A stretch of DNA of 64,000 nt from Pseudarthrobacter defluvii (lineage in GTDB: Bacteria; Actinomycetota; Actinomycetes; Actinomycetales; Micrococcaceae). Positions 1 through 64,000 of the stretch are shown piece after piece. The translations under genes and the position numbers were made by a program. Location of the stretch: assembly GCF_030816725.1 (NCBI RefSeq), contig NZ_JAUSYG010000001.1, positions 992,001 through 1,056,000 on the forward strand. The letters are read 5' to 3'. The notes beneath the pieces are model-generated. The model ran no database searches, was not told where the DNA came from, and saw nothing but the letters and a program-made list of their open reading frames with translations. Every line of letters starts with the position of its first letter. Within the stretch, counting starts at the first letter, position 1.

Positions 1-1
1 G

Positions 2-1930
2 GAAGAGGAAGACGGCGTAAAGTTTGCCGATCTCGGCATCGACGGCCGCGTCCTGGCCGCCCTGCAGGATGTCGGGTACGAAAAGCCGTCCCCCATCCAG
101 GCAGCCACCATCCCGCTGCTGCTCGAAGGCCGCGACGTTGTTGGCCTGGCACAGACCGGTACCGGCAAGACTGCAGCATTCGCAGTGCCGGCACTGTCCC
201 GCCTGGCCGAACTCCACGACCTCAACGGCCCGTCCCGCAAGACCCAGGCCCTGGTCCTGGCCCCCACCCGCGAGCTGGCCCTCCAGGTGGCCGAGGCGTT
301 CACCTCCTACGCCAAGCACATTGACGATTTCACCGTACTGCCCGTCTACGGCGGCTCGGCCTACGGTCCCCAGCTCGCCGGCCTGCGCCGCGGCGCCCAG
401 GTGGTTGTGGGTACCCCCGGCCGCGTGATCGACCACATCTCGAAGGGTTCCCTGGACCTGTCCGAGCTGCAGTACCTGGTGCTGGACGAGGCTGACGAAA
501 TGCTGCGCATGGGCTTCGCCGAGGATGTTGAGCAGATCTTCCAGCAGACCCCTTCGGAGCGCCAGGTGGCGCTGTTCTCGGCCACCATGCCGAGCCAGAT
601 CCGCCGGATGTCCAAGCAGTACCTGAACGACCCCGCCGAGATCTCGGTGAAGTCCAAGACCACCACCGGCGCCAACACGCGCCAGCGGTACCTGCAGGTC
701 ATGGGCCCGCACAAGCTGGACGCCATGACCCGCATCCTTGAGGTGGAAGAGTTCGACGGCGTCATCGCCTTCGTGCGCACCAAGATGGCCACCGAGGACC
801 TGGCTGACAAGCTCAAGGCCCGTGGCTTCCAGGCCGCAGCCATCAACGGTGACATCCCGCAGCAGCAGCGCGAACGCACGGTGGATGCGCTGAAGGAAGG
901 CCGGATCGACATCCTGGTGGCCACCGACGTCGCCGCCCGCGGCCTGGACGTTGAGCGCATCAGCCACGTGATCAACTACGACATCCCGCACGACACCGAG
1001 TCCTACGTGCACCGCATCGGCCGCACGGGCCGTGCAGGGCGTTCCGGCGACGCCATCCTGTTCATGACGCCGCGGGAGAAGTACCTGCTGCGTTCCATCG
1101 AGAAGGCCACCCGCCAGCCGGTGGAGCAGATGCACCTGCCCACGGCCGAGACCGTGAACACCCTGCGCCTGGGCAAATTCGCCGAGCGCATCACTGAGAC
1201 CCTTGAGTCCGAGGACGTCTCGATGTTCCGCGACCTCATCGCTTCCTACGAGGAAGAGCACAAGGTGCCGGCAGCAGAAATCGCTGCAGCACTGGCCGTC
1301 ATGGCCCAGGGTGGACAGCCGCTCCTGGTCAAGGAACTGCCCGCGGCTCCCGAGTACCAGAAGCGTGAGCGCTCCAAGGACGGCTTCGGCTCCCGTGGCC
1401 CGACCCGTACGCTCACCGAGGGCAACGCCACCTACCGGATCGCCGTCGGACGCCGCCAGCGCGTCATGCCGGGTTCCATCGTGGGTGCCATTGCCAACGA
1501 GGGCGGCATCTCCTCGGCCCAGATCGGCGGCATTGACATCCGCTCCGACCACTCCCTCGTGGAGCTGCCCGCGGACCTGAGCCCCGAGCAGCTGCGGGCG
1601 CTGTCCCGCACCCGGATCGGCGGCGAGCTGATCCACCTCGAGCTGGACAACGGCCGCAAGCCCTCGGGCGACCGCGGCGCCTACCAGGGCAACCGCGGCG
1701 GCAACTTCAAGGGCAACGGCGGGTTCAAGAAGGAATTCCGGAAGAACGACGGCGAGCGGTCCTCGGCTGATCGCGGCGGACGTTCCTACAGCGACCGCTC
1801 CGAGCGTTCCTTCAGCGACCGCGGCCAGTCCGGCGACTCCCGCTTCGGCGGCCACGGCGACGGCTCCCGCAAGCCCCGCAGCGGCGGCGAGAGCGGACAC
1901 CGCGACTTCAACCGCAAGGGCAAGTGGTAA
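2..1930 (+). CDS. deaD: DEAD-box ATP-dependent RNA helicase (5' end outside window)
   Basis: The reading frame is open from base 2, so the true start lies upstream. In order it shows a Q motif (bases ~95-140), Walker A AQTGTGKT (~150-172), PTRELA, GTPGR, DEAD (~485), SAT, ARGLDV and HRIGRTGRAG. A DbpA-type RNA-binding domain follows (~1435-1600), and then an Arg/Gly/Ser-rich tail. This is the CsdA/DeaD arrangement: an ATP-driven cytoplasmic RNA unwinder used in ribosome assembly and mRNA turnover, often in the cold. The gene ends in a strong hairpin and is very GC-rich, typical of the core chromosome. Family assignment is secure; the exact cellular target is not visible. Confidence 0.95.
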   Translation, partial: EEEDGVKFADLGIDGRVLAALQDVGYEKPSPIQAATIPLLLEGRDVVGLAQTGTGKTAAFAVPALSRLAELHDLNGPSRKTQALVLAPTRELALQVAEAFTSYAKHIDDFTVLPVYGGSAYGPQLAGLRRGAQVVVGTPGRVIDHISKGSLDLSELQYLVLDEADEMLRMGFAEDVEQIFQQTPSERQVALFSATMPSQIRRMSKQYLNDPAEISVKSKTTTGANTRQRYLQVMGPHKLDAMTRILEVEEFDGVIAFVRTKMATEDLADKLKARGFQAAAINGDIPQQQRERTVDALKEGRIDILVATDVAARGLDVERISHVINYDIPHDTESYVHRIGRTGRAGRSGDAILFMTPREKYLLRSIEKATRQPVEQMHLPTAETVNTLRLGKFAERITETLESEDVSMFRDLIASYEEEHKVPAAEIAAALAVMAQGGQPLLVKELPAAPEYQKRERSKDGFGSRGPTRTLTEGNATYRIAVGRRQRVMPGSIVGAIANEGGISSAQIGGIDIRSDHSLVELPADLSPEQLRALSRTRIGGELIHLELDNGRKPSGDRGAYQGNRGGNFKGNGGFKKEFRKNDGERSSADRGGRSYSDRSERSFSDRGQSGDSRFGGHGDGSRKPRSGGESGHRDFNRKGKW

Positions 1931-1961
1931 ACACTTCCGCACGTTGAGCAATTGACGACGG

Positions 1962-1997
1962 CGATGGGCCGGCTTTCGAGCCGGCCCATCGGTGTTT
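1962..1997 (+). terminator. Rho-independent terminator after the helicase
   Basis: A 13-bp perfect stem (1962-1974 with 1979-1991) closes on a TTCG tetraloop and is followed by a short T-rich tract. It lies 31 bases after the helicase stop. From here to the tRNA promoter (about 1998-2192) I see no gene. Confidence 0.8.
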
Positions 1998-2192
1998 AAC
2001 CGATGGTGCGGGTGTGGGGCTGGACACATTCTGCCGTTGGCAAGGAGGCGCTGGGCCTCGTGAAGGTGCTTTCCGCCGTCGCCCTTGTGCCTTTCGTGCC
2101 TCCTCCAGCCCCGGAAATCCGCGGAAAACCTGGTGTGGGGGCGGTGGAATACTCCCTGCCGCAGGGCCCTGCTGCCGCCCCCGGACGCCGAT

Positions 2193-2221
2193 TTGTTGGT
2201 GTGAAAATCTTCCGGTAGAGT
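2193..2221 (+). promoter_or_regulatory. Promoter of the tRNA-Thr gene
   Basis: TTGTTG (2193-2198) and TAGAGT (2216-2221) are separated by exactly 17 bases and end 11 bases before the tRNA 5' end, as expected for a sigma-70-type stable-RNA promoter. This is sequence reading only. Confidence 0.6.
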
Positions 2222-2232
2222 ATTTACTCGTT

Positions 2233-2304
2233 GCCCCCCTAGCTCAGTGGTAGAGCGCGTTCTTGGTAAGAACGAGGTCACCGGATCGATTCCGGTGGGG
2301 GGCT
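2233..2304 (+). tRNA. tRNA-Thr (anticodon GGT)
   Basis: The 7-bp acceptor stem pairs GCCCCCC with GGGGGGC. The anticodon stem CGTTC/GAACG encloses the loop TTGGTAA, giving anticodon GGT, and the T arm is intact. No CCA is encoded. It is followed by its own terminator and then by tRNA-Met. Confidence 0.93.
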
Positions 2305-2315
2305 CTGAATGAGGG

Positions 2316-2356
2316 CCTGTGTCAAGGCGGTTTTGACCGGCTTGACACAGGTTTTT
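2316..2356 (+). terminator. Rho-independent terminator after tRNA-Thr
   Basis: An 11-bp perfect stem (2316-2326 with 2341-2351) is followed by five T residues (2352-2356). It separates the two tRNA transcripts. Confidence 0.88.
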
Positions 2357-2365
2357 CTCATTCGT

Positions 2366-2439
2366 GGCGGTGTAGCTCAGTTGGTTAGAGCGCACGACTC
2401 ATAATCGTGAGGTCGGGAGATCGAGCCTCCCCACCGCTA
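2366..2439 (+). tRNA. tRNA-Met (anticodon CAT), integration target
   Basis: The acceptor arm GGCGGTG pairs with CACCGCT (G1-U72 wobble), with A73 at 2439. The D arm is canonical, the anticodon loop is CTCATAA and the T arm is intact. CAT could also mark tRNA-Ile2, but the form resembles actinobacterial elongator tRNA-Met. The 3' half from 2393 onward is duplicated exactly at 35005-35053, so this gene is the attachment site of the element. The element's own end restores the full tRNA, which stays functional. Confidence 0.92.
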
Positions 2440-2441
2440 CA
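2393..2441 (+). repeat. attL: left 49-bp direct repeat (tRNA-Met 3' half)
   Basis: Bases 2393-2441 are identical to 35005-35053 and cover the anticodon arm to the 3' end of tRNA-Met plus two bases. Sequence diverges immediately on both sides (GC before versus AA; TAG after versus AAG). This is the usual signature of a tyrosine recombinase inserting at a tRNA gene. Confidence 0.93.
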
Positions 2442-2448
2442 TAGATAA

Positions 2449-2485
2449 GCCCCCGGAATCCCCGAGATTCCGGGGGCTTTCTTGT
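2449..2485 (+). terminator. Terminator after tRNA-Met, carried by the element
   Basis: A 12-bp perfect stem (2449-2460 with 2466-2477) is followed by TTTCTT. It lies just inside the element. Near-copies occur at 35060-35093 and 45604-45634, so the element replaces the terminator it displaced. Confidence 0.82.
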
Positions 2486-2520
2486 TTAGTAAGCTAGCAG
2501 CGCAAAGGCACTTAGCAGCT

Positions 2521-2545
2521 CCGGGGCGGGAAATGGGGCGGGAAA
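2521..2545 (+). promoter_or_regulatory. Arm-like repeat at the left end
   Basis: Two direct GGGGCGGGAA units lie here, in the same orientation and almost the same sequence as a pair at 34906-34929. Each pair sits about 75-80 bp inside its att core, on the element side. The arrangement matches arm-type binding sites of tyrosine integrases; binding itself is inference. Confidence 0.5.
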
Positions 2546-2599
2546 TCTCAGCAGTTGTCCCCCATCGTGGGCCGAAATCTGGCTTTCCAATACTAAGAA

Positions 2600-4021
2600 G
2601 TGTTGTTGCCACCTGCGGGGCAGGAGCGGTGCCAGAGTGTATTCGTGCGACAAATCGACATGTGTGAGGGGCATCCCGATGACTCCGGCTTCTTGACCAG
2701 TGATGCCGGTCAGTTCCGGGGCGACGCCCACAGCTACAACGAAGAACCGTCTGACGGGCAGAAGTTGGTTTCGCTGCTGATTGGGTCTCAGTCTTGGGTC
2801 CATAGGCGCGTGGACGCTTTGCGCTTAAGCGGTGATGGCACTACTCGTCTTCACGTTTCACTCGATGTGACAGTTCCTGCGGACCTTCGTCTGGCGCGTC
2901 CGGGTGGTCAAATGGCAGTTCCCCTCGCTCTCATGGAGAAAGTTCCCCTCCGGCACTTGGATACGGAAGACTGGACAGGGAAGTCCATGGCGGTTTTGGA
3001 CACTCCACTGAACAGTCGCTACGCGTTCGAGTTCCTGAGTGCACTGACGCCGCGCTGGGTTCGCGAGGACAGGGTGTGGGGCGCCATTCAGACGGTATTG
3101 GGCGAGCTAGTAGAGTCTGACGGGGGCCCGGACGCTCTGAGCATCTCAAAGAGGCTTGAAGCCCTGCTGGAGCGGGGGGAGCATAGGCGTTCCCCGCTCA
3201 GTGAAGACGAGTCCTTGGAACTGTCGGCCTTCACCAGCATTGCAAAGCAGTTGGGCCAGCAGTTCCTGTTCATGGTCGAAATTGATGCCGAGCGCGTCGA
3301 AACTCGCACCATTCTGAAGTATTCGGTAGATCAGGACGCTCCCAGACATTCTCGGGGCCAGAGCAAGCGCGTTGTCTTCCGTCTCCAAGTACCCGACATG
3401 GGGTTTGCTGCTAGCCAGCACATTGAGGTGGAACTACCTGACGGCGTGGTTCTTGAGCGGCTCACTCTCGAAGGAACCATATTTGAAGGGGACCTTCAGG
3501 AGGGTCTCGCTACTGACGAACCGGAGGGCTGGTTACAAAGAACGTCAGGCCACGTCACGGTTCGTCCGAATGCAAGGTTTTTGAAGGGCGAACTGTGGGT
3601 TTGGGTAGTTCCCGCGAAGCAGGGGCTTTATAGGTTCGCAAAAGTCAGCATTGTGATGGTCACTCTCGTTGTCTGCGCAACGTGGCTGATTCGCGCTAAT
3701 TCTGAGGTTCTCCTGCGGGAGGTGGTCATACCGTCCCCATCAGCTTCCATCCTGCTCATCGGTCCCGCCTTGCTGCTGTCGTGGTTCAGCCGCACAACAG
3801 AACACACTTTGGTCGCGAAAGTGCAAGGGCCCTTGCGGTTGGCTTTGCTTGGAACCGCACTAGTGTTGCTCATCATGGCTGCTCTCGCCGCAGTGCCCGT
3901 GACTGCGGAAGTCTGGGCAATTGCATGGGTGGTTGCCACTTGCATTCAAAGCGCCGCTTTCCTTCTGCTCCTATACTTCGCTTCAGACCTCCGCAGGAAG
4001 ATGGGGCGTAGGGACTTTTGA
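2600..4021 (+). CDS. Multi-pass membrane protein of unknown function
   Basis: I do not recognise the family. About 350 residues of charged soluble sequence are followed by a C-terminal membrane region with four hydrophobic segments (roughly residues 350-368, 380-397, 411-434 and 437-461), ending in a basic tail. The start is uncertain: GTG 2600 gives the longest form and has no good ribosome site, while GTG 2645 and ATG 2660 are in-frame alternatives. It lies between the left end and the integrase and reads outward from attL, with a small gene 62 bases downstream. Cargo of the element; no catalytic motif seen. Confidence 0.7.
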   Translation: MLLPPAGQERCQSVFVRQIDMCEGHPDDSGFLTSDAGQFRGDAHSYNEEPSDGQKLVSLLIGSQSWVHRRVDALRLSGDGTTRLHVSLDVTVPADLRLARPGGQMAVPLALMEKVPLRHLDTEDWTGKSMAVLDTPLNSRYAFEFLSALTPRWVREDRVWGAIQTVLGELVESDGGPDALSISKRLEALLERGEHRRSPLSEDESLELSAFTSIAKQLGQQFLFMVEIDAERVETRTILKYSVDQDAPRHSRGQSKRVVFRLQVPDMGFAASQHIEVELPDGVVLERLTLEGTIFEGDLQEGLATDEPEGWLQRTSGHVTVRPNARFLKGELWVWVVPAKQGLYRFAKVSIVMVTLVVCATWLIRANSEVLLREVVIPSPSASILLIGPALLLSWFSRTTEHTLVAKVQGPLRLALLGTALVLLIMAALAAVPVTAEVWAIAWVVATCIQSAAFLLLLYFASDLRRKMGRRDF

Positions 4022-4083
4022 GCGCTGCTTAACATCGGATGTCAGTAGGACACGTACAATAGGTGAAAAGGGAGGAGCAGACG

Positions 4084-4305
4084 ATGAAGCACATCTCGAA
4101 AGTGAAGATCGGTCTGAAGGACATGAAGAACGCCACATTGCGCGCCCGTGGAATCGCTCCTCGACCTGACTACGTAATCAAGCCTGCTGCTGGTTCGCTC
4201 ATCGGAGACGTACCGGGCCTGAGGGGCAACAAGGAGCGTACGAACGCAGTGGTTGAGCGGATGCTTGCGTCATCGGGTGTTCGGCGTCGGAGCACCGCAG
4301 AATAG
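4084..4305 (+). CDS. Small basic protein, unknown function
   Basis: 73 residues, rich in Lys and Arg. ATG 4084 is preceded by GGGAGGAG at good spacing; an in-frame GTG at 4063 would include that ribosome site, so the later start is preferred. It follows the membrane protein gene on the same strand and ends before a large hairpin that faces the convergent integrase. No recognised domain. It could be a nucleic-acid-binding accessory protein, but only the charge suggests this. Confidence 0.6.
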   Translation: MKHISKVKIGLKDMKNATLRARGIAPRPDYVIKPAAGSLIGDVPGLRGNKERTNAVVERMLASSGVRRRSTAE

Positions 4306-4344
4306 TGTTTTCTCTTAGGTAAATTTTTTCATTCCCTCTTGTTG

Positions 4345-4392
4345 ACCACCGCTCGCACCTCTCCCAACTGGGTGAGAGGTGCGGGCGGTGGT
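4345..4392. terminator. Bidirectional terminator between 4084 gene and integrase
   Basis: A long near-perfect stem (4345-4363 with 4374-4392) lies between convergent genes. T-rich sequence lies upstream (4323-4340), serving the minus strand, and GGTTTC follows on the plus side. Probably stops both transcripts. Confidence 0.7.
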
Positions 4393-4428
4393 TTCAGGGG
4401 CTACTATTGCGGCCCTCGAACTGGCGGC

Positions 4429-5772
4429 CTAAGGAAGAATTACCTTCCAATGGTCATTAATGCGCTCCGCTGCTCTTGAAGCATAGTCAAAGTGGCTTCC
4501 CGAATATGCGTTCGTTGTCGCCACATCCGAGTGGCCAAGAATAGCCCGCACATCGTGCAGTGGGACGCCCATGGTCAGCATGTTTGAGGCAGCCGTGTGC
4601 CTGAGATCATGGAAGCACATACCGGGCTTTCCGATCGACTTTCGGATCGCGTCCCAGTTTAGAGACCGCCGCAAATTGCTTCCACGGATGGTTGAGCCTG
4701 CGGGCGTTGTTAGGAGCTGCTCACTTGGTGCTTTTCCCTGCATCGCCGCTTGTAAGGCGGCTCGCAAGGAGTCGGGGATCGGTGCCGTCCTGCACTTTTT
4801 CCCCTTCGTCTGACCAAGCTTAAGTTCTCCGTTTTCATCGAGAAAGTATGCGCGGTTGACCGCCAAAACTCCCGCCGATAGGTTCACATCGGTAACTCTC
4901 AACGCGGTTGCTTCATTGAAGCGTAGGCCGGTATGGAGCAAAGTTTGAATAAACCAGTCATATGCAGGGTCTTGTCCTTGCATGATGCGTAGTAGGTCGG
5001 CTTGCTGTCCGCCCGTCAGCGCGCGTTCTCCAACGTTGGTAGTAGTAGTTGATTTTGGACGTTCCACACCTCGAACGGGATTCTTGCCGATCCGGTTCTG
5101 TGCCACAGCCTTATCCAGAAGTTGAGATAGGTAAGCCAGTGCGCTGCAAACGGTTGAGGGTGTCGCGCTTTCCAACCAATTCTGTATGGCCTCCTCAACA
5201 ACGTCCGGGCTAATGTCTCCCAGCCTGAAATTTCCGAGATCGGGCAAAATACGAATTCTCCACGCACGGTCGTAGTCCCGCACCGTGTTGGGGGTACGGC
5301 CTGCCTTAAGAACCGATCCCTGCGCTTCCTTCTGGAAGTCCGCGAGAGATGTCTTAGCCCGCTGGCCGGGAGGAGGATTGCCCTGTGCGATGTCGAGTTT
5401 AAGGTTCGCTAGTCCCTTTTTCGCAGCCGCAAGCGTGGGATAGCTCTTGGACGTAGAACGCCACGAGCCGTTTACCTGCTGGAGTTCCTGTTCCACACGA
5501 TAGGGCAGCTTGGGCCGGTTTTCTACGTACCGTATGCCAGCAGGCAACACGTTGCCTTTTGGGTCTGTCCTTGCAGGACGCTTGCCCGACATCCGCTTCT
5601 CATCCTCAACCCGTTCTGGGTTCGACGAAGGCGCGTGGCGCACGGCGACACCATCCATCTGGGCGGCAGCGGATGAACGCGGCTCGGACTGAATCAACCG
5701 CTTTTTGAACTTTGCATTCCCCATAAGATCGATGACGGTGGCTGACGCCTCGGCAAATTTCTCGTTCTTCAT
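4429..5772 (-). CDS. int: Tyrosine site-specific integrase
   Basis: 447 residues. An AP2-like N-terminal DNA-binding region and a SAM-like core-binding domain (about 140-235) precede the catalytic domain. The catalytic set is visible: R284 in HTGLRFNE, H388 and R391 in HDLRH, H414 in LGHS and nucleophile Y423 in NAYSG. It should cut and join the 49-bp tRNA-Met cores. The start is ATG 5772, with GGAGGT seven bases upstream; this ATG overlaps the excisionase stop as ATGA, so the two are translationally coupled. Longer in-frame starts would lie inside xis. The integrase reads toward attL from 2 kb inside the element. Confidence 0.95.
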   Translation of the reverse strand: MKNEKFAEASATVIDLMGNAKFKKRLIQSEPRSSAAAQMDGVAVRHAPSSNPERVEDEKRMSGKRPARTDPKGNVLPAGIRYVENRPKLPYRVEQELQQVNGSWRSTSKSYPTLAAAKKGLANLKLDIAQGNPPPGQRAKTSLADFQKEAQGSVLKAGRTPNTVRDYDRAWRIRILPDLGNFRLGDISPDVVEEAIQNWLESATPSTVCSALAYLSQLLDKAVAQNRIGKNPVRGVERPKSTTTTNVGERALTGGQQADLLRIMQGQDPAYDWFIQTLLHTGLRFNEATALRVTDVNLSAGVLAVNRAYFLDENGELKLGQTKGKKCRTAPIPDSLRAALQAAMQGKAPSEQLLTTPAGSTIRGSNLRRSLNWDAIRKSIGKPGMCFHDLRHTAASNMLTMGVPLHDVRAILGHSDVATTNAYSGSHFDYASRAAERINDHWKVILP

Positions 5773-5984
5773 TTGGTGACCTCCGTATTGGACGCAATCC
5801 ATGAGTCGATGTTGGCGCGCGTCCAACGGAGGTTTCTGCCAACCCTTGTTGCAGGCGGGAAGTTGCCCCTCTTACGGAGACCACGAGCGCTGTTGGGTGA
5901 TATTCCCAGAATTTGGGCAGTCTCGGCAAGTGAGAGCAAGCGATCAGCCGACGCGGAGTAACGGAGTTTAACTACATTAGACAC
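5769..5984 (-). CDS. xis: Excisionase-like helix-turn-helix protein
   Basis: 71 residues with a MerR-type winged-helix fold: LAETAQILGISPNSARGL forms the DNA-reading helices, followed by a basic wing ending in TRANIDSWI. Such proteins bend att DNA and drive excision by the partner integrase. The start is GTG 5984 with GAAGGGG six bases before it. It is co-transcribed with and overlaps int by four bases, so a single minus-strand promoter in the AT-rich region upstream should control both. Confidence 0.88.
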   Translation of the reverse strand: MSNVVKLRYSASADRLLSLAETAQILGISPNSARGLRKRGNFPPATRVGRNLRWTRANIDSWIASNTEVTK

Positions 5985-6663
5985 AAGTATCCCCTTCAGG
6001 ATTTCTGCAGGTCTGTGGCTGTTCTTGTAGTTAACTTTTTATTTTTATAAACAGGAACTATGCGTCCTGCGCCCATGCTTTTGTTTTTATTCGATATATG
6101 ACCCGTGAGTGCACGAAGCGCTCATGTATAAAATTTAGCAAGTGCCCTGACGCGATATAAGTGTGTTCTCTCATAGGGAAATCAGGTTCGCGTTCATTGT
6201 CCTTTGCGCTGCTAGTTCTCTAGGTTGAGCAAACCCTGCCTCCGCAAAGTCTCGCGAGCTGCCCCGTAGTAATTAGCATTGTTTCCGTGCCTACTCGCGG
6301 CAATCCATGTCACATGTGTGGGAATCTAAATGCGCATGAGATTTTCACAACAAGCAATCCCTGAACCCGAGCCGATGTGAGCGATTTTAGGGGGAGAAGC
6401 CTAGGCGTCCTGCTACAAGTTTTCGGGAGGCATGGCACCCGCAGCCTCTACGCAATATGTGTAAGCCCACTGTTCATCGCGTATGCCCTACGGCTGAGAT
6501 TGGGTCCTCGCACCAACACGACCGGTCCGCCTGTCATCGCAACTTCAATTTGGGAGTTTTACCTGAAGCGACGTTAGGCCGTGCTGTCTCAAAAACGAAG
6601 GATTTTGGTAGGTTCGCGAACTGCCCCAAATTTCTCTCTCAAAATTCTCTCAAATGCTGATTT
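5985..6663. other. Intergenic region between xis and resolvase
   Basis: AT-rich DNA upstream of two divergent genes with no convincing coding frame; short plus-strand frames here lack ribosome sites. It must hold the int/xis promoter. Bases 6201-6215 are a perfect 15-bp inverted copy of 2494-2508 beside attL. Confidence 0.5.
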
Positions 6664-6696
6664 CTATCAATAGCTAAGAAACAGCGTTATTGATAG
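6664..6696 (+). promoter_or_regulatory. Inverted repeat upstream of the resolvase gene
   Basis: CTATCAATA (6664-6672) and TATTGATAG (6688-6696) form a perfect 9-bp inverted repeat with a 15-base spacer, ending nine bases before the resolvase ATG. This is the expected place for an operator or resolvase-binding site that lets the protein control its own expression. Confidence 0.5.
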
Positions 6697-6705
6697 TATT
6701 TTGGC

Positions 6706-7272
6706 ATGTCACTCATCGGATACGCACGGGTCTCGACGGCAGACCAGTCACTCAACTCACAGCTCGACGCGTTGAAGGCTGCTGGGTGTAAGAAGATTTA
6801 CCAAGAGAAGATGTCCGGCGTTCGTGACGATCGTCCGGAACTCCAAAAGTGCTTGGACTACATCCGAGACGGTGACACCCTCGTCGTCCTAAAACTCGAC
6901 AGGCTTGGACGATCACTGCACCACCTCGTCACTGTGATCAACCTGCTTCATGAGAAGGAGGCCAACTTCCGGTCCCTAAGCGACTCGATAGATACGAATT
7001 CACCTAGCGGCAGGCTGACCTTCCACGTCATGGGGGCAATGGCGGAATTCGAGAAGTCACTAAATGCGGACAGAACACGTCTCGGGCTGGCTTCCGCTCG
7101 TGCGCGAGGTCGCATTGGTGGCCGCCCTAAGGCTCTGGATTCTGAGAAAGAAGGAATTGTCGATCAGCGTCGAAGCGAGGGCGTCAGCGTGGCAAAGATT
7201 GCGGAAGAGCTGGAGATCGGCGTCGCAACTGTCTATCGCTATTTGAAATCACAGGAAGCCGATGCCGCATGA
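6706..7272 (+). CDS. Serine recombinase, resolvase/invertase family
   Basis: 188 residues, the normal length for small serine recombinases. The catalytic domain opens with YARVSTADQ (nucleophile S10) and has the RLGRS segment around residue 67. The helix joining to the DNA-binding domain carries GRIGGRPKA, and a C-terminal helix-turn-helix contains VSVAKIAEELEIGVATVYRYL. The usual ERTR segment reads NADRTRLGL here, a mild departure. It may resolve dimers of the excised element or act on inverted sites; no second obvious crossover site was found. The 9-bp inverted repeat just upstream suggests self-regulation. Confidence 0.93.
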   Translation: MSLIGYARVSTADQSLNSQLDALKAAGCKKIYQEKMSGVRDDRPELQKCLDYIRDGDTLVVLKLDRLGRSLHHLVTVINLLHEKEANFRSLSDSIDTNSPSGRLTFHVMGAMAEFEKSLNADRTRLGLASARARGRIGGRPKALDSEKEGIVDQRRSEGVSVAKIAEELEIGVATVYRYLKSQEADAA

Positions 7273-7454
7273 TTTCAGAGTCAATTCCATGGCGGGAAGA
7301 ACTTTGGCGAGTCGCTGAGAGGTTCAAAAGAAGTCCCAGCAGAACCGGTGGACTGAGCGCAGCAGCTTCATGGTGATCGCGACCTAATGACGGGTTACAC
7401 CGGTGGCAACAACTGGAGCAAAGTCTGTCCGGTACCAAGAAGACGAGGGCATTC

Positions 7455-7571
7455 ATGCTCGGGGTCGTCGTCATATTCACGCTGTCGGCCAACATCAGTA
7501 GCTGTCAGGCTGAGACCCCGCAGGCGGCAGCGTCCTATAGGATTCACGAGGCGCCTACCCGATCCGGGTGA
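7455..7571 (+). CDS. Possible very small lipoprotein
   Basis: A 38-codon frame starts at ATG 7455, five bases after GAGGG. It encodes a hydrophobic stretch followed by ISSC, a plausible lipobox, and then a short polar tail. It lies in the gap between the resolvase and the 7624 operon on the same strand. The similar ISSC ending of the hydrophobic segment in the 21745 gene gives weak support. It could equally be a chance frame. Confidence 0.3.
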   Translation: MLGVVVIFTLSANISSCQAETPQAAASYRIHEAPTRSG

Positions 7572-7623
7572 AGGGCAACAGTGTGGTAAATACACAGGGA
7601 ACAGTTGAGGCAGGAAGATACAT

Positions 7624-8622
7624 TTGAGCAACAAGGGGTTTGTGGCAGAGACTATAGCCCTTGCGAAGGCAGACCCGGCGGGTGCTGTCACCGGCCTCGC
7701 AGGAGTCGTGGGTGTTGGTGTCGCATTGATGGACCTCTTCACGCCGTTCGAGCTACCAGCAGACGTTCCCGACGAGGTCTTCCTTTTCGGATTATCGACC
7801 TTTCTGCTCAGCGTGTATGGAGCCTCCCGTCTGCGCCGTATTCGCGACAAGGAAGAGCGGCTACGAGATGATCGCCATGACCTGCTCCTAGGGCAGATCG
7901 CGCAGTTAGTGGAAGAAGCGGAACTTAGGCAGGTGCCGAGCGGAGAAATCAACACTCTTTTGGTTGCCGAACTGAGTAGCACTTCTGGGTGGTGGTTTCG
8001 GGGAGGCTCTGGGCGTTGGTTCAGCCGCACAGTGTTGCCTGCTTTAGCTGAGCGAAAAGTTCCGCAGCCCGTTTCCATTCAGATACTTGACCCTAGGGAT
8101 AAGCACTTATGTGCGCGCTATGCGTCTTACCGAAGTCAACAGCGCGACCCGGCTGACATCCGTGACAATGAATCGGACCCAAGAGCTATCCAAACTGATT
8201 TACTCGCGTGCATCCTGTCTGCCCGAGTTCATGCCTCGCATTCTCGCATCAATGAAGACATAGTGCTTCTTCGCACCTACAGTCCAATGCGGATCGATAT
8301 GGGGTCATCAATGCTATTAGCTACGGTGGCGTCACAGACGGCGCCTGCACTGATGGCGAGGCACGATAGTTTTTTTTACAAGAGCATCAAGGACGAGTTC
8401 GAAAGCGCTGCCCATGGCCATGCCGTCCTTCGTTCCAACTTTGACGATCGCCGTATACCACGACCAAAGGACATGACGGCAGAGTCTGCTCGTGCCGTTC
8501 TTGAAGGGTACGAGGTCATCGTCGGTGAAGAGCAGCCCACATCTCTGCTGTCGGGATTCGCACGTGCAGAGGACCTTAATTTTGAAGACATCTACAGGAA
8601 GGCATTTTGCGTCGATGCTTGA
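7624..8622 (+). CDS. Two-TM membrane protein with soluble C-terminal domain, first gene of putative defence operon
   Basis: 332 residues. Two hydrophobic segments (about 20-39 and 48-66) are followed by a basic, coiled-coil-like linker and a soluble domain of about 230 residues. That domain includes a conserved-looking block VSIQILDPRDKHLCARYASY (~150-170), which suggests a Rossmann-like or PLD-like alpha/beta fold, but I cannot name the family. TTG 7624 is the likely start (AGGAAG upstream). The stop lies inside the next gene (8-bp overlap). A membrane anchor fused to a possible sensor or effector domain, next to a modification-dependent nuclease, suggests a defence role; this is inference. 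Confidence 0.75.
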   Translation: MSNKGFVAETIALAKADPAGAVTGLAGVVGVGVALMDLFTPFELPADVPDEVFLFGLSTFLLSVYGASRLRRIRDKEERLRDDRHDLLLGQIAQLVEEAELRQVPSGEINTLLVAELSSTSGWWFRGGSGRWFSRTVLPALAERKVPQPVSIQILDPRDKHLCARYASYRSQQRDPADIRDNESDPRAIQTDLLACILSARVHASHSRINEDIVLLRTYSPMRIDMGSSMLLATVASQTAPALMARHDSFFYKSIKDEFESAAHGHAVLRSNFDDRRIPRPKDMTAESARAVLEGYEVIVGEEQPTSLLSGFARAEDLNFEDIYRKAFCVDA

Positions 8623-9262
8623 GTTCACGGCCTCAGGGGTACAAGGAATCTTCGACAACGTCGGCATTAACAGTGCGCTGGCCAGAAGCATCCTTATAGA
8701 GGTAGCAGAAGCCCTTCCGCAGGTACAGGCTACGGAACATCCCCTTGGTTTTGCTCACCTAGAGCTGACCTCTGTTCTAGGCACTTCATTTCGGACGCGG
8801 CTGCATCTGTGGACACAGGAAACTCGACAATGGGCAGACGAACTTGGAAGCCTTCACGACCACACTTGGGAGCTCAATAGCGCGGTGCTCACGGGCGGAC
8901 TGACTGACACCTATCTGGAGCCTCGACAAACGGATGACGGGCAGTACGGCGCCTACCAAATCCAGTACGGGAGTGGCCGCAACACGACAATTCGTCTCGC
9001 CGGTAGGTGGGCGCTGGACGAGCGCGGCAGGAGAAAGGTCGTAGCAGGAGAGACATACAAACTGCCTCCGCGAGCAGTGCACAGGACCGTCGTTGATTCC
9101 TTCCCGACAGCGACTTTGGTGATAGCGAGAGAGATGGGAGGGGAGGGGCCGAAAGTGTTCCTACCCGGTGCTGCCAGTGAGCTACCGGCTGGAGAACGGA
9201 TGGAGATCGACCCTAGGTGGACGTATCAAGCTTTGCAGCGGGCGATAGCATCGCTGTCGTGA
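8615..9262 (+). CDS. Cupin-fold protein, second gene of putative defence operon
   Basis: 215 residues. The middle carries HDH followed two residues later by Glu (about residues 86-91), then a glycine turn and, about 65 residues on, LPPRAVHRTV. These are the two metal-binding blocks of cupins such as cysteine-dioxygenase-like enzymes, with three His and one Glu as likely ligands. The reaction is unknown. ATG 8615 overlaps the previous stop by eight bases, and its stop overlaps the next GTG as GTGA, so translation is coupled. A longer frame from 8492 would overlap the upstream gene heavily and is not preferred. Confidence 0.75.
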   Translation: MLEFTASGVQGIFDNVGINSALARSILIEVAEALPQVQATEHPLGFAHLELTSVLGTSFRTRLHLWTQETRQWADELGSLHDHTWELNSAVLTGGLTDTYLEPRQTDDGQYGAYQIQYGSGRNTTIRLAGRWALDERGRRKVVAGETYKLPPRAVHRTVVDSFPTATLVIAREMGGEGPKVFLPGAASELPAGERMEIDPRWTYQALQRAIASLS

Positions 9263-9411
9263 TTAGTAAAGTACCCGCCACGGGCGCCACACGTTCTCCA
9301 ATTGTGGATTGCGCACAAAAACTAATGCATTTCATAGGGCCGCCTCTGTCCAAAGAACATATGCGTCTAAAAGGCGCTCCAACTGTGCTTCTCGGCAATG
9401 AAGCGAACTAA
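9259..9411 (+). CDS. Small protein in the SRA-HNH operon
   Basis: A 50-codon frame starts at GTG 9259 inside the cupin stop (GTGA) and ends 14 bases into the SRA-HNH gene. Its only support is this gap-filling, coupled position; the sequence shows no known domain. It may be a short accessory protein or a translational bridge to the downstream nuclease. Confidence 0.4.
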   Translation: MISKVPATGATRSPIVDCAQKLMHFIGPPLSKEHMRLKGAPTVLLGNEAN

Positions 9412-10609
9412 CAGCGATATCCACGGTGAGCGCATTCTCACTCTCCTGTCGCGCCAAAAGAGCGGAGAGTTGTCCACTGAGCAGCTTTTCCTGCAATTGG
9501 AGGCGGGGTACGGGTTCCTCCTGAACAGTGTTGATCACGAGGTACCGAGCAGTGAGCAAGTTAATCGTCGCCCACGTGAGAACTGGAAAATACGGGTTGG
9601 TGCCACCAAAAAGTATTTGCGATCGCGCGGTTGGATTTCTGACTCCCCAAACAGCCTTTGGCGCATATCAGAGGCTGGCAGGCGTCGCGCGAAAGAATTA
9701 GCGGAGGTGGCAGTGATGTCAACGAGCACACGAGACCGAATCATTTATGGAGATATCGTCGGGTACGAAGCCCCACAGGAGTTCGAAAACCGCAGGGCGG
9801 CGTTTCTGGCTGGTGTTCATCGACAAACACAGGCTGGCATTTCCGGCGGGGCTGAGGGAGTTGACGCAATTTGCCTCTCCGACGGGTATTCGGACGACGC
9901 CTTTGATGGCGACTTGATAACTTACACGGGTTTCGGGGGACAGGACCCAACCACGCGGCTTCATATCGCAGACCAACAACTCATTCGGGGCAACCTTGGG
10001 TTGGTACGCAATTACGAGTTGGAACGTCCAGTCAGAGTTCTCGTGAAGAAGTCGGTGTTGACTAAAAATCGCCGAGACAGCAGCTATTTGTACGTGGGAC
10101 TCTACGTAGTCGTTCACTGGGATTGGGCGCTGCGAGACGGATTCAAAATCCTCGTCTATCAACTCAAATCCCTTACTGGTCAAACCGAAGCTGGACTGGT
10201 TTCTTCTATCGCCGTCTTGACGGGTGGCGCCGAGGAGCCGGAACGCCGCGACTCGTTGAGTAGCAGAATCGTACGTGACTATAGCGTCGCGGAGGCAGTG
10301 AAGAGGCTCTACGCGGACACCTGCCAAGTGTGCCGTACGCAGCTTCGAACGGCGGCTGGGACATACTCAGAGGCGGCACACATCAGGCCTCTTGGAGCAC
10401 CACATCGAGGTCCAGACGTGCCGTCGAACCTCCTGTGCCTATGCCCAAATTGCCACAAGCAGTTTGATGGACATGCGCTGACCATTGACGACGACGGCTC
10501 AGTTTTCGCCTTCCAGACCCGCATTGGCGCTCTTCATGTCCATCCACGGCATCCCATCGATAAGGAGCATCTCGCCTACCACCGTGCTAGCTCAGTACCA
10601 CAAAGTTGA
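9398..10609 (+). CDS. SRA-HNH modification-dependent (type IV) restriction endonuclease
   Basis: 403 residues in three parts. An N-terminal winged-helix region (~1-105) ends in WRISEAGRRRAKEL. An SRA/YDG domain (~115-275) has YGDIVGYEAP, the flipped-base pocket region ISGGAEGVDAICLSDGY and the DGDLITYTGFGG strand. A C-terminal HNH nuclease has C308xxC, then EAAHIRPLG and CLCPNCHKQFD (~327-357). SRA domains read 5-methyl- or 5-hydroxymethylcytosine, and known SRA-HNH enzymes (TagI, ScoMcrA type) cut modified DNA, so this should attack phage or foreign DNA carrying modified cytosines. It is the last gene of a four-gene overlapping operon. Confidence 0.9.
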   Translation: MKRTNSDIHGERILTLLSRQKSGELSTEQLFLQLEAGYGFLLNSVDHEVPSSEQVNRRPRENWKIRVGATKKYLRSRGWISDSPNSLWRISEAGRRRAKELAEVAVMSTSTRDRIIYGDIVGYEAPQEFENRRAAFLAGVHRQTQAGISGGAEGVDAICLSDGYSDDAFDGDLITYTGFGGQDPTTRLHIADQQLIRGNLGLVRNYELERPVRVLVKKSVLTKNRRDSSYLYVGLYVVVHWDWALRDGFKILVYQLKSLTGQTEAGLVSSIAVLTGGAEEPERRDSLSSRIVRDYSVAEAVKRLYADTCQVCRTQLRTAAGTYSEAAHIRPLGAPHRGPDVPSNLLCLCPNCHKQFDGHALTIDDDGSVFAFQTRIGALHVHPRHPIDKEHLAYHRASSVPQS

Positions 10610-10723
10610 TCTGCATCAGGTTGGGGTGCTTGCATCTTTGAACGACGCACTGTGGAATCCGTCGTAGCACTTGCACTGTCCTTCACTACTTCCCTAGGAA
10701 ACAAATTTTCAAAGGAAGACCGC

Positions 10724-10975
10724 TTAAGTATCCTGCTGCATGTTCTCGGTGGGCAGGGCTTTGGCTGATTCAACGGATGTTTCATAAGCACGCTGAATGT
10801 AGGCCTCAATCTCTTTGCGTTCAATCCGCCAAACGCCACGGCCACCTACTTGAATACCCCTTAGCTCCCCCGATCTCAGCAATTCCCTGATTGTCGGCTG
10901 TCCGACAGACAACTCGTCGGCGACTTGCTGAAGGCTCACGAAACGGGGCCCGATCTGGGGCGCGGAGTGGTCGGT
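10724..10975 (-). CDS. Excisionase/BldC-type helix-turn-helix regulator
   Basis: About 84 residues from ATG 10975 (an in-frame ATG at 10990 is possible; no strong ribosome site precedes either). The fold is MerR-like: FVSLQQVADELSVGQPTIRE then LLRSGELRGIQVGGRGVWRI and a helix ending in EAYIQRAYE. It lies between the SRA-HNH operon and the helicase-nuclease/methyltransferase pair and is divergent from the latter. That is the position of a controller protein that times restriction expression. It could also be a second recombination directionality factor. Confidence 0.75.
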   Translation of the reverse strand, partial: TDHSAPQIGPRFVSLQQVADELSVGQPTIRELLRSGELRGIQVGGRGVWRIERKEIEAYIQRAYETSVESAKALPTENMQQDT

Positions 10976-11249
10976 CATAACTAGGACCATAGCGTAGGTT
11001 TCAATCGCTGAATGGAAGCAGAACTGGCTCAGCTCCTCCGGTTTTCCTTGAGCGCAGAGCACGCACACTCTGCTTGCCCTCAGCGGCTGCCATGCGCGGT
11101 TCCGAAGTGCGGTTGTTGCCCAACCGGGGAAGGGTTAGTTTCGTGTACGGCAGTTCCCACCGGGACGACACCTGTTCGGCGGTGCTAAGGGCAGGAAGAT
11201 GCTGAACTTCCGCTACCGTTATGACGAGTATTTAGCTACATAGCCAAAC

Positions 11250-14200
11250 GTGGGAGCCGCATTGCAGGGTGTCATCGACGAACCGATTCTCAATAACCCC
11301 TATGATCCGCCGTCCCGTCACTACGTGTTAGGCCCCAACGGTCCCACGGGTGAGATACGGGATGGACGTCGAGCGAGCGAGTCTTTCATACCAATCGCAG
11401 CCAGCCGTAAGGGTGGCACCGTAGGCGCCGCTGACAGTGTGCAGGAAGCGTTCGACTTCGACACAACTGGTGAGCGAATGGAACGCAATATCCTCGTGAA
11501 CGAGTTGCGCAACGAGGTAGCACGGTGGCGTCAATTCAACTTTGAGCACGCGACCCCAGTGACTAAGAAACTGCTCTGGCACTGGTCGAATCCGGACCGA
11601 AGTAACCGAGTGCTGTTCGGCCAGCGCGAAGCAGCGGAGACAGCTATTTTTCTCACGGAAATATCGGGACGCCACGGTTACACGGACTGGCGCATCCGCC
11701 TCAAGCAGGAGAATGCCGACTACAACTCGGGTCTGCCCAGAGTCGCGCTCAAGATGGCGACAGGATCGGGCAAGACGGTCGTCATGGCGATGCTGATCGC
11801 TTGGCAAACGTTAAACAAGGTGTACGGCCAGAAAAACGACGCCAGATTTACTAAGCGATTCTTGCTTGTTGCACCCGGTGTGACGATTCGAGATCGACTG
11901 CGTGTGCTCATGCCTTCCGACAGCGAAGACTACTACACCGCCCGTGATCTCATTCCTGCCGACCTGAAACAGGGCATCAATAATGCAGAGATAGTCATCC
12001 ATAACTATCACGCTTTTATGTTGCGTGACGTCAAAGAGATCAAGGGCATCTCCGCCAACACAAGAAAAATCCTCAGGGCAGGAAACTCTGGTCAGGACCC
12101 GTTCAAGGAAACCCCCGAAATGATGGTCTCGCGCGTGCTGAGGGACTTCTCCGGGGGTAGGGGTCATTCCGAGATAATGATCTTCAACGATGAGGCGCAC
12201 CACTGCTATCAGGACAAAGCAATAACCGGAGAGCCTGAGGGTAAGAAGCTGTCGGCGGAGGCCAAGGAAGCAAAGAAACAGGCAGAAGAAGCCAATGCCG
12301 AGGCCCGAGTCTGGTTCAAGGGACTACAAGCCATCGCGAAAAAAGTTGGCGTGAAACAGGTCGTTGACCTGTCAGCGACTCCTTTCTTCTTGTCCGGGAG
12401 CGGTTATAACGAGGGTTTTCTGTTTCCATGGACGGTCTCGGATTTCTCACTGATGGATGCGATCGAGTCGGGCGTAGTGAAGATTCCGAGAACGCCAGTT
12501 GATGATGACTCCACAAGCGAAATGGTGACGTACCTAAACCTCTGGGACCACATCACTCCACCGCTTCCCAAAACCAACCGCGGTGCTCCTGCCGACAGTC
12601 GTAACTGGGTTCCTCCTACGGCGGTTGAAGGCGCGCTTAGAAGTCTGTATCGCTCCTACGAGGTGTCCTTTCAGCACTGGGAGGAGCATCTCAAGGACCA
12701 CGGGGAGCCGCCACCCGTTTTCATCGTTGTATGTCCTAATACTGTCGTTTCAAAACTTGTCTACGACTGGATTGGCGGTGTCTACGAGTCGTCGGAAGAT
12801 GGAGTCTTGTTTGAGAAGAGTGCGGGAAACCTTGAGCTGTTTCGCAACTCTGAGATGGGACGCCCCCTTCGGCAACCACGCAGCATCTTAGTTGATTCCA
12901 AGACGCTGGAGTCCGGCGAGATACTTAGCGCTGACTTTCGTCTGGCCGCATCCTCAGAGATCGAAACGTTCAAACGGGAGTGGGCAACACGTCATGCCGG
13001 AGCGGATGTCTCAAAAATTTCGGATGAAGATATCTTGCGCGAGGTTATGAACACAGTCGGGAAAAAAGACAAGTTGGGGGCTGAGATTCGCTGCGTCGTC
13101 TCGGTGTCCATGCTCACCGAGGGTTGGGATGCAAACACGGTGAGCCACATACTGGGCATCCGGCCTTTCCGTTCCCAGCTTCTGTGTGAGCAAGTAGTGG
13201 GGCGTGGACTCCGGCGCCGCAACTACGTCGTGGGTGACGACGGCAAGTTCGAGCCGGAGTATGCAAACGTCTACGGCATCCCGTTCGCATTCATCCCAAC
13301 CGACAAAACGATCGTCGAGCAGCTTCCTAAGCCGCCTGCCCTCGAAATCGCTGCACTTGAAGACCGGAAGCATCTCGCAATTGATTTTCCTCACGTTAGT
13401 GGCTACCGCGTAGAAATTCCCGATGCCGAGATACGTATTGATCCCAATAAGGTCAGCAAGTTTGTCGTCAGTAAGGATGAGATTCCGACGTGGACTGATA
13501 CGTACGGAATCATCGGTGCGGGGGAGCGTCAGGTGCAGATTGATCCTGCCCAAGTCCGTTTCCAGCGAGTTGTTTACGAGCTGTCGGGTCGCGTCCTCAA
13601 GACACACTTCACGCCGATCGGGGAGGACATTAAACCTTGGTTGTTTCCACGGCTCGTTGACATGATGCGCCAATGGCTGGCGGCTGCCATCGAGTTGCGT
13701 GACGGGCTGTCGATCGGCCACCTGATGCTTTCGACTGAGCGAGTGAGTGCAGCCTGTGAGGCATTTGTAACGTCCCTGACGATCCAGTCAGAAGAGGCCC
13801 GCACGGAACATGTAATGCCCGTTCTGAGGAGCACACAGTCAACTGGCTCGACGAACGAAGTTTATTTCATGAGCCGTAAACCAGCCATCGAGACCGTGAA
13901 ATCCCACGTTTCACATGTCGTTCTCGACGGGAGGGACGGGAATACTTGGGAGCAAATCGTGTCACTTGAACTGGAGCTTCACCCAGACGTCCACTCTTAC
14001 GTTAAAAATGACCACCTCGGCTTTTCTATCCCCTACGTCCATAAAGGCCGCTCCCACGACTACGTTCCCGATTTCCTCGTGAGACTTCGAAGAAAAGATG
14101 GGGACGAAGTGGACAAGACGCTGATCATTGAAGTGTCTGGTGGACAAAAGTCACCGGGACCTACCAAAGCCAAGGCCGACACGGCGCGTTTCTCTTGGTG

Positions 14201-14345
14201 CGCTGGTGTCAACAATCATCGCGGCTTTGGCAAATGGGCCTACTTGGAAGTCGAGAGCATGGTGGACGTAGCTTCGGCCATTGACGAAGCAATTGTGGAA
14301 CTCTTGAAAACTGTAGATAGCGAGAATATAAATGCCTCCGCGTAA
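11250..14345 (+). CDS. res: Type III-like restriction enzyme, helicase-nuclease subunit (BPTD_3080-like)
   Basis: 1031 residues. A superfamily 2 helicase core has Walker A MATGSGKT (169-176), DEAH box NDEAHH (~313-318) and SATP (~375). Helicase domain 2 ends with the VVGRGLRRRNY motif. The C-terminus holds a PD-(D/E)xK nuclease: YVPDFL (~941) and IIEVSG (~960). From memory this resembles the BPTD_3080 family, found beside a DNA methyltransferase. It would translocate on and cut DNA lacking the partner's methyl mark. GTG 11250 has a poor ribosome site, so the start is uncertain. It overlaps the methyltransferase gene by 14 bases. Confidence 0.88.
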   Translation: MGAALQGVIDEPILNNPYDPPSRHYVLGPNGPTGEIRDGRRASESFIPIAASRKGGTVGAADSVQEAFDFDTTGERMERNILVNELRNEVARWRQFNFEHATPVTKKLLWHWSNPDRSNRVLFGQREAAETAIFLTEISGRHGYTDWRIRLKQENADYNSGLPRVALKMATGSGKTVVMAMLIAWQTLNKVYGQKNDARFTKRFLLVAPGVTIRDRLRVLMPSDSEDYYTARDLIPADLKQGINNAEIVIHNYHAFMLRDVKEIKGISANTRKILRAGNSGQDPFKETPEMMVSRVLRDFSGGRGHSEIMIFNDEAHHCYQDKAITGEPEGKKLSAEAKEAKKQAEEANAEARVWFKGLQAIAKKVGVKQVVDLSATPFFLSGSGYNEGFLFPWTVSDFSLMDAIESGVVKIPRTPVDDDSTSEMVTYLNLWDHITPPLPKTNRGAPADSRNWVPPTAVEGALRSLYRSYEVSFQHWEEHLKDHGEPPPVFIVVCPNTVVSKLVYDWIGGVYESSEDGVLFEKSAGNLELFRNSEMGRPLRQPRSILVDSKTLESGEILSADFRLAASSEIETFKREWATRHAGADVSKISDEDILREVMNTVGKKDKLGAEIRCVVSVSMLTEGWDANTVSHILGIRPFRSQLLCEQVVGRGLRRRNYVVGDDGKFEPEYANVYGIPFAFIPTDKTIVEQLPKPPALEIAALEDRKHLAIDFPHVSGYRVEIPDAEIRIDPNKVSKFVVSKDEIPTWTDTYGIIGAGERQVQIDPAQVRFQRVVYELSGRVLKTHFTPIGEDIKPWLFPRLVDMMRQWLAAAIELRDGLSIGHLMLSTERVSAACEAFVTSLTIQSEEARTEHVMPVLRSTQSTGSTNEVYFMSRKPAIETVKSHVSHVVLDGRDGNTWEQIVSLELELHPDVHSYVKNDHLGFSIPYVHKGRSHDYVPDFLVRLRRKDGDEVDKTLIIEVSGGQKSPGPTKAKADTARFSWCAGVNNHRGFGKWAYLEVESMVDVASAIDEAIVELLKTVDSENINASA

Positions 14346-17040
14346 GACCACACTTGCCCCGACGCCAGTCGAGTCCGTTCATCACGCTGATAAGCGGACA
14401 AATATTCCCACAGCCGATGCTCATCATTTCGTCACGGAGGAGATGGAGCAGCCCAAAACATTGGTATACCCGCGCGACACTTCCCTCGACCCCCAGTTGG
14501 TCTGGAAGGGCAAAGACGAGCAGGATTCATCCGGGCTAGTCGTGGACGCTCCTCCCATCTACATACAGGAAAAGATCGATCCTAGAGTCCTGATCGAGAA
14601 CCTTCGGAAGACGGCCCTTGAGGGTGAAGGTGAGCCCGACGGTGTCCTATTCGAAATGTTCGATGGACTAGATGAGTATTCCGCCGTCGATTTCTACCAC
14701 CACGACGCCAATTGGTCCAACAGGATGATATTGGGCGACTCATTGCAGGTTATGGGGTCACTCGCAGAGCGAGAAAACCTTCGTGGCCAGGTGCAGATGG
14801 TCTATATCGACCCGCCGTACGGGATCAAGTTCGGCTCCAACTGGCAGGTCTCCGCCCGGCAGCGTGACGTGTCCGACGGCAAACTTAGCGACACAGTTCG
14901 GGAAGCCGAACAAGTAAAAGCCTTCCGGGACACTTGGGAGCTGGGCATTCACTCCTATCTCGCGTATTTACGCGACAGGCTGATTACGGCCCGAGATTTG
15001 CTGGCCAATAGCGGAAGCGTATTCGTCCAAATCGGTGACGAGAACGTGCATCTCGTACGCAACCTCATGGACGAGGTTTTCGGGGCCGAGAATTGGATTT
15101 CAACTATCGTCGTGTCGAAGACGAGCAGCGCCACGGGTGACTTCATCGGCGGAACCGTGGACTATGTCCATTGGTTTGCCAAAAATAAGGAAATCGTCAA
15201 GCATCGTCAGCTTTTTCGTAAGAAAATCGGCGGTGGCGACGGTGCCGGAATGTACACCCGAGTTGAACTGCCAAGCGGAGAACGGAGGAGCTTAACCGCG
15301 CCTGAGCGCCAAGACATGAGCCTCATACCCGAGGGAGCCAGACTTTTCCGGCACGATAATCTCACGAGCCAAAGCATGGGTCGAGAGAAAGGCGAAGGAG
15401 CGGCGTCGTGGTTCCCCGTCGAGGTTGAGGGCAAAGTCTTTCGCCCAAGCATGCAGGCTCGATGGAAGACCAATGAAGAAGGCATGCGCCGCCTGTTAGC
15501 CGCCGGGCGTGTGGCAGCAGGGCGCAACATGCCTGCATATGTCCGCTACCTTGATGACTTTCCCGCCTTTCCATACACCGAGGTCTGGTCTGACATCGGA
15601 GGCGCACGCGACAAGAATTACGTCGTGGAGACTGCGACGACGATAATCGAGCGGTGCATGCTTATGAGCACCGACCCCGGTGATTTGATACTCGACCCTA
15701 CGTGCGGTTCTGGAACATCCGCGTTCGTGGCAGAGCAGTGGGGGCGGCGATGGATAACTATTGACACCTCGCGCGTCGCCCTCGCGCTGGCTCGGCAGCG
15801 TTTGATGGGAGCCAAGTTTCCGTATTACTTGATGTCTGATTCGATGGACGGGCGGAAGAAGGAAATGGCGCTGTCCGGAAAGCCTTCTGCCTCCGGCCCA
15901 GTCACCAACAACGTGCGTCATGGCTTCGTGTACAAGCGGATACCACATATTACGCTGCGCGCGATCGCCAATAACCCTGACGTCAAGGAAGGCATGGAGA
16001 GGAAGGACATCGACGCCATCATTCGGCGGCATGCAGATTTTGAAGTTCTCGTCGATGATCCCTTTGAGGACAAGCGCAAGGTTCGAGTAAGCGGACCATT
16101 TACGGTGGAGTCCCTTACACCGCATCGTTCTCTGACTTTCGAGGAGGGATCAAAGCAGCAGTCCAAGCCCTCCTCCAGTGGGCGTCAGGCCTCTGCAAGT
16201 TTGGTTGACGATACACCGTTTGAGCAATCGATCCTCGACAATCTGTTCAAGGCAGGTATTCAAAACGGTAGAAAAGCGGAGCGGCTTGTCTTTTCGTCAC
16301 TCGATATGTATCCCGGAACCTTTATGCAAGCAGTCGCGACCAGTACTGAAACGACGGGCGAAAGCAGGATAGGGCTAGCTATTGGTCCTCAATATGGGAC
16401 GGTTTCGCCTACCTTTATCAAGAAGGCGGCACGGGAAGCCATAGAAGCGGACGATATCGACGTGCTCTGCGTGCTAGGTTTTGCATTCGATCCTCGTGCT
16501 ACCAACGTTACGCACGACGACGGGGTGACGGTAGACGCTTCTTCGGCAGGCTTTGCAGAAGTTGCGGGCCAGAGGAAGCTAGGCAAAGTCAATGTCCTTT
16601 TTGTCCGCATGAATTCCGATCTGCTGATGGGAGCGGACTTGAAGAAGACTGGCGCTGGGAACCTCTTCACAGTTTTCGGGGAACCTGATATTGAGGTCAT
16701 CCATGATGTCGATGTCGTAACCGTCCATCTAAAGGGCATTGATGTCTTCGACCCAACAACGGGCGAGGTTCGTTCCGGTGGCACGGACAAAGTCGCCCTC
16801 TGGATGATCGACACTAACTACAACGAAGAGTCTTTCTTCGTACGCCACTGCTATTTCACCGGCGGGGGTGATCCCCTTAAGAAGCTCAGAAACACCCTCA
16901 AAGCTGAGATCAATGCCGAGGCTTGGGATTCTCTGTATTCGACAATTTCTCGTCCGTTCAACAGAGCTGAAACAGGCAAGATCGCCGTCAAGGTTATCAA
17001 TGATTACGGTGACGAAGTCATGAAGGTATTTGAGGTCTGA
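14332..17040 (+). CDS. mod: Type III-like site-specific DNA methyltransferase
   Basis: 902 residues. The catalytic motif IDPPYG (~158-163) precedes the AdoMet-binding motif LDPTCGSGTSAF (~454-465), the beta-class order typical of Mod subunits that make N6-methyladenine (or N4-methylcytosine). The long region after ~500 probably holds target recognition. ATG 14332 lies inside the end of the helicase-nuclease gene (14-bp overlap), so the two are coupled. It should protect host DNA from the partner nuclease. Unusually, the nuclease gene comes first in the operon; regulation may therefore depend on the divergent HTH gene at 10724. Confidence 0.92.
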   Translation: MPPRKTTLAPTPVESVHHADKRTNIPTADAHHFVTEEMEQPKTLVYPRDTSLDPQLVWKGKDEQDSSGLVVDAPPIYIQEKIDPRVLIENLRKTALEGEGEPDGVLFEMFDGLDEYSAVDFYHHDANWSNRMILGDSLQVMGSLAERENLRGQVQMVYIDPPYGIKFGSNWQVSARQRDVSDGKLSDTVREAEQVKAFRDTWELGIHSYLAYLRDRLITARDLLANSGSVFVQIGDENVHLVRNLMDEVFGAENWISTIVVSKTSSATGDFIGGTVDYVHWFAKNKEIVKHRQLFRKKIGGGDGAGMYTRVELPSGERRSLTAPERQDMSLIPEGARLFRHDNLTSQSMGREKGEGAASWFPVEVEGKVFRPSMQARWKTNEEGMRRLLAAGRVAAGRNMPAYVRYLDDFPAFPYTEVWSDIGGARDKNYVVETATTIIERCMLMSTDPGDLILDPTCGSGTSAFVAEQWGRRWITIDTSRVALALARQRLMGAKFPYYLMSDSMDGRKKEMALSGKPSASGPVTNNVRHGFVYKRIPHITLRAIANNPDVKEGMERKDIDAIIRRHADFEVLVDDPFEDKRKVRVSGPFTVESLTPHRSLTFEEGSKQQSKPSSSGRQASASLVDDTPFEQSILDNLFKAGIQNGRKAERLVFSSLDMYPGTFMQAVATSTETTGESRIGLAIGPQYGTVSPTFIKKAAREAIEADDIDVLCVLGFAFDPRATNVTHDDGVTVDASSAGFAEVAGQRKLGKVNVLFVRMNSDLLMGADLKKTGAGNLFTVFGEPDIEVIHDVDVVTVHLKGIDVFDPTTGEVRSGGTDKVALWMIDTNYNEESFFVRHCYFTGGGDPLKKLRNTLKAEINAEAWDSLYSTISRPFNRAETGKIAVKVINDYGDEVMKVFEV

Positions 17041-17055
17041 CATACCGAACGAGGA

Positions 17056-17094
17056 GACCCTCTGGATCACCTCAATGGTCACATCCAGAGGGTC
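17056..17094. terminator. Terminator after the methyltransferase
   Basis: A 12-bp perfect stem (17056-17067 with 17083-17094) with a 15-base loop is followed by TTAT. It lies between convergent genes and likely serves the methyltransferase transcript. Confidence 0.65.
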
Positions 17095-17121
17095 TTATCC
17101 ATCGCGCAGAACCTCGTTATT

Positions 17122-17442
17122 TCATAGTTTATCGATCCACGTATCTTCTTCACGGGTATCCCAGCTTGAACCCGTCGCCTTCGGCTTAGTCGTGTCCTTG
17201 ATCCGCTGAACAATCCGGCGTGCTTCTACAGCACGAAGGTCGCGGAGGGACGCGACCTCACGCATGCTTACTGATTCAATCAGTGACTTCCGAGCAGTCT
17301 GCTCGACAATCCCAGCCTCGTCGAAGGCAGCACGAATCTCCTGAACTTGATCATCCCGTATAGGCAAGTCCGGCAGTACTGATGGTGACCTAGGTGTAGC
17401 AGTCTCAGGTATATCAAACAGGCTGAATTCGTTCTCGATCAT
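17122..17442 (-). CDS. Small protein of unknown function, divergent from AbiTii-like gene
   Basis: 106 residues from ATG 17442; a longer frame upstream runs into the divergent gene and is not preferred. The middle (about 40-90) has two helical blocks ending in REVASLRDLRAVEARRIVQR. From memory this pattern resembles short C-terminal domains of actinophage replication or recombination proteins, but I cannot name a family. The 98-base gap to the 17541 gene must contain both promoters. It may be the regulator or partner of that gene; this is inference from orientation only. Confidence 0.6.
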   Translation of the reverse strand: MIENEFSLFDIPETATPRSPSVLPDLPIRDDQVQEIRAAFDEAGIVEQTARKSLIESVSMREVASLRDLRAVEARRIVQRIKDTTKPKATGSSWDTREEDTWIDKL

Positions 17443-17540
17443 GGGAAACAATCTTACCGATGAGGCGTGCTGACTCTGTGGCACAACTGAAGGATCGGGA
17501 CGTGTATGGTTCTCACGGAGCAACGCCGAGGGAGGACCAC

Positions 17541-18599
17541 ATGCAGGATCACATTGCCAAGCTAGTAAGCAGCGCGCTGGACAACTTCGACACTCCGGGG
17601 CAGTCGGTCGCCTCACTCGTTCGACAGGCGGCACGGATAGCCTCCCTGAGGAAGGACTACACGGCGCAGTACCGCTTCCAAATAGAATTGCTCGACGTGC
17701 AGGCAGGGGCTGTTAAGACGGACCCCACCATAGAAAGCATCAACAACAACCTCATGACGCTGCTGGGTGTTGAAGGTGCTCAGGAGCAGGTCCTCAAGGC
17801 ATTCGAGGCGTATCGACTAGGACGAAAGGTAGGCAAGGGGGACAACATCGATGTCGTCCCGGTGTCCCAACTGGACATCAACCTTGCGCGAATTCAAAGC
17901 GTTTACGATGAAGACTCTGTGCAGGACAAGGGATCAACCTACTACGCCTTCGAGGCGGCCAAGGCGGCAGACCAAGGGCAAGCGAAGCTGCTCTCGATGA
18001 TCCAGCACCATACGGAAATTCTCGAACGCATCCGTCAAGACGTGCATAGTTACCTCGTTCTAGTTGAAGCAAACCTGCATACTGGCAAACCATCGAGCAG
18101 TGTGTTCGAACGCGGGCTGGAGTACGTCCGTAGTGCCCTAGCCGAGCATGCTCCAGCCGCTCTGGAGAAGTTCACAGCGGCTGAAGCTAGGCTGGCTGCC
18201 GGAACACCTGAGGACCTATCTCAGGCTTTGACCAGCACAAGGCGCATGATCAGGGACCTCGCAGACGCGTTGTATCCAGCTACAGGCGAAACCATCGTTG
18301 GCGACGACAAGGTAAGTCGTGTCATGGATGATGATGCCTACCGCAACAGACTCATCCAGTTCGCAAAGGAAAAGCTTGGCAAGCAACTCCAAGGGAAAGT
18401 CATGGGCGACGCGCTAGCCAGCTACGGAAAGCGCATCACGAATTTGGACTCAATGGCCAGCAAGGGAGTTCATGGTGATGTCACTACCGCCGAGGCGGAA
18501 CAGTGTGTGATTTGGTCCTTCATGCTTGCTGCTGACTTATTGCGGTTAGCGGACGGTACAGCAGCAGAATTTGCCAGCAAAGAGCCTGCTATCCCATAG
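17541..18599 (+). CDS. AbiTii-like protein, possible abortive-infection factor
   Basis: 352 residues from ATG 17541, preceded by GGAGGACC; an upstream in-frame ATG at 17460 lacks this. The first ~50 residues (IAKLV..., then SVASLVRQAARIASL and a YTAQYRF-type helix) resemble the AbiTii N-terminal domain as I remember it, found in phage-defence proteins. The rest is mostly alpha-helical, with a C-terminal stretch (~300-345) containing GVHGDVTTAEAEQCVIWSF, which recalls the HEPN-like helical ends of Abi proteins but lacks a clear R-x4-6-H. Family call is moderate; the anti-phage role is inferred from family and surroundings. Confidence 0.65.
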   Translation: MQDHIAKLVSSALDNFDTPGQSVASLVRQAARIASLRKDYTAQYRFQIELLDVQAGAVKTDPTIESINNNLMTLLGVEGAQEQVLKAFEAYRLGRKVGKGDNIDVVPVSQLDINLARIQSVYDEDSVQDKGSTYYAFEAAKAADQGQAKLLSMIQHHTEILERIRQDVHSYLVLVEANLHTGKPSSSVFERGLEYVRSALAEHAPAALEKFTAAEARLAAGTPEDLSQALTSTRRMIRDLADALYPATGETIVGDDKVSRVMDDDAYRNRLIQFAKEKLGKQLQGKVMGDALASYGKRITNLDSMASKGVHGDVTTAEAEQCVIWSFMLAADLLRLADGTAAEFASKEPAIP

Positions 18600-18691
18600 G
18601 CTGCCTTCGGTCTTACCAATGAGGAACAGGATAATCCCCGACTCGATGCGCATCGCCGGGAGCAAAATGGAGCCGGATGGTTAGCCCGTTG

Positions 18692-18730
18692 TTCCCTTTC
18701 ATACGTAAATGTATCCCTTATGAAAGGGAA
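18692..18730. repeat. Perfect 12-bp inverted repeat
   Basis: TTCCCTTTCATA (18692-18703) pairs with TATGAAAGGGAA (18719-18730) around a 15-base spacer. No T-tract follows on either strand, so it is not a classic terminator. It sits in the 269-base gap before the HEPN gene and may be an operator. A 26-codon frame (18779-18859) after it is too weak to call. Confidence 0.5.
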
Positions 18731-18868
18731 AACCCTAGATTCCGGGGTTTTGAGTACGTCGGAAAGAGGCGTATCAATATGGTTGACAAGATGCAGAGAT
18801 TCAACTTAGAAGAGCTAATGGACCTTGCCTTGTGGGAGCAGATGCCGAAGGCAACCTAGTGTGGACTC

Positions 18869-19372
18869 ATGAGCAACATAAGGTCAGTGTCGGGGGCGAC
18901 TGCTGAAATAACGGAAGCGCTTCAGCTTGCCGTCTACGTTGATGAACTGGGGCGGCAAGCAGAGATCGCCAGCCGGTACCTGACGCGGGCATGGCTGAGG
19001 GCGATGCGTCCCGAGACCGACACCCACGACGCGATGGTTTGGGGCGACCTCCAAGCATGCCTTTTCGCCTGTATCGTGATTCAGCGAATGCTCCAGCCGG
19101 GAGCCGCGTTCCGACATCCTGAGGCAACCCGAGCGCACCGGCAGAAACGGCTCAAAGAACGATCGCTACGGCTGAACGAACTCCTCCAGCTCGACGACGA
19201 CTTCCCGGTGCTCAAGGTTAGGGAAATCAGGAACGCCTTCGAACACTTTGACGAGGGGTTGGACACGCTGGTCCTCGCAGGCCGCGCATCCTTCATCGAT
19301 TGGCACATCAGCCGCGATGGTTTGAGCATGCGGACGCTCCCGGTCTGGACGGTCCAGTCCTGCAAGCATTGA
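18869..19372 (+). CDS. HEPN-domain protein, probably truncated by a frameshift
   Basis: 167 residues, alpha-helical. VREIRNAFEHFDEGLD carries the HEPN signature R121-N-x3-H126 of ribonuclease toxins and defence effectors. The frame stops at 19372, but the next frame (to 19644) continues with ALRAFHPAGGTLHFGD, the kind of beta segment that ends related HEPN proteins. One missing base between about 19340 and 19375 would join them. It may be an inactive remnant, a sequencing error, or a shorter functional form, since the catalytic motif is intact. It stands alone on the plus strand; no antitoxin-like neighbour is evident. Confidence 0.65.
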   Translation: MSNIRSVSGATAEITEALQLAVYVDELGRQAEIASRYLTRAWLRAMRPETDTHDAMVWGDLQACLFACIVIQRMLQPGAAFRHPEATRAHRQKRLKERSLRLNELLQLDDDFPVLKVREIRNAFEHFDEGLDTLVLAGRASFIDWHISRDGLSMRTLPVWTVQSCKH

Positions 19373-19644
19373 GGGCCTTCCACCCCGCAGGCGGGACTTT
19401 GCACTTCGGGGACCTCTTTCTCGACCTGTTCAGCATGGATTGCGCACTGCTGCAACTACGGGACGAACGTGTGCCACCAGCGCTCAAAGGACTAGAAGAG
19501 ATATCCGCGACCGGCCCGAAACTCTTTGGTGCACCCCAGCTCATCCACCTTGTGCCTCCGGAACAGGTCGAGCCTCGCCTTAATGAATGGCTTCGCGTCC
19601 GAGAGGAAATCGGGCATGCCGTTCCCTACCACCCCACCAAGTGA
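19373..19644 (+). pseudogene. Frameshifted C-terminal part of the HEPN gene
   Basis: The frame offset by -1 from the HEPN gene is open across its end to 19644 and reads as a normal protein (FHPAGGTLHFGDLFLDLF, then a Pro/Leu-rich tail) with no ribosome site or start of its own near the junction. It is best read as the original C-terminus. A true separate gene is less likely. Confidence 0.5.
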
Positions 19645-19759
19645 CCGTTCCCGCTCCTACACACAGAAGTGGAGCTAGCTAGCTCGGTCTGACCTCTGGC
19701 AGGATCAGGTCATTGCGGCAACGAGGACTAATATCACTCCCGGAGTCCTCGATGCCCTG

Positions 19760-20035
19760 ATGGTCCCCGGTCTCCATCATGAGGTCACTCTGGCACTGAT
19801 CTCTCGACCCGCTGTGTCCGAAGACCAACTGTCATGGTTAGCGGAACACACTGATTCGGCACATGCTCTAGGTCGCATCGCTGGTCACCCCACGGCCAGT
19901 ACTGGAACACTGAAGCTGATTCGTGATCGTGCTGCCGGTGAATCATGGGAAGGCTGGGAGCACTTGCGTCGTTTCGTCGGCATCATGCTCAGCAAGAGGG
20001 CGTCGCAGACGGGGGCTGATCGCTTGGCTGGATAG
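19760..20035 (+). CDS. Short helical-repeat-like hypothetical protein
   Basis: 91 residues from ATG 19760. The sequence has alternating Leu/Ala helices with HHEVTLALISRP and ALGRIAGHPTAS, similar in feel to HEAT-like or variant leucine-rich repeats, and may be a fragment of a longer repeat protein. No clear ribosome site. It ends ten bases before the decayed lipoprotein-like locus. Function unknown. Confidence 0.45.
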   Translation: MVPGLHHEVTLALISRPAVSEDQLSWLAEHTDSAHALGRIAGHPTASTGTLKLIRDRAAGESWEGWEHLRRFVGIMLSKRASQTGADRLAG

Positions 20036-20044
20036 GATCAGCGC

Positions 20045-20479
20045 ATGACTCAAAATGGGGGAGCGGTCGCTGAACAGCCCGCAAAGAAAAAGGGTCCTTC
20101 TCCGGCTGCCTGATGCTCTTCGGGATCGTCGTCGTACTGCTGATCGTTCTGGTCATCGTCTCGAACGTGAAAGCCAACAACGCCGCTGATGCCAAAGCCG
20201 GCGCGTCAGCCAGTGAAACGCCTCTCGTGCTGCCCGTAGAGGCAGCACAGGTCTCCAAACCGGACAACGACGCGATAATCGCGCGTTTCCATCTTGGTGC
20301 TCGTGGAGTTGATGATGTGCATCTGTACGAGTTCTGAATGGTGCAACCCTGCGAATGGCGTCGGATAGCGAGACCTGCAACCTGCAATGGGCCGGGTCGG
20401 ACTGGCGCTCGGGAATCCGGTTCTGATCTGCACAAACATCAACAAGGGGAGTCGCATGACACGAATCTGGAGGTTTTAG
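20045..20479 (+). pseudogene. Decayed duplicate of the 21745-22160 gene pair, with an internal inversion
   Basis: Three plus-strand pieces match the later locus: an N-terminal start at ATG 20045 with a TM segment in a shifted frame (20113 on), a C-terminal piece SDSETCN...W (20358-20426) like that of the 21745 gene, and ATGACACGAATC (20456) matching the start of the 22160 gene. Between them, about 20245-20336, the homologous middle (HIINSTSTKM) is present but on the minus strand. So a small segment has flipped inside the gene. A one-base loss in the A-run near 20090 adds a frameshift. Clearly non-functional as read. Confidence 0.8.
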
Positions 20480-21456
20480 CCACCCACGTCTGGCTCTGGC
20501 TTGCCCCTTGGGCTTTGGTGCGATCTCCTCCCCGCCCTATTTACAACCTCTTGGATCGCTGCGACGAAAAACGCAGCCGCTACTCCAGCGAAAAGGCCCC
20601 AGAGAAATACGGATCGTTCGCGTGCATTGCGAAGATCGGGGTCCGTTACCGAAACGATTAGAGGCTCTATTGCGTATGGGTCTGTTTTCCATTTGTAATC
20701 AGAGAGCGTAGTGGCGTCTGGGGGACGAGAGTTCGTCACGATCGCATCGAAGGGCGATCTTTCAATTTCAAATTGAATATCAGCCGCATCTGTGTCGGAA
20801 GTAGGGGCACCCAAGACAAAGGTTGGTGGAAGGGTGTAAGTCACCTCGGACGCTGTTCCTTGAGCTTTCGCCAGCTCAGTCGCGTCGCAGTAGATGGATA
20901 CAGAACTGTACTTCTCGCTACCATTCACCGTCGTCGCAGCCAACGGTTTTTCATTTCCGACAAGTGGGTTGGCCTTCACTCCGAAGGTGAGTGGTCGCTG
21001 TGGAGCGGCAGTAGACGTTGTTGGTGGAGAAGAGGCTGGCAGTGAAGGGGCTTCGCCATGTCCTTCGCATGATAGCGGGGATATGTCGCTTGATCTTAAA
21101 GAATTTGCCGACAATTCCATGTCGCTGAAAGTGAAGCCATCTTGAACGTCGCTCGTGATGTATATTGAAAGATTTGCCCTTTCGCCGGAATTGGGTAGAG
21201 GGAATAGTGTGAGGTCAACCGCGACCTTTGCATGCCGATCGCTGATTGGTCCGACGATTACCGTGATTCCCTTTCCAAAGTACTTATCGACGTTCTCCGG
21301 ATTTTTCAAATCAAAGGTCTGCACCTCATTGAAAGGGCCGAGCGACTGGATAAGTCCAATCGATCCCCATCCGAGGGCGGCGTAGAACGCGGCGTTCAGT
21401 AACCATCGAGGAAGTGGTCGTCTCCAAATACTCGTGGCTGCTCTATGCTCCGCCAT
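20476..21456 (-). CDS. Membrane-anchored surface protein, unknown function
   Basis: 326 residues. An N-terminal TM segment (about 16-38) and a C-terminal one (about 290-312), followed by a basic tail (RRSHQSPRGKPE), bracket a large extracytoplasmic domain rich in Ser, Thr and Pro (SSPPTTSTAAPQR near the middle). The domain is probably beta-rich and contains two Cys (C129 and C192 by rough count) that could form a disulfide. ATG 21456 is the start. No family recognised. It sits alone, with a terminator hairpin (21516-21556) just upstream. Confidence 0.7.
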   Translation of the reverse strand: MAEHRAATSIWRRPLPRWLLNAAFYAALGWGSIGLIQSLGPFNEVQTFDLKNPENVDKYFGKGITVIVGPISDRHAKVAVDLTLFPLPNSGERANLSIYITSDVQDGFTFSDMELSANSLRSSDISPLSCEGHGEAPSLPASSPPTTSTAAPQRPLTFGVKANPLVGNEKPLAATTVNGSEKYSSVSIYCDATELAKAQGTASEVTYTLPPTFVLGAPTSDTDAADIQFEIERSPFDAIVTNSRPPDATTLSDYKWKTDPYAIEPLIVSVTDPDLRNARERSVFLWGLFAGVAAAFFVAAIQEVVNRAGRRSHQSPRGKPEPDVGG

Positions 21457-21515
21457 TGGCTAAATATACCGGCGTTGGAACGGTTTGCAAGGTGCGGCCC
21501 TAGCTCTTGAACGAC

Positions 21516-21556
21516 AAAAGACCCCACCTCAGCACGAAGCCAAGGTGGGGTCTTTT
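21516..21556. terminator. Bidirectional terminator
   Basis: A 14-bp perfect stem (21516-21529 with 21543-21556) has A-rich and T-rich ends and so can work on both strands. On the minus strand a start-less open stretch of about 37 codons with a TM-like segment (21595-21740) lies before it; I do not call that a gene. Confidence 0.75.
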
Positions 21557-21744
21557 GGGAACATCTGCTGTCTGAATCAGTAGATGGTACAAGCCTATGC
21601 CCGATCCGCAGACTTCTGCTTACTGGGCACTGCCGCCACCGCACCGCCGGTTCCCAGCACGGCGAGTGCGAAACCGATCCATTGTATGAAAGTAATGTCG
21701 GTCGGGGCCGCCTCAGACGCGAGGGTACAGACTAGATTGTCCCC

Positions 21745-22128
21745 ATGGGGAACACTGGGGGAAGTCTTTTTGGCACGCGGATGGTCTGGGCACGCATCAT
21801 TGCGATTAGCGTGATCTTCGCGGCATGGATGCAGATCAGCAGTTGCAACGCGTCCAAGGAGGGGGCTTCGCAGGAAGCCGCGATGAGTGCGGCGGCGACG
21901 AGTACCTCCGCGATTAGCTATTGCGAGGAGAGCGTTCGCAAGCAGAACTCAATTCATCAGCAGCTCCACATCATCAGCTCCACCAGTACAAAGATGGCGA
22001 CGCGCGGTTACCGCGTCATCACCAAGTACGAGTACTTCAGCGGTGCGACGAAGCAAATGACCTCGGACAGTGAGACCTGCAACGTTGAGTGGACCGGCTC
22101 GCGCTGGCGTCCGGGCATGCTTTTCTAG
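21745..22128 (+). CDS. Putative lipoprotein, intact paralogue of the 20045 pseudogene
   Basis: 127 residues from ATG 21745 (ATG 21781 is an alternative). A hydrophobic signal segment (~15-32) ends in ISSC, a good lipobox with Cys34 as the likely lipidated residue. An Ala/Ser-rich spacer follows, then a small folded domain with HIISSTSTKM and ending SDSETCNVEWTGSRW. Two further Cys could pair. Function unknown. The 22160 gene lies 31 bases downstream and the two-gene unit is duplicated, in decayed form, at 20045-20479. Confidence 0.65.
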   Translation: MGNTGGSLFGTRMVWARIIAISVIFAAWMQISSCNASKEGASQEAAMSAAATSTSAISYCEESVRKQNSIHQQLHIISSTSTKMATRGYRVITKYEYFSGATKQMTSDSETCNVEWTGSRWRPGMLF

Positions 22129-22159
22129 GTTTTCCCGACAAGCGACAAGGAGTCGAACC

Positions 22160-22441
22160 ATGACACGCATCAACGCCAAGGGTTTCCCCGTGGATGACAA
22201 GGGGCACCGCACTGACCGTCCCTATACTCATAAATCCGGAAAGAAATTGTGGTACCCAGATGAGTTGAAGTTCGCTCAGGGGGAGCGTGTGCGAGCAATC
22301 AAGGACTATGGCTTGATCAAAGAGGGAGATGTCGGCACGATCACCGAGGTACCAGTTCTAACGTCGCCCGCCTATCACGTAATGCCTGATGGGACTGAGA
22401 AGATACAACGCGTGCCGCAAGACTATCTCGAAGCAGAGTAG
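22160..22441 (+). CDS. Small SH3-like domain protein
   Basis: 93 residues from ATG 22160, with AAGGAG at good spacing; a longer frame from 22070 overlaps the lipoprotein gene. The C-terminal half (GERVRAIKDYGLIKEGDVGT, then ITEVPV and YHVMPDGTEKIQRVP) reads as a small beta-barrel of SH3/KOW type, often used for binding peptides or nucleic acids. The function is unknown. It forms an operon with the upstream lipoprotein gene and ends at a strong terminator. Confidence 0.7.
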   Translation: MTRINAKGFPVDDKGHRTDRPYTHKSGKKLWYPDELKFAQGERVRAIKDYGLIKEGDVGTITEVPVLTSPAYHVMPDGTEKIQRVPQDYLEAE

Positions 22442-22465
22442 GTCGTAGGTTCCTAACGCAAAAAA

Positions 22466-22502
22466 AACCCCCTGCCTACCCGTGATGGGTAAACAGGGGG
22501 TT
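22466..22502. terminator. Terminator after the 22160 gene
   Basis: A 9-bp perfect stem (22466-22474 with 22494-22502) with an inner CTACCC/GGGTA helix is followed by a T-rich stretch and preceded by seven A residues. Strong on the plus strand, probably bidirectional. Confidence 0.8.
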
Positions 22503-22720
22503 CATTTTTACGCATCCGCTTTTCTAAATTAGTGGATGTCTATCAGCCTACTCCGATGCACGGTGTCGGGGTGCGTCAGCGGTGATGAGCGTGTACGTTG
22601 ACCTGCCGTACAACTAAGTTCCACTCTTAGCGACGATAACTTGAAGGACGGCACCGTGACAGAGCAAACTGTGACCTGCCGCTTCCGTGACCTCCAGCAA
22701 GATGCCCATATGCTGAGGCA

Positions 22721-23428
22721 ATGAAGTCGATCTTGGAGACGATCCGAGGACATGCCACTTTTATTTTTTGGACACTCTTCACACTTGTCGCCCTCGTCGT
22801 GGGTTACTGGCTCATCCGAGACTTCAAGCTCGACGCCAATACCATTGCCGCTGTCTCGGGAGCTATCGCAGCCATGGCTGGTGCTCTCGCCGCTATTGCC
22901 TCACTCGGAGCGGCCCGTGAAAGCCGCCGCACCGCCAAAGACGCGACCAGAGCCTTAGCCTTGGCAAGTAAGCCAATTCCTGTAATCAGCGTTCTCGTCA
23001 ATCCTTCTCCTTTAAATCTGGAACGCATGCGGGTGGTCATCAAAATCGAGAACCTGTCACCCCATGCAATCAGGGGCGGTACCTTGCATTGGGTGCTCCG
23101 CGATGGAACGACGGGCAGCCAGCCCGTAGAGGAGATACAAGGGCGATCCATCGACCGGGGAACGCAGCACAGGTACGACGGAATCGCGTACTTCTTAGCC
23201 GCCGCAATTATTGATGACTGGCTCGCCGGTGTAGACCGAGTGACCTTGGATTATTACGGTGAAGTGCGGGATGTCGTCTGGCGGAGCACCATGACCTTGC
23301 GCTGGGAGGTCATACCCGACGAGTGGACAGTTCGGGATGGCATCCGAGTTCCTTCCGTGAAGCGCAGCGAATTTGACCGGACCGATGTGGAAATTCGGGC
23401 CTCAACCGCCGATAGGCCCCCAGCCTAA
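22721..23428 (+). CDS. Two-TM membrane protein, unknown function
   Basis: 235 residues from ATG 22721. TM1 (about 13-31) and TM2 (about 41-65, Ala/Gly-rich) lead into a charged helix (AARESRRTAKDATRALAL) and a cytoplasmic-looking beta domain of about 150 residues ending in acidic, basic-patched sequence. No known family recognised. The gene's end overlaps a strong terminator stem. It belongs to the run of small membrane proteins between 20 and 26 kb in the element. Confidence 0.65.
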   Translation: MKSILETIRGHATFIFWTLFTLVALVVGYWLIRDFKLDANTIAAVSGAIAAMAGALAAIASLGAARESRRTAKDATRALALASKPIPVISVLVNPSPLNLERMRVVIKIENLSPHAIRGGTLHWVLRDGTTGSQPVEEIQGRSIDRGTQHRYDGIAYFLAAAIIDDWLAGVDRVTLDYYGEVRDVVWRSTMTLRWEVIPDEWTVRDGIRVPSVKRSEFDRTDVEIRASTADRPPA

Positions 23429-23458
23429 ACCCGTGAGGGAACAAGCTGGGGGCCTATC
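23411..23458. terminator. Bidirectional terminator overlapping the 22721 stop
   Basis: A 14-bp perfect stem (23411-23424 with 23445-23458) overlaps the last codons of the upstream gene and faces the convergent 23503 gene. Confidence 0.8.
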
Positions 23459-23502
23459 GTTCGGAAACATCCGTTCTGAATCGGGTGCTACTACCGTACG
23501 GC

Positions 23503-23706
23503 CTAGTCTTTTGGCTCGCTGGCAAGCCACGGCGCAAAGCGCTTGAGTATCTCATCGACTACCGGCAGCGCCGTCACACGGGTAATGGCACCAGATACAG
23601 TTAGAGCGACAGGGTCTTGGAGCTGCTTAGCAAATTCAGTGACTCTCATCGTCAGGCATAACTTCAGCGCTTCTTCTTTGAGTGCTGCTGGGTAAGATTC
23701 AGCCAC
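23503..23706 (-). CDS. Small helical protein, unknown function
   Basis: 67 residues. GTG 23706 is preceded by AGGAGG five bases away, the best ribosome site in the area, which supports a real gene. The sequence is amphipathic helix throughout, with no Cys and no TM. No family recognised. It is divergent from the 23796 gene across an 89-base gap that must hold both promoters. Confidence 0.65.
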   Translation of the reverse strand: MAESYPAALKEEALKLCLTMRVTEFAKQLQDPVALTVSGAITRVTALPVVDEILKRFAPWLASEPKD

Positions 23707-23795
23707 ATCAGCCTCCTAAGTTGTTAGCGCAGAGCCTTCCGAGTCTCGGTGTTCCCTACGGGATGCAGGTTGCGCATTGATATAGGGTCTGCCCC

Positions 23796-24347
23796 ATGGA
23801 AGACGGACTCTACGGAGCGATCATCGCGGGCGCGGTTGCGGTTCTCGTTTCCATTCTGAGCGCTTATCTCGGCGCGATGTGGGGCAGGCGGCACGAGCGG
23901 GAGCGCTGGTTCAGGGATCAGAAGTTGGCCCTGTACACGGAGTTCCTTGACCAAGTTGCAGGCCTTGAAACCAGCGATTCCAGCCACGAGAGAAAAATTA
24001 TCTTATCGAAGCTCTCTTTGGCTGCTCCTGAGGAAATCCTCATTCTGGCAGAAGAAATCGATAATGTGCTCATCTGGCAAGACACCCTACTTATGCAAAT
24101 GAAAGATCATCCTGAAACTAGGACCGCCGGGTTAATGGGTGAGTATGGTGCTCACAAGATGAACTTGGTTAGCGCATTGAAGTACCGCATGCGCATGGAC
24201 CTAGGCAACCGAGTATCCCGGAAGGAGCGGGTGCGAATCCGAAGGTATTTGAAGCAGATTGACTCGGACTACGAACTAACCGACGACCCCAAGCGATCAC
24301 GCAACGATGGTGTCAGTGCGGGGCCTGATAAAACCAGTAAGAAGTGA
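23796..24347 (+). CDS. Single-TM protein with cytoplasmic helical domain
   Basis: 183 residues from ATG 23796. One TM segment (about 6-27) is followed by a positively charged RRHERERWF stop and a long helical domain. This matches many small actinobacterial proteins with an N-terminal anchor and a four-helix-like soluble part, none of known function. The tail is Lys/Ser-rich. The 23503 gene is divergent. Confidence 0.65.
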   Translation: MEDGLYGAIIAGAVAVLVSILSAYLGAMWGRRHERERWFRDQKLALYTEFLDQVAGLETSDSSHERKIILSKLSLAAPEEILILAEEIDNVLIWQDTLLMQMKDHPETRTAGLMGEYGAHKMNLVSALKYRMRMDLGNRVSRKERVRIRRYLKQIDSDYELTDDPKRSRNDGVSAGPDKTSKK

Positions 24348-24924
24348 CCCGTCTTCAAGGTGCTTTGCCCGCTTTTGAAGTGATCCTCGGGGCAATTGCA
24401 GCCCCTGATCGGGTCTGGAGTGGTCAGGACCAGCATTTGGACCTCATAAGCAATTAACAGGTGGACCGCTGGAAGCCCGTCACAAGCTCTGGATCGGAAT
24501 GAGCGGGTGCGACTTCGTGAGTTGAATAAACGTCGCCCTGAGGTGCCTTCTCGTCGCTCTCAGCTACCAATAGGATTTTATCGTCCCGTGAAGTTGATGG
24601 AGAACTTGAATTCGAGCTTCATGCTCGGTCCTCACACCAGCAGAGCTTGGTCATATTGCAAACAGTGCAGATGACCGATGTCTCCTCAGGCAACGAGATT
24701 GCGTCATTGCAGTCATCGTGCATGTACTGTCCATAGCTACAGCGAATAAGTTGCCTCAGCTACAGCGAATAAGTTGCCTCGGATGGATAAGTTCTTCGCA
24801 GTCGGGGGCAGGTCCCTCGATATTGTGCTTCGAAAGCTTTCACGGCTACCCCTGTTAATCGTCAACATTATTGATTAGTATCTGTATTCGAATAGCAGCG
24901 AAGACTTATCGAAGGTGGGTACGA
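24348..24924. other. Intergenic region with a tandem repeat
   Basis: 577 bases with no convincing coding frame. It contains a 23-bp unit repeated exactly in tandem (24735-24757 and 24758-24780). The last ~60 bases are AT-rich and presumably carry the promoter of the Pro-rich surface protein. Confidence 0.6.
24735..24780. repeat. Two perfect tandem copies of a 23-bp unit
   Basis: The unit begins AGCTACAGCGAATAAG. The copies abut with no spacer, so it is not a CRISPR. The distance to the 24925 start is about 145 bases, so it may be a duplicated regulator site or recent slippage. Confidence 0.85.
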
Positions 24925-25713
24925 ATGAGAAAGGCAATTGCAGCGCTAGGAATGGCGCTGCTTATATCTGTCGGTAGTGCTGGGGTAGCTATGGCTGCTG
25001 AAACACCGGGCGTCGGATCAACGGGTGGAGATGGCATGATCGGCTGGACTCCGCCGCCTGCTCCTTCGGCTCCTACGCCGCCTCCGGGTCCTACCTGCAC
25101 CAATCCGTCTCCCACGCAGGGCTGCACGGTTTATCACGGTCCCGTTCCAGCAGCTCCTGCACCGGCTCCGTATGTCCCGCAAGCTCCTGTTCAGCAACCA
25201 GCTCCCGTTCATCAGTCTCCATCGCCCGTGTACGTTGCACCAGCGCCCGTTCAACAGCCTTATAAGGCTCCAGTAGGTCAGGCACCTGCTCCGGTGTACG
25301 TTGCTCCCGCTCCCGCAGCTCCTGCCCCACAGCCTTATGTGACTCCAGCGGCTCCTACTGCCTACGCTCCGGATTACGTTGCCGCGGTACAGGCTCAGGC
25401 GCCGGGCGTTCAAAACCCTGCCCCCGTCGAGGGTGAAGCATCCTCGACCGTGACTCCGGCAGAGGAGCCAGCGGTGGATGCAGTGGCCACTGAAGCTCAG
25501 GCGAGCAACGAGGCAATCAGCAGTAGCCCGAGCAGCAGCGCAACACCATCGCTGTCGTCCTCGCCGAAGAGCGATGCCGTGATCAAGGCGAGCAGCGTAG
25601 CTAATGATGCTGGCGGGTTCAATGCAGTGCCCATCCTCATCTTTGCTGGCGTCGGCTTAGTTGGCCTTGGCGCTTTTGCCGGTTATCAAAAAATGCGTTC
25701 TAAGCGACTTTAA
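24925..25713 (+). CDS. Secreted Pro/Ala-rich surface protein with C-terminal anchor
   Basis: 262 residues from ATG 24925 (GAAGGTGGG upstream; a longer frame from 24871 has no such site). A Sec signal peptide ends at AMA-AE (about residue 25). Two Cys (in GPTCTNPSPTQGC) precede a Pro-rich region (about 65-170) with imperfect PVYVAPAPVQQP-type repeats. A Ser-rich stalk and a C-terminal TM with KMRSKRL tail follow. There is no LPXTG, so anchoring is through the TM rather than sortase. It resembles cell-wall-spanning stalk proteins. Role unknown; surface exclusion or adhesion are possible. Confidence 0.75.
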   Translation: MRKAIAALGMALLISVGSAGVAMAAETPGVGSTGGDGMIGWTPPPAPSAPTPPPGPTCTNPSPTQGCTVYHGPVPAAPAPAPYVPQAPVQQPAPVHQSPSPVYVAPAPVQQPYKAPVGQAPAPVYVAPAPAAPAPQPYVTPAAPTAYAPDYVAAVQAQAPGVQNPAPVEGEASSTVTPAEEPAVDAVATEAQASNEAISSSPSSSATPSLSSSPKSDAVIKASSVANDAGGFNAVPILIFAGVGLVGLGAFAGYQKMRSKRL

Positions 25714-25897
25714 ATTCCCGAACGGGCGACAGCCGCTCAGTGACTCTTATTGGGGCTGCTGGGCGGCTTTATGTATGTCTGAGAAGCGGGTGGGAGGTAT
25801 TGCACACGCCGTCATGGACTGGGGCTAGCGCCTGCACGCTGGGGACCGGTGGCACTAGTTATGACGGCATGTGCTGCCATGGCTTCGCGAACTAACT

Positions 25898-26278
25898 TTA
25901 TGGACTCGCCGATAAGTGCGACTCAAAAAACAATGCAGCGCTGTTCTCCCTGCCTTCGGCACGGAAATAAAAAACGCAAGGTTCATCGGTGGCATCGCTA
26001 AATTGTGCGCTGGGAAGTGACCGATGTTCGATAACCACTGCGAGCGTCTGCAATTTTTCAAGGATGGCGCGGACCTGCTTTGCACTGGCACCCTTCAGCC
26101 CACCACCACTCAGCACAAGCTCGGCTAGCTCGCTGTCATAGCACTCCGTCTGTGAGGAGAGGTGAACCGCCGGAGCCAAGGAGGGCTTCCTGTTCGCGGT
26201 ACCGCGCGCACAAACCCCCGTGAATTGTGAGTGCCTCTGCTTCGGTTGCCGTCGCGATGTCAGCGACGCCGCTGTCAC
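25898..26278 (-). CDS. Hypothetical protein at end of a three-gene set
   Basis: The frame spans 126 codons, but its first third overlaps the upstream gene (26136-26474) and is probably not translated. The convincing part is the last ~80 residues (ELAELVLSGGGLKGASAKQV to the end), which read as a normal mixed alpha/beta domain. A start near 26105 (GTG or TTG) or a frameshift fusion with the upstream gene would explain it. No family recognised. Confidence 0.45.
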   Translation of the reverse strand: MTAASLTSRRQPKQRHSQFTGVCARGTANRKPSLAPAVHLSSQTECYDSELAELVLSGGGLKGASAKQVRAILEKLQTLAVVIEHRSLPSAQFSDATDEPCVFYFRAEGRENSAALFFESHLSASP

Positions 26279-26474
26279 CTCGCGCAGTAGTCAGAAAGAT
26301 GCGTTCAGGTATGAGATCGTCACGGTCATGTCCGATCCAGCGAGTCTTAACGACGACGCCAAGCATCGGGAATCTGTCACGAGCGACATCGGAATAGTTC
26401 GGTTCACTGACCAACTGCTGCCAACGCTCGGCACCAATGCCGTTTCCATCCCGGTCAAAGAATGGCCCTAACAT
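26136..26474 (-). CDS. Hypothetical protein, middle gene of a three-gene set
   Basis: 112 residues from ATG 26474, with GAGGAG upstream and the ATG overlapping the stop of the previous gene, so the two are coupled. The sequence is acidic and mixed alpha/beta. The early stretch MLGPFFDRDGNGIGAERW looks like a protein N-terminus. No domain recognised. It may continue into the 25898 frame if one base is missing. Confidence 0.6.
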   Translation of the reverse strand: MLGPFFDRDGNGIGAERWQQLVSEPNYSDVARDRFPMLGVVVKTRWIGHDRDDLIPERIFLTTARGDSGVADIATATEAEALTIHGGLCARYREQEALLGSGGSPLLTDGVL

Positions 26475-27160
26475 ATGCTCCTCATTTCCAGTCCAGCGGC
26501 ACAGCCAGTACAAAAGGTTGTAGCGTGCGGAGCACCTTCAACGTGGAGCGTGGCGTCGGCTGAAGTGATCGTCCTAGGCAGTCTTGCCTTGCTCGTCTTC
26601 CGCATCCAGTTCTCCAGCTTGCACAGGCTGCAGGTCCTCGCTGAGTGCGCAGTACCGAGATCATGGAGGCGCTGTTCTTGTCGCTCGATGCCATAGGACG
26701 CGGCAGAAGTGTAAGCCCAGCGCCAGCCGTCATCAGCGTTGTGGATTAGACCGGCCAGCCGCCAACAGGTCCACGCTTCGGTTTCGTCCGGAGTGTCGCA
26801 CGAGTCGCATGAATAGCAGTCGCAGCCGTAATAGTCATCGGGGTCCGTGCCGGAGACCATGCCTACCGTCAAAGCGGGAGTCGAACCTTCGACGGGGAAC
26901 TGCGCACCGTCCTCAGCGCCACCAACGAGAACACCGTCTATACCTGTGGGTCGGTGCATAACGACGAGGTGAGCGATCGAACCAACGAAGTACATCTTGC
27001 CTTTGATGTCCGTTAACGGAACTGACTGCCAACCGGCTGCGTGGAGCTGGGCTTTGAGTGCCCACCTCATGGACTGCAACGTTGGACGGAGAGCCTCAAT
27101 ACTTGCGAGGCTGCGGTCCGTGATCGGTAGCGTTGCCACCGCTCGCTCTGGCTCCTGCAC
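26468..27160 (-). CDS. Cys-rich hypothetical protein
   Basis: 230 residues. The centre carries a DYYGCDCYSCDSCDTPDE cluster (about 109-126), and the C-terminal part has two CxxC-type pairs (CSLC and CTGC), so one or two metal sites are likely. From memory the GCDC-SCD pattern followed by an acidic stretch recalls an actinobacterial unknown-function family (DUF6226-like), but I am not sure. Its last codons overlap the next start. It is the first of three minus-strand genes and has no visible terminator after it. Confidence 0.65.
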   Translation of the reverse strand: MQEPERAVATLPITDRSLASIEALRPTLQSMRWALKAQLHAAGWQSVPLTDIKGKMYFVGSIAHLVVMHRPTGIDGVLVGGAEDGAQFPVEGSTPALTVGMVSGTDPDDYYGCDCYSCDSCDTPDETEAWTCWRLAGLIHNADDGWRWAYTSAASYGIERQEQRLHDLGTAHSARTCSLCKLENWMRKTSKARLPRTITSADATLHVEGAPHATTFCTGCAAGLEMRSIC

Positions 27161-27712
27161 TGCGCCTCCTTTTGAATGTCAACTGACTTGAATTTAAACA
27201 TCTATCTGGTGGAAAGACCACGCCCGCCGCCGCACCGGTGCCTAGCGCAGCGTCCGCCCGCTACCAGTATCAGAGTTAGCGTAGGGAAAGTTAGTAGCGG
27301 TCTGCAAAATTCAGCTCGCTAATACGTGACGTCGTCTACGCAACTTCTCTCACTGATATTCAAGGCGCATTCTTGAGTTGGTCTATGCACTCGTGTACCC
27401 CGCGTCTCCTCAATTTGTATGCAGAGTCCCCTGCGCCTGATCGGTTTGGCTTGAGAAGCAACACGATGAAAAAGGTGGGAAGGAAAGACCAGCACGGCAT
27501 AGAAGGGCTTAAAGTCTGCTATTGATCGTCTGCCTAAAGGTACATCCAAGTGGCATTCCTCAGGGAGACGCTCGACTGACTGCTGACCTAGCTGTACCTG
27601 TTAGCAATCAGCAGCCGGAGCTGACGCCGATGTTTACTAACAATGAGTTATCGCCTATTTCCTTTTGCCTGTTACCTACGCGAAGGGTGGGCGTGGTACG
27701 GCAAGCAATGCA
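27161..27712. other. Intergenic region with no supported gene
   Basis: About 550 bases upstream of the 26468 gene. Short frames on both strands lack ribosome sites and look random. The region near 27180-27200 is AT-rich and could hold the promoter of the minus-strand set. Confidence 0.5.
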
Positions 27713-28111
27713 TTATGAACAAAGAGGGCCGGGGAGATGAAGGCTGCTGGCAGCATATGGGGGGTGGAGCCGGTGCTTGGCGAAGCGCTGGGAATTCGAG
27801 CAGGGGTGCTCATTCAAATGTATTAGGACGCCGCAGGCGGCGCAATCAGAATGTTGCTTGGATAGTCCGTGCGTGATAGTCATGGCATGCAGGGCCGCGC
27901 AATCCAACTGGTTGTTCACACCCTTCGTGAGAGCGGCGGACCAGTACTCTGCGGCGTCGGTACTTGGTGTATTCGGCAGGAAGTTGTCCGATGGGTCCAC
28001 AGGTAGAAAGCGCGCAAGGCGAAACTCAATCTGCTTAGACCGGATGGTGTCTCGCGTCGAAGGAGTGTTCCGGCTGCACGAGTCTCGCGCCACTTCGGCC
28101 ACTCGTATCAA
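27713..28111 (-). CDS. Possible small Cys/His-containing protein after the CoiA-like gene
   Basis: A 132-codon frame overlaps the last 77 bases of the CoiA-like gene. The middle (LDCAALHAMTITHGLSK, then CAAC) looks protein-like and could bind metal, while both ends look random. Ribosome site not seen. It may be the end of a larger gene broken by rearrangement, or a chance frame. Confidence 0.3.
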   Translation of the reverse strand: MIRVAEVARDSCSRNTPSTRDTIRSKQIEFRLARFLPVDPSDNFLPNTPSTDAAEYWSAALTKGVNNQLDCAALHAMTITHGLSKQHSDCAACGVLIHLNEHPCSNSQRFAKHRLHPPYAASSLHLPGPLCS

Positions 28112-29288
28112 GTATCAAGTCGTACATCTTGATGACAGCCGTGTAGGCTTCATGCTCGCCTAGCTGGGCGCCTATCCACCATCCTGCTTCAGTCTTCGCG
28201 GCTAACCAATACGTCAGTCCAGCACCATACTCTGCGCTGAGGAAGCCTGCATCGTAGTTCCGTTCGACAATCGAGCGGACTTTATCGCGTATGTTGCGCG
28301 CCCAAGCCACGTCTTCTTGCGAACCTTGCATTGAAGGACTCCAAACGTCTCGCCCATAACCTTGGCGAGAGTTTGCATGCCGCGTTTTGGCGTCGATGAT
28401 CCGAACCTCTTGAGTCGCCCACTCCTTCAGCGTCTGACCTCTAGCTCGTTGCCCGGTCTCCCATTGACGATGCAGACGACGGTACTCCGCTGCAAGCTTC
28501 TGTTGCGCTAACTTCTTTTCTTTGGCGAGAGCGGCAGCAACCCGCCTTACTTCCGCAGTCGCTGCGGCTTCTCGCCGCCAGTCAGTCACTGCTTTCCGCG
28601 CCAGTGCGAGATGCGGCGAACCCAGCCCTCCTGCATTGATCCACCATTCGCTCAGAGGGCTCCAAATAGTGGTTGTCTTTCCGCCTTCTCCCGTCGAGTA
28701 AGTGACACCGAGAGAGCACTCGGTCAATTCGGCATCGATGCTGACTCTCAGGCAGAGCCCCGCGTCCTTAAGCTCCTGACGGCAAGCTTGGATGGTGTCA
28801 ACCTCGTAGAGCCAATTCACGGCTGTCGCCTTCCGGCTGTAGAGCGCAGTTCTCCTGTTCACGTCGAACGGGCTGATGTCTGAACGCTGGACTTCGAGGC
28901 TGACACGCGTGCCGGGACCAGCGACGTACAGGTCGGTCCTCCCACCTTCAACGCGTTCTTCCATGGTGCAACCAAAACCCGGAACTGCATTTATCCACTT
29001 AAGCAATGCGAGTTGGATCGCGACATGCGTGTAGTTGTCTCTTGCCCGATCCGCATCTCGGAGGGCGCAAGCAGATTTGGGCAGATGTCGAAAGTGGGGT
29101 ATTCGCACAGGTCCGGCGGCTAGCGTGAGGGTCGCCCCACAACCACCAGCGAGGCGTGAACAAAAGAAGGGAAGGCGCTTCAGCGGTAACGCGTCGGCTT
29201 GAGTCCGAGGCGCGATAACGATGCCCATGGAGTAAGGATCACGCGCGACTGCATAGAGGACATGCGTTGCACCATGGGGCGTATTCAT
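28035..29288 (-). CDS. CoiA-like nuclease family protein
   Basis: 417 residues. The N-terminal region (PFFCSRLAGGCGATLTL, then IPHFRHLPKSAC) is the zinc-ribbon-like start typical of CoiA proteins. The nuclease core follows at about 110-150: EGGRTDLYVAG and VSLEVQRSDIS, the D...ExQ form of a PD-(D/E)xK site, then FDVNRRTALY. A long Lys/Ala coiled region (~245-290) and a C-terminal helical part complete it. CoiA proteins act in competence in Firmicutes, but distant relatives on mobile elements are likely nucleases in defence or DNA processing. Likely start is ATG 29288. Confidence 0.75.
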   Translation of the reverse strand: MNTPHGATHVLYAVARDPYSMGIVIAPRTQADALPLKRLPFFCSRLAGGCGATLTLAAGPVRIPHFRHLPKSACALRDADRARDNYTHVAIQLALLKWINAVPGFGCTMEERVEGGRTDLYVAGPGTRVSLEVQRSDISPFDVNRRTALYSRKATAVNWLYEVDTIQACRQELKDAGLCLRVSIDAELTECSLGVTYSTGEGGKTTTIWSPLSEWWINAGGLGSPHLALARKAVTDWRREAAATAEVRRVAAALAKEKKLAQQKLAAEYRRLHRQWETGQRARGQTLKEWATQEVRIIDAKTRHANSRQGYGRDVWSPSMQGSQEDVAWARNIRDKVRSIVERNYDAGFLSAEYGAGLTYWLAAKTEAGWWIGAQLGEHEAYTAVIKMYDLILDTSGRSGARLVQPEHSFDARHHPV

Positions 29289-29443
29289 TCAGGAATAATA
29301 AACTAGGCCGGTGACAATTCGGTCGAACTTGAGCGTACAAGAGCAAGGCGTCCGTGATTGGCAGCTCCCCGTGAAGTCGGAGCCGAAATGGGTTAGCCCA
29401 CCTTGTCCTTGAGGTCCTCGATAGTGTCGGCCTTCGTTCGTGA

Positions 29444-29716
29444 CTATAGCTTGAGCGTTGCAGCAAACCGTTGGAGTTCGAGGATGCTATGACGGTTGAG
29501 GTGGTAGAACCTTCTAACGGTGTCCTTGCGAAATTCGACTACATTGAAGTCCCTTAGAATTTTCAGGTGCTTGCTTACCGTCGGTTGGGGTAAGCCCAGT
29601 TCGTAAGTAATATCCGCGACGCTGAGTTCTTTGTGTTGGGCGAGTAGTTCGACGATCCGCAGACGGGTTTCGTCGCCGAGCCCCTTCAGGTGGCCCGCTC
29701 TTTCCGTGTAGTTCAT
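29444..29716 (-). CDS. ArsR/SmtB-family transcriptional regulator
   Basis: 90 residues, the usual length. Winged helix: DETRLRIVELLAQHKELSVA, then the recognition helix LPQPTVSKHLKILRD and a wing with VRRFYHLN. No Cys-rich metal site (the ELCVCDL-type motif is replaced by ELSVADI), so it probably senses something other than arsenic or zinc, or acts as a plain repressor. It sits between the CoiA-like gene and the Rep gene, on the same strand, and may regulate element functions. Confidence 0.88.
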   Translation of the reverse strand: MNYTERAGHLKGLGDETRLRIVELLAQHKELSVADITYELGLPQPTVSKHLKILRDFNVVEFRKDTVRRFYHLNRHSILELQRFAATLKL

Positions 29717-29907
29717 GTTCGCCCCTTAATGGGAGATGGTCATAGTGTTCTCGTCGAGGAGTCGCCTCTGCGGTGTGTAACGTCATCCACTCTCGACATG
29801 AAGGTAGCGGCGTTGAATGCCCTCGGGCGGCGTCGCGAGGCGAATCCACATTCGTGGGCTCCACTTATCCGTGCTTGCAGCTCGTAATACAGTCGCTGTG
29901 AGCCCTT

Positions 29908-31293
29908 CTAAGCGGCTTGCTGACTACGTAACCCCAGATATCCATAGAACTTAGTTCCATGCTCTCCACGGGCCAGCCAGTTAGCTGGGACGCGATTCTG
30001 GAATCTCTTCCTTATGGTGCCTTTCCCTGTTTTCTTGAAATAGGCCACCATCTTGTTAATTGCGTCCTTAGGTTCGTCGCACCAGTGTTCGTTGACTTCT
30101 TCCGGCGAGGGGAGCCATGTGAACTTTGTTCGGGGCGTCTGCTGCTGAGTTATTCTCTGCCATGATCTCTCCAACCACTTCGCCCACACCCAGCCTCCGA
30201 ATTCTGCACGGTGTGGAGAGCGACGACCGTAGGCGGACCGCCCAGAGGGTGGCGCAGCCATCCACAGGTGCAAGTGGGCGTTGCCGAAGTCCATGTTGTT
30301 TTTCCTATCGACGCTGCCCTTACGTGTGCCGTGTTGGGCAGGTGCGAACTCCTTCTTCCAGAGCGCGAGAAGTGTGTGCCCCCAAGCTGCCTCGTAGTCA
30401 TCGGCGAGTGCTTGAAGGTGGCGCGCCATCATGGCGTTGGTCAGAGTGTCAGCCAGCGAGTCGCTATATTTCAGTGTCACGAGGTACTGGGCATCAATGA
30501 TGGCCGTCAGGTCCAATCGACCGTACAAGCCCTGCATGCTCTTCATGGCTTCCGACGAAAACCGCTCAACGATTCGCTTTTTGGACTCTTCCGTCAGCGC
30601 GGGTCTATCGGAATCCTCCATGTCGTCGTTAGCTTCCGAATGGGTGAAGTAGGTGGTCGCTGGCTCCAAGTGCGAGATGGACGATGCAGGGAGATTGCCA
30701 CACCCGACGCCGAAGCAGCTCATCTGCCCTGCTTCTTTTCTCTTGTAACTATTCCCTTTAATACTGTTTGCGCTGGTTTCGAGGGCATCTTTTTCCGCGC
30801 CAGCACTGGGAAGCGAACCCTTCACGGAGGGGCCAGTGGCTCCGTCATAGCTTCGGTGAGAACCCACAATTTCTGATCGTGTTTTCTTTCCGAGTGAACT
30901 GTAATACTCTCGTTCAGCGACAGAAGTAGTGCGCTGAAACTCTACGAATTTATCCCAATCGCCTGCACTTTCGAATTGGTCGTCATAGGAGTTTCTGTGC
31001 TCGTGCCCGAATTCCTCGACCAGTCGTAGTTCGTATTCGTATTGCCCTCGCTGTTCGTTCGTGTAGCCATTCCATACTGTCTTGAACGCAGCATGTGCCG
31101 TTGCCGCGTCGTCCTTCCGTTGATCGAGTACCCCGCTCTCAAGAAGGTCAAGGAACAAGTCCATCCCTGTGGCGACTGCCCACACCGAAAGCTTTCTTAG
31201 ATGGGACGGCGTGACTTGAGAAAGCCAATCATGCTCCGTCTTGCCGCCAAGGTGGGAGGAGGCCGGTCGCAGGCTGAAAGTGGAAGTCGTCAT
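29908..31293 (-). CDS. rep: HUH replication-initiator-like protein
   Basis: 461 residues. Late in the protein the three Rep motifs appear in order: TLLALWKKEFAP (~307-318), the metal-binding HUH NAHLHLWMAAP (H340, H342) and a tyrosine motif VAYFKKTGKG (Y418). This fits rolling-circle initiators (RepSA and pIJ101-like) that nick the origin and stay bound by the tyrosine. The first ~250 residues are unusual and match nothing I know. ATG 31293 overlaps the stop of the 31290 gene (ATGA). With int and xis at the other end it gives the element an AICE-like replication module; transfer genes are missing. Confidence 0.75.
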   Translation of the reverse strand: MTTSTFSLRPASSHLGGKTEHDWLSQVTPSHLRKLSVWAVATGMDLFLDLLESGVLDQRKDDAATAHAAFKTVWNGYTNEQRGQYEYELRLVEEFGHEHRNSYDDQFESAGDWDKFVEFQRTTSVAEREYYSSLGKKTRSEIVGSHRSYDGATGPSVKGSLPSAGAEKDALETSANSIKGNSYKRKEAGQMSCFGVGCGNLPASSISHLEPATTYFTHSEANDDMEDSDRPALTEESKKRIVERFSSEAMKSMQGLYGRLDLTAIIDAQYLVTLKYSDSLADTLTNAMMARHLQALADDYEAAWGHTLLALWKKEFAPAQHGTRKGSVDRKNNMDFGNAHLHLWMAAPPSGRSAYGRRSPHRAEFGGWVWAKWLERSWQRITQQQTPRTKFTWLPSPEEVNEHWCDEPKDAINKMVAYFKKTGKGTIRKRFQNRVPANWLARGEHGTKFYGYLGLRSQQAA

Positions 31294-31601
31294 GAGGGCT
31301 TCCCTTCTCCCAAGCCAGTCTCTGAATGACTAGTAGTTTGCAGGCGGACGCGCGGAAGTCGTGGCCTGACGGGGGTCTCGAAGTCTGAGTCTGGCAGGGC
31401 TTGAAGCCAACTGATCAGATAGGTTGCTTGCCGTGAATTCAGTTCGCGGAGCCACGTCGCTACGGGACCGTGGCAGTCTTCCGGGTCCAGTCCGAAGTCT
31501 GTGAATGTGGAGTCCATAAAGACCGTTTGGTATCCCCGCCGTCGCAAGACGCTTAGGGCATAGTCAAATTGCGCATCAGTAATTGTCTTTATCGAGCCCA
31601 T
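31290..31601 (-). CDS. Small protein coupled to Rep
   Basis: 103 residues from ATG 31601 with only a weak ribosome site. Helical N-terminal half (TDAQFDYALSVLRRRGYQTV), then a Pro/Arg-rich tail. Its stop overlaps the rep start, so it probably controls or assists Rep synthesis. Unknown family. The upstream 740 bases contain no other gene. Confidence 0.6.
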   Translation of the reverse strand: MGSIKTITDAQFDYALSVLRRRGYQTVFMDSTFTDFGLDPEDCHGPVATWLRELNSRQATYLISWLQALPDSDFETPVRPRLPRVRLQTTSHSETGLGEGKPS

Positions 31602-31604
31602 CAA

Positions 31605-32345
31605 ATCCGTCGTCTCTTTCGCTTGGGATAGTGGCGATCACCTGCGGGATGCAGGTTCATTGGCGCCGTTTGTATTCAATCATTGCAATTTCTTTCGCCC
31701 TCTAGTAAAGGGGGACTATTTCTAGACAGTATCAAGGAATTTAAAGGGCGTTTTGAGCTAATGGAAGTGCACCAATGTTGAGCTGTGCTTTCAGGGACTT
31801 TCAAAGGCCTATGGCTCGGAAAGATATGCCTGAGCAGTCGTGGGCGGCAGATTTCGGCAGCTAGAAAGCGACAAGCGGCCAACGGGCCGGGTCCCGCCGC
31901 TCACGAGTCTTCGAAGCTCATTCGGAGGGAAGCCGAGGGGCCGAACGCGCGGGCACGCTTTGCCCCCAAAGCAACCCGAATTGAGGGCGCGTTCATTACA
32001 GCGATGGACAAATCACGGCGGCCTAGGGTGAGTGGGCAGGACGAGAAACTTGTCGATGACTCTTAGGAATTACGCGCGGGTGCCCGGCAATGGTCCTGCC
32101 GGACAGTGCTGGGAACCTAGCCGTATATCGGACACCTAGGCAAGAAGGCCCACTCGTCAAACGTTTTGCGCTCACCTTCCACCATCCGTTCCCGCTGCCC
32201 AGAGGTGTTTATCCAATCAGTCGCGACGTGACCCTAAGCCGGGATCAGCATGATCGTAGGGATCGTCGTCGCAATAGCCGTCATGCAGTCAGCGGCACCA
32301 AACAATAGCCTGTGAGGGACGGAATCTGGACCAAATTGCGCTGTG
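31605..32345. other. Non-coding region upstream of the rep pair
   Basis: About 740 bases with no supported gene; a 93-codon plus-strand frame at 31785-32066 lacks a ribosome site. It holds the promoter of the minus-strand rep pair and is a reasonable place for the replication origin, but I could not identify a nick-site hairpin with certainty. Confidence 0.4.
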
Positions 32346-34322
32346 CTAGGGCAGGTTGAAATCGCCCCTACGAGCCCAATCATCGAGTTTGCGCGTCAGT
32401 AGATGCCGGTAGTTCTGCACTCCTGCTCGGGGCGGAACGCCTCTTAGCCACCTGATGGTGTCGTTGATCGCGTCGCCCACTTCCGGGTCAGACCATGCGC
32501 GAGTGGCATCGCGGAGGTCACGAAGTTGGCCGACGATACCGATGTCGCCGGATAGCAAGATTTTCGAAAGGTGGTGGGATATGAAGCGTCTTCTTGCTGG
32601 CGGGTCGAGCACCGGGGCGCCATCGACTCGTACTGATCCCGCAGCTTGGAGGAACTTTACTGGATCGTTAAGTTGATGTGCTGACACGCCTGCGAGCACC
32701 GGGGCTTCGACGGTCAGTCGGTGGACTTTGGCATCACGTTCGTACTGGAGGACCAACGTTTTAGCAGTCGAGGGCAGCACGTTGCTGATGACCTTCGCTA
32801 ATGTGAACTTGCTCCTCTCCGTCTTGCCTATCGCGATCGTCCAAAGCTCGTCATCGTCAACAGTGGAGTGCACTGTGACGTCAAGGGCGGTCAGCAGGAG
32901 TCGGACTACCTCAGAGACGGAAAAGCCAAAAAGCTCAAGGTCTCGGACCTGATGACCGTCCTGACCACGGGAGGACAATTCATCGTCAAGGACGAGCTGG
33001 ATGGCGGTGAAGCTCTCCATTAGCGCCATCATCTTGTCCGTCAGTACATCGAAAGCCATGGCTCCCTGATAGCTTTTCAGCCGGATACAGAGCGAGTCCT
33101 CGGTGACCGTGTAACTATGTCCATGTGCCGTCGCGTTGCGAAGATTAATGTCCAGCCCTTCGACCAAACCATTCAGGGCGGGGCTCTTGGATAGGTTGTC
33201 TGCAATCGCCGTCGCGTTCTGTATTCTCATTTTGGCGTACGGCATAGTCTTCTGCCCCGAAAGCAACAGCACTGAGCCCATGACCGGAATTCCGACCTGT
33301 TCGAACAGCTCGCTGTAAAGGGCTAAGACTTCTCTGACGAGAGCAGGCGTAGTGATCCGTCCTGAGACGGTCCTCTGAAATCGAACCCATGCTTGCACGG
33401 CCCTAAGTCTGGCTTCATGGAGATCAGACAGAAGGGCAGCATCTTCAGCCAACGAATCGAGTGTCTCTGCGTTGACTTTGGACAACTGAGCGGTCCTCTT
33501 GACTACTTGCTTGAATCGATCCCTGTCGAAGTTCGCCTCCGAAAACAGATCGCACGTAAGGTACGAAAGCCCGGTTCCGACCTGTGGCTCGCGGCCTGAC
33601 AGTTCTGAGAATTCAGTACGTCCTCGATGCTCCAATTCAGCTACAGACAGTCCGCCGTGTCGAACGCTGAGAGCCCGAAAAAGGTCGATTCCGCCGCCAT
33701 CCAAGAAGTCAGCAGAGCTGATTTCTTGGACTGCCGATTGAATTTTGTTCTGAACCTCACGCCGCGACGCCATGGCGTCGATATGACTTTGGGCTTGACG
33801 AGCGTAGTTCTGGGCCTCATGCATGTTTGGAGCCGCTAGGACCTCTAGGTACAAGTTGATTACCGCCCCTAAGTCCGCTGCCTGTCTCTTGAGGTACTGC
33901 AACCGCCCCACGGAGGGACGCCGAAGGGGGATGTTCTCGGCGGCTGCAATCATGTCGAGGTGGTGGCGAGCCAGTTGCTTGAGGGTGGCGATTTTCGCGG
34001 CAGTTCGCGATTGCCGGGCTACTTCTGCGAAGGACCTGAGGATGGGCTCTAGTGCGTTCTCGACGTAGTCGTCGAGATGCTCCAAAGGAACGGTCGGAAG
34101 TTCCAGCGGTGATCCGTCGTGGTGCACGTCATCACCAGAAAGTGCGGCTCTGATTCCGTCCACGATCCTGCGCCGGTCATTGACGGCGCCATTCACTTCC
34201 TCAGCAGCAGGACGTCGCCCACACTCCGTGCACGGCTGCGCGATGACACGCGTTGGGGCTCCACAACGATCGCAAGAAGTCTTGTCGTAAGACAGAACCA
34301 ATGTGTTATCCCGCTTAGCCAT
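32346..34322 (-). CDS. Zinc-ribbon/HEPN protein, candidate defence effector
   Basis: 658 residues from ATG 34322, with AGGGGGAA before it; the longer frame adds 33 unlikely residues. A four-Cys zinc ribbon (C17, C20, C31, C34) opens the protein. A long helical region follows, and LRNATAHGHSYTV carries R395-N-x3-H400, the HEPN catalytic signature. A second mixed domain (~470-600) and a C-terminal helical end complete it. HEPN proteins of this type are RNases in toxin, Abi and defence systems. No known system with this exact architecture comes to mind. It is the last gene before attR and stands alone on the minus strand. Confidence 0.7.
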   Translation of the reverse strand: MAKRDNTLVLSYDKTSCDRCGAPTRVIAQPCTECGRRPAAEEVNGAVNDRRRIVDGIRAALSGDDVHHDGSPLELPTVPLEHLDDYVENALEPILRSFAEVARQSRTAAKIATLKQLARHHLDMIAAAENIPLRRPSVGRLQYLKRQAADLGAVINLYLEVLAAPNMHEAQNYARQAQSHIDAMASRREVQNKIQSAVQEISSADFLDGGGIDLFRALSVRHGGLSVAELEHRGRTEFSELSGREPQVGTGLSYLTCDLFSEANFDRDRFKQVVKRTAQLSKVNAETLDSLAEDAALLSDLHEARLRAVQAWVRFQRTVSGRITTPALVREVLALYSELFEQVGIPVMGSVLLLSGQKTMPYAKMRIQNATAIADNLSKSPALNGLVEGLDINLRNATAHGHSYTVTEDSLCIRLKSYQGAMAFDVLTDKMMALMESFTAIQLVLDDELSSRGQDGHQVRDLELFGFSVSEVVRLLLTALDVTVHSTVDDDELWTIAIGKTERSKFTLAKVISNVLPSTAKTLVLQYERDAKVHRLTVEAPVLAGVSAHQLNDPVKFLQAAGSVRVDGAPVLDPPARRRFISHHLSKILLSGDIGIVGQLRDLRDATRAWSDPEVGDAINDTIRWLRGVPPRAGVQNYRHLLTRKLDDWARRGDFNLP

Positions 34323-35004
34323 CTTCCCCCTGAAGCCGCCATGCGGGACACCCCCATGGCGCCTCGCGCAGCCGGTCTTCCAGTCCTCTCCAGCCTTGCG
34401 ATAATCCATCGACGCCTGCAAAGGAACCTACGCCACGATATCTCCGGTCGGTGGCATGTGAACAACAGTACTTCGCCTCTGGTCCAAGCGCGTCACCATG
34501 CGGGGCTGGGCTTGAGAACGGAGATGGGTGTGGATTTCAAGGCAGGAGTCGTGGAGGCAGCGGCCTTCCGGACGCCTCAACCGCGTGCTTCTTCATATCA
34601 GCCGATCAAGCCACGAACGTTCCGCCGGACCTGCCGAACCGCATGTGGGCAGGAACTGAACCGGCCCGCACGCGAACGCCATACGGCCATACGCTGAAGG
34701 GCAAAGGTCACCGTGACAGCTAATTACAGGTCAGCGCCGAGGCGATACCTCGGTGAAGGCAGGTAGTCATGCGCCAGAGGACGCGGAAAGAGCGCCGGAT
34801 CGAATTTGAAGCAAGACCTGTGGCATTTGCGCCCGACTGGATTGATTCAGGCTGAGCGAGACGGCCATACAAAAAGCGCCGGGGGACACGGACGGTTCGA
34901 AATGTCCGGGGCGGGAACGGGGCGGGAAAGTGTTGACCTTTTGGCGAATATCCATGACCAACAGTGACCACTGACGGCCCAAACGCTGACTAGTACAAGG
35001 TAAA
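34323..35004. other. Right-end non-coding region
   Basis: About 680 bases between the zinc-ribbon/HEPN gene and attR. Frames here are unsupported. It includes the arm-like repeats at 34906-34929 and a further stretch reaching the core that may contain extra integrase or excisionase sites. Confidence 0.6.
34906..34929 (+). promoter_or_regulatory. Arm-like repeat at the right end
   Basis: Near-copy (one base shorter) of 2521-2545: two GGGGCGGGAA units in the same direction. It lies 75 bp from the attR core. Probable integrase arm sites. Confidence 0.5.
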
Positions 35005-35053
35005 CACGACTCATAATCGTGAGGTCGGGAGATCGAGCCTCCCCACCGCTACA
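35005..35053 (+). repeat. attR: right 49-bp direct repeat
   Basis: Identical to 2393-2441. It is a partial tRNA-Met (3' half only) with no 5' half, so not a functional tRNA. A terminator hairpin follows immediately (35060-35093). Confidence 0.93.
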
Positions 35054-35059
35054 AAGTAA

Positions 35060-35093
35060 AACCCCCGGAATCCGCGAGATTCCGGGGGTTTTT
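35060..35093 (+). terminator. Terminator after attR
   Basis: A 13-bp perfect stem (35060-35072 with 35078-35090) plus a T-tract. Near-copy of 2449-2485. Confidence 0.82.
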
Positions 35094-35409
35094 CGTTGCT
35101 CTAACGAAAATGCTTGGCAGGTAGGGATTCTCCTGCATTCCCTCGGAATCGTAGCCATTCTCTGGGTGGTGGCTACAAAATGGCTACTCACTCCCACCCT
35201 TCGCTCATTAGCTGCCCCCTCACCCCTTCTGGGGCCGCTGGAGGCCCTCCACGAGTGACAGGGCGGGCAGTGCTGCCTGTTGCGGCTGCGGGCGGTCAGG
35301 AGCCCCCTCAGCCTGCCCAAGAGTAATTCGGGAGAGCTTAGGGATTGGTGGGGGATGACTGGTCAGCCTGCTTACTATTTACTAGGGTGGATCGGGAACT
35401 GCAGCAAAA

Positions 35410-35880
35410 GTGGAAGGCGTCGCGATTTCACGACAAGCACGAGGCAGAACTGCCACCGCCATCCGAATGGTGGTGCAGATAGTTCTGACCCTTTCACTGC
35501 TGGTTGCCTTCACAACTTCGGCGTCCGCAGGCTTGTGCCTGAACATGAAGCACCCATCGCCTGTCAAAACAACCGGCACTTCGGCGGTCACCCTGGAACA
35601 AGCCGACCATGCCGCGGATAGCGGTTCTCCAGGCATGGTTGGCCAGCACACGCCTTCGCCCTGGCGAACCTGTTGTCAGCATCAAGGCAGCACCCCGGTT
35701 GGGATCACTGAGGCACAAAGGGCGTTCCCCACCGAGAAAAGCACTGCCGTCCCCGCTGCACGGGGAGAGCTTAGTTCTGTCACCGGCTCCCATCTTCCTG
35801 CCGGGATATCTAACGCAGCGCTGGAAAAACGCGACCATCTCGCTCCATCGCTGACTGCCCTCTCGATCAGCCGAACGTAA
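35410..35880 (+). CDS. Secreted Cys/His-containing protein of a copper cluster
   Basis: 156 residues from GTG 35410, or 137 from ATG 35467; neither has a strong ribosome site. A Sec signal (MVVQIVLTLSLLVAF, cut near SASAG) precedes a low-complexity mature part containing CLNMKHPSP, a lone His-rich stretch and CCQHQ. Single Cys, Met and His residues with no fold are common in small copper-associated exported proteins. It stands 130 bases upstream of the Csp gene on the same strand, so a metal-related role is inferred from context. No family recognised. Confidence 0.55.
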   Translation: MEGVAISRQARGRTATAIRMVVQIVLTLSLLVAFTTSASAGLCLNMKHPSPVKTTGTSAVTLEQADHAADSGSPGMVGQHTPSPWRTCCQHQGSTPVGITEAQRAFPTEKSTAVPAARGELSSVTGSHLPAGISNAALEKRDHLAPSLTALSISRT

Positions 35881-36010
35881 GCCTCCGCTGCCCGGGGGCT
35901 GTCATCGGTCCCTTGTCGTGGCCTTGAAGCCGTCATCGTCCCCGGGATCCCAGACGGTTAAGCCACGTGTGGCTGACGCACATCAATTGCACCCGAATGA
36001 GGAGAAACCA

Positions 36011-36421
36011 ATGACACACCACGTAGCCCGAATGCTTGAGACTTACCCGAAGGACCTCGGCGGCGTTGACCAGGAGAAGCTGGCAGCCTGCATCGAGGCC
36101 TGTTTTGAGTGCGCGCAGACCTGTACGGCCTGCGCGGACGCCTGCCTGAGTGAGGACATGGTCGCGGAACTGACCAAGTGCATCCGCACCAACCGGGATT
36201 GCGCCGATATTTGCGCGACTACCGGCAATGTCCTTTCCCGCCACACCGGCTACGACGCCAACATCACCCGTGCCGTACTGGAGGCGTGCCGGACTGTGTG
36301 CAAGGCCTGTGCGGATGAATGCGAACAGCACGCGGGCATGCACGAGCACTGCCGGATCTGCGCAGAAGCCTGCCGCAGATGCGAACAGGCCTGCGCGGAT
36401 CTGCTGTCCTCATTCGGCTAG
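36011..36421 (+). CDS. csp: Four-helix bundle copper-storage protein (Csp family)
   Basis: 136 residues from ATG 36011 (GAGGAGAAACCA before it; the longer frame lacks this). Cysteine-rich helices repeat CxxxCxxC-type spacing: CIEACFECAQTC, then CLSEDM, CRTVCKACADEC and CRICAEACRRCEQAC, ending ADLLSSFG. This is the Csp/DUF326 pattern that lines a helix bundle with Cys to hold many Cu(I) ions. There is no signal peptide, so it resembles cytosolic Csp3. It probably buffers copper in the cytoplasm. It is followed by the DUF305 gene. Confidence 0.9.
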   Translation: MTHHVARMLETYPKDLGGVDQEKLAACIEACFECAQTCTACADACLSEDMVAELTKCIRTNRDCADICATTGNVLSRHTGYDANITRAVLEACRTVCKACADECEQHAGMHEHCRICAEACRRCEQACADLLSSFG

Positions 36422-36454
36422 AGCCCTTCTGCGAAAGAGTTCAAGGAGCACCTC

Positions 36455-37030
36455 ATGAATGCAGAAAGCGACGCCGGTAGCCACAATGAACGAGGGCACG
36501 ATCAGAAGCACTCTGAACAGGGCCAGCAGGAAATGCCATCCGGAGGGAACCACGCCCCGAACGGACAGGCGCACTCCCATCAGGGCGGTTCGGCCAAGAT
36601 GTATGTGAAGTTCGGTGTCATCCTCGGGCTGATGTGGGTGTTGTCGATGTCGATGGTCCGATCAATCGATCACTTCTACTTCAACCTCAGCAACTTTTGG
36701 ATGGCGTTGCTCATGGTCGCAGCGATGGCAATCGTCATGATCGTTGGCATGTGGGCGATGTTTAAGAACACGAAAGCAAACATCGCCATGCTGGTCGGGT
36801 TTGCTGTGCTCTTCGCCGGGGTATTCGCGCTGGGGCGGACGGAAACCTTCGTCGGCAACGAGCAGTTCCTGAAGTCGATGATCCCTCACCACTCCCGCGC
36901 CATCCTGGTCTGTCAGGAATCGGACATCACTGACCCGGAAATTGTGGAACTGTGCGACCAGATTGTTAGCTCGCAGCAGGAAGAGATCACTCAGATGCAG
37001 AAGATCCTGGAGCGCTACGAGGCAGATTGA
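36455..37030 (+). CDS. DUF305 membrane protein, likely metal-related
   Basis: 191 residues from ATG 36455 with AGGAGCACC before it, 33 bases after csp. The first ~48 residues are a His-rich hydrophilic stretch (several H-x-H pairs). Three TM segments follow (about 52-70, 80-102 and 110-127). The DUF305 domain then shows FLKSMIPHHSRAILVCQ (~138-154) and an EEITQMQKIL helix. DUF305 proteins often accompany copper genes and use the MIPHH motif in metal binding or transfer. With Csp it makes a small copper operon. Confidence 0.85.
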   Translation: MNAESDAGSHNERGHDQKHSEQGQQEMPSGGNHAPNGQAHSHQGGSAKMYVKFGVILGLMWVLSMSMVRSIDHFYFNLSNFWMALLMVAAMAIVMIVGMWAMFKNTKANIAMLVGFAVLFAGVFALGRTETFVGNEQFLKSMIPHHSRAILVCQESDITDPEIVELCDQIVSSQQEEITQMQKILERYEAD

Positions 37031-37036
37031 GTTGTA

Positions 37037-37086
37037 GGTGACGGGGCGGGAGCGTTGTATTCATCGAACCGCCCGGCCCCGTCACC
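37037..37086 (+). terminator. Hairpin after the DUF305 gene
   Basis: An 11-bp perfect outer stem (37037-37047 with 37076-37086) has further GGG/CCC pairs inside. No T-tract follows, so it is more an mRNA-end or Rho-type structure than a classic terminator. Confidence 0.5.
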
Positions 37087-37824
37087 GTGTACCGATAAGA
37101 CCAACGATCGTTGGACCGGGCTCTTCATCGGTTAGAGATCTGACACTCCTGCTCCTGCGTCATCCAGACAGGGTGAGCGGTCACCGACAGGGACGACCGA
37201 TCGCAGGCAAGCGCAGGGATTGCCCCTCGACGGCAGGCAGAAACAACCACCTGCCGCAAGCCTTATCCGTTGGTGCTGCTCTGGTCTCATAACCCTTTCT
37301 ATTTCAAGACACTGGGTTGTTACTGAAAAAGGCGGCTTGCGGGAGGATGGGACACGCTGCGGATCGTGTGTTGCACGTCAATCAGCCGGCGAGTGGCCGT
37401 CACTGGGCAATACCCGGTGCGGGCATGCCCACACCGGGGACGCGCCGACCTTTCTGATTTCCACCGCAGGGGGCAGCGGAAATCAGAACAGGTTTCGCCC
37501 GCAACTCGACTGCACGGGCCGTCCTAGTGTTGCTTCTGCGACTCAAGACGCGGTCAAGGTTTCCGCAGGATAAGGAAAAGTCTCACTTTAAGCGGGCTCC
37601 CCTTAAGGGGGCTCCCGCCCTTGTCAAAGGCTGTAGGTCCTCTGGGTCGGGGGGGCAGCCAGACAAGATGTCGCGCCGGGGGTGGTCCTACTGGCGGGCA
37701 CGTGCGATTCTGGAGCCTCAGCCGACAGCCAGGCGGGATAACCATGCGGCGGCGGTCGCAGCCGTGATCGAGAATGCAGCACGTGAAGATGCAGCGCTGA
37801 CGATTTGGGCCTCGTTTGCTTGGC
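37087..37824. other. Non-coding stretch before the TetR gene
   Basis: About 740 bases with no gene I can support. Frames at 37220-37880 lack ribosome sites and look random. A short palindromic run around 37596-37626 is present. Possibly the scar of a lost gene. Confidence 0.45.
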
Positions 37825-38547
37825 TCACCGTTCGACGGTGTCGGGTTGGCCCCGTCCTTCGACGGCCAGTTGGGTGGTGAGTCCGGTGAGCAGGATGTTC
37901 AGTCCGTGGTCCAGCTCTGCCGCCCCGTCATAGTCGGCAAGGACCGGGCCCAGGGCCCGGAGGTGGGGAAACTCCTTTGCCGGCAAGCGGCGCAGTTCGA
38001 GGCGGAGGGTGGCCTCGTTCTCTTCCGCATCCACAACGAGTTCCTGGAGTTCGTTGAGGATGTGCCCGAAGAGGAATCCGTAGTAGGCGCGGTAGACGTG
38101 GAGTGCATCTGCCGGTGCGAAGCCGGCTTTTATCAGCAGCGCCAGTATCTGTTCGAGGGGCCGCAAGACCCCGAGCGGGCGCAGACCAAGGGGGGTCGAC
38201 AGCGGTCGGGTGACCAGCAGCGGCACGACGTTGGGGTGGCGGAGGGCAAGGAGCCGAAGGTCGTGGGCGATCCGGCGCAGCCCGGCATGCCAGTCCGGGG
38301 CATCGGTAAGAACGGCCACTTCGCTGATCACCAGTTCGGTGATGCCGTCCAGCAGGTCGTCCCGGCTGGTGGCATGGCGGTAAAGACTCATGGGGTCGTA
38401 TCCCAGCTCCTGCCCCAGCCGGCGCATGCTCAATGCGTTCAGACCTTCTGAGTCCACCAGTTCTAGGGCGGTGGCGAGCACGAGGTCCCTGCTGAGGCGC
38501 GTTTTTCCGGATTCGGGCCCACTGCGGGGGTTCTTGCGGGAAGGCAT
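37825..38547 (-). CDS. TetR/AcrR-family transcriptional regulator
   Basis: 240 residues. N-terminal helix-turn-helix at about 18-65 (DLVLATALELVDSEGLNALS, then MRRLGQELGYDPMSLYRHA). The long C-terminal ligand domain is of the TetR_C type (GLRRIAHDLRLLALRHPNVV, then AYYGFLFGHILNELQ). The start is ATG 38547. A palindromic operator-like site lies 75 bases upstream (38622-38639), in the gap to the divergent small gene at 38817. It probably represses itself and that neighbour in response to an unknown small molecule. Confidence 0.9.
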   Translation of the reverse strand: MPSRKNPRSGPESGKTRLSRDLVLATALELVDSEGLNALSMRRLGQELGYDPMSLYRHATSRDDLLDGITELVISEVAVLTDAPDWHAGLRRIAHDLRLLALRHPNVVPLLVTRPLSTPLGLRPLGVLRPLEQILALLIKAGFAPADALHVYRAYYGFLFGHILNELQELVVDAEENEATLRLELRRLPAKEFPHLRALGPVLADYDGAAELDHGLNILLTGLTTQLAVEGRGQPDTVER

Positions 38548-38611
38548 AACGATCCGTCCTGCCGGTTACATCGGGGCCGGCGCGTTCACGGCTAGGCACT
38601 TGCTTTCCTAC

Positions 38612-38640
38612 TTGACTACACCTACAGTCTACACTGTAGA
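38612..38640. promoter_or_regulatory. TetR operator/promoter candidate
   Basis: CTACAGT (38622-38628) and ACTGTAG (38633-38639) form a perfect 7-bp inverted repeat with a 4-base spacer. TTGACT (38612-38617) and TGTAGA (38635-38640) at 17 bases look like a plus-strand promoter across it. Confidence 0.5.
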
Positions 38641-38816
38641 GAGCTTGCCGGTATGGTTTCAGTCAGGGGACCAGATTTTTGTCCGGTCACCTTTCTCGCC
38701 GGCCCGAAGACTTGAGTCAGGGTCCGGCACTTCCGCCCAGTGTCTTGTGCAGGGCATTGGGTTTTATGCCGCTGTAGCCCACGGCGGAGAACAGCACCGT
38801 AGTGAACGGAGCCATC

Positions 38817-39068
38817 GTGGCACATTCACAGTTTGACCAGTTCCTTCAGGAAGCCACCTACGTTGATCCGGAGTCCGAGACGACGCTGGACGCGGACACC
38901 CTTTACGGTCTGTATACCAGCTGGTGCCTTTTGTCCCGGCAGAAACCCCACCCCGAGCAGGCCTTCTGGGCAGCGATCGACCAGCGCCTAAGCCCGGGCC
39001 AGCGCCTTCGGATGAAGGGCCCGGCCGCAGCGGACTACATCCTCACCAGCTACCAGGCCGTGGTGTAA
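38817..39068 (+). CDS. Small hypothetical protein downstream of TetR operator
   Basis: 83 residues from GTG 38817, six bases after CGGAG; an upstream GTG at 38802 is a weaker start. The sequence has a short helical domain with LYGLYTSWCLLSRQ and a C-terminal MKGPAAADYILTSY helix. I recall similar short proteins in Arthrobacter genomes without known function. Divergent from the TetR gene; codon use is strongly GC-rich in third position, which supports coding. Confidence 0.65.
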   Translation: MAHSQFDQFLQEATYVDPESETTLDADTLYGLYTSWCLLSRQKPHPEQAFWAAIDQRLSPGQRLRMKGPAAADYILTSYQAVV

Positions 39069-39077
39069 TCACCGGTC

Positions 39078-39506
39078 ATGACCACAACGTCCAACAGTTA
39101 CACGCGCGGGGACGGGAAGCAGCCACACGGTAAACGGCCCCGGTGCGAGGTATGTGATACCGACATCCACCTGAATGGTGAATCCCCGGCCGTTCCCGGC
39201 CCGCAGCCGGCCAGCCCCGCCGCTTTCGGCTGCTCCGGCTGCGGGGTGTCCCGCCTGTTCGAGACCACCAGCGAAGACCTCGCTGCCTTCCCGGCCCCGC
39301 CAGTACCATTACAGGAGCTGGGTCGCCGCGACGGTCCCTACTTCCACCGCGGAGAACCCTTGAGACCTCCCGCGTACCCATGTCGAAACGATGGCGGGGA
39401 CCTTCCCCGGCCAGGACCAGCTGGCGCCGGGGATTCCCTGGCCGCCTACCTTGCGACCAGGGTTCTGCGTTGCCGCTGTGAATTCCAAATGGAAGTAACC
39501 CCCTGA
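39078..39506 (+). CDS. Possible small zinc-ribbon protein
   Basis: 142 codons from ATG 39078, nine bases after the previous stop. The first 60 residues have two CxxC pairs (CEVCDTD and CSGCG) spaced like a zinc ribbon. The later part is Pro/Gly/Arg-rich and may be out of frame. No good ribosome site. Probably a small metal-binding protein, or a decayed one. Confidence 0.4.
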   Translation: MTTTSNSYTRGDGKQPHGKRPRCEVCDTDIHLNGESPAVPGPQPASPAAFGCSGCGVSRLFETTSEDLAAFPAPPVPLQELGRRDGPYFHRGEPLRPPAYPCRNDGGDLPRPGPAGAGDSLAAYLATRVLRCRCEFQMEVTP

Positions 39507-39536
39507 GCGCCACCACAAACCCAGCAATCACAGGTA

Positions 39537-39686
39537 TGACAACCAAGATAAACAGCAACCACGCAACCGCCGCTGACACGTCCCCGATCAGCATCGAAGA
39601 CCTCGATCTCACACCCGAAGGCCTCGCCGACACCCCGGCACACCAGGAGGACACCGAGAGCATCGTCCACATCGCCGAGAGCTAGA
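39537..39686 (+). CDS. Possible acidic micro-protein
   Basis: A 49-codon frame from ATG 39537 with GC-rich third positions. It is acidic (SIEDLDLTPEGLA in the middle) with no Cys. The acidic leader-like composition recalls RiPP precursor leaders only vaguely, and no modifying enzyme is nearby. May be a chance frame. Confidence 0.25.
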
Positions 39687-39689
39687 GCC

Positions 39690-40314
39690 CAGGCCGCCTC
39701 CTTCGCGTTCTGGTCCTTCCGCCGCCGCAAACCCTGGCCTCCCGTGCGGGACTTATGAGCGCGGACCGAGGCGGGTAGCGGCCGCGGAGGGGGTCGTTCT
39801 GCTTCGTCAGGTCAATGTCATCACCAGGAGTAGAAGCTTGACGGGCATATCTTTCCGCTGGGGCACTGCGCCCGGACGGGTAAAACTATCGGTAAGGAGC
39901 CGGCCCGGCCCCGCGTGCGTGCCGGGCGGAGACGTCATTCAGCGGCCCGGCACGCACACCCCCATCTTCGCAGTTACGAAGGTTGGTGGGTCGAACGAAC
40001 GCAGCATATGGAATCCTCCAGCCGGCGTCGTATCGGTGACCTGGGTCCCGACGGTCTGAACTCGGCAAAACGATGTGGTCGGGAATCCTGCGCTGGAATC
40101 CGGCATGCGTCAGGTTTTACTAAGCGTTGGGGTGTCGGGAACCTGCATATAGGGCTAGCCTCGTAAGTGAGGCTGCATTTTCGTTCGTGTTTTCAACAGA
40201 TACCCATATATAGGGGATTGGGTATCTGTTCTCCTTTTCAGGGTGGGGCCAGATTGGCAGCAGGAAACCAGCAAACGCCATCAGGGTTTCAGGGGCGGAT
40301 GAACGGAAACGAAT
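39690..40314. other. Non-coding region before the response regulator
   Basis: About 620 bases without a supported gene. It holds a small hairpin near 40157-40174 and a 12-bp perfect inverted repeat (40195-40206 with 40219-40230), about 85 bases upstream of the response-regulator start, in AT-rich DNA. Both are listed as probable regulatory structures. Confidence 0.5.
40195..40230 (+). promoter_or_regulatory. 12-bp inverted repeat upstream of response regulator
   Basis: AACAGATACCCA and TGGGTATCTGTT pair perfectly around a 12-base spacer, followed by CTCCTTTT. It may be an operator or a weak terminator on the plus strand. Confidence 0.5.
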
Positions 40315-41196
40315 ATGGCGGCTGATGCTAGCCCCGGGTGGGCGTCCTCCTCTCGGAGCGTGTACATCGTGAGTGGCGAAGAGCTCGTCAGGCAGGGTCT
40401 GCGGGGATTGCTGGAGGCTGACGGCTTCAGCGTTTCCGGGGAGTCCGCGTCTGTGCGCCAGGCGACCCGGCGGATCCCTGCGCTACGTCCGGACTTGGCC
40501 ATCATTGATGATGATCTTCCCGATGGTTCCGGTGACGGGCTGTGTCGGACAATCGCAGCTGCTGATGCCACCATTCGATGTGTGCTGATGACAGGTGAAA
40601 CCGACGAAGCGGTGCTGATTGGGGCTATCTTGGCCGGTGCCTGGGGGTGCTTGTCCCAACAGGATGACAACCAGGAGCTGCTCAGGCTGATCCGGCGCGC
40701 AATGCGTGGGTACACCGCTTACAGCCGTCGTTTCCAGACCGGCATCCTGGCTCCCATCCAGGCCGACGGGAAGAACGGGCCCAACGGACGGTTCGGGATG
40801 CTCTCAAAGCAGGAAATGAAGGTAGCGGTCAGGGTTGCCCGAGGGTTGACCAACAGCCAGATCGGACAGGAAATGTTTCTGGCCGAAAAGACCGTGAAGA
40901 ACATGGTCTCATCCGTGCTGATGAAATTTGAGATGGCACACAGGACCGAGGTCGCGATCTTCGTCGCCGGAGAACTTGAAGACACAGGAGACCTCGCGCA
41001 GGAGTACCGGCGCAGTCGTGACCCGGAGTTGATCGCGGAGGTCACCGCTGCACTGGTTATCTGCACCAGCGAGGCCGGCAGCGCGCCGCCGGCCGACAGC
41101 ATGCTGCTACTGGACGCCATGCGGCTTTCTGATGCACTTGCCGCTGCCGGTACCCGGCCGCACGCCGGGGAATACCAGTCAGGGAAATCCTCGTAA
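40315..41196 (+). CDS. NarL/FixJ-family response regulator, orphan
   Basis: 293 residues. Receiver domain (~15-130) with phosphoacceptor D65 in LAIIDDDLPDGSG, the Thr at VLMTGE and the conserved Ala/Gly strand GAILAGAWGC; the Lys usually near residue 113 is not obvious. A LuxR-type helix-turn-helix follows (~165-225: LSKQEMKVAVRVARGLTNSQ, then LAEKTVKNMVSSVLMKF). The last ~65 residues are an extra tail. No histidine kinase is adjacent, so the signal is unknown. The start is ATG 40315, weak ribosome site. Confidence 0.88.
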   Translation: MAADASPGWASSSRSVYIVSGEELVRQGLRGLLEADGFSVSGESASVRQATRRIPALRPDLAIIDDDLPDGSGDGLCRTIAAADATIRCVLMTGETDEAVLIGAILAGAWGCLSQQDDNQELLRLIRRAMRGYTAYSRRFQTGILAPIQADGKNGPNGRFGMLSKQEMKVAVRVARGLTNSQIGQEMFLAEKTVKNMVSSVLMKFEMAHRTEVAIFVAGELEDTGDLAQEYRRSRDPELIAEVTAALVICTSEAGSAPPADSMLLLDAMRLSDALAAAGTRPHAGEYQSGKSS

Positions 41197-41620
41197 ACTG
41201 ACCGCCTAAAAAACCGCGCGTCAGAACCGGGTAAGCCCCGCAGCGCGGACAGCGAATCGAAAAGGACCATCTGTCCGTGCCCATCGATTCTGACCGCCTC
41301 CGCTGCAGCTTGCTGCATCGGAGCGCGGTAACAGCATGAGGAACGAGCACGCATCCAGGGTTGTTCAGAAATCACACGCGTTCAGATTTCCCCTTGCGGG
41401 TGTGTGCCAAATAGCGCTGCGAAAAAGCAGCCATTTATCGCTGAAGTCACACCCGGGTTTGTCTGTTGCCTCCCCTATGTACGCTGAAGGACCGGCTTAC
41501 GGGCGCCGGTGCAAAATAACGTGATCACAGAATGACGCCACAAAGAGATCAGTCCGCAGTTGAGGAACGCTGCCGTCCAACGGGACGCGTTGTAGGCAGG
41601 CGTTCGGTGTGGGCCGCTTC
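41197..41620. other. Intergenic, no gene supported
   Basis: About 420 bases between convergent genes. I see no coding frame with a ribosome site and no strong terminator. Confidence 0.5.
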
Positions 41621-41899
41621 TTACTCCCGTCTGAGGAGTACGTCGAGGATCTCACCGACCGCGACCTCGTCCAGACCTTCCCGTCGGATCGGCTGGTTCG
41701 GATGCAGCTCATAGAAGTTGCGGCTCCCGACCCGACGGCGGGTCAAGTAACCGCCCTCGACCAGATCCGAAACGATACGGTGCGCCGCCCGCTCTTGGAC
41801 CCCCACGCTTTCGGCGATCTCACGTATGCGAATCCCGGGGTGGCGCGCGACGCAGTAGAGCGCGTGCAGGTGATTAGTCAGGAAACTCCATTCAGCCAT
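41621..41899 (-). CDS. Winged-helix (MarR-like) transcriptional regulator
   Basis: 92 residues from ATG 41899; a longer frame to 42052 is not preferred. Winged helix: FLTNHLHALYCVARHPGIRI, REIAESVGVQERAAHRIVSD and the wing GGYLTRRRVGSRN. TATAAT lies just seven bases before the ATG, so the transcript may be leaderless. It is divergent from the DUF4389 gene and could control that cluster. Confidence 0.75.
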   Translation of the reverse strand: MAEWSFLTNHLHALYCVARHPGIRIREIAESVGVQERAAHRIVSDLVEGGYLTRRRVGSRNFYELHPNQPIRREGLDEVAVGEILDVLLRRE

Positions 41900-42096
41900 G
41901 CCTCCAATTATACTGTCAATAAAGACATGTATCCATTGACCTGTCCGGCATAACGGCCTACCGTAGCAGGTATCGGCGCAGAATCTCCTACCGCCGACAG
42001 ACTCGCGGACCTGGCCGAACTGGAGAGACCCCGCCCGCCGCTGTAACGCCAACGCCCCGAATGGGCAAGCGTTTACAGCTCAAGGAAGGGCTTCTC

Positions 42097-42819
42097 ATGG
42101 GACAACAAACTTCATACCCGCTCGCTCTCGACGGCGGGCAATCCCCAAAGCTGAGCCGTTGGCTGTGGCTCGTCAAATGGCTGCTGATCATCCCGCACAT
42201 CATTGTTCTGTTCTTCCTGTGGATCGCTTTCCTGGTGCTCTCGGTGGTGGCGTTCTTCGCAATCCTGATCACCGGAAGGTATCCGCGTGCAATTTTTGAC
42301 TTCAACGTCGGCGTGCTGCGCTGGACGTGGCGGGTCAGCTTCTATTCCTACAGCGCCCTGGGCACCGACGTCTATCCGCCGTTCACGCTGGCCGACGATC
42401 CGGGCTATCCGGCACGGCTGTCCGTTGAATACCCGCAGTCGCTTTCCCGCGGACTCGTGCTGGTGAAATGGTGGCTGCTCGCGCTCCCGCATTACCTGAT
42501 CATTGGTGTGTTCACCGGAGCCGCCTTCGCCGGCTATAACCAGGTGCGCGATGGCAACGCCTGGGCCTACGGCAGCGGACTGATCGGCCTGCTGGTCTGC
42601 ATCGCCGGTCTCGTCCTGCTGTTTGCCGGCCGCTACCCCCGCGGGGTGTTCGACCTCCTCATGGGCATGAACCGCTGGGTGTTCCGCGTGACCGCCTACG
42701 CAGCGCTGATGACCGACCAATACCCGCCGCTGCGCCTCGACCTGGGCAGCAGTGAACCACCACCATCCGCTATCGCCTCTGACGACGCCCCAATGATGCC
42801 CGCACCGGTCATCCCATGA
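42097..42819 (+). CDS. DUF4389 membrane protein
   Basis: 240 residues from ATG 42097 with GGAAGGG upstream; the frame from 42061 lacks it. DUF4389 shows two repeats of TM segments separated by charged GRYPRAIFDF and GRYPRGVFDL turns (about 62-72 and 180-190), with LVKWLLIIPHIIVL and LVKWWLLALPHYLI as the first helices of each half. The tail carries YPPLRLDLGSSEPPP. Function unknown; often next to DUF4386 genes. It is the first gene in the cluster to 45450. Confidence 0.85.
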   Translation: MGQQTSYPLALDGGQSPKLSRWLWLVKWLLIIPHIIVLFFLWIAFLVLSVVAFFAILITGRYPRAIFDFNVGVLRWTWRVSFYSYSALGTDVYPPFTLADDPGYPARLSVEYPQSLSRGLVLVKWWLLALPHYLIIGVFTGAAFAGYNQVRDGNAWAYGSGLIGLLVCIAGLVLLFAGRYPRGVFDLLMGMNRWVFRVTAYAALMTDQYPPLRLDLGSSEPPPSAIASDDAPMMPAPVIP

Positions 42820-43074
42820 CGCCGGTACCCAACGCCCGGAGTACGTCGCGCGCCATGGCTTTCATTCGTGCTCATGCTCGCCACCGTTTGCTACGTCATC
42901 GACGCCCTGACACGGTTCCTCGCCCCCTCATTAGCGGACACATCAGCTGCCATCTTCATCCTGCCGGACATCATTTGCGACGTCTCGCTGTTGGCCTATC
43001 TACTCATCCGCGGCGTGAAGACGCCCCGCACCACAGCTGCCGGGCTCTCATCCGAACCTGAACCAGCTCACTAA
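42820..43074 (+). pseudogene. C-terminal fragment of a DUF4386-type gene
   Basis: The frame directly after the DUF4389 stop encodes PWLSFVLMLATVCYVIDALT to LLAYLLIRGVKTP, matching the last TM helix and tail of DUF4386 proteins (compare the KGF ends of the 43846 product). No start or ribosome site of its own. A gene truncated by deletion. Confidence 0.65.
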
Positions 43075-43095
43075 CAGCACCGTCCAGGAGTAGCC

Positions 43096-43755
43096 ATGGA
43101 ACACATAGAGGCAAGGATTGACTTTCCGGCAGAACCGTCGGTGGTCTGGAAACAACTGATAGACACAGCATCGATGGCAAGCTGGAACCCCTTCATTACC
43201 TCCATGTCCGGGGTCCTCGCGGTCGGAGAACGTCTCCAGGTGCGCATCGCCCCGGCAGGGGGCAGAGCGATGACGTTCAAGCCGCGGGTCACTATTGTCC
43301 AGCCCGATCAGCGCCTGGAGTGGCTCGGAACCATGGGCATCCCCGGACTCTTCGACGGCCGGCACTCATTCACACTTATTCCGCTCGAACAAGGCCGCAC
43401 CCGCCTGGTGCAAGCAGAGACCTTTTCCGGAGCCCTCATCCCCTTCACCGGGAAACTCCTGCAGAGGACCGAGGCGGGCTTCCAAGCAATGAACACGGCC
43501 CTCCTGACCCGACTCAAGGTAGCTGCGGTAAAGGTCAGCGGCACAGAAGGAGTCGATCTCGCCTCTATCCATGCCCCAGAGCGAGCAGTCACGATCGATG
43601 GTCCACCGATTGGGTTCTCCAGAACGACCGGGAACGAGTCCGTCGACGGCAGCACGCCACAGGATCCAATCCTGGACAACACCGCGAGCATCAGGCTGAA
43701 CACGTCTGCGCCGCGCCCTCCAGACCGCTCCAGCGGGGCGCCTCGCCCTCACTAA
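43096..43755 (+). CDS. SRPBCC (START/Bet v1-like) domain protein
   Basis: 219 residues from ATG 43096 with CAGGAG upstream. Residues 1-150 form the SRPBCC fold: IEARIDFPAEPSVVWKQLID, WNPFITSMSG, FTLIPLEQGRTRLVQAETFS and a long C-terminal helix. It should hold a hydrophobic ligand. The last 70 residues (rich in Ser, Thr and Pro) are unstructured. It lies between the DUF4386 remnant and the DUF4386 fusion gene, all on the plus strand. Confidence 0.85.
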   Translation: MEHIEARIDFPAEPSVVWKQLIDTASMASWNPFITSMSGVLAVGERLQVRIAPAGGRAMTFKPRVTIVQPDQRLEWLGTMGIPGLFDGRHSFTLIPLEQGRTRLVQAETFSGALIPFTGKLLQRTEAGFQAMNTALLTRLKVAAVKVSGTEGVDLASIHAPERAVTIDGPPIGFSRTTGNESVDGSTPQDPILDNTASIRLNTSAPRPPDRSSGAPRPH

Positions 43756-43845
43756 TACCCTGATCGCGATAAAGACCGGCGCACGCCGAATCCCCGGAAT
43801 AACCAATCGATCTCCGGGTCAACCAATCAAAGGGAAGTAAATGCC

Positions 43846-45450
43846 ATGTCGCGAAGGATGGTCGCAATCATCGTAGGGGCCTTGTTTGTCGTTCAGATGA
43901 TCACTGCGGTGATCGGAAATTCTTTGATACAAAGCTTCGGGGACGGCGGTACCGCAACGGCACCGCCAACGATCGGCGTGCTGCTCATGCTGTGTTCAGG
44001 CCTTGCCGTGGTCGGCATCGGGCTGCTGATGTATCCGGTCCTGAAAACGGTCAACAGGGAACTGGCCCTTTGGTACCCGATCCTGAGGATCGTCGAGTTC
44101 ATCGTCTCGACCGTGGGCGGTATCTACCTCTTGACCCAGCTGCACGTAGTCCCCAACCAGATGCTCTGGGTCTACATTCCAACGGGCCTCGGCGGTCTGG
44201 TCCTGTGCTACCTGCTCTACGTCTCCCGGCTGGTTCCGCGACCCATCGCTGTCACTGGCCTCTTCGGATACCTTCTGCTCTCTCTGGGCGTCCTCCTTGA
44301 CCTCCTCGGCGTTGTTGACATGAATGCCGGACCGGGACAGTTGATACTGCTCCCCGGCGGACTCTTCGAGGTCGTGCTCTTGCCGGTCTGGTTGATCGCC
44401 AAGGGCTTCAACTCCCCCCTCACCTCGAGGGCGACTCAAGCCATACGCCGTAACGCCCTAACAGCCCTTGCACTGTCCGCCCCTCCGGAAACGAGCAGAC
44501 AAACCGCCGCCGGTTTCTACCCACCGTTCCACCTCGATCTGGGAGAGAACGAACCACCACCGCGGACAGCCCACCCGGCCCGGCCGGGATCTACCGCCAA
44601 GAAATCCGATGCGGTTCCATCCCTGCCGCCCGGCACAACGCACCCAATGATCCATCCACCTTCCAAGGAGCACGCCATGGCCGCCAACACCCACATCACT
44701 CCGCCGATCAAAGCACCCATCCCGCGGCGCGGCATGCACCCGACGAGGCGGATCTCCCTGGCCGCCGGCATCCTGTACGTGCTCACGTTCGTCTCCATCC
44801 CCACCCTCGCCCTCTACAAAGCGGTGAAGGATGACGCAGGTGCTTTCGTCCTGGGAGCCGGCAGCACCGCCGGGGTGCAGTGGGGCGCCCTGTCCGAGGT
44901 CATTGTCGGTCTGGCCGGCATCGGCACCGCCGTGGTGCTCTATCCGGTGGCCAAGCGGGTCAGCCAAACCGCGGCCCTGGGGTTCGTGGCCGCTCGACTC
45001 GTGGAAACCTGCCTCATTTTCGTCAGCGTCGTCAGCCTGCTCACGATCCTCACCCTGCGGAACGACGTTGCCGGGACCGCCGGGACGGACTCCGCCTCGC
45101 TCGTCACAGTCAGTCATAGCCTCATGGCAACCTACAACTGGACATTCCTGCTCTCCCAAAGCCTGATGCCCGTGGCCTGCGACCTGCTCCTGGGCTACGT
45201 ACTCTACCGCTCCGCCCTGGTGCCCCGGATCCTGCCGATCATCGCATTCATCGGCGCCCCGCTGCTCCTGGCCTCTGACATCGCAATCTACTTCGGCGCC
45301 TACGGCGCGGTGTCCCCGATCGCCGTTCTTGCCGCACTGCCCGTCGCCGTGTTCGAACTGTCCCTAGGCATCTGGCTGATCGTCAAAGGTTTCAAGCCAA
45401 CCCCGCTGACCACCGACCACGCCGACACCAGCCAGTCCACAGCAACCTGA
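43846..45450 (+). CDS. Fused double DUF4386 membrane protein
   Basis: 534 residues. The first DUF4386 unit (about 1-195) ends VVLLPVWLIAKGFN. A linker (~195-280) follows that contains YPPFHLDLGENEPPP, closely like the tail of the DUF4389 protein at 42097. The second DUF4386 unit (about 295-520) begins RISLAAGILYVLTFVSIPTL and ends SLGIWLIVKGF. An internal ATG at 44677 with AAGGAG before it looks like the old start of the second gene. So a fusion, by loss of stops and recombination, of at least three genes. It may make both a long and a short product. Confidence 0.75.
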   Translation: MSRRMVAIIVGALFVVQMITAVIGNSLIQSFGDGGTATAPPTIGVLLMLCSGLAVVGIGLLMYPVLKTVNRELALWYPILRIVEFIVSTVGGIYLLTQLHVVPNQMLWVYIPTGLGGLVLCYLLYVSRLVPRPIAVTGLFGYLLLSLGVLLDLLGVVDMNAGPGQLILLPGGLFEVVLLPVWLIAKGFNSPLTSRATQAIRRNALTALALSAPPETSRQTAAGFYPPFHLDLGENEPPPRTAHPARPGSTAKKSDAVPSLPPGTTHPMIHPPSKEHAMAANTHITPPIKAPIPRRGMHPTRRISLAAGILYVLTFVSIPTLALYKAVKDDAGAFVLGAGSTAGVQWGALSEVIVGLAGIGTAVVLYPVAKRVSQTAALGFVAARLVETCLIFVSVVSLLTILTLRNDVAGTAGTDSASLVTVSHSLMATYNWTFLLSQSLMPVACDLLLGYVLYRSALVPRILPIIAFIGAPLLLASDIAIYFGAYGAVSPIAVLAALPVAVFELSLGIWLIVKGFKPTPLTTDHADTSQSTAT

Positions 45451-45584
45451 GGGGAATAGCCCCGTTTTTGTTGACGCCCTCAGGCTAAGGCTGGTTGACT
45501 GCACCGCCCGCTAAAGGATCCCTTACGGGACGCACCGAACACCGGCGTTAATCTGATGAATAGACGGTTCAGTTTTGGCGCACC

Positions 45585-45634
45585 CCCCACCGCTACAGGC
45601 AAAGCCGCCGGAATCCCCGAGATTCCGGGGCTTT
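45585..45634 (+). repeat. Degenerate tRNA-Met 3' end with terminator
   Basis: 45585-45597 is identical to the last 13 bases of the 49-bp att core, and the following hairpin (about 45604-45634) is a near-copy of the tRNA-Met terminators at 2449 and 35060. It resembles an old att site or the original post-tRNA sequence, displaced by insertion. Confidence 0.6.
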
Positions 45635-45686
45635 CCTGTTTCCCGGATACCCAGTAGCTTTGCAGCAACTGAGGACGGGGGATTTG

Positions 45687-46475
45687 GTGGACTTTCTGGC
45701 GGCGGTGATGGAGCCGTTCCGGTGGCTGGTGTCCGTCATCCTGGTGGCTTTCCATGACGGGCTCAGCGCGGCAGGCATGCGGGCGGCAGGCGGCTGGACC
45801 TGGGCCCTGTCCATCATCGGGCTGGTGCTGGTCATCCGCGCCGCGCTGATCCCGGTCTTCCTGGCACAGGTCCGGGCCCAGCGCAGGATGCGGCTGCTGC
45901 AGCCCGACCTCAGGGAACTCCAGGACAGGTACAAGGGCCGGACGGACCAGGCGTCCCGGCAGGCCATGGCCCAGGAACAGATGGCCCTGTACAAAAAGCA
46001 CGGCACCAACCCGTTTTCCGCCTGCCTGCCGCTGCTGATCCAGGCGCCGTTCTTCCTGGCCCTGTTCCAGGTGCTGTCCGGGATCTCCAGCGCATCGAGG
46101 CAGGGCGTGGGCATCGGGGCATTGGGCCACGACCAGGTGGTCCAGTTCGACTCGTCCAGCATCTTCGGGGCGCCGCTGTCCGCTTCCCTGCTGCACGGCG
46201 GCGGCGACTCCACCGCCGTGGCCGCGCTCGCCGTCGTGATGATCCTGGTGATGATTGTCTGCCAGTTCCTCACCCAGAAACTTGTGGCGGCACGGACCAT
46301 GGCCGGGCAGGACAGTGAGAGTCCCTTCATGCGCCAGCAGAAGGTCCTCCTCTATGTCCTGCCGCTGGTCTTCGGCGCGGGCGGGGTGTTCTTCCCCATC
46401 GGAGTCCTGGTTTACTGGACGGTCTCCAATTTGTGGACCCTGGGGCAGCAGTTCCTGGTGTCCCGGCGGGCGTGA
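45687..46475 (+). CDS. yidC: YidC/Oxa1-family membrane protein insertase paralogue
   Basis: 262 residues from GTG 45687 (TTG 45684 and TTG 45660 possible). YidC features: first TM near residue 40, a cytoplasmic loop with QVRAQRRMRLLQPDLRELQD and MALYKKHGTNPF, then SACLPLLIQAPFFLALFQVL and later TMs ending PIGVLVYWTVSNLWTL. It inserts proteins into the cytoplasmic membrane. Short, without the large periplasmic domain, as in Gram-positives; it lies away from rpmH/rnpA, so it is probably a second copy. GC-rich codon use marks the return to core DNA. Confidence 0.92.
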   Translation: MDFLAAVMEPFRWLVSVILVAFHDGLSAAGMRAAGGWTWALSIIGLVLVIRAALIPVFLAQVRAQRRMRLLQPDLRELQDRYKGRTDQASRQAMAQEQMALYKKHGTNPFSACLPLLIQAPFFLALFQVLSGISSASRQGVGIGALGHDQVVQFDSSSIFGAPLSASLLHGGGDSTAVAALAVVMILVMIVCQFLTQKLVAARTMAGQDSESPFMRQQKVLLYVLPLVFGAGGVFFPIGVLVYWTVSNLWTLGQQFLVSRRA

Positions 46476-46483
46476 GCGCGCCG

Positions 46484-47383
46484 TCAGCGGCCGGCCAATG
46501 CCTGCGCCTGCTCCTTCAGGAAGTCGCTGACGGACTTTGGCTTGATCCCCCGCTGGCGGAGGGGCTTGTCGTCCCAGGTGGCCTCCTCGATATCTGAGGA
46601 CAGCCCGGCCCCCAGCGCAGAAGCCATGGCGTCGTTTCTGCTTTTCAACATGAGGGTGGCCAGCCGCGCCACGGGGCGCGGCATGCGCTGCACTTTCATG
46701 CGGTGGTGGACCAGTTCTCCTGCCAGCTCAATAATCTCCTTTTTGGTCAGCGGCTCAGGTCCGCCCACGTCGATCTGCGCCGGCGGATCGGTTTCCACCG
46801 CCACAGCGGAGAGGAGGGCGGCAATATCCTCAGTGGACACCAGCCGGCGGGGGTTATCGCCCCTGCCGATGACGGCTGCCTTTCCCGCTGCGAGGTCGAA
46901 CCGTGCGGCGCGGCTGAGTTGGATCTCCTGCAAGCCGTCGGAGCGGACCACCACGGCCCGCATGGGCGAGTTGGCCAGGCGCCGCTCAATGGCGAGCTTG
47001 GCCTGTTCCAGCGGGGTCCCCAGGCTGGCGCTGCCGATCGGAAAGGACAGGTAGACAAAGCGCTGCACGCCGGCGGTCTCCGCGGCATCAACAAGATGCT
47101 TCATGCCCACCTCATCGACGTCCCGGATGGTCGCGGAACTGGTCCCCGCAAACCGGCGGGTGATTGCTGTTGCCGTGGCGATCACCGTTTCGACGCCCTC
47201 GCACGCGGGCAGCAGCGTGGCCGGTTCGGTGAGGTCGCCGGGCACAATCTCCGCGCCAATCGCCCGGAGCGGCGAATTGTCAGTGGTGGGCCGGACCAGG
47301 CAGCGGACACCCTGCCCGGAGTCACGCAGAAGCCGGGCCACCCGGCCACCCAGGTCGCCCGTGGCCCCGACCAAGAGGATCAT
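46484..47383 (-). CDS. NmrA-like NAD(P)-binding protein
   Basis: 299 residues from ATG 47383, with AAGGAG upstream; longer frames run into the next gene. Rossmann start MILLVGATGDLGGRVARLL (Gly-rich loop G7-x-x-G10-x-x-G13 type), then VPGDLTEPATL, AGVQRFVYLSF and VGGPEPLTKKEIIELA. This is the atypical SDR/NmrA group that senses or reduces with NADPH. It overlaps the SnoaL gene by four bases (ATGA), so they are co-translated. Confidence 0.88.
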   Translation of the reverse strand: MILLVGATGDLGGRVARLLRDSGQGVRCLVRPTTDNSPLRAIGAEIVPGDLTEPATLLPACEGVETVIATATAITRRFAGTSSATIRDVDEVGMKHLVDAAETAGVQRFVYLSFPIGSASLGTPLEQAKLAIERRLANSPMRAVVVRSDGLQEIQLSRAARFDLAAGKAAVIGRGDNPRRLVSTEDIAALLSAVAVETDPPAQIDVGGPEPLTKKEIIELAGELVHHRMKVQRMPRPVARLATLMLKSRNDAMASALGAGLSSDIEEATWDDKPLRQRGIKPKSVSDFLKEQAQALAGR

Positions 47384-47850
47384 GGCCGTGCTCCTTCCGT
47401 TCCTGCTCCGGTGACGGCCTGGACGGCGGCATTCACGTCCGTCGTGTCCCTGTCGACAGGCTCCAGGTAGAATCTCACACCCGCGATCCGGTCGTTGCGG
47501 AGGCTGAAGATGGCGACGCCGGCCTGTTCTACAGCGCTGCCGTCCAGGCGGGTTCCACGCGAGCCCCATTCAACCCAGACCTTGCCTCCAGTGCCAGTGC
47601 CGGTGCCGGGGCCGGTTGCCGAGTCCAGCACTGTCACGGTGAGGTCAGGGATCCCTGCGAACAGTGCGGACCAGTTCTTCCGCACCTGCGCGCTTCCGGT
47701 GAAGCTGCGGGCGGGGTGGTTGGGGGTGATATTGACGTAGTCGTCGGCGAACTCGGCCATCATGGCATCGAGGTCGCGCCGCTGTGTTGCGGAAAACACT
47801 CGGCGCACAGGGCCGTCGGGGAGGCGGTCCACGCCGTCTGGCGTGTCCAT
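47380..47850 (-). CDS. SnoaL/NTF2-like protein
   Basis: 156 residues. NTF2-like cone fold: VFSATQRRDLDAMMAEFADD, FTGSAQVRKNWSALFAGIPD, VWVEWGSRGTRLDG and IFSLRNDRIAGVRFYLEP. A Gly/Thr repeat (GPGTGTGTGG) sits in a loop. Probably an isomerase-like or ligand-binding protein paired with the downstream NmrA protein. Divergent TetR gene with a palindromic operator lies upstream. Confidence 0.85.
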   Translation of the reverse strand: MDTPDGVDRLPDGPVRRVFSATQRRDLDAMMAEFADDYVNITPNHPARSFTGSAQVRKNWSALFAGIPDLTVTVLDSATGPGTGTGTGGKVWVEWGSRGTRLDGSAVEQAGVAIFSLRNDRIAGVRFYLEPVDRDTTDVNAAVQAVTGAGTEGARP

Positions 47851-47902
47851 GGAAAACTCCTTGGTGCCTCGCGGAGCGAGGCTGTGACCTGTTAGATTAA
47901 TT

Positions 47903-47924
47903 TCAATACAGTTAGCTGTATTGA
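47903..47924. promoter_or_regulatory. Palindromic operator between TetR and SnoaL genes
   Basis: TCAATACAG and CTGTATTGA form a perfect 9-bp inverted repeat with a TTAG spacer, centred in the 91-base divergent gap 18 bases before the TetR ATG. Very likely the TetR binding site controlling both directions. Confidence 0.7.
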
Positions 47925-47941
47925 TTGGAGTTTAGGACCGC

Positions 47942-48601
47942 ATGCATAGCCCAGTCAATGCCTCCGGAAAGCGGCCCGTAAAGCGCGCCTACGACGCCCG
48001 GCGGCGCCGGCAACTGGCCGATGAGTCGCTGCATACCGTTCGTGCCCGCGCCCGTGAACTGTTCCTGACCAAAGGATTCGGCGCGACAACCATTGCGGAG
48101 ATTGCGCGCGCTGCCGGGGTATCGGCGGAGTCGGTCTACAAGAACTTCGGCAGCAAGGCGGGGCTGGTCCGCGCCATCTACGAGGAGAGCCTCCTCGGTG
48201 CGGGCGGTCCTCCGGCCGAGCAGAGGTCTGATCTGGCCCAGACGACGGAAACGGATCCGGTACGGCTGATGGAGCGGTTCGGCCGGTTCACCACGGAGAT
48301 CAGTCCCATCGGCGCCCCGGTCTACCTTCTCATCAGGGACGCGGCGGCCAGCGGGGACGCTTCCATGGCGGCACTGCTGCGTGACGTGGACGATGCCCGT
48401 TACCGGCGGATGCTGCATAACGCCCGGCAACTGGTGGGCAGGGGGCTCCTCAAGCCCGGACTCACCACGGCCGAAGCTGCCGACGTCATGTTCACCTCCA
48501 CCGCCGCCGAACTCTACGAGACCCTGGTGGTCAAGCGGGGATGGTCCGCCGAACGCTATGGCACATTCATCGCCAGGACCCTCACTGCGAACCTGCTCTG
48601 A
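47942..48601 (+). CDS. TetR/AcrR-family transcriptional regulator
   Basis: 219 residues. Helix-turn-helix at about 33-80: ARELFLTKGFGATTIAEIAR, then GVSAESVYKNFGSKAGLVRA. The C-terminal ligand domain is helical. The start is ATG 47942. Divergent from the SnoaL/NmrA pair with the 9-bp palindrome between them, so it probably represses that pair and itself until an inducer binds. Confidence 0.92.
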   Translation: MHSPVNASGKRPVKRAYDARRRRQLADESLHTVRARARELFLTKGFGATTIAEIARAAGVSAESVYKNFGSKAGLVRAIYEESLLGAGGPPAEQRSDLAQTTETDPVRLMERFGRFTTEISPIGAPVYLLIRDAAASGDASMAALLRDVDDARYRRMLHNARQLVGRGLLKPGLTTAEAADVMFTSTAAELYETLVVKRGWSAERYGTFIARTLTANLL

Positions 48602-48743
48602 CCGGGACCACTTTTCGCTGGCGGTCCTTGGCCTGTTCGCAAATCAACGGCGTTGAAGGTTCTGACCTGCGAACAAGGCGGGGAATGCTCAAGGCGATGC
48701 CAAACACCTATCCAGACCTGACGTCCACCGGCAGAATGGGCCC

Positions 48744-49298
48744 ATGGCGCAGCTGATCTACTCCGCAATCATGTCCCTGGACGGCTACACGGCTGACAAG
48801 AACGGCAACTTCAGCTGGTCCGCCCCGGACGAGGAGGTGCACGCCTTCGTCAACGACCTGGAGCGGGACGTGGGCACCTACCTTCTGGGCCGGCAGATGT
48901 ACGAAGTGATGTCCGTCTGGGAAACCATGGGGACGCAGGATGACCACCCGGTGATCCAGGACTACGCCCGCATCTGGCAGGCAGCGGACAAAGTGGTGTA
49001 CTCCACGTCGCTGGACACCGCCGGTACCCCCAGGACGCGCCTGGAGCGGGAGTTTCTCCCGGAAGCGGTGCAGGACCTGAAAAGGAACAGCGACAGGAAC
49101 ATCAGCATCGGCGGCCCCACCCTGGCGGCGCACGCCCTCAAAGCCGGGCTGGTGGATGAGTGCCAGCTGTTCATCAACCCCGTGGCCGTGGGCGGCGGCC
49201 TGCGCTTCCTGCCTGACGGGCTGGAGGCGAGCCTGGAACTGCTGGACGAGCGCCGGTTCGGCAACGGTGTGGTGTACCTGCGCTACCGCGCCCGCTGA
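48744..49298 (+). CDS. Dihydrofolate reductase/RibD-C family protein
   Basis: 184 residues from ATG 48744. RibD C-terminal fold: IYSAIMSLDGYTADKNG, YLLGRQMYEVMSVWE, NISIGGPTLAAHALKAGLVD and ELLDERRFGNGVVYLRY. Binds NADPH and reduces an unknown substrate. Its 3' end overlaps the narK 3' end by 16 bases (convergent). Confidence 0.9.
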   Translation: MAQLIYSAIMSLDGYTADKNGNFSWSAPDEEVHAFVNDLERDVGTYLLGRQMYEVMSVWETMGTQDDHPVIQDYARIWQAADKVVYSTSLDTAGTPRTRLEREFLPEAVQDLKRNSDRNISIGGPTLAAHALKAGLVDECQLFINPVAVGGGLRFLPDGLEASLELLDERRFGNGVVYLRYRAR

Positions 49299-50503
49299 AC
49301 CGCCGCCCTCCCGGCCCTGGGCTGGACCGCGACGAGGGTGAACACCAAGGCCACCAGGGCCGTGACCACGAGCAGTAGCAGCCCGATCGAATAGCTGCGC
49401 GTCGCGGCGTCATAGGTTGCGCCCATAACCAGCGGGGGGAAGTAACCGCCCAGGCCGCCCGCCGCGCTGACGATGCCGCTGATGCTGCCCACCTTCCCTG
49501 CCGGGGACAGGACGCCGACCCATGCAAACACGCCGCCCGTCCCCAGGCCCAGCGCGGCAGCCATGGCAACGAACGTGGCACCTGCCGGGACTTCGCCGTC
49601 GGGCCGCAGGTTCACCACCCAGCCCAGGACGGCGACGGCGGCCAGCGCCACGAGCACCACGGGCTTGGGGCCGAGCCTGTCCGCCAGCACCCCGCCCACC
49701 GGACGGGCAAGGACGGCGGCCAGGGCAAACCCGGCGGTCCGGGCGCCGGCGCCGGCAGGGTCGAAGCTGTAGACGTCCCGGAGGTAGGTGGGCAGGTAGG
49801 TGGCGAAGGACACGAATCCACCGAAGACCACGGCATACAGGAAGCACATCTTCCAGGTGACCGCCGTCCTGGCGGCATCCATGAGCTTCGGCAGCACCGG
49901 CGCGTGGTTGGGTGCCCAGTCCGGCGATTCCTTCATCAGGAACCACACCAGCGCTGCCATCACGGCCAGGACACCGGCGATCAGCAGGTGCGTGGGAAAG
50001 TATCCGATCCCGGCAACCAATCGGGGATTCAGGAAGGCGGCCAGCGCCGTCCCGCCCATGCCCGCGCCGAAGACACCGGTGGCGAAGCCGCGGCGGGCCG
50101 GCTCGTACCAGGCACTGACGAACGGGATCCCGACGGCGAACACCGTCCCGGCGACGCCGAGCAGCAGCCCGGCGCCCAGCACCAGAGCGAAGGAACTAAG
50201 GAGGCCGCCCACGGACACCAGCAGGATGGGAGGGATGGCCGCCAGCAGGACGAAGGTGAACATGGCCCGGCCGCCATACTTGTCCGTCAGCGTGCCCACC
50301 ACAATCCGGCCCAGCGATCCGACGAACACCGGCATGGCCACCAGGATCCCGGTGGTCGCGGGTGTCAGGGCGAGGTTCTGGGTGTAGAAGGCGCCCAGCG
50401 TGGCCACCGAGTTCCACGCCCAGAAACCGGCAACGGACGCCGCCGTCGCCAGCGTCAGGTTCAGCGCCCTCCCGGTGCCCTGCGTTGAGGTTGTTTCCGC
50501 CAC
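49283..50503 (-). CDS. narK: NarK-type nitrate/nitrite MFS transporter
   Basis: 406 residues with 12 predicted TM segments. MFS signatures GRIVVGTLTDKYGGR (between TM2 and TM3) and the NarK-type GMGGTALAAF and GLGGYFPPLV glycine-rich helices. It brings nitrate in or moves nitrite out. It is the last gene of the nar set, 39 bases after narI. Confidence 0.92.
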   Translation of the reverse strand: MAETTSTQGTGRALNLTLATAASVAGFWAWNSVATLGAFYTQNLALTPATTGILVAMPVFVGSLGRIVVGTLTDKYGGRAMFTFVLLAAIPPILLVSVGGLLSSFALVLGAGLLLGVAGTVFAVGIPFVSAWYEPARRGFATGVFGAGMGGTALAAFLNPRLVAGIGYFPTHLLIAGVLAVMAALVWFLMKESPDWAPNHAPVLPKLMDAARTAVTWKMCFLYAVVFGGFVSFATYLPTYLRDVYSFDPAGAGARTAGFALAAVLARPVGGVLADRLGPKPVVLVALAAVAVLGWVVNLRPDGEVPAGATFVAMAAALGLGTGGVFAWVGVLSPAGKVGSISGIVSAAGGLGGYFPPLVMGATYDAATRSYSIGLLLLVVTALVALVFTLVAVQPRAGRAAVQRAR

Positions 50504-50542
50504 TTGCAGCTCCTCACCACATCATCCGAAACGCACCGCCGG

Positions 50543-51340
50543 TCAGCGGTTGCGGGTGTCCCTGTCCGGCGTGCCCACGGCGGACCAGCCCCTGCCCTTG
50601 GTCTCCCTGTCCCTGGACCGGTAGACGATGTACGGGCGGAACAGGTAGTGCAGGGGCGCGGTAAAGGCGTGCACCAGCCGGGTGAACGGCCAGATGACGA
50701 ACAGCGCCATTCCCACCAGGGTGTGCAGGTGGAAGGAGAACGGCGCAGCGGCCATTGCCGCGATGTCGGGCTGGAAGATGAAAAGCGACCGGAACCACGG
50801 CGCCACCGTCTCCCGGTAGTTGTGCCCGTGTTCGCCTTCGAAGACGCTGGCCAGCGTGGTCCACAGGCCGAACACGATGGCAGCGGTCAGCACCACGTAC
50901 ATGGTCTTGTCATTCTTGGTGGTGGCCATGAACACCGGCCCCGTGGTGCGCCGCCGGTAAATCAGCAGCGCAATCCCGCCGAGCGTCCCCACGCCGGCGA
51001 TGCCGCCCACCAGCAGGGCGTTGAAGTGGTAGAACTCCTGGCTCATGCCCGCCGCCGCGGTCCAGGCCATCGGGATCACCAGGCCAAAGAAATGCCCGGC
51101 GATCACGGCCAGCAGCCCGAAGTGGAACAGCGGGGAGGCGATCCGCAGGAGCCTGGATTCGTACAGCTGCGAGGACCTGGTGGTCCAGCCGAACTGGTCG
51201 TACCGGTAGCGCCACACCAGCCCGCCCACCAGCACCACGGCCATGACGTAGGGCAGGACGCCCCACAGGACGGTGTCCCAGGTGTTAAGCACGACGGCGG
51301 CTCCCGGCTCCGTCTCGAGCATCGCCTCGAGTGCCCACAC
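50543..51340 (-). CDS. narI: Respiratory nitrate reductase gamma subunit
   Basis: 265 residues from GTG 51340. Five TM helices; His pairs in SPLFHFGLLAVIAGHFFG and SFHLHTLVGM bind the two hemes b. It takes electrons from quinol and anchors NarGH to the membrane. Ends 39 bases before narK; starts two bases after narJ stops. Confidence 0.95.
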   Translation of the reverse strand: MWALEAMLETEPGAAVVLNTWDTVLWGVLPYVMAVVLVGGLVWRYRYDQFGWTTRSSQLYESRLLRIASPLFHFGLLAVIAGHFFGLVIPMAWTAAAGMSQEFYHFNALLVGGIAGVGTLGGIALLIYRRRTTGPVFMATTKNDKTMYVVLTAAIVFGLWTTLASVFEGEHGHNYRETVAPWFRSLFIFQPDIAAMAAAPFSFHLHTLVGMALFVIWPFTRLVHAFTAPLHYLFRPYIVYRSRDRETKGRGWSAVGTPDRDTRNR

Positions 51341-51342
51341 GG

Positions 51343-51978
51343 TCAGCCCCTCCTGACGGGCAGCAGCCGCGGGTCATAGGGATCGAGCCCCACGCTTTCG
51401 GTGGGTGGTCCGTATCCGGCCATGCGCATCACTTCCTGCTCGTCCTGCGGTGACTTTCCCGGCAGCGTGGCGCAGATGGCCGCGAGGATCCCGCTGTGCG
51501 GCAGGTTGTCCCGCAGGAGTCCGAGCCGGAGCATTTCAAGGCTGGCCCGGTAGCGCTGCAGCAGTTCGCGCCCGGCGGCCCCATCAACCCGGGCCGCGAA
51601 TTCCAGCACCATGGGCAGGTAGTCCGGAAGTTCCCCGTCCAGGTCCACCAGGACACCGCTGTGCCGGTAGGCCTCCTTGAAGAGGCCCAGCACTTCGCCG
51701 CGGCGGCGGGTGTCCCCGTCCGTCCAGTAGCTCAGGTGCAGGGCGTGCCGCCTGCCCAGGTCGAATTCGCGGACGTACAGGGCCTGCAGTTCCATGGGCG
51801 GCGTAGTTTCCAGGAGGTCCAGTACCGGGGCGAACTCCGGCAGGGCGCCCGGAAACTCGGCCAGCGCGGCCCGGACCAGGGGAACCCGGTGCACCAGTTC
51901 CTCATCCGGGTAGGACAGGCACCAGGCAGCGGCAAGGTACACCACCTGCTCACGGCGGTTCATCGCCGGCCGGTTCAT
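51343..51978 (-). CDS. narJ: Nitrate reductase assembly chaperone (delta)
   Basis: 211 residues. NarJ features: YLAAAWCLSYPDEELVHRVP at the start, LYVREFDLGRRHALHLSYWT and YLPMVLEFAAR. A cytoplasmic chaperone for inserting the molybdenum cofactor into NarG. ATG 51978 overlaps the narH stop by four bases. Confidence 0.94.
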   Translation of the reverse strand: MNRPAMNRREQVVYLAAAWCLSYPDEELVHRVPLVRAALAEFPGALPEFAPVLDLLETTPPMELQALYVREFDLGRRHALHLSYWTDGDTRRRGEVLGLFKEAYRHSGVLVDLDGELPDYLPMVLEFAARVDGAAGRELLQRYRASLEMLRLGLLRDNLPHSGILAAICATLPGKSPQDEQEVMRMAGYGPPTESVGLDPYDPRLLPVRRG

Positions 51979-53684
51979 GGCTGGTCCTCGGCGCCGGCCA
52001 GGGTGTCCGGGTCCGGCCCCCTGTCCCGGGAAAGCTTGTCGGGGAACAGTCCCGGCGGTGCGCCGCGGCCATCCCAGTTCAGCAGGTTCACCCTGCCGTG
52101 CAGGCTTGATCCTGCCGCGATGGTGTCGGTACTCTGCCGGTCCCGCAGCGCGTGGAAGGTGTCAACGGCCACCGGGACCGGTCTGCCGCTCGCCTCGCCG
52201 AACGGTGCCGAATCCTGCATGCCCGGGCCGCCGTCGAAATCCAGCGAACAGCCCAGCTCCTCCAGGTCGTGGGCCTGCTCCACGTGCGCCTTGGGGATGA
52301 CGTACCGCTCGTCGTACTTGGCGATGGCCATCAGCCGGTACATCTCATACATGGCCTGCCCGTCCATGCCCACGGACTCCGGAATGGCCTCGTCCGGGTC
52401 TTCGCCCAGGCTGATGCCCCGCATGAAGGAACGCATGGCCGCGAGCTTCCGCAGCACGGCCGTGACGCGCTCTGTGTCTCCGGCGGTGAAGAGTTCGGCA
52501 AGATACTCCACCGGGATCCGCAGGGCGTCGATGGCGCCGAACAGGTTGCCGGTGTCCTCGCCGTCGTGGCCCTGGTCGCGCAGCAGGTCAACCACGGGGG
52601 AGAGCGGCGGCACGTACCAGACCATCGGCATGGTGCGGTACTCCGGGTGCAGCGGCAGCGCCACCTTGTAGACCTTGGCCAAGGCGTAAACGGGCGAGCG
52701 GCGGGCGGCGTCAAGCCAGTCCTCCGGGATGCCCTGCGCCCGGGCCTCGGCCTGGACGTGCGGGTCGTTGGGGTCCAGCAGCACATCCATCTGGGCGTCG
52801 TAAAGGTCCTGCGGGTCGGTGACGGACGCGGCCGCGGTGACGGCATCGGCGTCGTACAAAAACAACCCCAGGTACCGCAGCCGGCCCACGCACGTCTCGG
52901 AGCAGACGGTGGGCAGGCCCACCTCCACCCGGGGATAGCAGAACGTGCACTTCTCGGCCTTGCCGGTCTTGTGGTTGAAGTAGATCTTCTTGTACGGGCA
53001 GCCGGTGACGCACTGGCGCCAGCCGCGGCACCGGTCCTGGTCCACCAGTACGATCCCGTCCTCCACCCGCTTGTAGATCGCGCCCGACGGGCAGGACGCC
53101 ATGCAGGAGGGGTTCAGGCAGTGCTCGCAGATCCGGGGCAGGTAGAACATGAAGGTCTGCTCGTAGGCGAACTTGATCTTGTCCTCGGACTCGCGCCGGA
53201 CCTTTTCCACGATCGGGTCCAGGCCGCCGTTCTCCGCGGAGCCGCCCAGGTTGTCATCCCAGTTGGCGGACCAGGTGATCTTGGTGTCTTCACCGGTGAT
53301 CAGGGACTTGGGCCGGGCCACCGGGAAGTCATCACCCAGGGGTGCGTCCACCAGGGTCTTGTAGTCGTAGGTCCACGGCTCGTAGTAGTCCTTGAGCTCG
53401 GGCTGGACAGGGCTGGCGAAGATGCCGAACAGCTTCTTCACCCTGCCGCCGGCCTTCAGCACCAGCCTGCCGCGCCGGTTCAGGGTCCAGCCGCCGTACC
53501 ACCGCTCCTGGTCCTCGTAGCGGCGCGGATAGCCCTGCCCGGGCCGGGTCTCCACATTGTTGAACCACACATATTCCATGCCGGCACGGTTGGTCCAGGC
53601 CTGCTTGCAGGTCACGGAGCAGGTGTGGCAGCCAATGCACTTGTCCAGGTTCATCACCATGCCCATCTGGGCCATCACACGCAT
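51975..53684 (-). CDS. narH: Respiratory nitrate reductase beta subunit
   Basis: 569 residues from ATG 53684, with GGAGGTGCAG before it. Four cysteine sets for iron-sulfur clusters: CIGCHTCSVTC near the start, CEHCLNPSCMASCP, CRGWRQCVTGCP (a Trp marks the 3Fe-4S site) and CTFCYP with CSETC. It passes electrons from NarI to NarG. It overlaps narG by one base (TGATG) and narJ by four. A longer in-frame extension upstream lies inside narG and is not used. The C-terminal end is longer than in E. coli. Confidence 0.96.
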   Translation of the reverse strand: MRVMAQMGMVMNLDKCIGCHTCSVTCKQAWTNRAGMEYVWFNNVETRPGQGYPRRYEDQERWYGGWTLNRRGRLVLKAGGRVKKLFGIFASPVQPELKDYYEPWTYDYKTLVDAPLGDDFPVARPKSLITGEDTKITWSANWDDNLGGSAENGGLDPIVEKVRRESEDKIKFAYEQTFMFYLPRICEHCLNPSCMASCPSGAIYKRVEDGIVLVDQDRCRGWRQCVTGCPYKKIYFNHKTGKAEKCTFCYPRVEVGLPTVCSETCVGRLRYLGLFLYDADAVTAAASVTDPQDLYDAQMDVLLDPNDPHVQAEARAQGIPEDWLDAARRSPVYALAKVYKVALPLHPEYRTMPMVWYVPPLSPVVDLLRDQGHDGEDTGNLFGAIDALRIPVEYLAELFTAGDTERVTAVLRKLAAMRSFMRGISLGEDPDEAIPESVGMDGQAMYEMYRLMAIAKYDERYVIPKAHVEQAHDLEELGCSLDFDGGPGMQDSAPFGEASGRPVPVAVDTFHALRDRQSTDTIAAGSSLHGRVNLLNWDGRGAPPGLFPDKLSRDRGPDPDTLAGAEDQP

Positions 53685-56600
53685 CAGTACTGCACCTCCT
53701 GCGAACGGCGGCGCACTGTGGCCACCATGTCGCGCTGGTTTCCGGTGGGGCCGAGATAGTTGAACGCGTAGGCCAACTGGGCGTAGCCGCCCGCCAGGTG
53801 CGACGGTTTCACCAGCAGCCGGGTCACCGAGTTGTGGATCCCGCCGCGCCGCCCGGTGGCCTCCGACTTCGGGACGTCGATGGTGCGCTCCTGGGCGTGG
53901 TGGACGTAAACCACTCCAGCCGGCATCCGGTGGCTGACAATGGCGCGGGCCACCAGGACGCCGTTGACGTTGGTGCATTCCACCCAGTCGTTGTCCCGCA
54001 CCTTAATCGCGTCGGCATCGGCCGGGCTCATCCACACGGTGGGCCCGCCGCGGGACAGCGAGAGCATCAGCAGGTTGTCCTGGTACTCGGAGTGGATGGA
54101 CCACTTGGAATGCGGGGTCAGGTACCTGACGGTCACCTCCATGGCGCCGTCAGAACCCAGCCGCGGTTCGCCGAACAGCCGGTGCATGTCCAGCGGAGGC
54201 CGGTAGATGGGCAGGTTTTCGCCGATGTCCGTCATCCAGTCGTGGTCCAGGAAAAAGTGCATCCGGCCGGTGAGGGTGTGGAAGGGCTTGAGCCGTTCGA
54301 TGTTGATGGTGAACGGGGCGTACCGCCGCCCGCCCGTTTCGGACCCTGACCATTCCGGGGACGTGATCACCGGGACCGGACCAGCCTGGGTCTGGGCAAA
54401 CGTGATGAACTTTTCCTCCGAGCCCTCGGCCAGGTCCGCGAGCTTCCTGCCGGTGCGCACCTCCAAGTCCTTGAAGCCCTGGACGGACAGGACCCCGTTG
54501 GTGGTGCCGGAGAACGCCAGGATCGCCTCGGCCATCTTCGCGTCCGTGTCCATGGCCAGCCGGCCATCCGCCGCCCCGCCCAGCATCACGCCGTTGGCGT
54601 GGCTGAGCCGCGCAACCGGTTGGGCCACCTTGTAGGTGACGTTCTTGACCGTGAAGCCCAGCTTGTCAGCGAGCGGCCCGACGGCGGCGAGCTTGTCCGC
54701 GATGGCCGTATAGTCCCGCTCCACCACGGAAAAGACGGGCATATTCTGCCCCGGAACGGCAGGAATGCCCGGGTCCCGCCAGTCCCGGACCCGCCCGCCG
54801 GGCTGGGCCAGCTGGCCGGGGGTGTCATGCATCAGCGGCACACTGACCAGGTCCTTCCGGACGCCCAGGTGGGTCGCGGCGAGCCTGGACAATTCCCGGG
54901 CGAGCAGGTGGAAGGTGTCAAAGTCGGTCTTGGTTTCCCAGGGCGGGTCAATGGCCGGGCTGAACGCGTGCACGAACGGGTGCATGTCCGTGGAAGACAG
55001 GTCATGCTTTTCGTACCAGGTGGCGGCCGGGAAGACGACGTCGGAAAGCAGCGTGGTGGAGGTCATCCGGAAGTCGGCGGAGACCAAGAGGTCCAGCTTT
55101 CCCTCGGGCGCCTTGTCGTGCCAGGCCACGTCCCGGGGCTTGAGTTCCTCGGCGCTGTCCGGTCCCAGGACGTTGTTGTGCGTTCCCAGCAGGTTGCGGA
55201 GAAAATACTCGTTGCCCTTGGCGGAGGAGCCGAACAGGTTGGACCGCCACAGCACCAGGGTCCGGGGCCAGTTGGCCGGGGCGTCCACGTCCTCGATGGC
55301 AGGGTTGAGGGTGCGGTTCTTCAGCGATTCGGCGATGTAGGAGGGCGCGTCGGCGGCGGTGCCGGCGGTGACGGCGGCCTGCGCCTCATCCGCCACGTCG
55401 AGGGGGTTGCGGTCGAACTGGGGGTAGAAGGGCATCCAGCCGAGCCGGGCTGACTGGGCGATGGCGTCCGCCGTGTGCATGCCGTCCAGCTTTCCGGTGG
55501 ACAGCGGGGACTTCAGGGCGTCCGCCGAATAGCCGTCCTGCCGCCACTGGTCCGTGTGCATGTACCAGTAGCTGGTGCCGGTCATGGTCCGCGGCGGCCG
55601 TGACCAGTCCAGGGCGTTGGCCAGTGACACCCAGCCGGTGACGGGACGCGTCTTTTCCTGGCCCACGTAGTGCGCCCAGCCGCCGCCGTTGCGGCCCATG
55701 CAGCCGGTGAGCATCACCAGCGCCAGCACCGCCCGGTAGGTGGTGTCGCCGTGGAACCACTGGCAGATGCCGGCGCCCATGATGATCATTGAACGGCCCT
55801 GGGACTGCTCCGCGTTGCGGGCGAATTCCCGGGCCACCCGGATGCAGGCCTGTGCCGGGACGCTGGTGATCTCCTCCTGCCAGGCCGGTGTGTAGGGGGT
55901 GGCGGCGTCGTCGTAGCCGGCAGCCCAGTCTCCGGGCAGGCCGTCCCTGCCCACGCCGTACTGGGCAAGCATGAGGTCGAACACGGTGGTCACCAGCTGG
56001 CCGCCCACCTCCATCACCGGGACGCCCCTGCGCAGGATGCTGCCTTCGCCGCCGGCATCCTCAAAGCAGGGGAGCAGGATCTCCGCGTTCTGTTCGGACA
56101 CTTCCCGGAGGGACAGGGCAGGCTCGATCCCCTCGAGGTCCAGGTTCCATTTGCCCTCGCCGCTGGCGGAGTAGCGGAACCCCATGGACCCGTTGGGAAC
56201 GGCCGCCCGGCCGGCGGCCTTGTCGAACAGGACGGTGCGGAACGCGGCATCCTCAGCCACGGACTCGCTCGGGACGTCAAGGGCGGTGAGGAATTTCGAC
56301 GGCGTGAGGGCGCCGTCGTCGGTCCTCTCCAGCCTGACCAGGAAGGGAAGGTCCGTGTACTGCTTCACGTAGTCGGTGAAGAACGGCACCTGCCGGTCCA
56401 CGAAGAATTCCTTCAGCATCACGTGGCCCATGGCCATGGCCAGTGCGGCGTCCGTTCCGGCCTGCGCCGGAAGCCATTCATCGGCGAACTTGGTGTTGTC
56501 CGCATAGTCCGGGCTGACGGTGACCACCTTGGTGCCGCGGTACCGGACCTCGGTCATCCAGTGGGCGTCCGGGGTGCGTGTGACGGGAACGTTGGAGCCC

Positions 56601-57394
56601 CACATCATGAGGTAGCGGGCATCCCACCAGTCCCCGGACTCGGGAACGTCGGTCTGGTCCCCGAACACCTGCGGGCTGGCGACAGGCAGGTCGGCATACC
56701 AGTCGTAGAAGGACGTCATGACCCCGCCGATGAGCTGGATGAAGCGGGTTCCCACCGCGTGGGAGACCATGGACATCGCCGGGATGGGGGAAAAGCCCGC
56801 GCAGCGGTCCGGGCCGTACGTTTTGATGGTGTTCACGTGGGCCGCGGCGGCAATCTCGATGGCCTCCTGCCAGGACACGCGCACCAGGCCGCCCTTGCCG
56901 CGGGCCTGCTGGTAGCGGCGCCGCCGCTCGGGATCGGCCGCCACCTCGGCAAACGCCAGCACGGGGTCGCCCAGCCGCGCCTTGGCCTCCCGGTACATCT
57001 CCACGAGGACGCCGCGCGCATAGGGAAAGCGCACCCGGGTGGGGGAGTAGGTGTACCAGGAAAAGGCTGCCCCGCGAGGGCAGCCCCGTGGCTCGTACTC
57101 AGGGCTGTCCGCCCCGACAGATGGGTAGTCCGTCTGCTGGGACTCCCACGTGATGATGCCGTCCTTGACGTACACCTTCCAAGAGCACGAACCGGTGCAG
57201 TTCACCCCGTGCGTGGACCGGACCACCTTGTCGTGGCTCCAGCGGTCCCGGTAGAAGATGTCGCCCTTTCGGCCGCCTTCCCGGAACACCGCCCTGCCGT
57301 CCTCCGTCTGGTCCCACCTCGTGAAGAAACGGCCCAGCTTCAACATTGCTTCTGATGCGGGTCCATCTAACCCCGCATGGGGTCCGGCAGCCAT
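53684..57394 (-). CDS. narG: Respiratory nitrate reductase alpha subunit
   Basis: 1236 residues, near the usual 1220-1250. The 4Fe-4S FS0 site HGVNCTGSC near residue 63 is followed by GCPRGAAFSWY. The molybdopterin domain includes DLPVASPQVFGDQTDVPESG and MMWGSNVPVTRTPDAHW. It reduces nitrate to nitrite at the cytoplasmic face. First gene of narGHJI-narK, all overlapping or nearly so, one transcript. Start ATG 57394; ATG 57346 (MLKLGRFFTRWD) is an alternative closer to other NarG starts. Confidence 0.97.
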   Translation of the reverse strand: MAAGPHAGLDGPASEAMLKLGRFFTRWDQTEDGRAVFREGGRKGDIFYRDRWSHDKVVRSTHGVNCTGSCSWKVYVKDGIITWESQQTDYPSVGADSPEYEPRGCPRGAAFSWYTYSPTRVRFPYARGVLVEMYREAKARLGDPVLAFAEVAADPERRRRYQQARGKGGLVRVSWQEAIEIAAAAHVNTIKTYGPDRCAGFSPIPAMSMVSHAVGTRFIQLIGGVMTSFYDWYADLPVASPQVFGDQTDVPESGDWWDARYLMMWGSNVPVTRTPDAHWMTEVRYRGTKVVTVSPDYADNTKFADEWLPAQAGTDAALAMAMGHVMLKEFFVDRQVPFFTDYVKQYTDLPFLVRLERTDDGALTPSKFLTALDVPSESVAEDAAFRTVLFDKAAGRAAVPNGSMGFRYSASGEGKWNLDLEGIEPALSLREVSEQNAEILLPCFEDAGGEGSILRRGVPVMEVGGQLVTTVFDLMLAQYGVGRDGLPGDWAAGYDDAATPYTPAWQEEITSVPAQACIRVAREFARNAEQSQGRSMIIMGAGICQWFHGDTTYRAVLALVMLTGCMGRNGGGWAHYVGQEKTRPVTGWVSLANALDWSRPPRTMTGTSYWYMHTDQWRQDGYSADALKSPLSTGKLDGMHTADAIAQSARLGWMPFYPQFDRNPLDVADEAQAAVTAGTAADAPSYIAESLKNRTLNPAIEDVDAPANWPRTLVLWRSNLFGSSAKGNEYFLRNLLGTHNNVLGPDSAEELKPRDVAWHDKAPEGKLDLLVSADFRMTSTTLLSDVVFPAATWYEKHDLSSTDMHPFVHAFSPAIDPPWETKTDFDTFHLLARELSRLAATHLGVRKDLVSVPLMHDTPGQLAQPGGRVRDWRDPGIPAVPGQNMPVFSVVERDYTAIADKLAAVGPLADKLGFTVKNVTYKVAQPVARLSHANGVMLGGAADGRLAMDTDAKMAEAILAFSGTTNGVLSVQGFKDLEVRTGRKLADLAEGSEEKFITFAQTQAGPVPVITSPEWSGSETGGRRYAPFTINIERLKPFHTLTGRMHFFLDHDWMTDIGENLPIYRPPLDMHRLFGEPRLGSDGAMEVTVRYLTPHSKWSIHSEYQDNLLMLSLSRGGPTVWMSPADADAIKVRDNDWVECTNVNGVLVARAIVSHRMPAGVVYVHHAQERTIDVPKSEATGRRGGIHNSVTRLLVKPSHLAGGYAQLAYAFNYLGPTGNQRDMVATVRRRSQEVQY

Positions 57395-57497
57395 GCCCCC
57401 AAGCTAGGTGGGTGCCGGAAACCCCCAATAGAGCCCAAAGGCCCTGTTCAAAGCCATATTGCTCTGTTTGTGGGCGACCGGCGGGCAGAATGGGTGC

Positions 57498-58154
57498 ATG
57501 ACACGCATTGCCATTATTGGCGGCCACGGAAAAGTGGCCCTCCTCCTGTCCGAACTGCTCACTGGCGAGGGCCACTCAGTGACCTCCTTAATCCGGAACC
57601 CGGACCATGCCGACGAGGTCGCTGCCACCGGCGCCACCCCGTCGGTCCTGGACGTGGAGAATTCCACGACGGCGGCGATCGCCGATGCCCTGGCCGGGCA
57701 TGACGCCGTGGTTTGGTCCGCCGGCGCGGGGGGCGGCAGCCCGGAGCGCACCTACGCCGTGGACAGGGATGCCGCCATCCGCTCCATGGATGCCGCTGCC
57801 CAGGCCGGGGTGCACCGGTACGTCATGGTGTCCTACTTCGGTGCCGGCAAGGACCACGGGGTGCCCGAAGACAGCAGCTTCTATGCGTATGCCGAAGCGA
57901 AGGCGGCCGCGGACGAGTACCTGCGCGGCACCGGGCTGGCGTGGACCATCCTTGGCCCGGGAGCCCTGACGGACAACCCCGGAACCGGACGGATCGACGT
58001 CGACCCCTCGCCGGAAGGGGGCCGGGAGACGTCCCGGGCCAACACTGCGATCGTGGCAGCGGCGGTGCTGGACCTGCCGCAGACAGCGGGCCGGACCATC
58101 GAGTTCCGCGACGGCACCCTGCCGGTGGCCGCCGCCCTGGAACCGCGCCCGTAG
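57498..58154 (+). CDS. NAD(P)-binding SDR-like protein
   Basis: 218 residues from ATG 57498. Rossmann start MTRIAIIGGHGKVALLLSEL, then DAVVWSAGAGGG, GVHRYVMVSYFGAG and GLAWTILGPGALTD. Atypical SDR (NAD(P)H-binding, YwnB/BVR-B-like) with no catalytic YxxxK in the usual place (YAYAEAK may serve). Divergent from narG and 21 bases upstream of the antiporter gene. Confidence 0.9.
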   Translation: MTRIAIIGGHGKVALLLSELLTGEGHSVTSLIRNPDHADEVAATGATPSVLDVENSTTAAIADALAGHDAVVWSAGAGGGSPERTYAVDRDAAIRSMDAAAQAGVHRYVMVSYFGAGKDHGVPEDSSFYAYAEAKAAADEYLRGTGLAWTILGPGALTDNPGTGRIDVDPSPEGGRETSRANTAIVAAAVLDLPQTAGRTIEFRDGTLPVAAALEPRP

Positions 58155-58175
58155 GCGCCGGCAGGGAAGAGGCTT

Positions 58176-59747
58176 ATGGACCAGCTCGCACTGATAGTTG
58201 GACTGCTGCTGGCCACGGTGGTGGCCGTGGGCCTGGGGGACAGGCTGCGGTTGCCGTACCCGGTCCTGATGCTCCTCCTGGCGGTGGCCCTCACGTTCAT
58301 ACCGGGTTTCCCGGACCTGGAAATTGAACCCGAGCTGATCCTGCCCATCTTCCTGCCGCCGCTGCTGTTCGCCACCGCCCAGCGAAGCTCATGGGCCGTG
58401 TTCCGCATCCGGTGGCGGACCCTGATCATGCTGGCCGTGGCCCTGGTGGTGATCAGCACCGCCGTGGTGGCCGGCGCCGCCTGGCTGATGATCCCCGGCA
58501 TCGGAATTCCGGCCGCCATCGCCCTCGGAGCCATGGTGGCCCCGCCGGATCCGGTGGCCGTGGAATCCGTGGCAGGCCGCGTGCACATGCCGCGCCGCCT
58601 GATCACCGTCCTGCAGAGCGAGGGCCTGTTCAACGACGCTGCCGCCATCGTCATTTTCCAGGCAGCCGTGGCGGCTGCCGTGGGCGGCACCAAGATAGGG
58701 CCCGACGTCGTCCTGCAGTTCCTGGTGGGAGCGGCGCTTGCCGTCGTGGTCGGCGTCGCCATGGGCTGGCTGATCGCGCTCATCACCCGGCTGGTCACGT
58801 CCATGGTGGCCCGGAGTGCCGTGACCCTGGTGGTGCCGTTCGCCGCGTACATCCTGGCGGAGGAGGTGCATGCCTCCGGCGTCATTGCCGTGGTAGTCAC
58901 CGCCCTGGAAATGCAGCGCCACGCCCGCCCGCAGGATGCTGCCGAGCGGGTCACCCGGAACGCCTTCTGGGATGTGGTGGAACTGCTGGCCACCGGGCTG
59001 GCATTCGGTTTGGTGGGGCTGGAAATCCGCCATGTCATCCGGGATGAGGGAACGGAAATTTTCGGCATGATCGGGGCGTCCCTTGTGGTCTGTGTCCTGG
59101 TCTTCGCGGTCCGGTTCCTGTGGCTGGGCGTCCTGGCCCTGGGCGCCAGGAAACGCAGGAACCTGCTGCAGCCCACATCCCTGAAGGAAGTTCTCATCCT
59201 GACGTGGTGCGGCATGCGCGGCCTGGCCACCCTGGCGCTGGCCCTGGCACTGCCGCTGACCCTGGCGGATGGCACGCCGTTCCCCGGCAGGGACTACCTG
59301 CTGGTCATCGCCTGCGCCGTGCTGCTTGCCACGCTGGTCCTTCCGGGCCTGACGCTGCCATGGCTGATGCGGGTCCTCAACGCCTCCGAGGACGGTACCG
59401 CGGAGCGCGACGCCGTCCGGCTGCTGGCCACCAGGGCCCAGGCGGCCGCGGTGGCGGCCCTGAAACAGCACGACCTGATGACGGACCTGCCGCCGGAGAA
59501 AGTGGCGCTGGTCAAGGACAGGATGCAGCGCCTGCACGCGGAACTGACGGACGGCAGCCTGCGGAACGAGCCCCTGGCGGAAAAGCGCCAGCGTGGACGC
59601 GAGCTGGCCATCGCCGTGCAGACCATCGCACTGGACGCAGCCCGGCAGGAAGTGGTGGCCGCCCGCAATGAGCCGGACATGGATCCCGAGGTGGCAGACC
59701 GGGTGCTCCGGCAGCTGGACCTGCGCACCATGGTCATGCCGGAGTAG
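58176..59747 (+). CDS. CPA1-family Na+/H+ antiporter
   Basis: 523 residues from ATG 58176. Twelve or so TM segments; GAMVAPPDPVAVESV (~120-135) and SEGLFNDAAAIVIF (~149-162) are the CPA1 ion-binding helices (the ND pair). A C-terminal cytoplasmic helical domain (~410-523) is typical of NhaP/YjcE types. Exchanges Na+ (or K+) for H+ in pH and salt control. Confidence 0.93.
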   Translation: MDQLALIVGLLLATVVAVGLGDRLRLPYPVLMLLLAVALTFIPGFPDLEIEPELILPIFLPPLLFATAQRSSWAVFRIRWRTLIMLAVALVVISTAVVAGAAWLMIPGIGIPAAIALGAMVAPPDPVAVESVAGRVHMPRRLITVLQSEGLFNDAAAIVIFQAAVAAAVGGTKIGPDVVLQFLVGAALAVVVGVAMGWLIALITRLVTSMVARSAVTLVVPFAAYILAEEVHASGVIAVVVTALEMQRHARPQDAAERVTRNAFWDVVELLATGLAFGLVGLEIRHVIRDEGTEIFGMIGASLVVCVLVFAVRFLWLGVLALGARKRRNLLQPTSLKEVLILTWCGMRGLATLALALALPLTLADGTPFPGRDYLLVIACAVLLATLVLPGLTLPWLMRVLNASEDGTAERDAVRLLATRAQAAAVAALKQHDLMTDLPPEKVALVKDRMQRLHAELTDGSLRNEPLAEKRQRGRELAIAVQTIALDAARQEVVAARNEPDMDPEVADRVLRQLDLRTMVMPE

Positions 59748-59754
59748 GAACCCC

Positions 59755-60966
59755 TCAAGCCGGAGCGGCGCGCCCTGCGAGCACCAGGTCCAAGGAGTGC
59801 TTCTCCACGTAGTCCAGGGCGCAGCGCACCGCGCCCACGGTGACGATCGAATCGCCCAGCGGGGACACTGCCACGCGTGCGGGGGTGGCCGTGAACTCCT
59901 TCAGGCGCTCGCTAATGGGAGTGAGGAGTACGTCCGCAGAGTCGGCCACGCCGCCGCCGATGACCACCAGGTCGGGGTTGAGCAGGGTGGCGACGGTGCC
60001 GATAACCCGTGCCATCCTGTCCGCCAGGCGGTCCAGGATGTCCAGCGCCACGGCGTCTCCTTTGGCTGCCGCGGCGAAGACCTGTTCTGCCTCGACCCGG
60101 CCTGGCAAGAAATCCCGGAGGGCAGTGGGGACGGGCGTGGCCAGGGCCTCGGCAGCCCAGGTCCGGGCCAGGTGGGCGATGCCGTACGTGTCACCCACGC
60201 CTTCCACCAGGTTCAGGTAGGCAAGCTCGCCGGCGCTGCCGCGGGAGCCATGCACCAGCCGCCCGCCTTCCACGATGCCGGAGCCCAGACGTTCGCTGGC
60301 CAGGATCACCACGACGTCGTCGATCCCGGCGGCCGCCCCCTGCCACCGGTCGCCGAGGGCGGCAAGGTTGGCGTCGTTCTCCAGCAGGACGGTCCAGCCG
60401 CGTGTCTCCTTGAGGGCCGGCCGCAGCCCGAGGTCGAACAGGCCCCAGAACTCCTGCGTGGCCACCACGTCCCCGTGCCGGTCCACGGGTGCGGCCACGC
60501 CCGCGCAAACTGCCAGCACCTGCCGGGGCTCCATGTCCGCGGAACGCAGTGCCTCCAAGGCCACGCCATCGATGAACGCGATGCGTTCGCGCGATCCCAC
60601 GTTGCCGGCCTGGAACGGACGGCTGGACCGTCCAAGGGTCCTGCCCCGGAGGTCTGAAACCACCACGGTGACCTTGGAGTAGCCGATGTCCATGCCCAGG
60701 ACCACGCCGGCCCGCTCGTTGAGCTCGAACCGGCGCGCCGGGCGGCCCTTCTGGTATCCGCCAAACTCGCGCTGATTCTCCAGCTCCAGGAGCCAGCCCC
60801 GCTGGACCAGGTCCTCGCAGACGGCAATGGTGGTGGCGCGGGTCAACCCAGTGGCTGCCATGACGTCAGTGACCGTCACGGCGGCTGTGGTCCGCATGAA
60901 CTCCAGGACCGCGCCGGCACTGACGCGGCGGAGCAACTGGGGAGTCGCCGGAACTGGTTCACGCAT
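59755..60966 (-). CDS. ROK-family transcriptional regulator
   Basis: 403 residues from ATG 60966, with GGAAGGT upstream. N-terminal winged helix (~12-75; VTVTDVMAATGLTRATTIAV) and ROK kinase-like domain: GMDIGYSKVTVVVSDLRG (phosphate-binding loop), SRGSAGELAYLN and LVVIGGGVADSADVLL. The usual zinc motif CGCxGCxE is missing, seen in some sugar repressors. Divergent from the alpha-glucosidase gene, which it probably controls in response to a sugar. Confidence 0.92.
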   Translation of the reverse strand: MREPVPATPQLLRRVSAGAVLEFMRTTAAVTVTDVMAATGLTRATTIAVCEDLVQRGWLLELENQREFGGYQKGRPARRFELNERAGVVLGMDIGYSKVTVVVSDLRGRTLGRSSRPFQAGNVGSRERIAFIDGVALEALRSADMEPRQVLAVCAGVAAPVDRHGDVVATQEFWGLFDLGLRPALKETRGWTVLLENDANLAALGDRWQGAAAGIDDVVVILASERLGSGIVEGGRLVHGSRGSAGELAYLNLVEGVGDTYGIAHLARTWAAEALATPVPTALRDFLPGRVEAEQVFAAAAKGDAVALDILDRLADRMARVIGTVATLLNPDLVVIGGGVADSADVLLTPISERLKEFTATPARVAVSPLGDSIVTVGAVRCALDYVEKHSLDLVLAGRAAPA

Positions 60967-61002
60967 GCTGTTGACCTTCCTGTACAAATCACCTGATAAT
61001 AC

Positions 61003-61032
61003 TTGAGGAAGTAAATTTAGTTTCAATATAAA
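61003..61032 (+). promoter_or_regulatory. Promoter of the alpha-glucosidase gene
   Basis: TTGAGG (61003-61008), 18 bases, TATAAA (61027-61032), in an AT-rich 97-base divergent gap. On the minus strand TATTAT (60997 region) may serve the ROK gene. ROK operators should lie here; no clear palindrome seen. Confidence 0.45.
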
Positions 61033-61063
61033 TATAGACCGCACTGAAGAAGAGGGTTAGTCC

Positions 61064-62776
61064 TTGTCCACCACTGCCACCCTGGCAACCCTGTCCGACT
61101 CTGACCGTCTGGCCGACCCCAACTGGTGGCGCCAGGCCTCCGTCTACCAGATCTATCCGCGCAGCTTCGCCGACTCCAATGGCGACGGTATCGGCGACCT
61201 CAAAGGCATCACCGCCAAGGTGCCGTACCTGAAGTCGCTGGGGATCGACGCCGTCTGGCTGAGCCCGTTCTACCCGTCAGCGCTCGCGGACGGCGGCTAC
61301 GACGTCGACGACTACCGCGACGTCGACCCCAAGCTGGGCACGCTGGCCGATTTCGACGAGATGGCCAAGGCCCTGCACGACGCCGGCATCAAGCTGATCG
61401 CCGACATCGTCCCCAACCACTCCTCGGACCGGCACGAATGGTTCAAGGAGGCGCTCGCCTCGCCGAAGGGCTCCCCGGCACGCGACCGCTACATCTTCCG
61501 TGACGGCAAGGGCTCCAAAGGCGAGTTCCCGCCGTCGGACTGGGACTCGGTGTTCGGCGGACCGGCGTGGGAGCGCATCACCGAACCGGACGGCACCCCT
61601 GGCCAGTGGTACATGCACATCTTCGCCAAGGAGCAGCCGGACCTGAACTGGTCCAACCGGGAAATCCGCGACGACTTCCTCAAGACATTGCGCTTCTGGT
61701 CCGACCGGGGCGTGGACGGCTTCCGCGTTGACGTGGCCCACGCCCTCACCAAGGACCTGACCGAACCGCTGCTCTCCAAGCTGGAACTGAGCGCGGCCAA
61801 CACCGGTGTAGACGGGTTCGACGACGGCACCCACCCGTTCTGGGACCGCGACGAAGTCCACGAGATCTACGCCGAATGGCGCGAGGTGTTCAACGAGTAC
61901 AACCCGCCGCGCACCGCCGTCGCCGAGGCCTGGGTGCACGCCACCCGCCGCGCCCGCTATGCCAGCCCGCAGGGACTGGGCCAGGCGTTCAACTTCGACC
62001 TGCTCCAGGCGGACTTCGACGCCGCCGAGTACAAGGAGATCATCACCCGCAACCTCGCCGAGGCGGCCGCCACCGGTGCCTCCTCCACGTGGGTGTTTTC
62101 CAACCACGACGTGGTGCGGCACGCCACCCGCTACGGCCTGCCGCAGGTGTCCAAGGAAAAGGCCGGCGCCAAGGGCCAGGACGGCAAGGACTGGCTGCTC
62201 GCCGGCGGACCCAAGGACCAGCTGGACGCTGAGCTCGGCGAACGCCGCGCCCGCGCCGCCACCTTGCTGATGCTCGCTGTGCCCGGCTCTGCCTACCTGT
62301 ACCAGGGGGAGGAACTGGGCCTGCAGGAAGTGGCCGAGATTCCCGAATCGGAACGGCAGGACCCGTCCTTCTTCCGCAACAAGGGCGTGGAGGTGGGCCG
62401 CGACGGCTGCCGCGTCCCGCTGCCTTGGAAGGTGGAAGGCACCTCCTTCGGATTCGGCGACGGCGGTTCCCACCTTCCGCAGCCGGATTGGTTCAGCAAG
62501 TACGCGGTTGAAGCCCAGGACGGCACCGAAGGCTCCAGCCTCGAGCTGTACCGCAAGGCCCTGCAGCTCCGCCGGGAACTGCTCACGGACGAGGACCTCG
62601 AGTGGGTTGAGAACGGCAACCCGGACGTGCTGCACTTCAAGCGTCCCAACGGCTGGCAGTCCGTGACCAACTTTGGGAACACCGCCGTCGACCTTCCCGC
62701 CGGGACGGTACTGGTCAGCAGCGGCCCGCTGGAGGACAACAAGCTGCCGGCCAACACCACCGCATGGCTGCGCTGA
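61064..62776 (+). CDS. GH13 alpha-glucosidase (oligo-1,6-glucosidase type)
   Basis: 570 residues from TTG 61064 with GAGGG before it. GH13 regions: DIVPNHSS (~125), GFRVDVAHAL (nucleophile Asp ~221), VAEAWV (acid/base Glu ~287) and FSNHDVVRHATRYG (transition-state Asp ~348). Cytoplasmic, no signal peptide. Hydrolyses alpha-glucosides such as maltose or isomaltose oligomers to glucose. Regulated by the divergent ROK protein. Confidence 0.94.
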   Translation: MSTTATLATLSDSDRLADPNWWRQASVYQIYPRSFADSNGDGIGDLKGITAKVPYLKSLGIDAVWLSPFYPSALADGGYDVDDYRDVDPKLGTLADFDEMAKALHDAGIKLIADIVPNHSSDRHEWFKEALASPKGSPARDRYIFRDGKGSKGEFPPSDWDSVFGGPAWERITEPDGTPGQWYMHIFAKEQPDLNWSNREIRDDFLKTLRFWSDRGVDGFRVDVAHALTKDLTEPLLSKLELSAANTGVDGFDDGTHPFWDRDEVHEIYAEWREVFNEYNPPRTAVAEAWVHATRRARYASPQGLGQAFNFDLLQADFDAAEYKEIITRNLAEAAATGASSTWVFSNHDVVRHATRYGLPQVSKEKAGAKGQDGKDWLLAGGPKDQLDAELGERRARAATLLMLAVPGSAYLYQGEELGLQEVAEIPESERQDPSFFRNKGVEVGRDGCRVPLPWKVEGTSFGFGDGGSHLPQPDWFSKYAVEAQDGTEGSSLELYRKALQLRRELLTDEDLEWVENGNPDVLHFKRPNGWQSVTNFGNTAVDLPAGTVLVSSGPLEDNKLPANTTAWLR

Positions 62777-62807
62777 TGCGACTGTCCCGCAGAAGCGGCC
62801 GGGCCTG

Positions 62808-63749
62808 ATGCAGGAAGTCATCTACGGATGCATGGGGCTGGGCGGCAGTTGGTCTGGGGAGCCACATGGCACACACCATGTGGACCAGGCCGCTGCTGCC
62901 GTCCAGGCCGCCCTGGACGCTGGCATCACCCTGTTCGACCACGCAGACATCTACCGGAACGGCAAGTCTGAGGCGGTGTTCGGCGAGGTTCTGGCCGCCA
63001 CCCCCGGACTGCGGGAGCGGATCCGGCTGCAGACCAAGTGCGGCATCCGGCTGAACGAGCGCGGCCTGCAGACCCACTATGACCTGAGCCGGGACGCCAT
63101 CCTGGAACGGGTCAACGGCAGCCTTGAACGGCTCAGGACCGACTACGTGGACATCCTCCTGCTGCACCGCCCGGACCCCCTGGCGGATCCTGCGGAGGTG
63201 GCTGCCGCCGTCGGGCAGCTTATGGCCGAAGGGAAGGTCCGGGCGCTGGGCGTATCCAACATGTCCGCGGCGCAGATCGAGCTGCTGCAGGACCGGCTGG
63301 AGACGCCCGTGGTGGCCAACCAGCTGGAAATGAGCCTGCTCAAGCGGGCATGGCTGGAAAGCCAGGTCCTTGTCAACCACCCGGAACACCTGGACTACAG
63401 CTTCCCGCACGGCACGCTGGAGTACTGCACCCGCAACAACATCACCTTGCAGGCGTACGGCTCGCTGGCCCGCGGCGCCTACACCGGCGCTGAACCGGAG
63501 AGCCCCACGTCCGCCGGGGCGGCGACTGCGGAACTTGTTGCAGAGCTTGCTGGCCAGTACGGCACCTCCGGTGAGGCCATCCTCCTGGGGTGGCTGATGA
63601 AGCATCCCACCGGGATCGCGCCCGTCATCGGGACAGTGAATCCCGGCCGGATCCACGCCTGCGGCGACGCCGCACGCGTGGCCCAGGCCCTGACCCGTGC
63701 CGACTGGTACAAACTCTGGGTCACGGCGCGCGGCAGCAACATCCCCTGA
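62808..63749 (+). CDS. Aldo/keto reductase
   Basis: 313 residues from ATG 62808; a frame from 62673 overlaps the glucosidase. AKR barrel: FDHADIYRNGKSEAVFGEVL (catalytic D and Y), QTKCGIR (K), DYVDILLLHRPDPL (H), ALGVSNMSAAQIELL, then GTSGEAILLGWLM and PVIGTVNPGRI. NADPH-dependent reduction of a carbonyl; the real substrate may be a sugar, given the neighbour 31 bases upstream. Confidence 0.93.
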   Translation: MQEVIYGCMGLGGSWSGEPHGTHHVDQAAAAVQAALDAGITLFDHADIYRNGKSEAVFGEVLAATPGLRERIRLQTKCGIRLNERGLQTHYDLSRDAILERVNGSLERLRTDYVDILLLHRPDPLADPAEVAAAVGQLMAEGKVRALGVSNMSAAQIELLQDRLETPVVANQLEMSLLKRAWLESQVLVNHPEHLDYSFPHGTLEYCTRNNITLQAYGSLARGAYTGAEPESPTSAGAATAELVAELAGQYGTSGEAILLGWLMKHPTGIAPVIGTVNPGRIHACGDAARVAQALTRADWYKLWVTARGSNIP

Positions 63750-63848
63750 CCCCGCCGCGCCAGTCACAACCCGTTTAGTTCGTATTGATCCTCACAAGCG
63801 GGCCGTTTTCATCACCGTGCCGCTCACGGGCCGGATACTGTAGAAGGC

Positions 63849-64000
63849 ATGACGTCTACCATCGCCGCCGAAACCGTTAGGCCGGAACGCAATATCCCCG
63901 CAGAGATCGCCCGTTCCTGGCTGCTGGTCAATGCCATGAAGCCGGAGCTCTTCGACCAGTCGGCCGTGTCCCGCGCCGACTCGATCATCCTGGATATTGA
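63849..64000 (+). CDS. CitE/HpcH-type lyase, 5' part
   Basis: 50 codons from ATG 63849 to the window end. RSWLLVNAMKPELFD and ADSIILDIE match the first strands of the CitE/HpcH/HpaI aldolase and citrate-lyase-like family. TACTGT just before the ATG could make a leaderless start. The gene continues beyond the window. Confidence 0.7.
   Translation, partial: MTSTIAAETVRPERNIPAEIARSWLLVNAMKPELFDQSAVSRADSIILDI

Follow-up and report, generated by a model that had tools for sequence, protein, structure and literature searches.

Several described systems resemble the gene pair analyzed here, in which a membrane protein with two predicted transmembrane helices (2TM; gene 1) is encoded next to a cupin (gene 2) within a 64,000-bp stretch of Pseudarthrobacter defluvii DNA, hereafter the window. 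With Pycsar (PycC cyclase and PycTM effector) the pair has in common the logic of a soluble partner combined with a two-helix membrane effector. However, no cyclase was found at the window's pair, its soluble domain has a phospholipase D (PLD) fold and its partner is a cupin; genes 1 and 2 gave no PADLOC match, and a pyrimidine cyclase with its effector, as would be expected of Pycsar, was found only at one relative locus (L016). Effectors of type II Thoeris contain membrane helices. The way the pair may work can also be likened to Thoeris with macro-domain effectors, where an NAD-derived signal is combined with a ligand-binding effector, as described in PMC11204291. A TIR-NACHT gene adjoins two relatives of the pair, and a gene with a TIR-like beginning adjoins two more. 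The window's pair differs by a PLD fold in place of the macro domain and by the extra cupin, and among the window proteins scanned there was no TIR match to accompany a ThsA effector.

Our best explanation, to which we assign a probability of roughly 40%, is that the pair consists of a ligand-gated membrane effector and a metal enzyme that sets its ligand.

Organization of the locus and the surrounding element

Four reading frames follow one another on the forward strand: gene 1 (7624..8622; 332 aa; TTG start, with an AGGAAG ending 6 bases upstream), predicted to encode a 2TM pseudo-phospholipase-D protein, gene 2 (8615..9262; 215 aa; ATG start), a small frame (9259..9411; 50 aa; GTG start) and an SRA-HNH endonuclease gene (gene 4; 9398..10609; 403 aa; ATG start). 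The overlaps of 8, 4 and 14 bases between them, from which the preliminary description concluded that all four are translated together, were confirmed. Joint translation was upheld for genes 1 and 2 but not beyond, because the small frame is weak and the SRA-HNH ATG has no clear ribosome-binding site within the preceding 20 bases (by eye). The small frame is probably not a gene: its third-position GC is 0.42 compared to 0.56–0.63 in six neighboring genes, 50 random codons of its composition remain open 13% of the time, no relative was found on plasmids, and a 64-aa form from GTG 9217 showed no family match over cut-off and no relative in nine loci. When it is discounted, the SRA-HNH gene begins 135 bp past the cupin gene.

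The pair lies close to restriction genes within an integrative element. One copy of a 49-bp direct repeat (2393..2441, + strand) lies over the 3′ end of tRNA-Met (2366-2440), a likely attachment site, and the other (35005..35053, + strand) likely marks the far end. Family matches identified a tyrosine integrase (4429..5826, − strand), a serine recombinase (resolvase) upstream of the pair (6706..7272, + strand), and a type III restriction-modification (R-M) pair (11250..17040) made up of a restriction subunit (11250-14345) and a methyltransferase (14332-17040), both on the + strand. No empty element site was found in 18 relatives (own genome not counted), where only short stretches of the right flank (≤44 bp) matched near the repeat.

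The SRA-HNH nuclease

The gene at 9398..10609 is predicted to encode a modification-dependent endonuclease of the TagI type, a type that cuts DNA carrying 5-methyl- or 5-hydroxymethylcytosine. SAD_SRA (E = 2e-28, residues 117–262) is followed by a C-terminal HNH_2 domain (E = 1e-12, residues 309–364), and the protein matched TagI (6ghs) across residues 116–398 (E = 1e-59). H328, N344, and H353 align with His229, Asn245, and His254, given as the TagI HNH residues in PMC6212794. Its N-terminus is approximately 95–115 residues longer than that of TagI, and this extension shows a weak similarity to Mrr_N that stays under the cut-off.

The nuclease had been described as linked to the membrane protein and the cupin, which was not borne out. 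Among 206 genomes of the genus, the cupin was found in six and an SRA-HNH match (E 0.001) in 18, and the window's own genome was the sole one to have both. In addition, when the SRA-HNH protein was searched with phmmer against 2321 reading frames of 27 relative cupin loci (9 to 18 kb each), there was no match at E 0.001. These two results place the nuclease outside the conserved unit, and it looks like an ordinary, separate passenger. In genome G500, a 71% identical SRA-HNH protein is encoded next to type I R-M genes, with a different upstream gene and no 2TM-cupin pair. A four-gene unit including the nuclease was thus rejected on co-occurrence, and such a system is largely refuted as a conserved unit. 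It is therefore highly improbable that, together with the 2TM protein and the cupin, the SRA-HNH protein acts as an effector on modified phage DNA, despite its adjacent and co-directional gene in the window. According to our best explanation, the SRA-HNH and type III restriction genes would be independent passengers of the same integrative element.

Pairing of the 2TM and cupin genes

The 2TM and cupin genes travel together across distant bacteria. Several of the named 2TM relatives come from alphaproteobacterial genomes. A total of 27 cupin loci was compiled, 24 of them via cupin profiles (18 pairs), L002 and L003 via tblastn and L004 via a 2TM scan. A 2TM partner was present on the same strand in 21, in either order (2TM-cupin 17, cupin-2TM 4), with a profile-match gap of −38 to +46 bp in 20 of these 21 pairs. 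Outside the set used to build the 2TM profile, 14/19 loci had the partner. In a class sample of 296 genomes, the cupin was found in 19 and the 2TM protein in 13, all 13 being among the cupin-positive 19; the same search gave a lone second 2TM match in G1022, apart from its pair. The partner was missing in six of the 27 loci (L016, L059, and L072-L075). L072 and L073 have solid cupin matches (E = 1e-16), whereas those of L074 and L075 are weak and L075 does not resemble a cupin; all six were kept in the count.

Genes 1 and 2 gave no match over cut-off in Pfam, NCBIfam, or PADLOC models. They form a conserved two-gene module that these databases leave unlabeled, in agreement with the preliminary description, which had not recognized the system. 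A description of the pair was not found in literature titles and abstract starts, whose partial coverage makes this weak evidence of absence; by term search, both "cupin" and "inositol" were missing from the main-text portions of PMC8195603 and PMC7159879.

Gene 1 and its phospholipase-D-like domain

In the structure model of the gene 1 protein (pLDDT 88.5), helices were placed at residues 18–38 and 50–97, and the modeled layout comprises two N-terminal membrane helices, a long linker helix and a soluble domain (residues ~98–313). With a best 19-residue mean of 1.93, the first helix is clearly hydrophobic, whereas the second is marginal (1.47); exactly two hydrophobic segments were found in 19 of 21 relatives (threshold 1.6). 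The soluble domain, for which structure prediction of residues 90–332 had been proposed earlier, was modeled as a PLD fold, as in members of the PLD superfamily. It differs from PLD-fold nucleases (SauUSI, NucT, Nuc, BfiI) in that the HKD motif (H-x-K-x4-D) is absent from the PLD motif position in all 82 sequences (some duplicates); three pattern matches elsewhere, at residues 276–283, lie outside that position. The domain is apparently catalytically dead. An active PLD enzyme was rejected on the missing HKD, and motif loss alone leaves other chemistry possible. TrmB, whose sugar-binding domain was also compared, is a transcriptional regulator by entry title, whereas gene 1 is predicted to be membrane-anchored.

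A GGSG loop at residues 127–130 (8002..8013, + strand) forms a putative ligand site; among 23 aligned relatives, 18 have GG[ST][GA] and two have GRSG, and the motif is missing from three (by-eye count). An R-x-D at residues 223–225 (8290..8298, + strand) is present in 20 of 23 (by-eye count) and probably sits about where active PLD enzymes carry HKD. Since HKD is lost but both motifs are kept in most members, gene 1 is most likely a ligand binder. L013, L015, and L020 encode a short 2TM protein from which both motifs are missing. For alignment A5, 60 of 64 profile matches were kept, and P0069, P0070, P0071, and P0072 were left out; P0072 (with a guanylate-cyclase piece) and P0069 (with an unusual C-terminus) appear to have arisen by recombination or during assembly. 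Sequence searches of solved structures with the 2TM and cupin profiles gave no convincing match, and none below E 0.001 was obtained in a viral structure library.

The cupin and its putative metal site

Judged from its residues, gene 2 probably encodes a cupin with a putative three-histidine metal site of the cysteine-dioxygenase type, H81-x-H83 (8855..8863, + strand) and H156 (9080-9082). The H-x-H...H arrangement is common to cysteine dioxygenase and three-histidine cupins, and the protein matched the phage "cysteine dioxygenase" family PHROG 4786 (profile E = 1.6e-5). Different from cysteine dioxygenase, it had no match to Pfam CDO_I, which also gave none in a control search of the window's own genome, and two more of its histidines, H42 and H64, are invariant N-terminal of H-x-H. 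The structure model was poor (pLDDT 50.7), with structural alignments mainly to cupins, whose two-motif beta barrel carries H-x-H and a distal His.

The arrangement of the two genes could also suit a toxin–antitoxin pair, with gene 1 as a membrane-disrupting toxin and the cupin as an antitoxin acting by direct binding, with no diffusible ligand; such a pair would keep mobile elements stable, and abortion of infection may be a secondary effect. Both genes are short and mostly overlap or abut, and all 21 pairs, whichever gene comes first, have them on the same strand; they are patchy in the genus (6/206) and, besides the integrative element, occur on two plasmids, where genes for ParA and a serine recombinase lie within 4 kb. 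On the Rhodococcus and Methylobacterium plasmids, the distance from the pair to a downstream serine recombinase gene is approximately 400 bp. However, the invariance of H81, H83, and H156 in 23/23 aligned cupins suggests metal chemistry, the polar motifs conserved within the PLD fold suggest a ligand, and most class-sample loci have a phosphatase gene after the pair (see next section). We regard a toxin–antitoxin pair as possible, though rather unlikely.

Neighboring genes of relatives

The preliminary description was open to refutation if relatives were never near nucleases, and such neighbors were found: type I R-M genes lie 124 bp upstream of the pair in L012, and type IV and DrmD-like genes adjoin it in L013. 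In L016, the same-family cupin overlaps a PycC-like gene (PADLOC E = 2.5e-5) for a Pycsar-like cyclase, with a PycTM effector gene approximately 2.3 kb off on the same strand and BREX genes; in L059, the cupin is located beside NUDIX and a sub-threshold macro-domain match. An inositol-monophosphatase family gene was found downstream of the pair in 10 of 12 class-sample loci (window's own excluded), followed by a TIR-NACHT gene (Pfam) in L062 and L069, and L065 and L070 contain a gene opening with the same TIR-like sequence (by eye). As phosphatase and TIR-NACHT are missing at the window's pair, the link to nucleotide signaling rests on relatives. In G676 (L020), a DUF3375 gene, which we take to be of the Wadjet type, lies approximately 1.5 kb past the pair; little weight is given to it because the other three genomes tested carry one elsewhere.

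Within family f93, uvrB (by eye) is directly beside the pair in L066, L067, and L068 and approximately 4 kb away in L064 and L071, which looks like stable, vertical inheritance, unlike a mobile defense system. Together with the phosphatase gene, the PHROG match of the cupin to cysteine dioxygenase and the several loci with no defense gene in view (none was recognized among the neighbors listed for L004, L014, and L021), this could point to a housekeeping or stress module, in which a membrane-tethered sensor, together with a cupin oxygenase and a phosphatase for sugars or nucleotides, would handle a metabolite outside defense; thiol or inositol-phosphate chemistry are examples. Such a module is rather doubtful, as the pair is rare and patchy in its home genus and found on plasmids and an integrative element, and R-M, BREX/Pycsar, or TIR-NACHT genes adjoin it in several loci. 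Of the earlier proposal of a defense system, the location on a mobile element that also carries restriction genes and the defense genes beside some relatives were retained, but not the nuclease as a member.

Discussion

The computations show that the two genes are paired, that gene 1 has a predicted PLD fold and lacks HKD, that the cupin histidines are conserved and that the setting here is mobile; we infer a ligand-gated effector with a role in defense. The N-terminal helices of gene 1 would anchor a cytoplasmic PLD-fold domain in the membrane, and this domain, with GG[ST][GA] and R-x-D near the would-be active site, would most likely bind a small phosphorylated ligand with no cutting. The cupin would most likely make, alter or remove this ligand, or bind gene 1 directly. 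A shift in this balance, by phage infection or other stress, would lead to ligand binding that rearranges or clusters the membrane helices, which may result in membrane damage or a growth stop. The marginal second helix, the poor cupin model, the 6/27 cupin loci with no 2TM protein and the lack of a PADLOC match are points against this explanation.

Cupin relatives were found in about 300 phage records, approximately 295 of them from Pseudomonas phages (including Pbunavirus F8), where the gene corresponds to PHROG 4784. Brevundimonas and Caulobacter giant phages also carry a cupin of the gene 2 family, and no 2TM partner was seen for any of these phage cupins. A scan of IMG/VR viral contigs with the actinobacterial cupin motif pattern gave none, which says little, distant relatives being present in phage records. 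It is conceivable, but unlikely, that the pair represents a new class of ligand-gated membrane effector with the cupin as a brake that oxidizes or removes the signal opening the 2TM pseudo-phospholipase, and that phages took this brake to switch off this or a related defense.

The striking nuclease neighbor lies outside the conserved unit. If our best explanation is true, a catalytically silent phospholipase D would join the sensor folds, and a cysteine-dioxygenase-like cupin the enzyme types, of bacterial membrane-effector systems, and the pair would offer a testable idea for the PHROG 4784 phage gene, whose role has hitherto been unassigned.

Organization of the genes and the conserved unit

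Re-analysis of the sequence gave the same four frames and overlaps as the preliminary description, in a genome of 4.58 Mb on a single contig; the nearest named protein relatives of the window are from Arthrobacter. Gene 1 (7624–8622, forward strand), encoding a 2TM pseudo-phospholipase-D protein, and gene 2 (8615–9262, forward strand), encoding a cupin, gave no above-cut-off match in Pfam, NCBIfam or PADLOC. Gene 4 (9398–10609, forward strand) was identified as a TagI-type SRA-HNH nuclease with all three HNH residues present. No supporting evidence was found for the 50-aa frame between cupin and nuclease (9259–9411, forward strand), which is probably not a gene.

Homologue searches yielded 11 proteins for gene 1 and eight for gene 2, the window's own counted. 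Cupin profile matches were found in 6/206 genomes of the genus, 3/197 of the family and 19/296 of the class, each count including the window's own genome; an earlier, narrower profile matched 2/396 genomes of the phylum. Besides the window, 27 cupin loci were available (24 via cupin profiles and three via other searches), and 21 of these contained a 2TM partner, in all 21 on the same strand. The gap between the two profile matches was −38 to +46 bp in 20 of the 21 pairs, and the order was 2TM-cupin in 17 and cupin-2TM in four. Of the 19 loci that had not contributed to the 2TM profile, 14 had the partner. The reciprocal search with the 2TM profile matched 13/296 class genomes, all of them cupin-positive; one genome (G1022) carried a lone second 2TM copy. 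At locus L068, a transposase-like frame (8813–9943, by eye) splits the 2TM gene from the cupin gene of an otherwise conserved pair. The 2TM gene of L014 (7681–8437) looks like a decayed copy: it is broken into two frames, unlike that of the very similar L015 pair.

SRA-HNH matches were present in 18/206 genus genomes (14 strong), but occurred together with the cupin only in the window's genome, and none was detected among 2321 reading frames from the 27 relative cupin loci. The nuclease had been proposed to belong to a four-gene defence operon; as a conserved unit, these counts argue against it. We put the probability that the 2TM-cupin pair is the conserved unit and that the nuclease lies outside it at about 0.9. 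The closest nuclease relative (G500, 71% identical) adjoins genes recognized by eye as type I restriction genes, and it has a 791-aa protein above it, a near twin of which adjoins the G408 copy. This protein, for which PADLOC gave no match, is encoded immediately upstream of closely related SRA-HNH nucleases in two genus genomes (L076, 7692–10067; L077, 2760–5135).

A putative integrative element

A 49-bp perfect direct repeat (2393–2441 and 35005–35053) corresponds to the 3′-terminal part of a tRNA-Met gene (2366–2440), and a tyrosine integrase is encoded about 2 kb inward of the left end. GC content per 2 kb was 0.53–0.60 between the repeats compared to 0.66–0.69 past 46 kb, with intermediate values (0.59–0.64) at 36–46 kb. 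Because of the repeat, the integrase and the GC contrast, the region is probably a 32.7-kb integrative element that carries genes 1–4 as cargo, together with a resolvase gene and the two genes of a type III restriction-modification system. Its empty site was not found among 18 relatives, where right-flank matches near the repeat reached at most 44 bp.

In Rhodococcus opacus and Methylobacterium plasmids, the genes of the pair overlap and a serine recombinase follows about 400 bp downstream. Metabolic genes surround the pair in Arthrobacter OVS8.

Phage relatives of the cupin

Weak tblastn matches to the cupin were found in Pseudomonas phages F8 (L111) and HHBS12_2 (L113) and in Brevundimonas phage Bambus (L112), all cupins of the same family. 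Their profile scores were 47–58 bits, whereas none of 40,200 shuffled sequences scored above 10 bits. At E 0.001, PHROG 4784, which is the Pseudomonas form and is annotated as of unknown function, matched 303 phage records, of which 295 carry a Pseudomonas or Pbunalikevirus label; cupin relatives are also carried by Brevundimonas and Caulobacter phages. No 2TM match was seen in the stretches read of the three phages, and tblastn with the window's 2TM protein gave no match in the collection of phages, a search that distant relatives could escape.

Neighbours of the relatives and possible function

Several relatives are found next to defence genes: in L012 a type I restriction operon lies 124 bp upstream of the pair, and in L013 the pair adjoins a type IV restriction gene as well as one for a DrmD-like helicase. 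In L016, a cupin without 2TM partner overlaps a PycC-like gene, with PycTM and BREX genes nearby; the Pycsar-like cluster with the cupin (8596–13478; PycC-like, PycTM and three unnamed genes) is adjoined by the BREX genes. Another cupin without partner (L059) adjoins a NUDIX gene and a sub-threshold macro match. Of the 12 class-sample pair loci besides the window's own, 10 (L060–L063, L065–L070) have an inositol-monophosphatase family gene after the pair, Pfam-confirmed in 3/3 loci tested. The next gene encodes TIR-NACHT in L062 and L069 (Pfam), and in L065 and L070 a gene of which only the start was seen has the same TIR-like start (by eye). In 3/8 home-family genomes (G000, G478, G596; weak in G478), matches to two methyltransferase families lay no more than 10 kb from the pair, compared to a chance rate of about 1% per locus (20 matches in about 35 Mb, hand arithmetic), the 10-kb window having been chosen after the loci had been seen.

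Trypsin-like peptidase genes were observed upstream of the pair on the same strand in L002 (6911–7582) and L015 (6863–7720). A DUF3375 gene, which we take to be Wadjet-type, lies about 1.5 kb past the pair in L020 (11758–13260; G676:C8:210302–211729), and its family was found in 4/4 genomes tested.

Against a defence role count the neighbourhoods of L004, L014 and L021, with no defence gene recognized among the neighbours in view, and the proximity of uvrB (by eye) in family f93, where it directly adjoins the pair in three loci and is about 4 kb away in two more. The uvrB proximity would fit a housekeeping module, but other relatives adjoin restriction, BREX/Pycsar-like or TIR-NACHT genes, and we regard this explanation as rather improbable. 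That the pair is a toxin-antitoxin system also seems unlikely.

Since a putative metal enzyme adjoins a membrane-anchored, apparently non-catalytic sensor, we tentatively propose that gene 1 may encode a ligand-gated membrane effector and that the cupin would set its ligand. Since NAD- or nucleotide-linked genes (TIR, NUDIX, cyclase, phosphatase) lie nearby in some relatives, this ligand may be nucleotide-derived.
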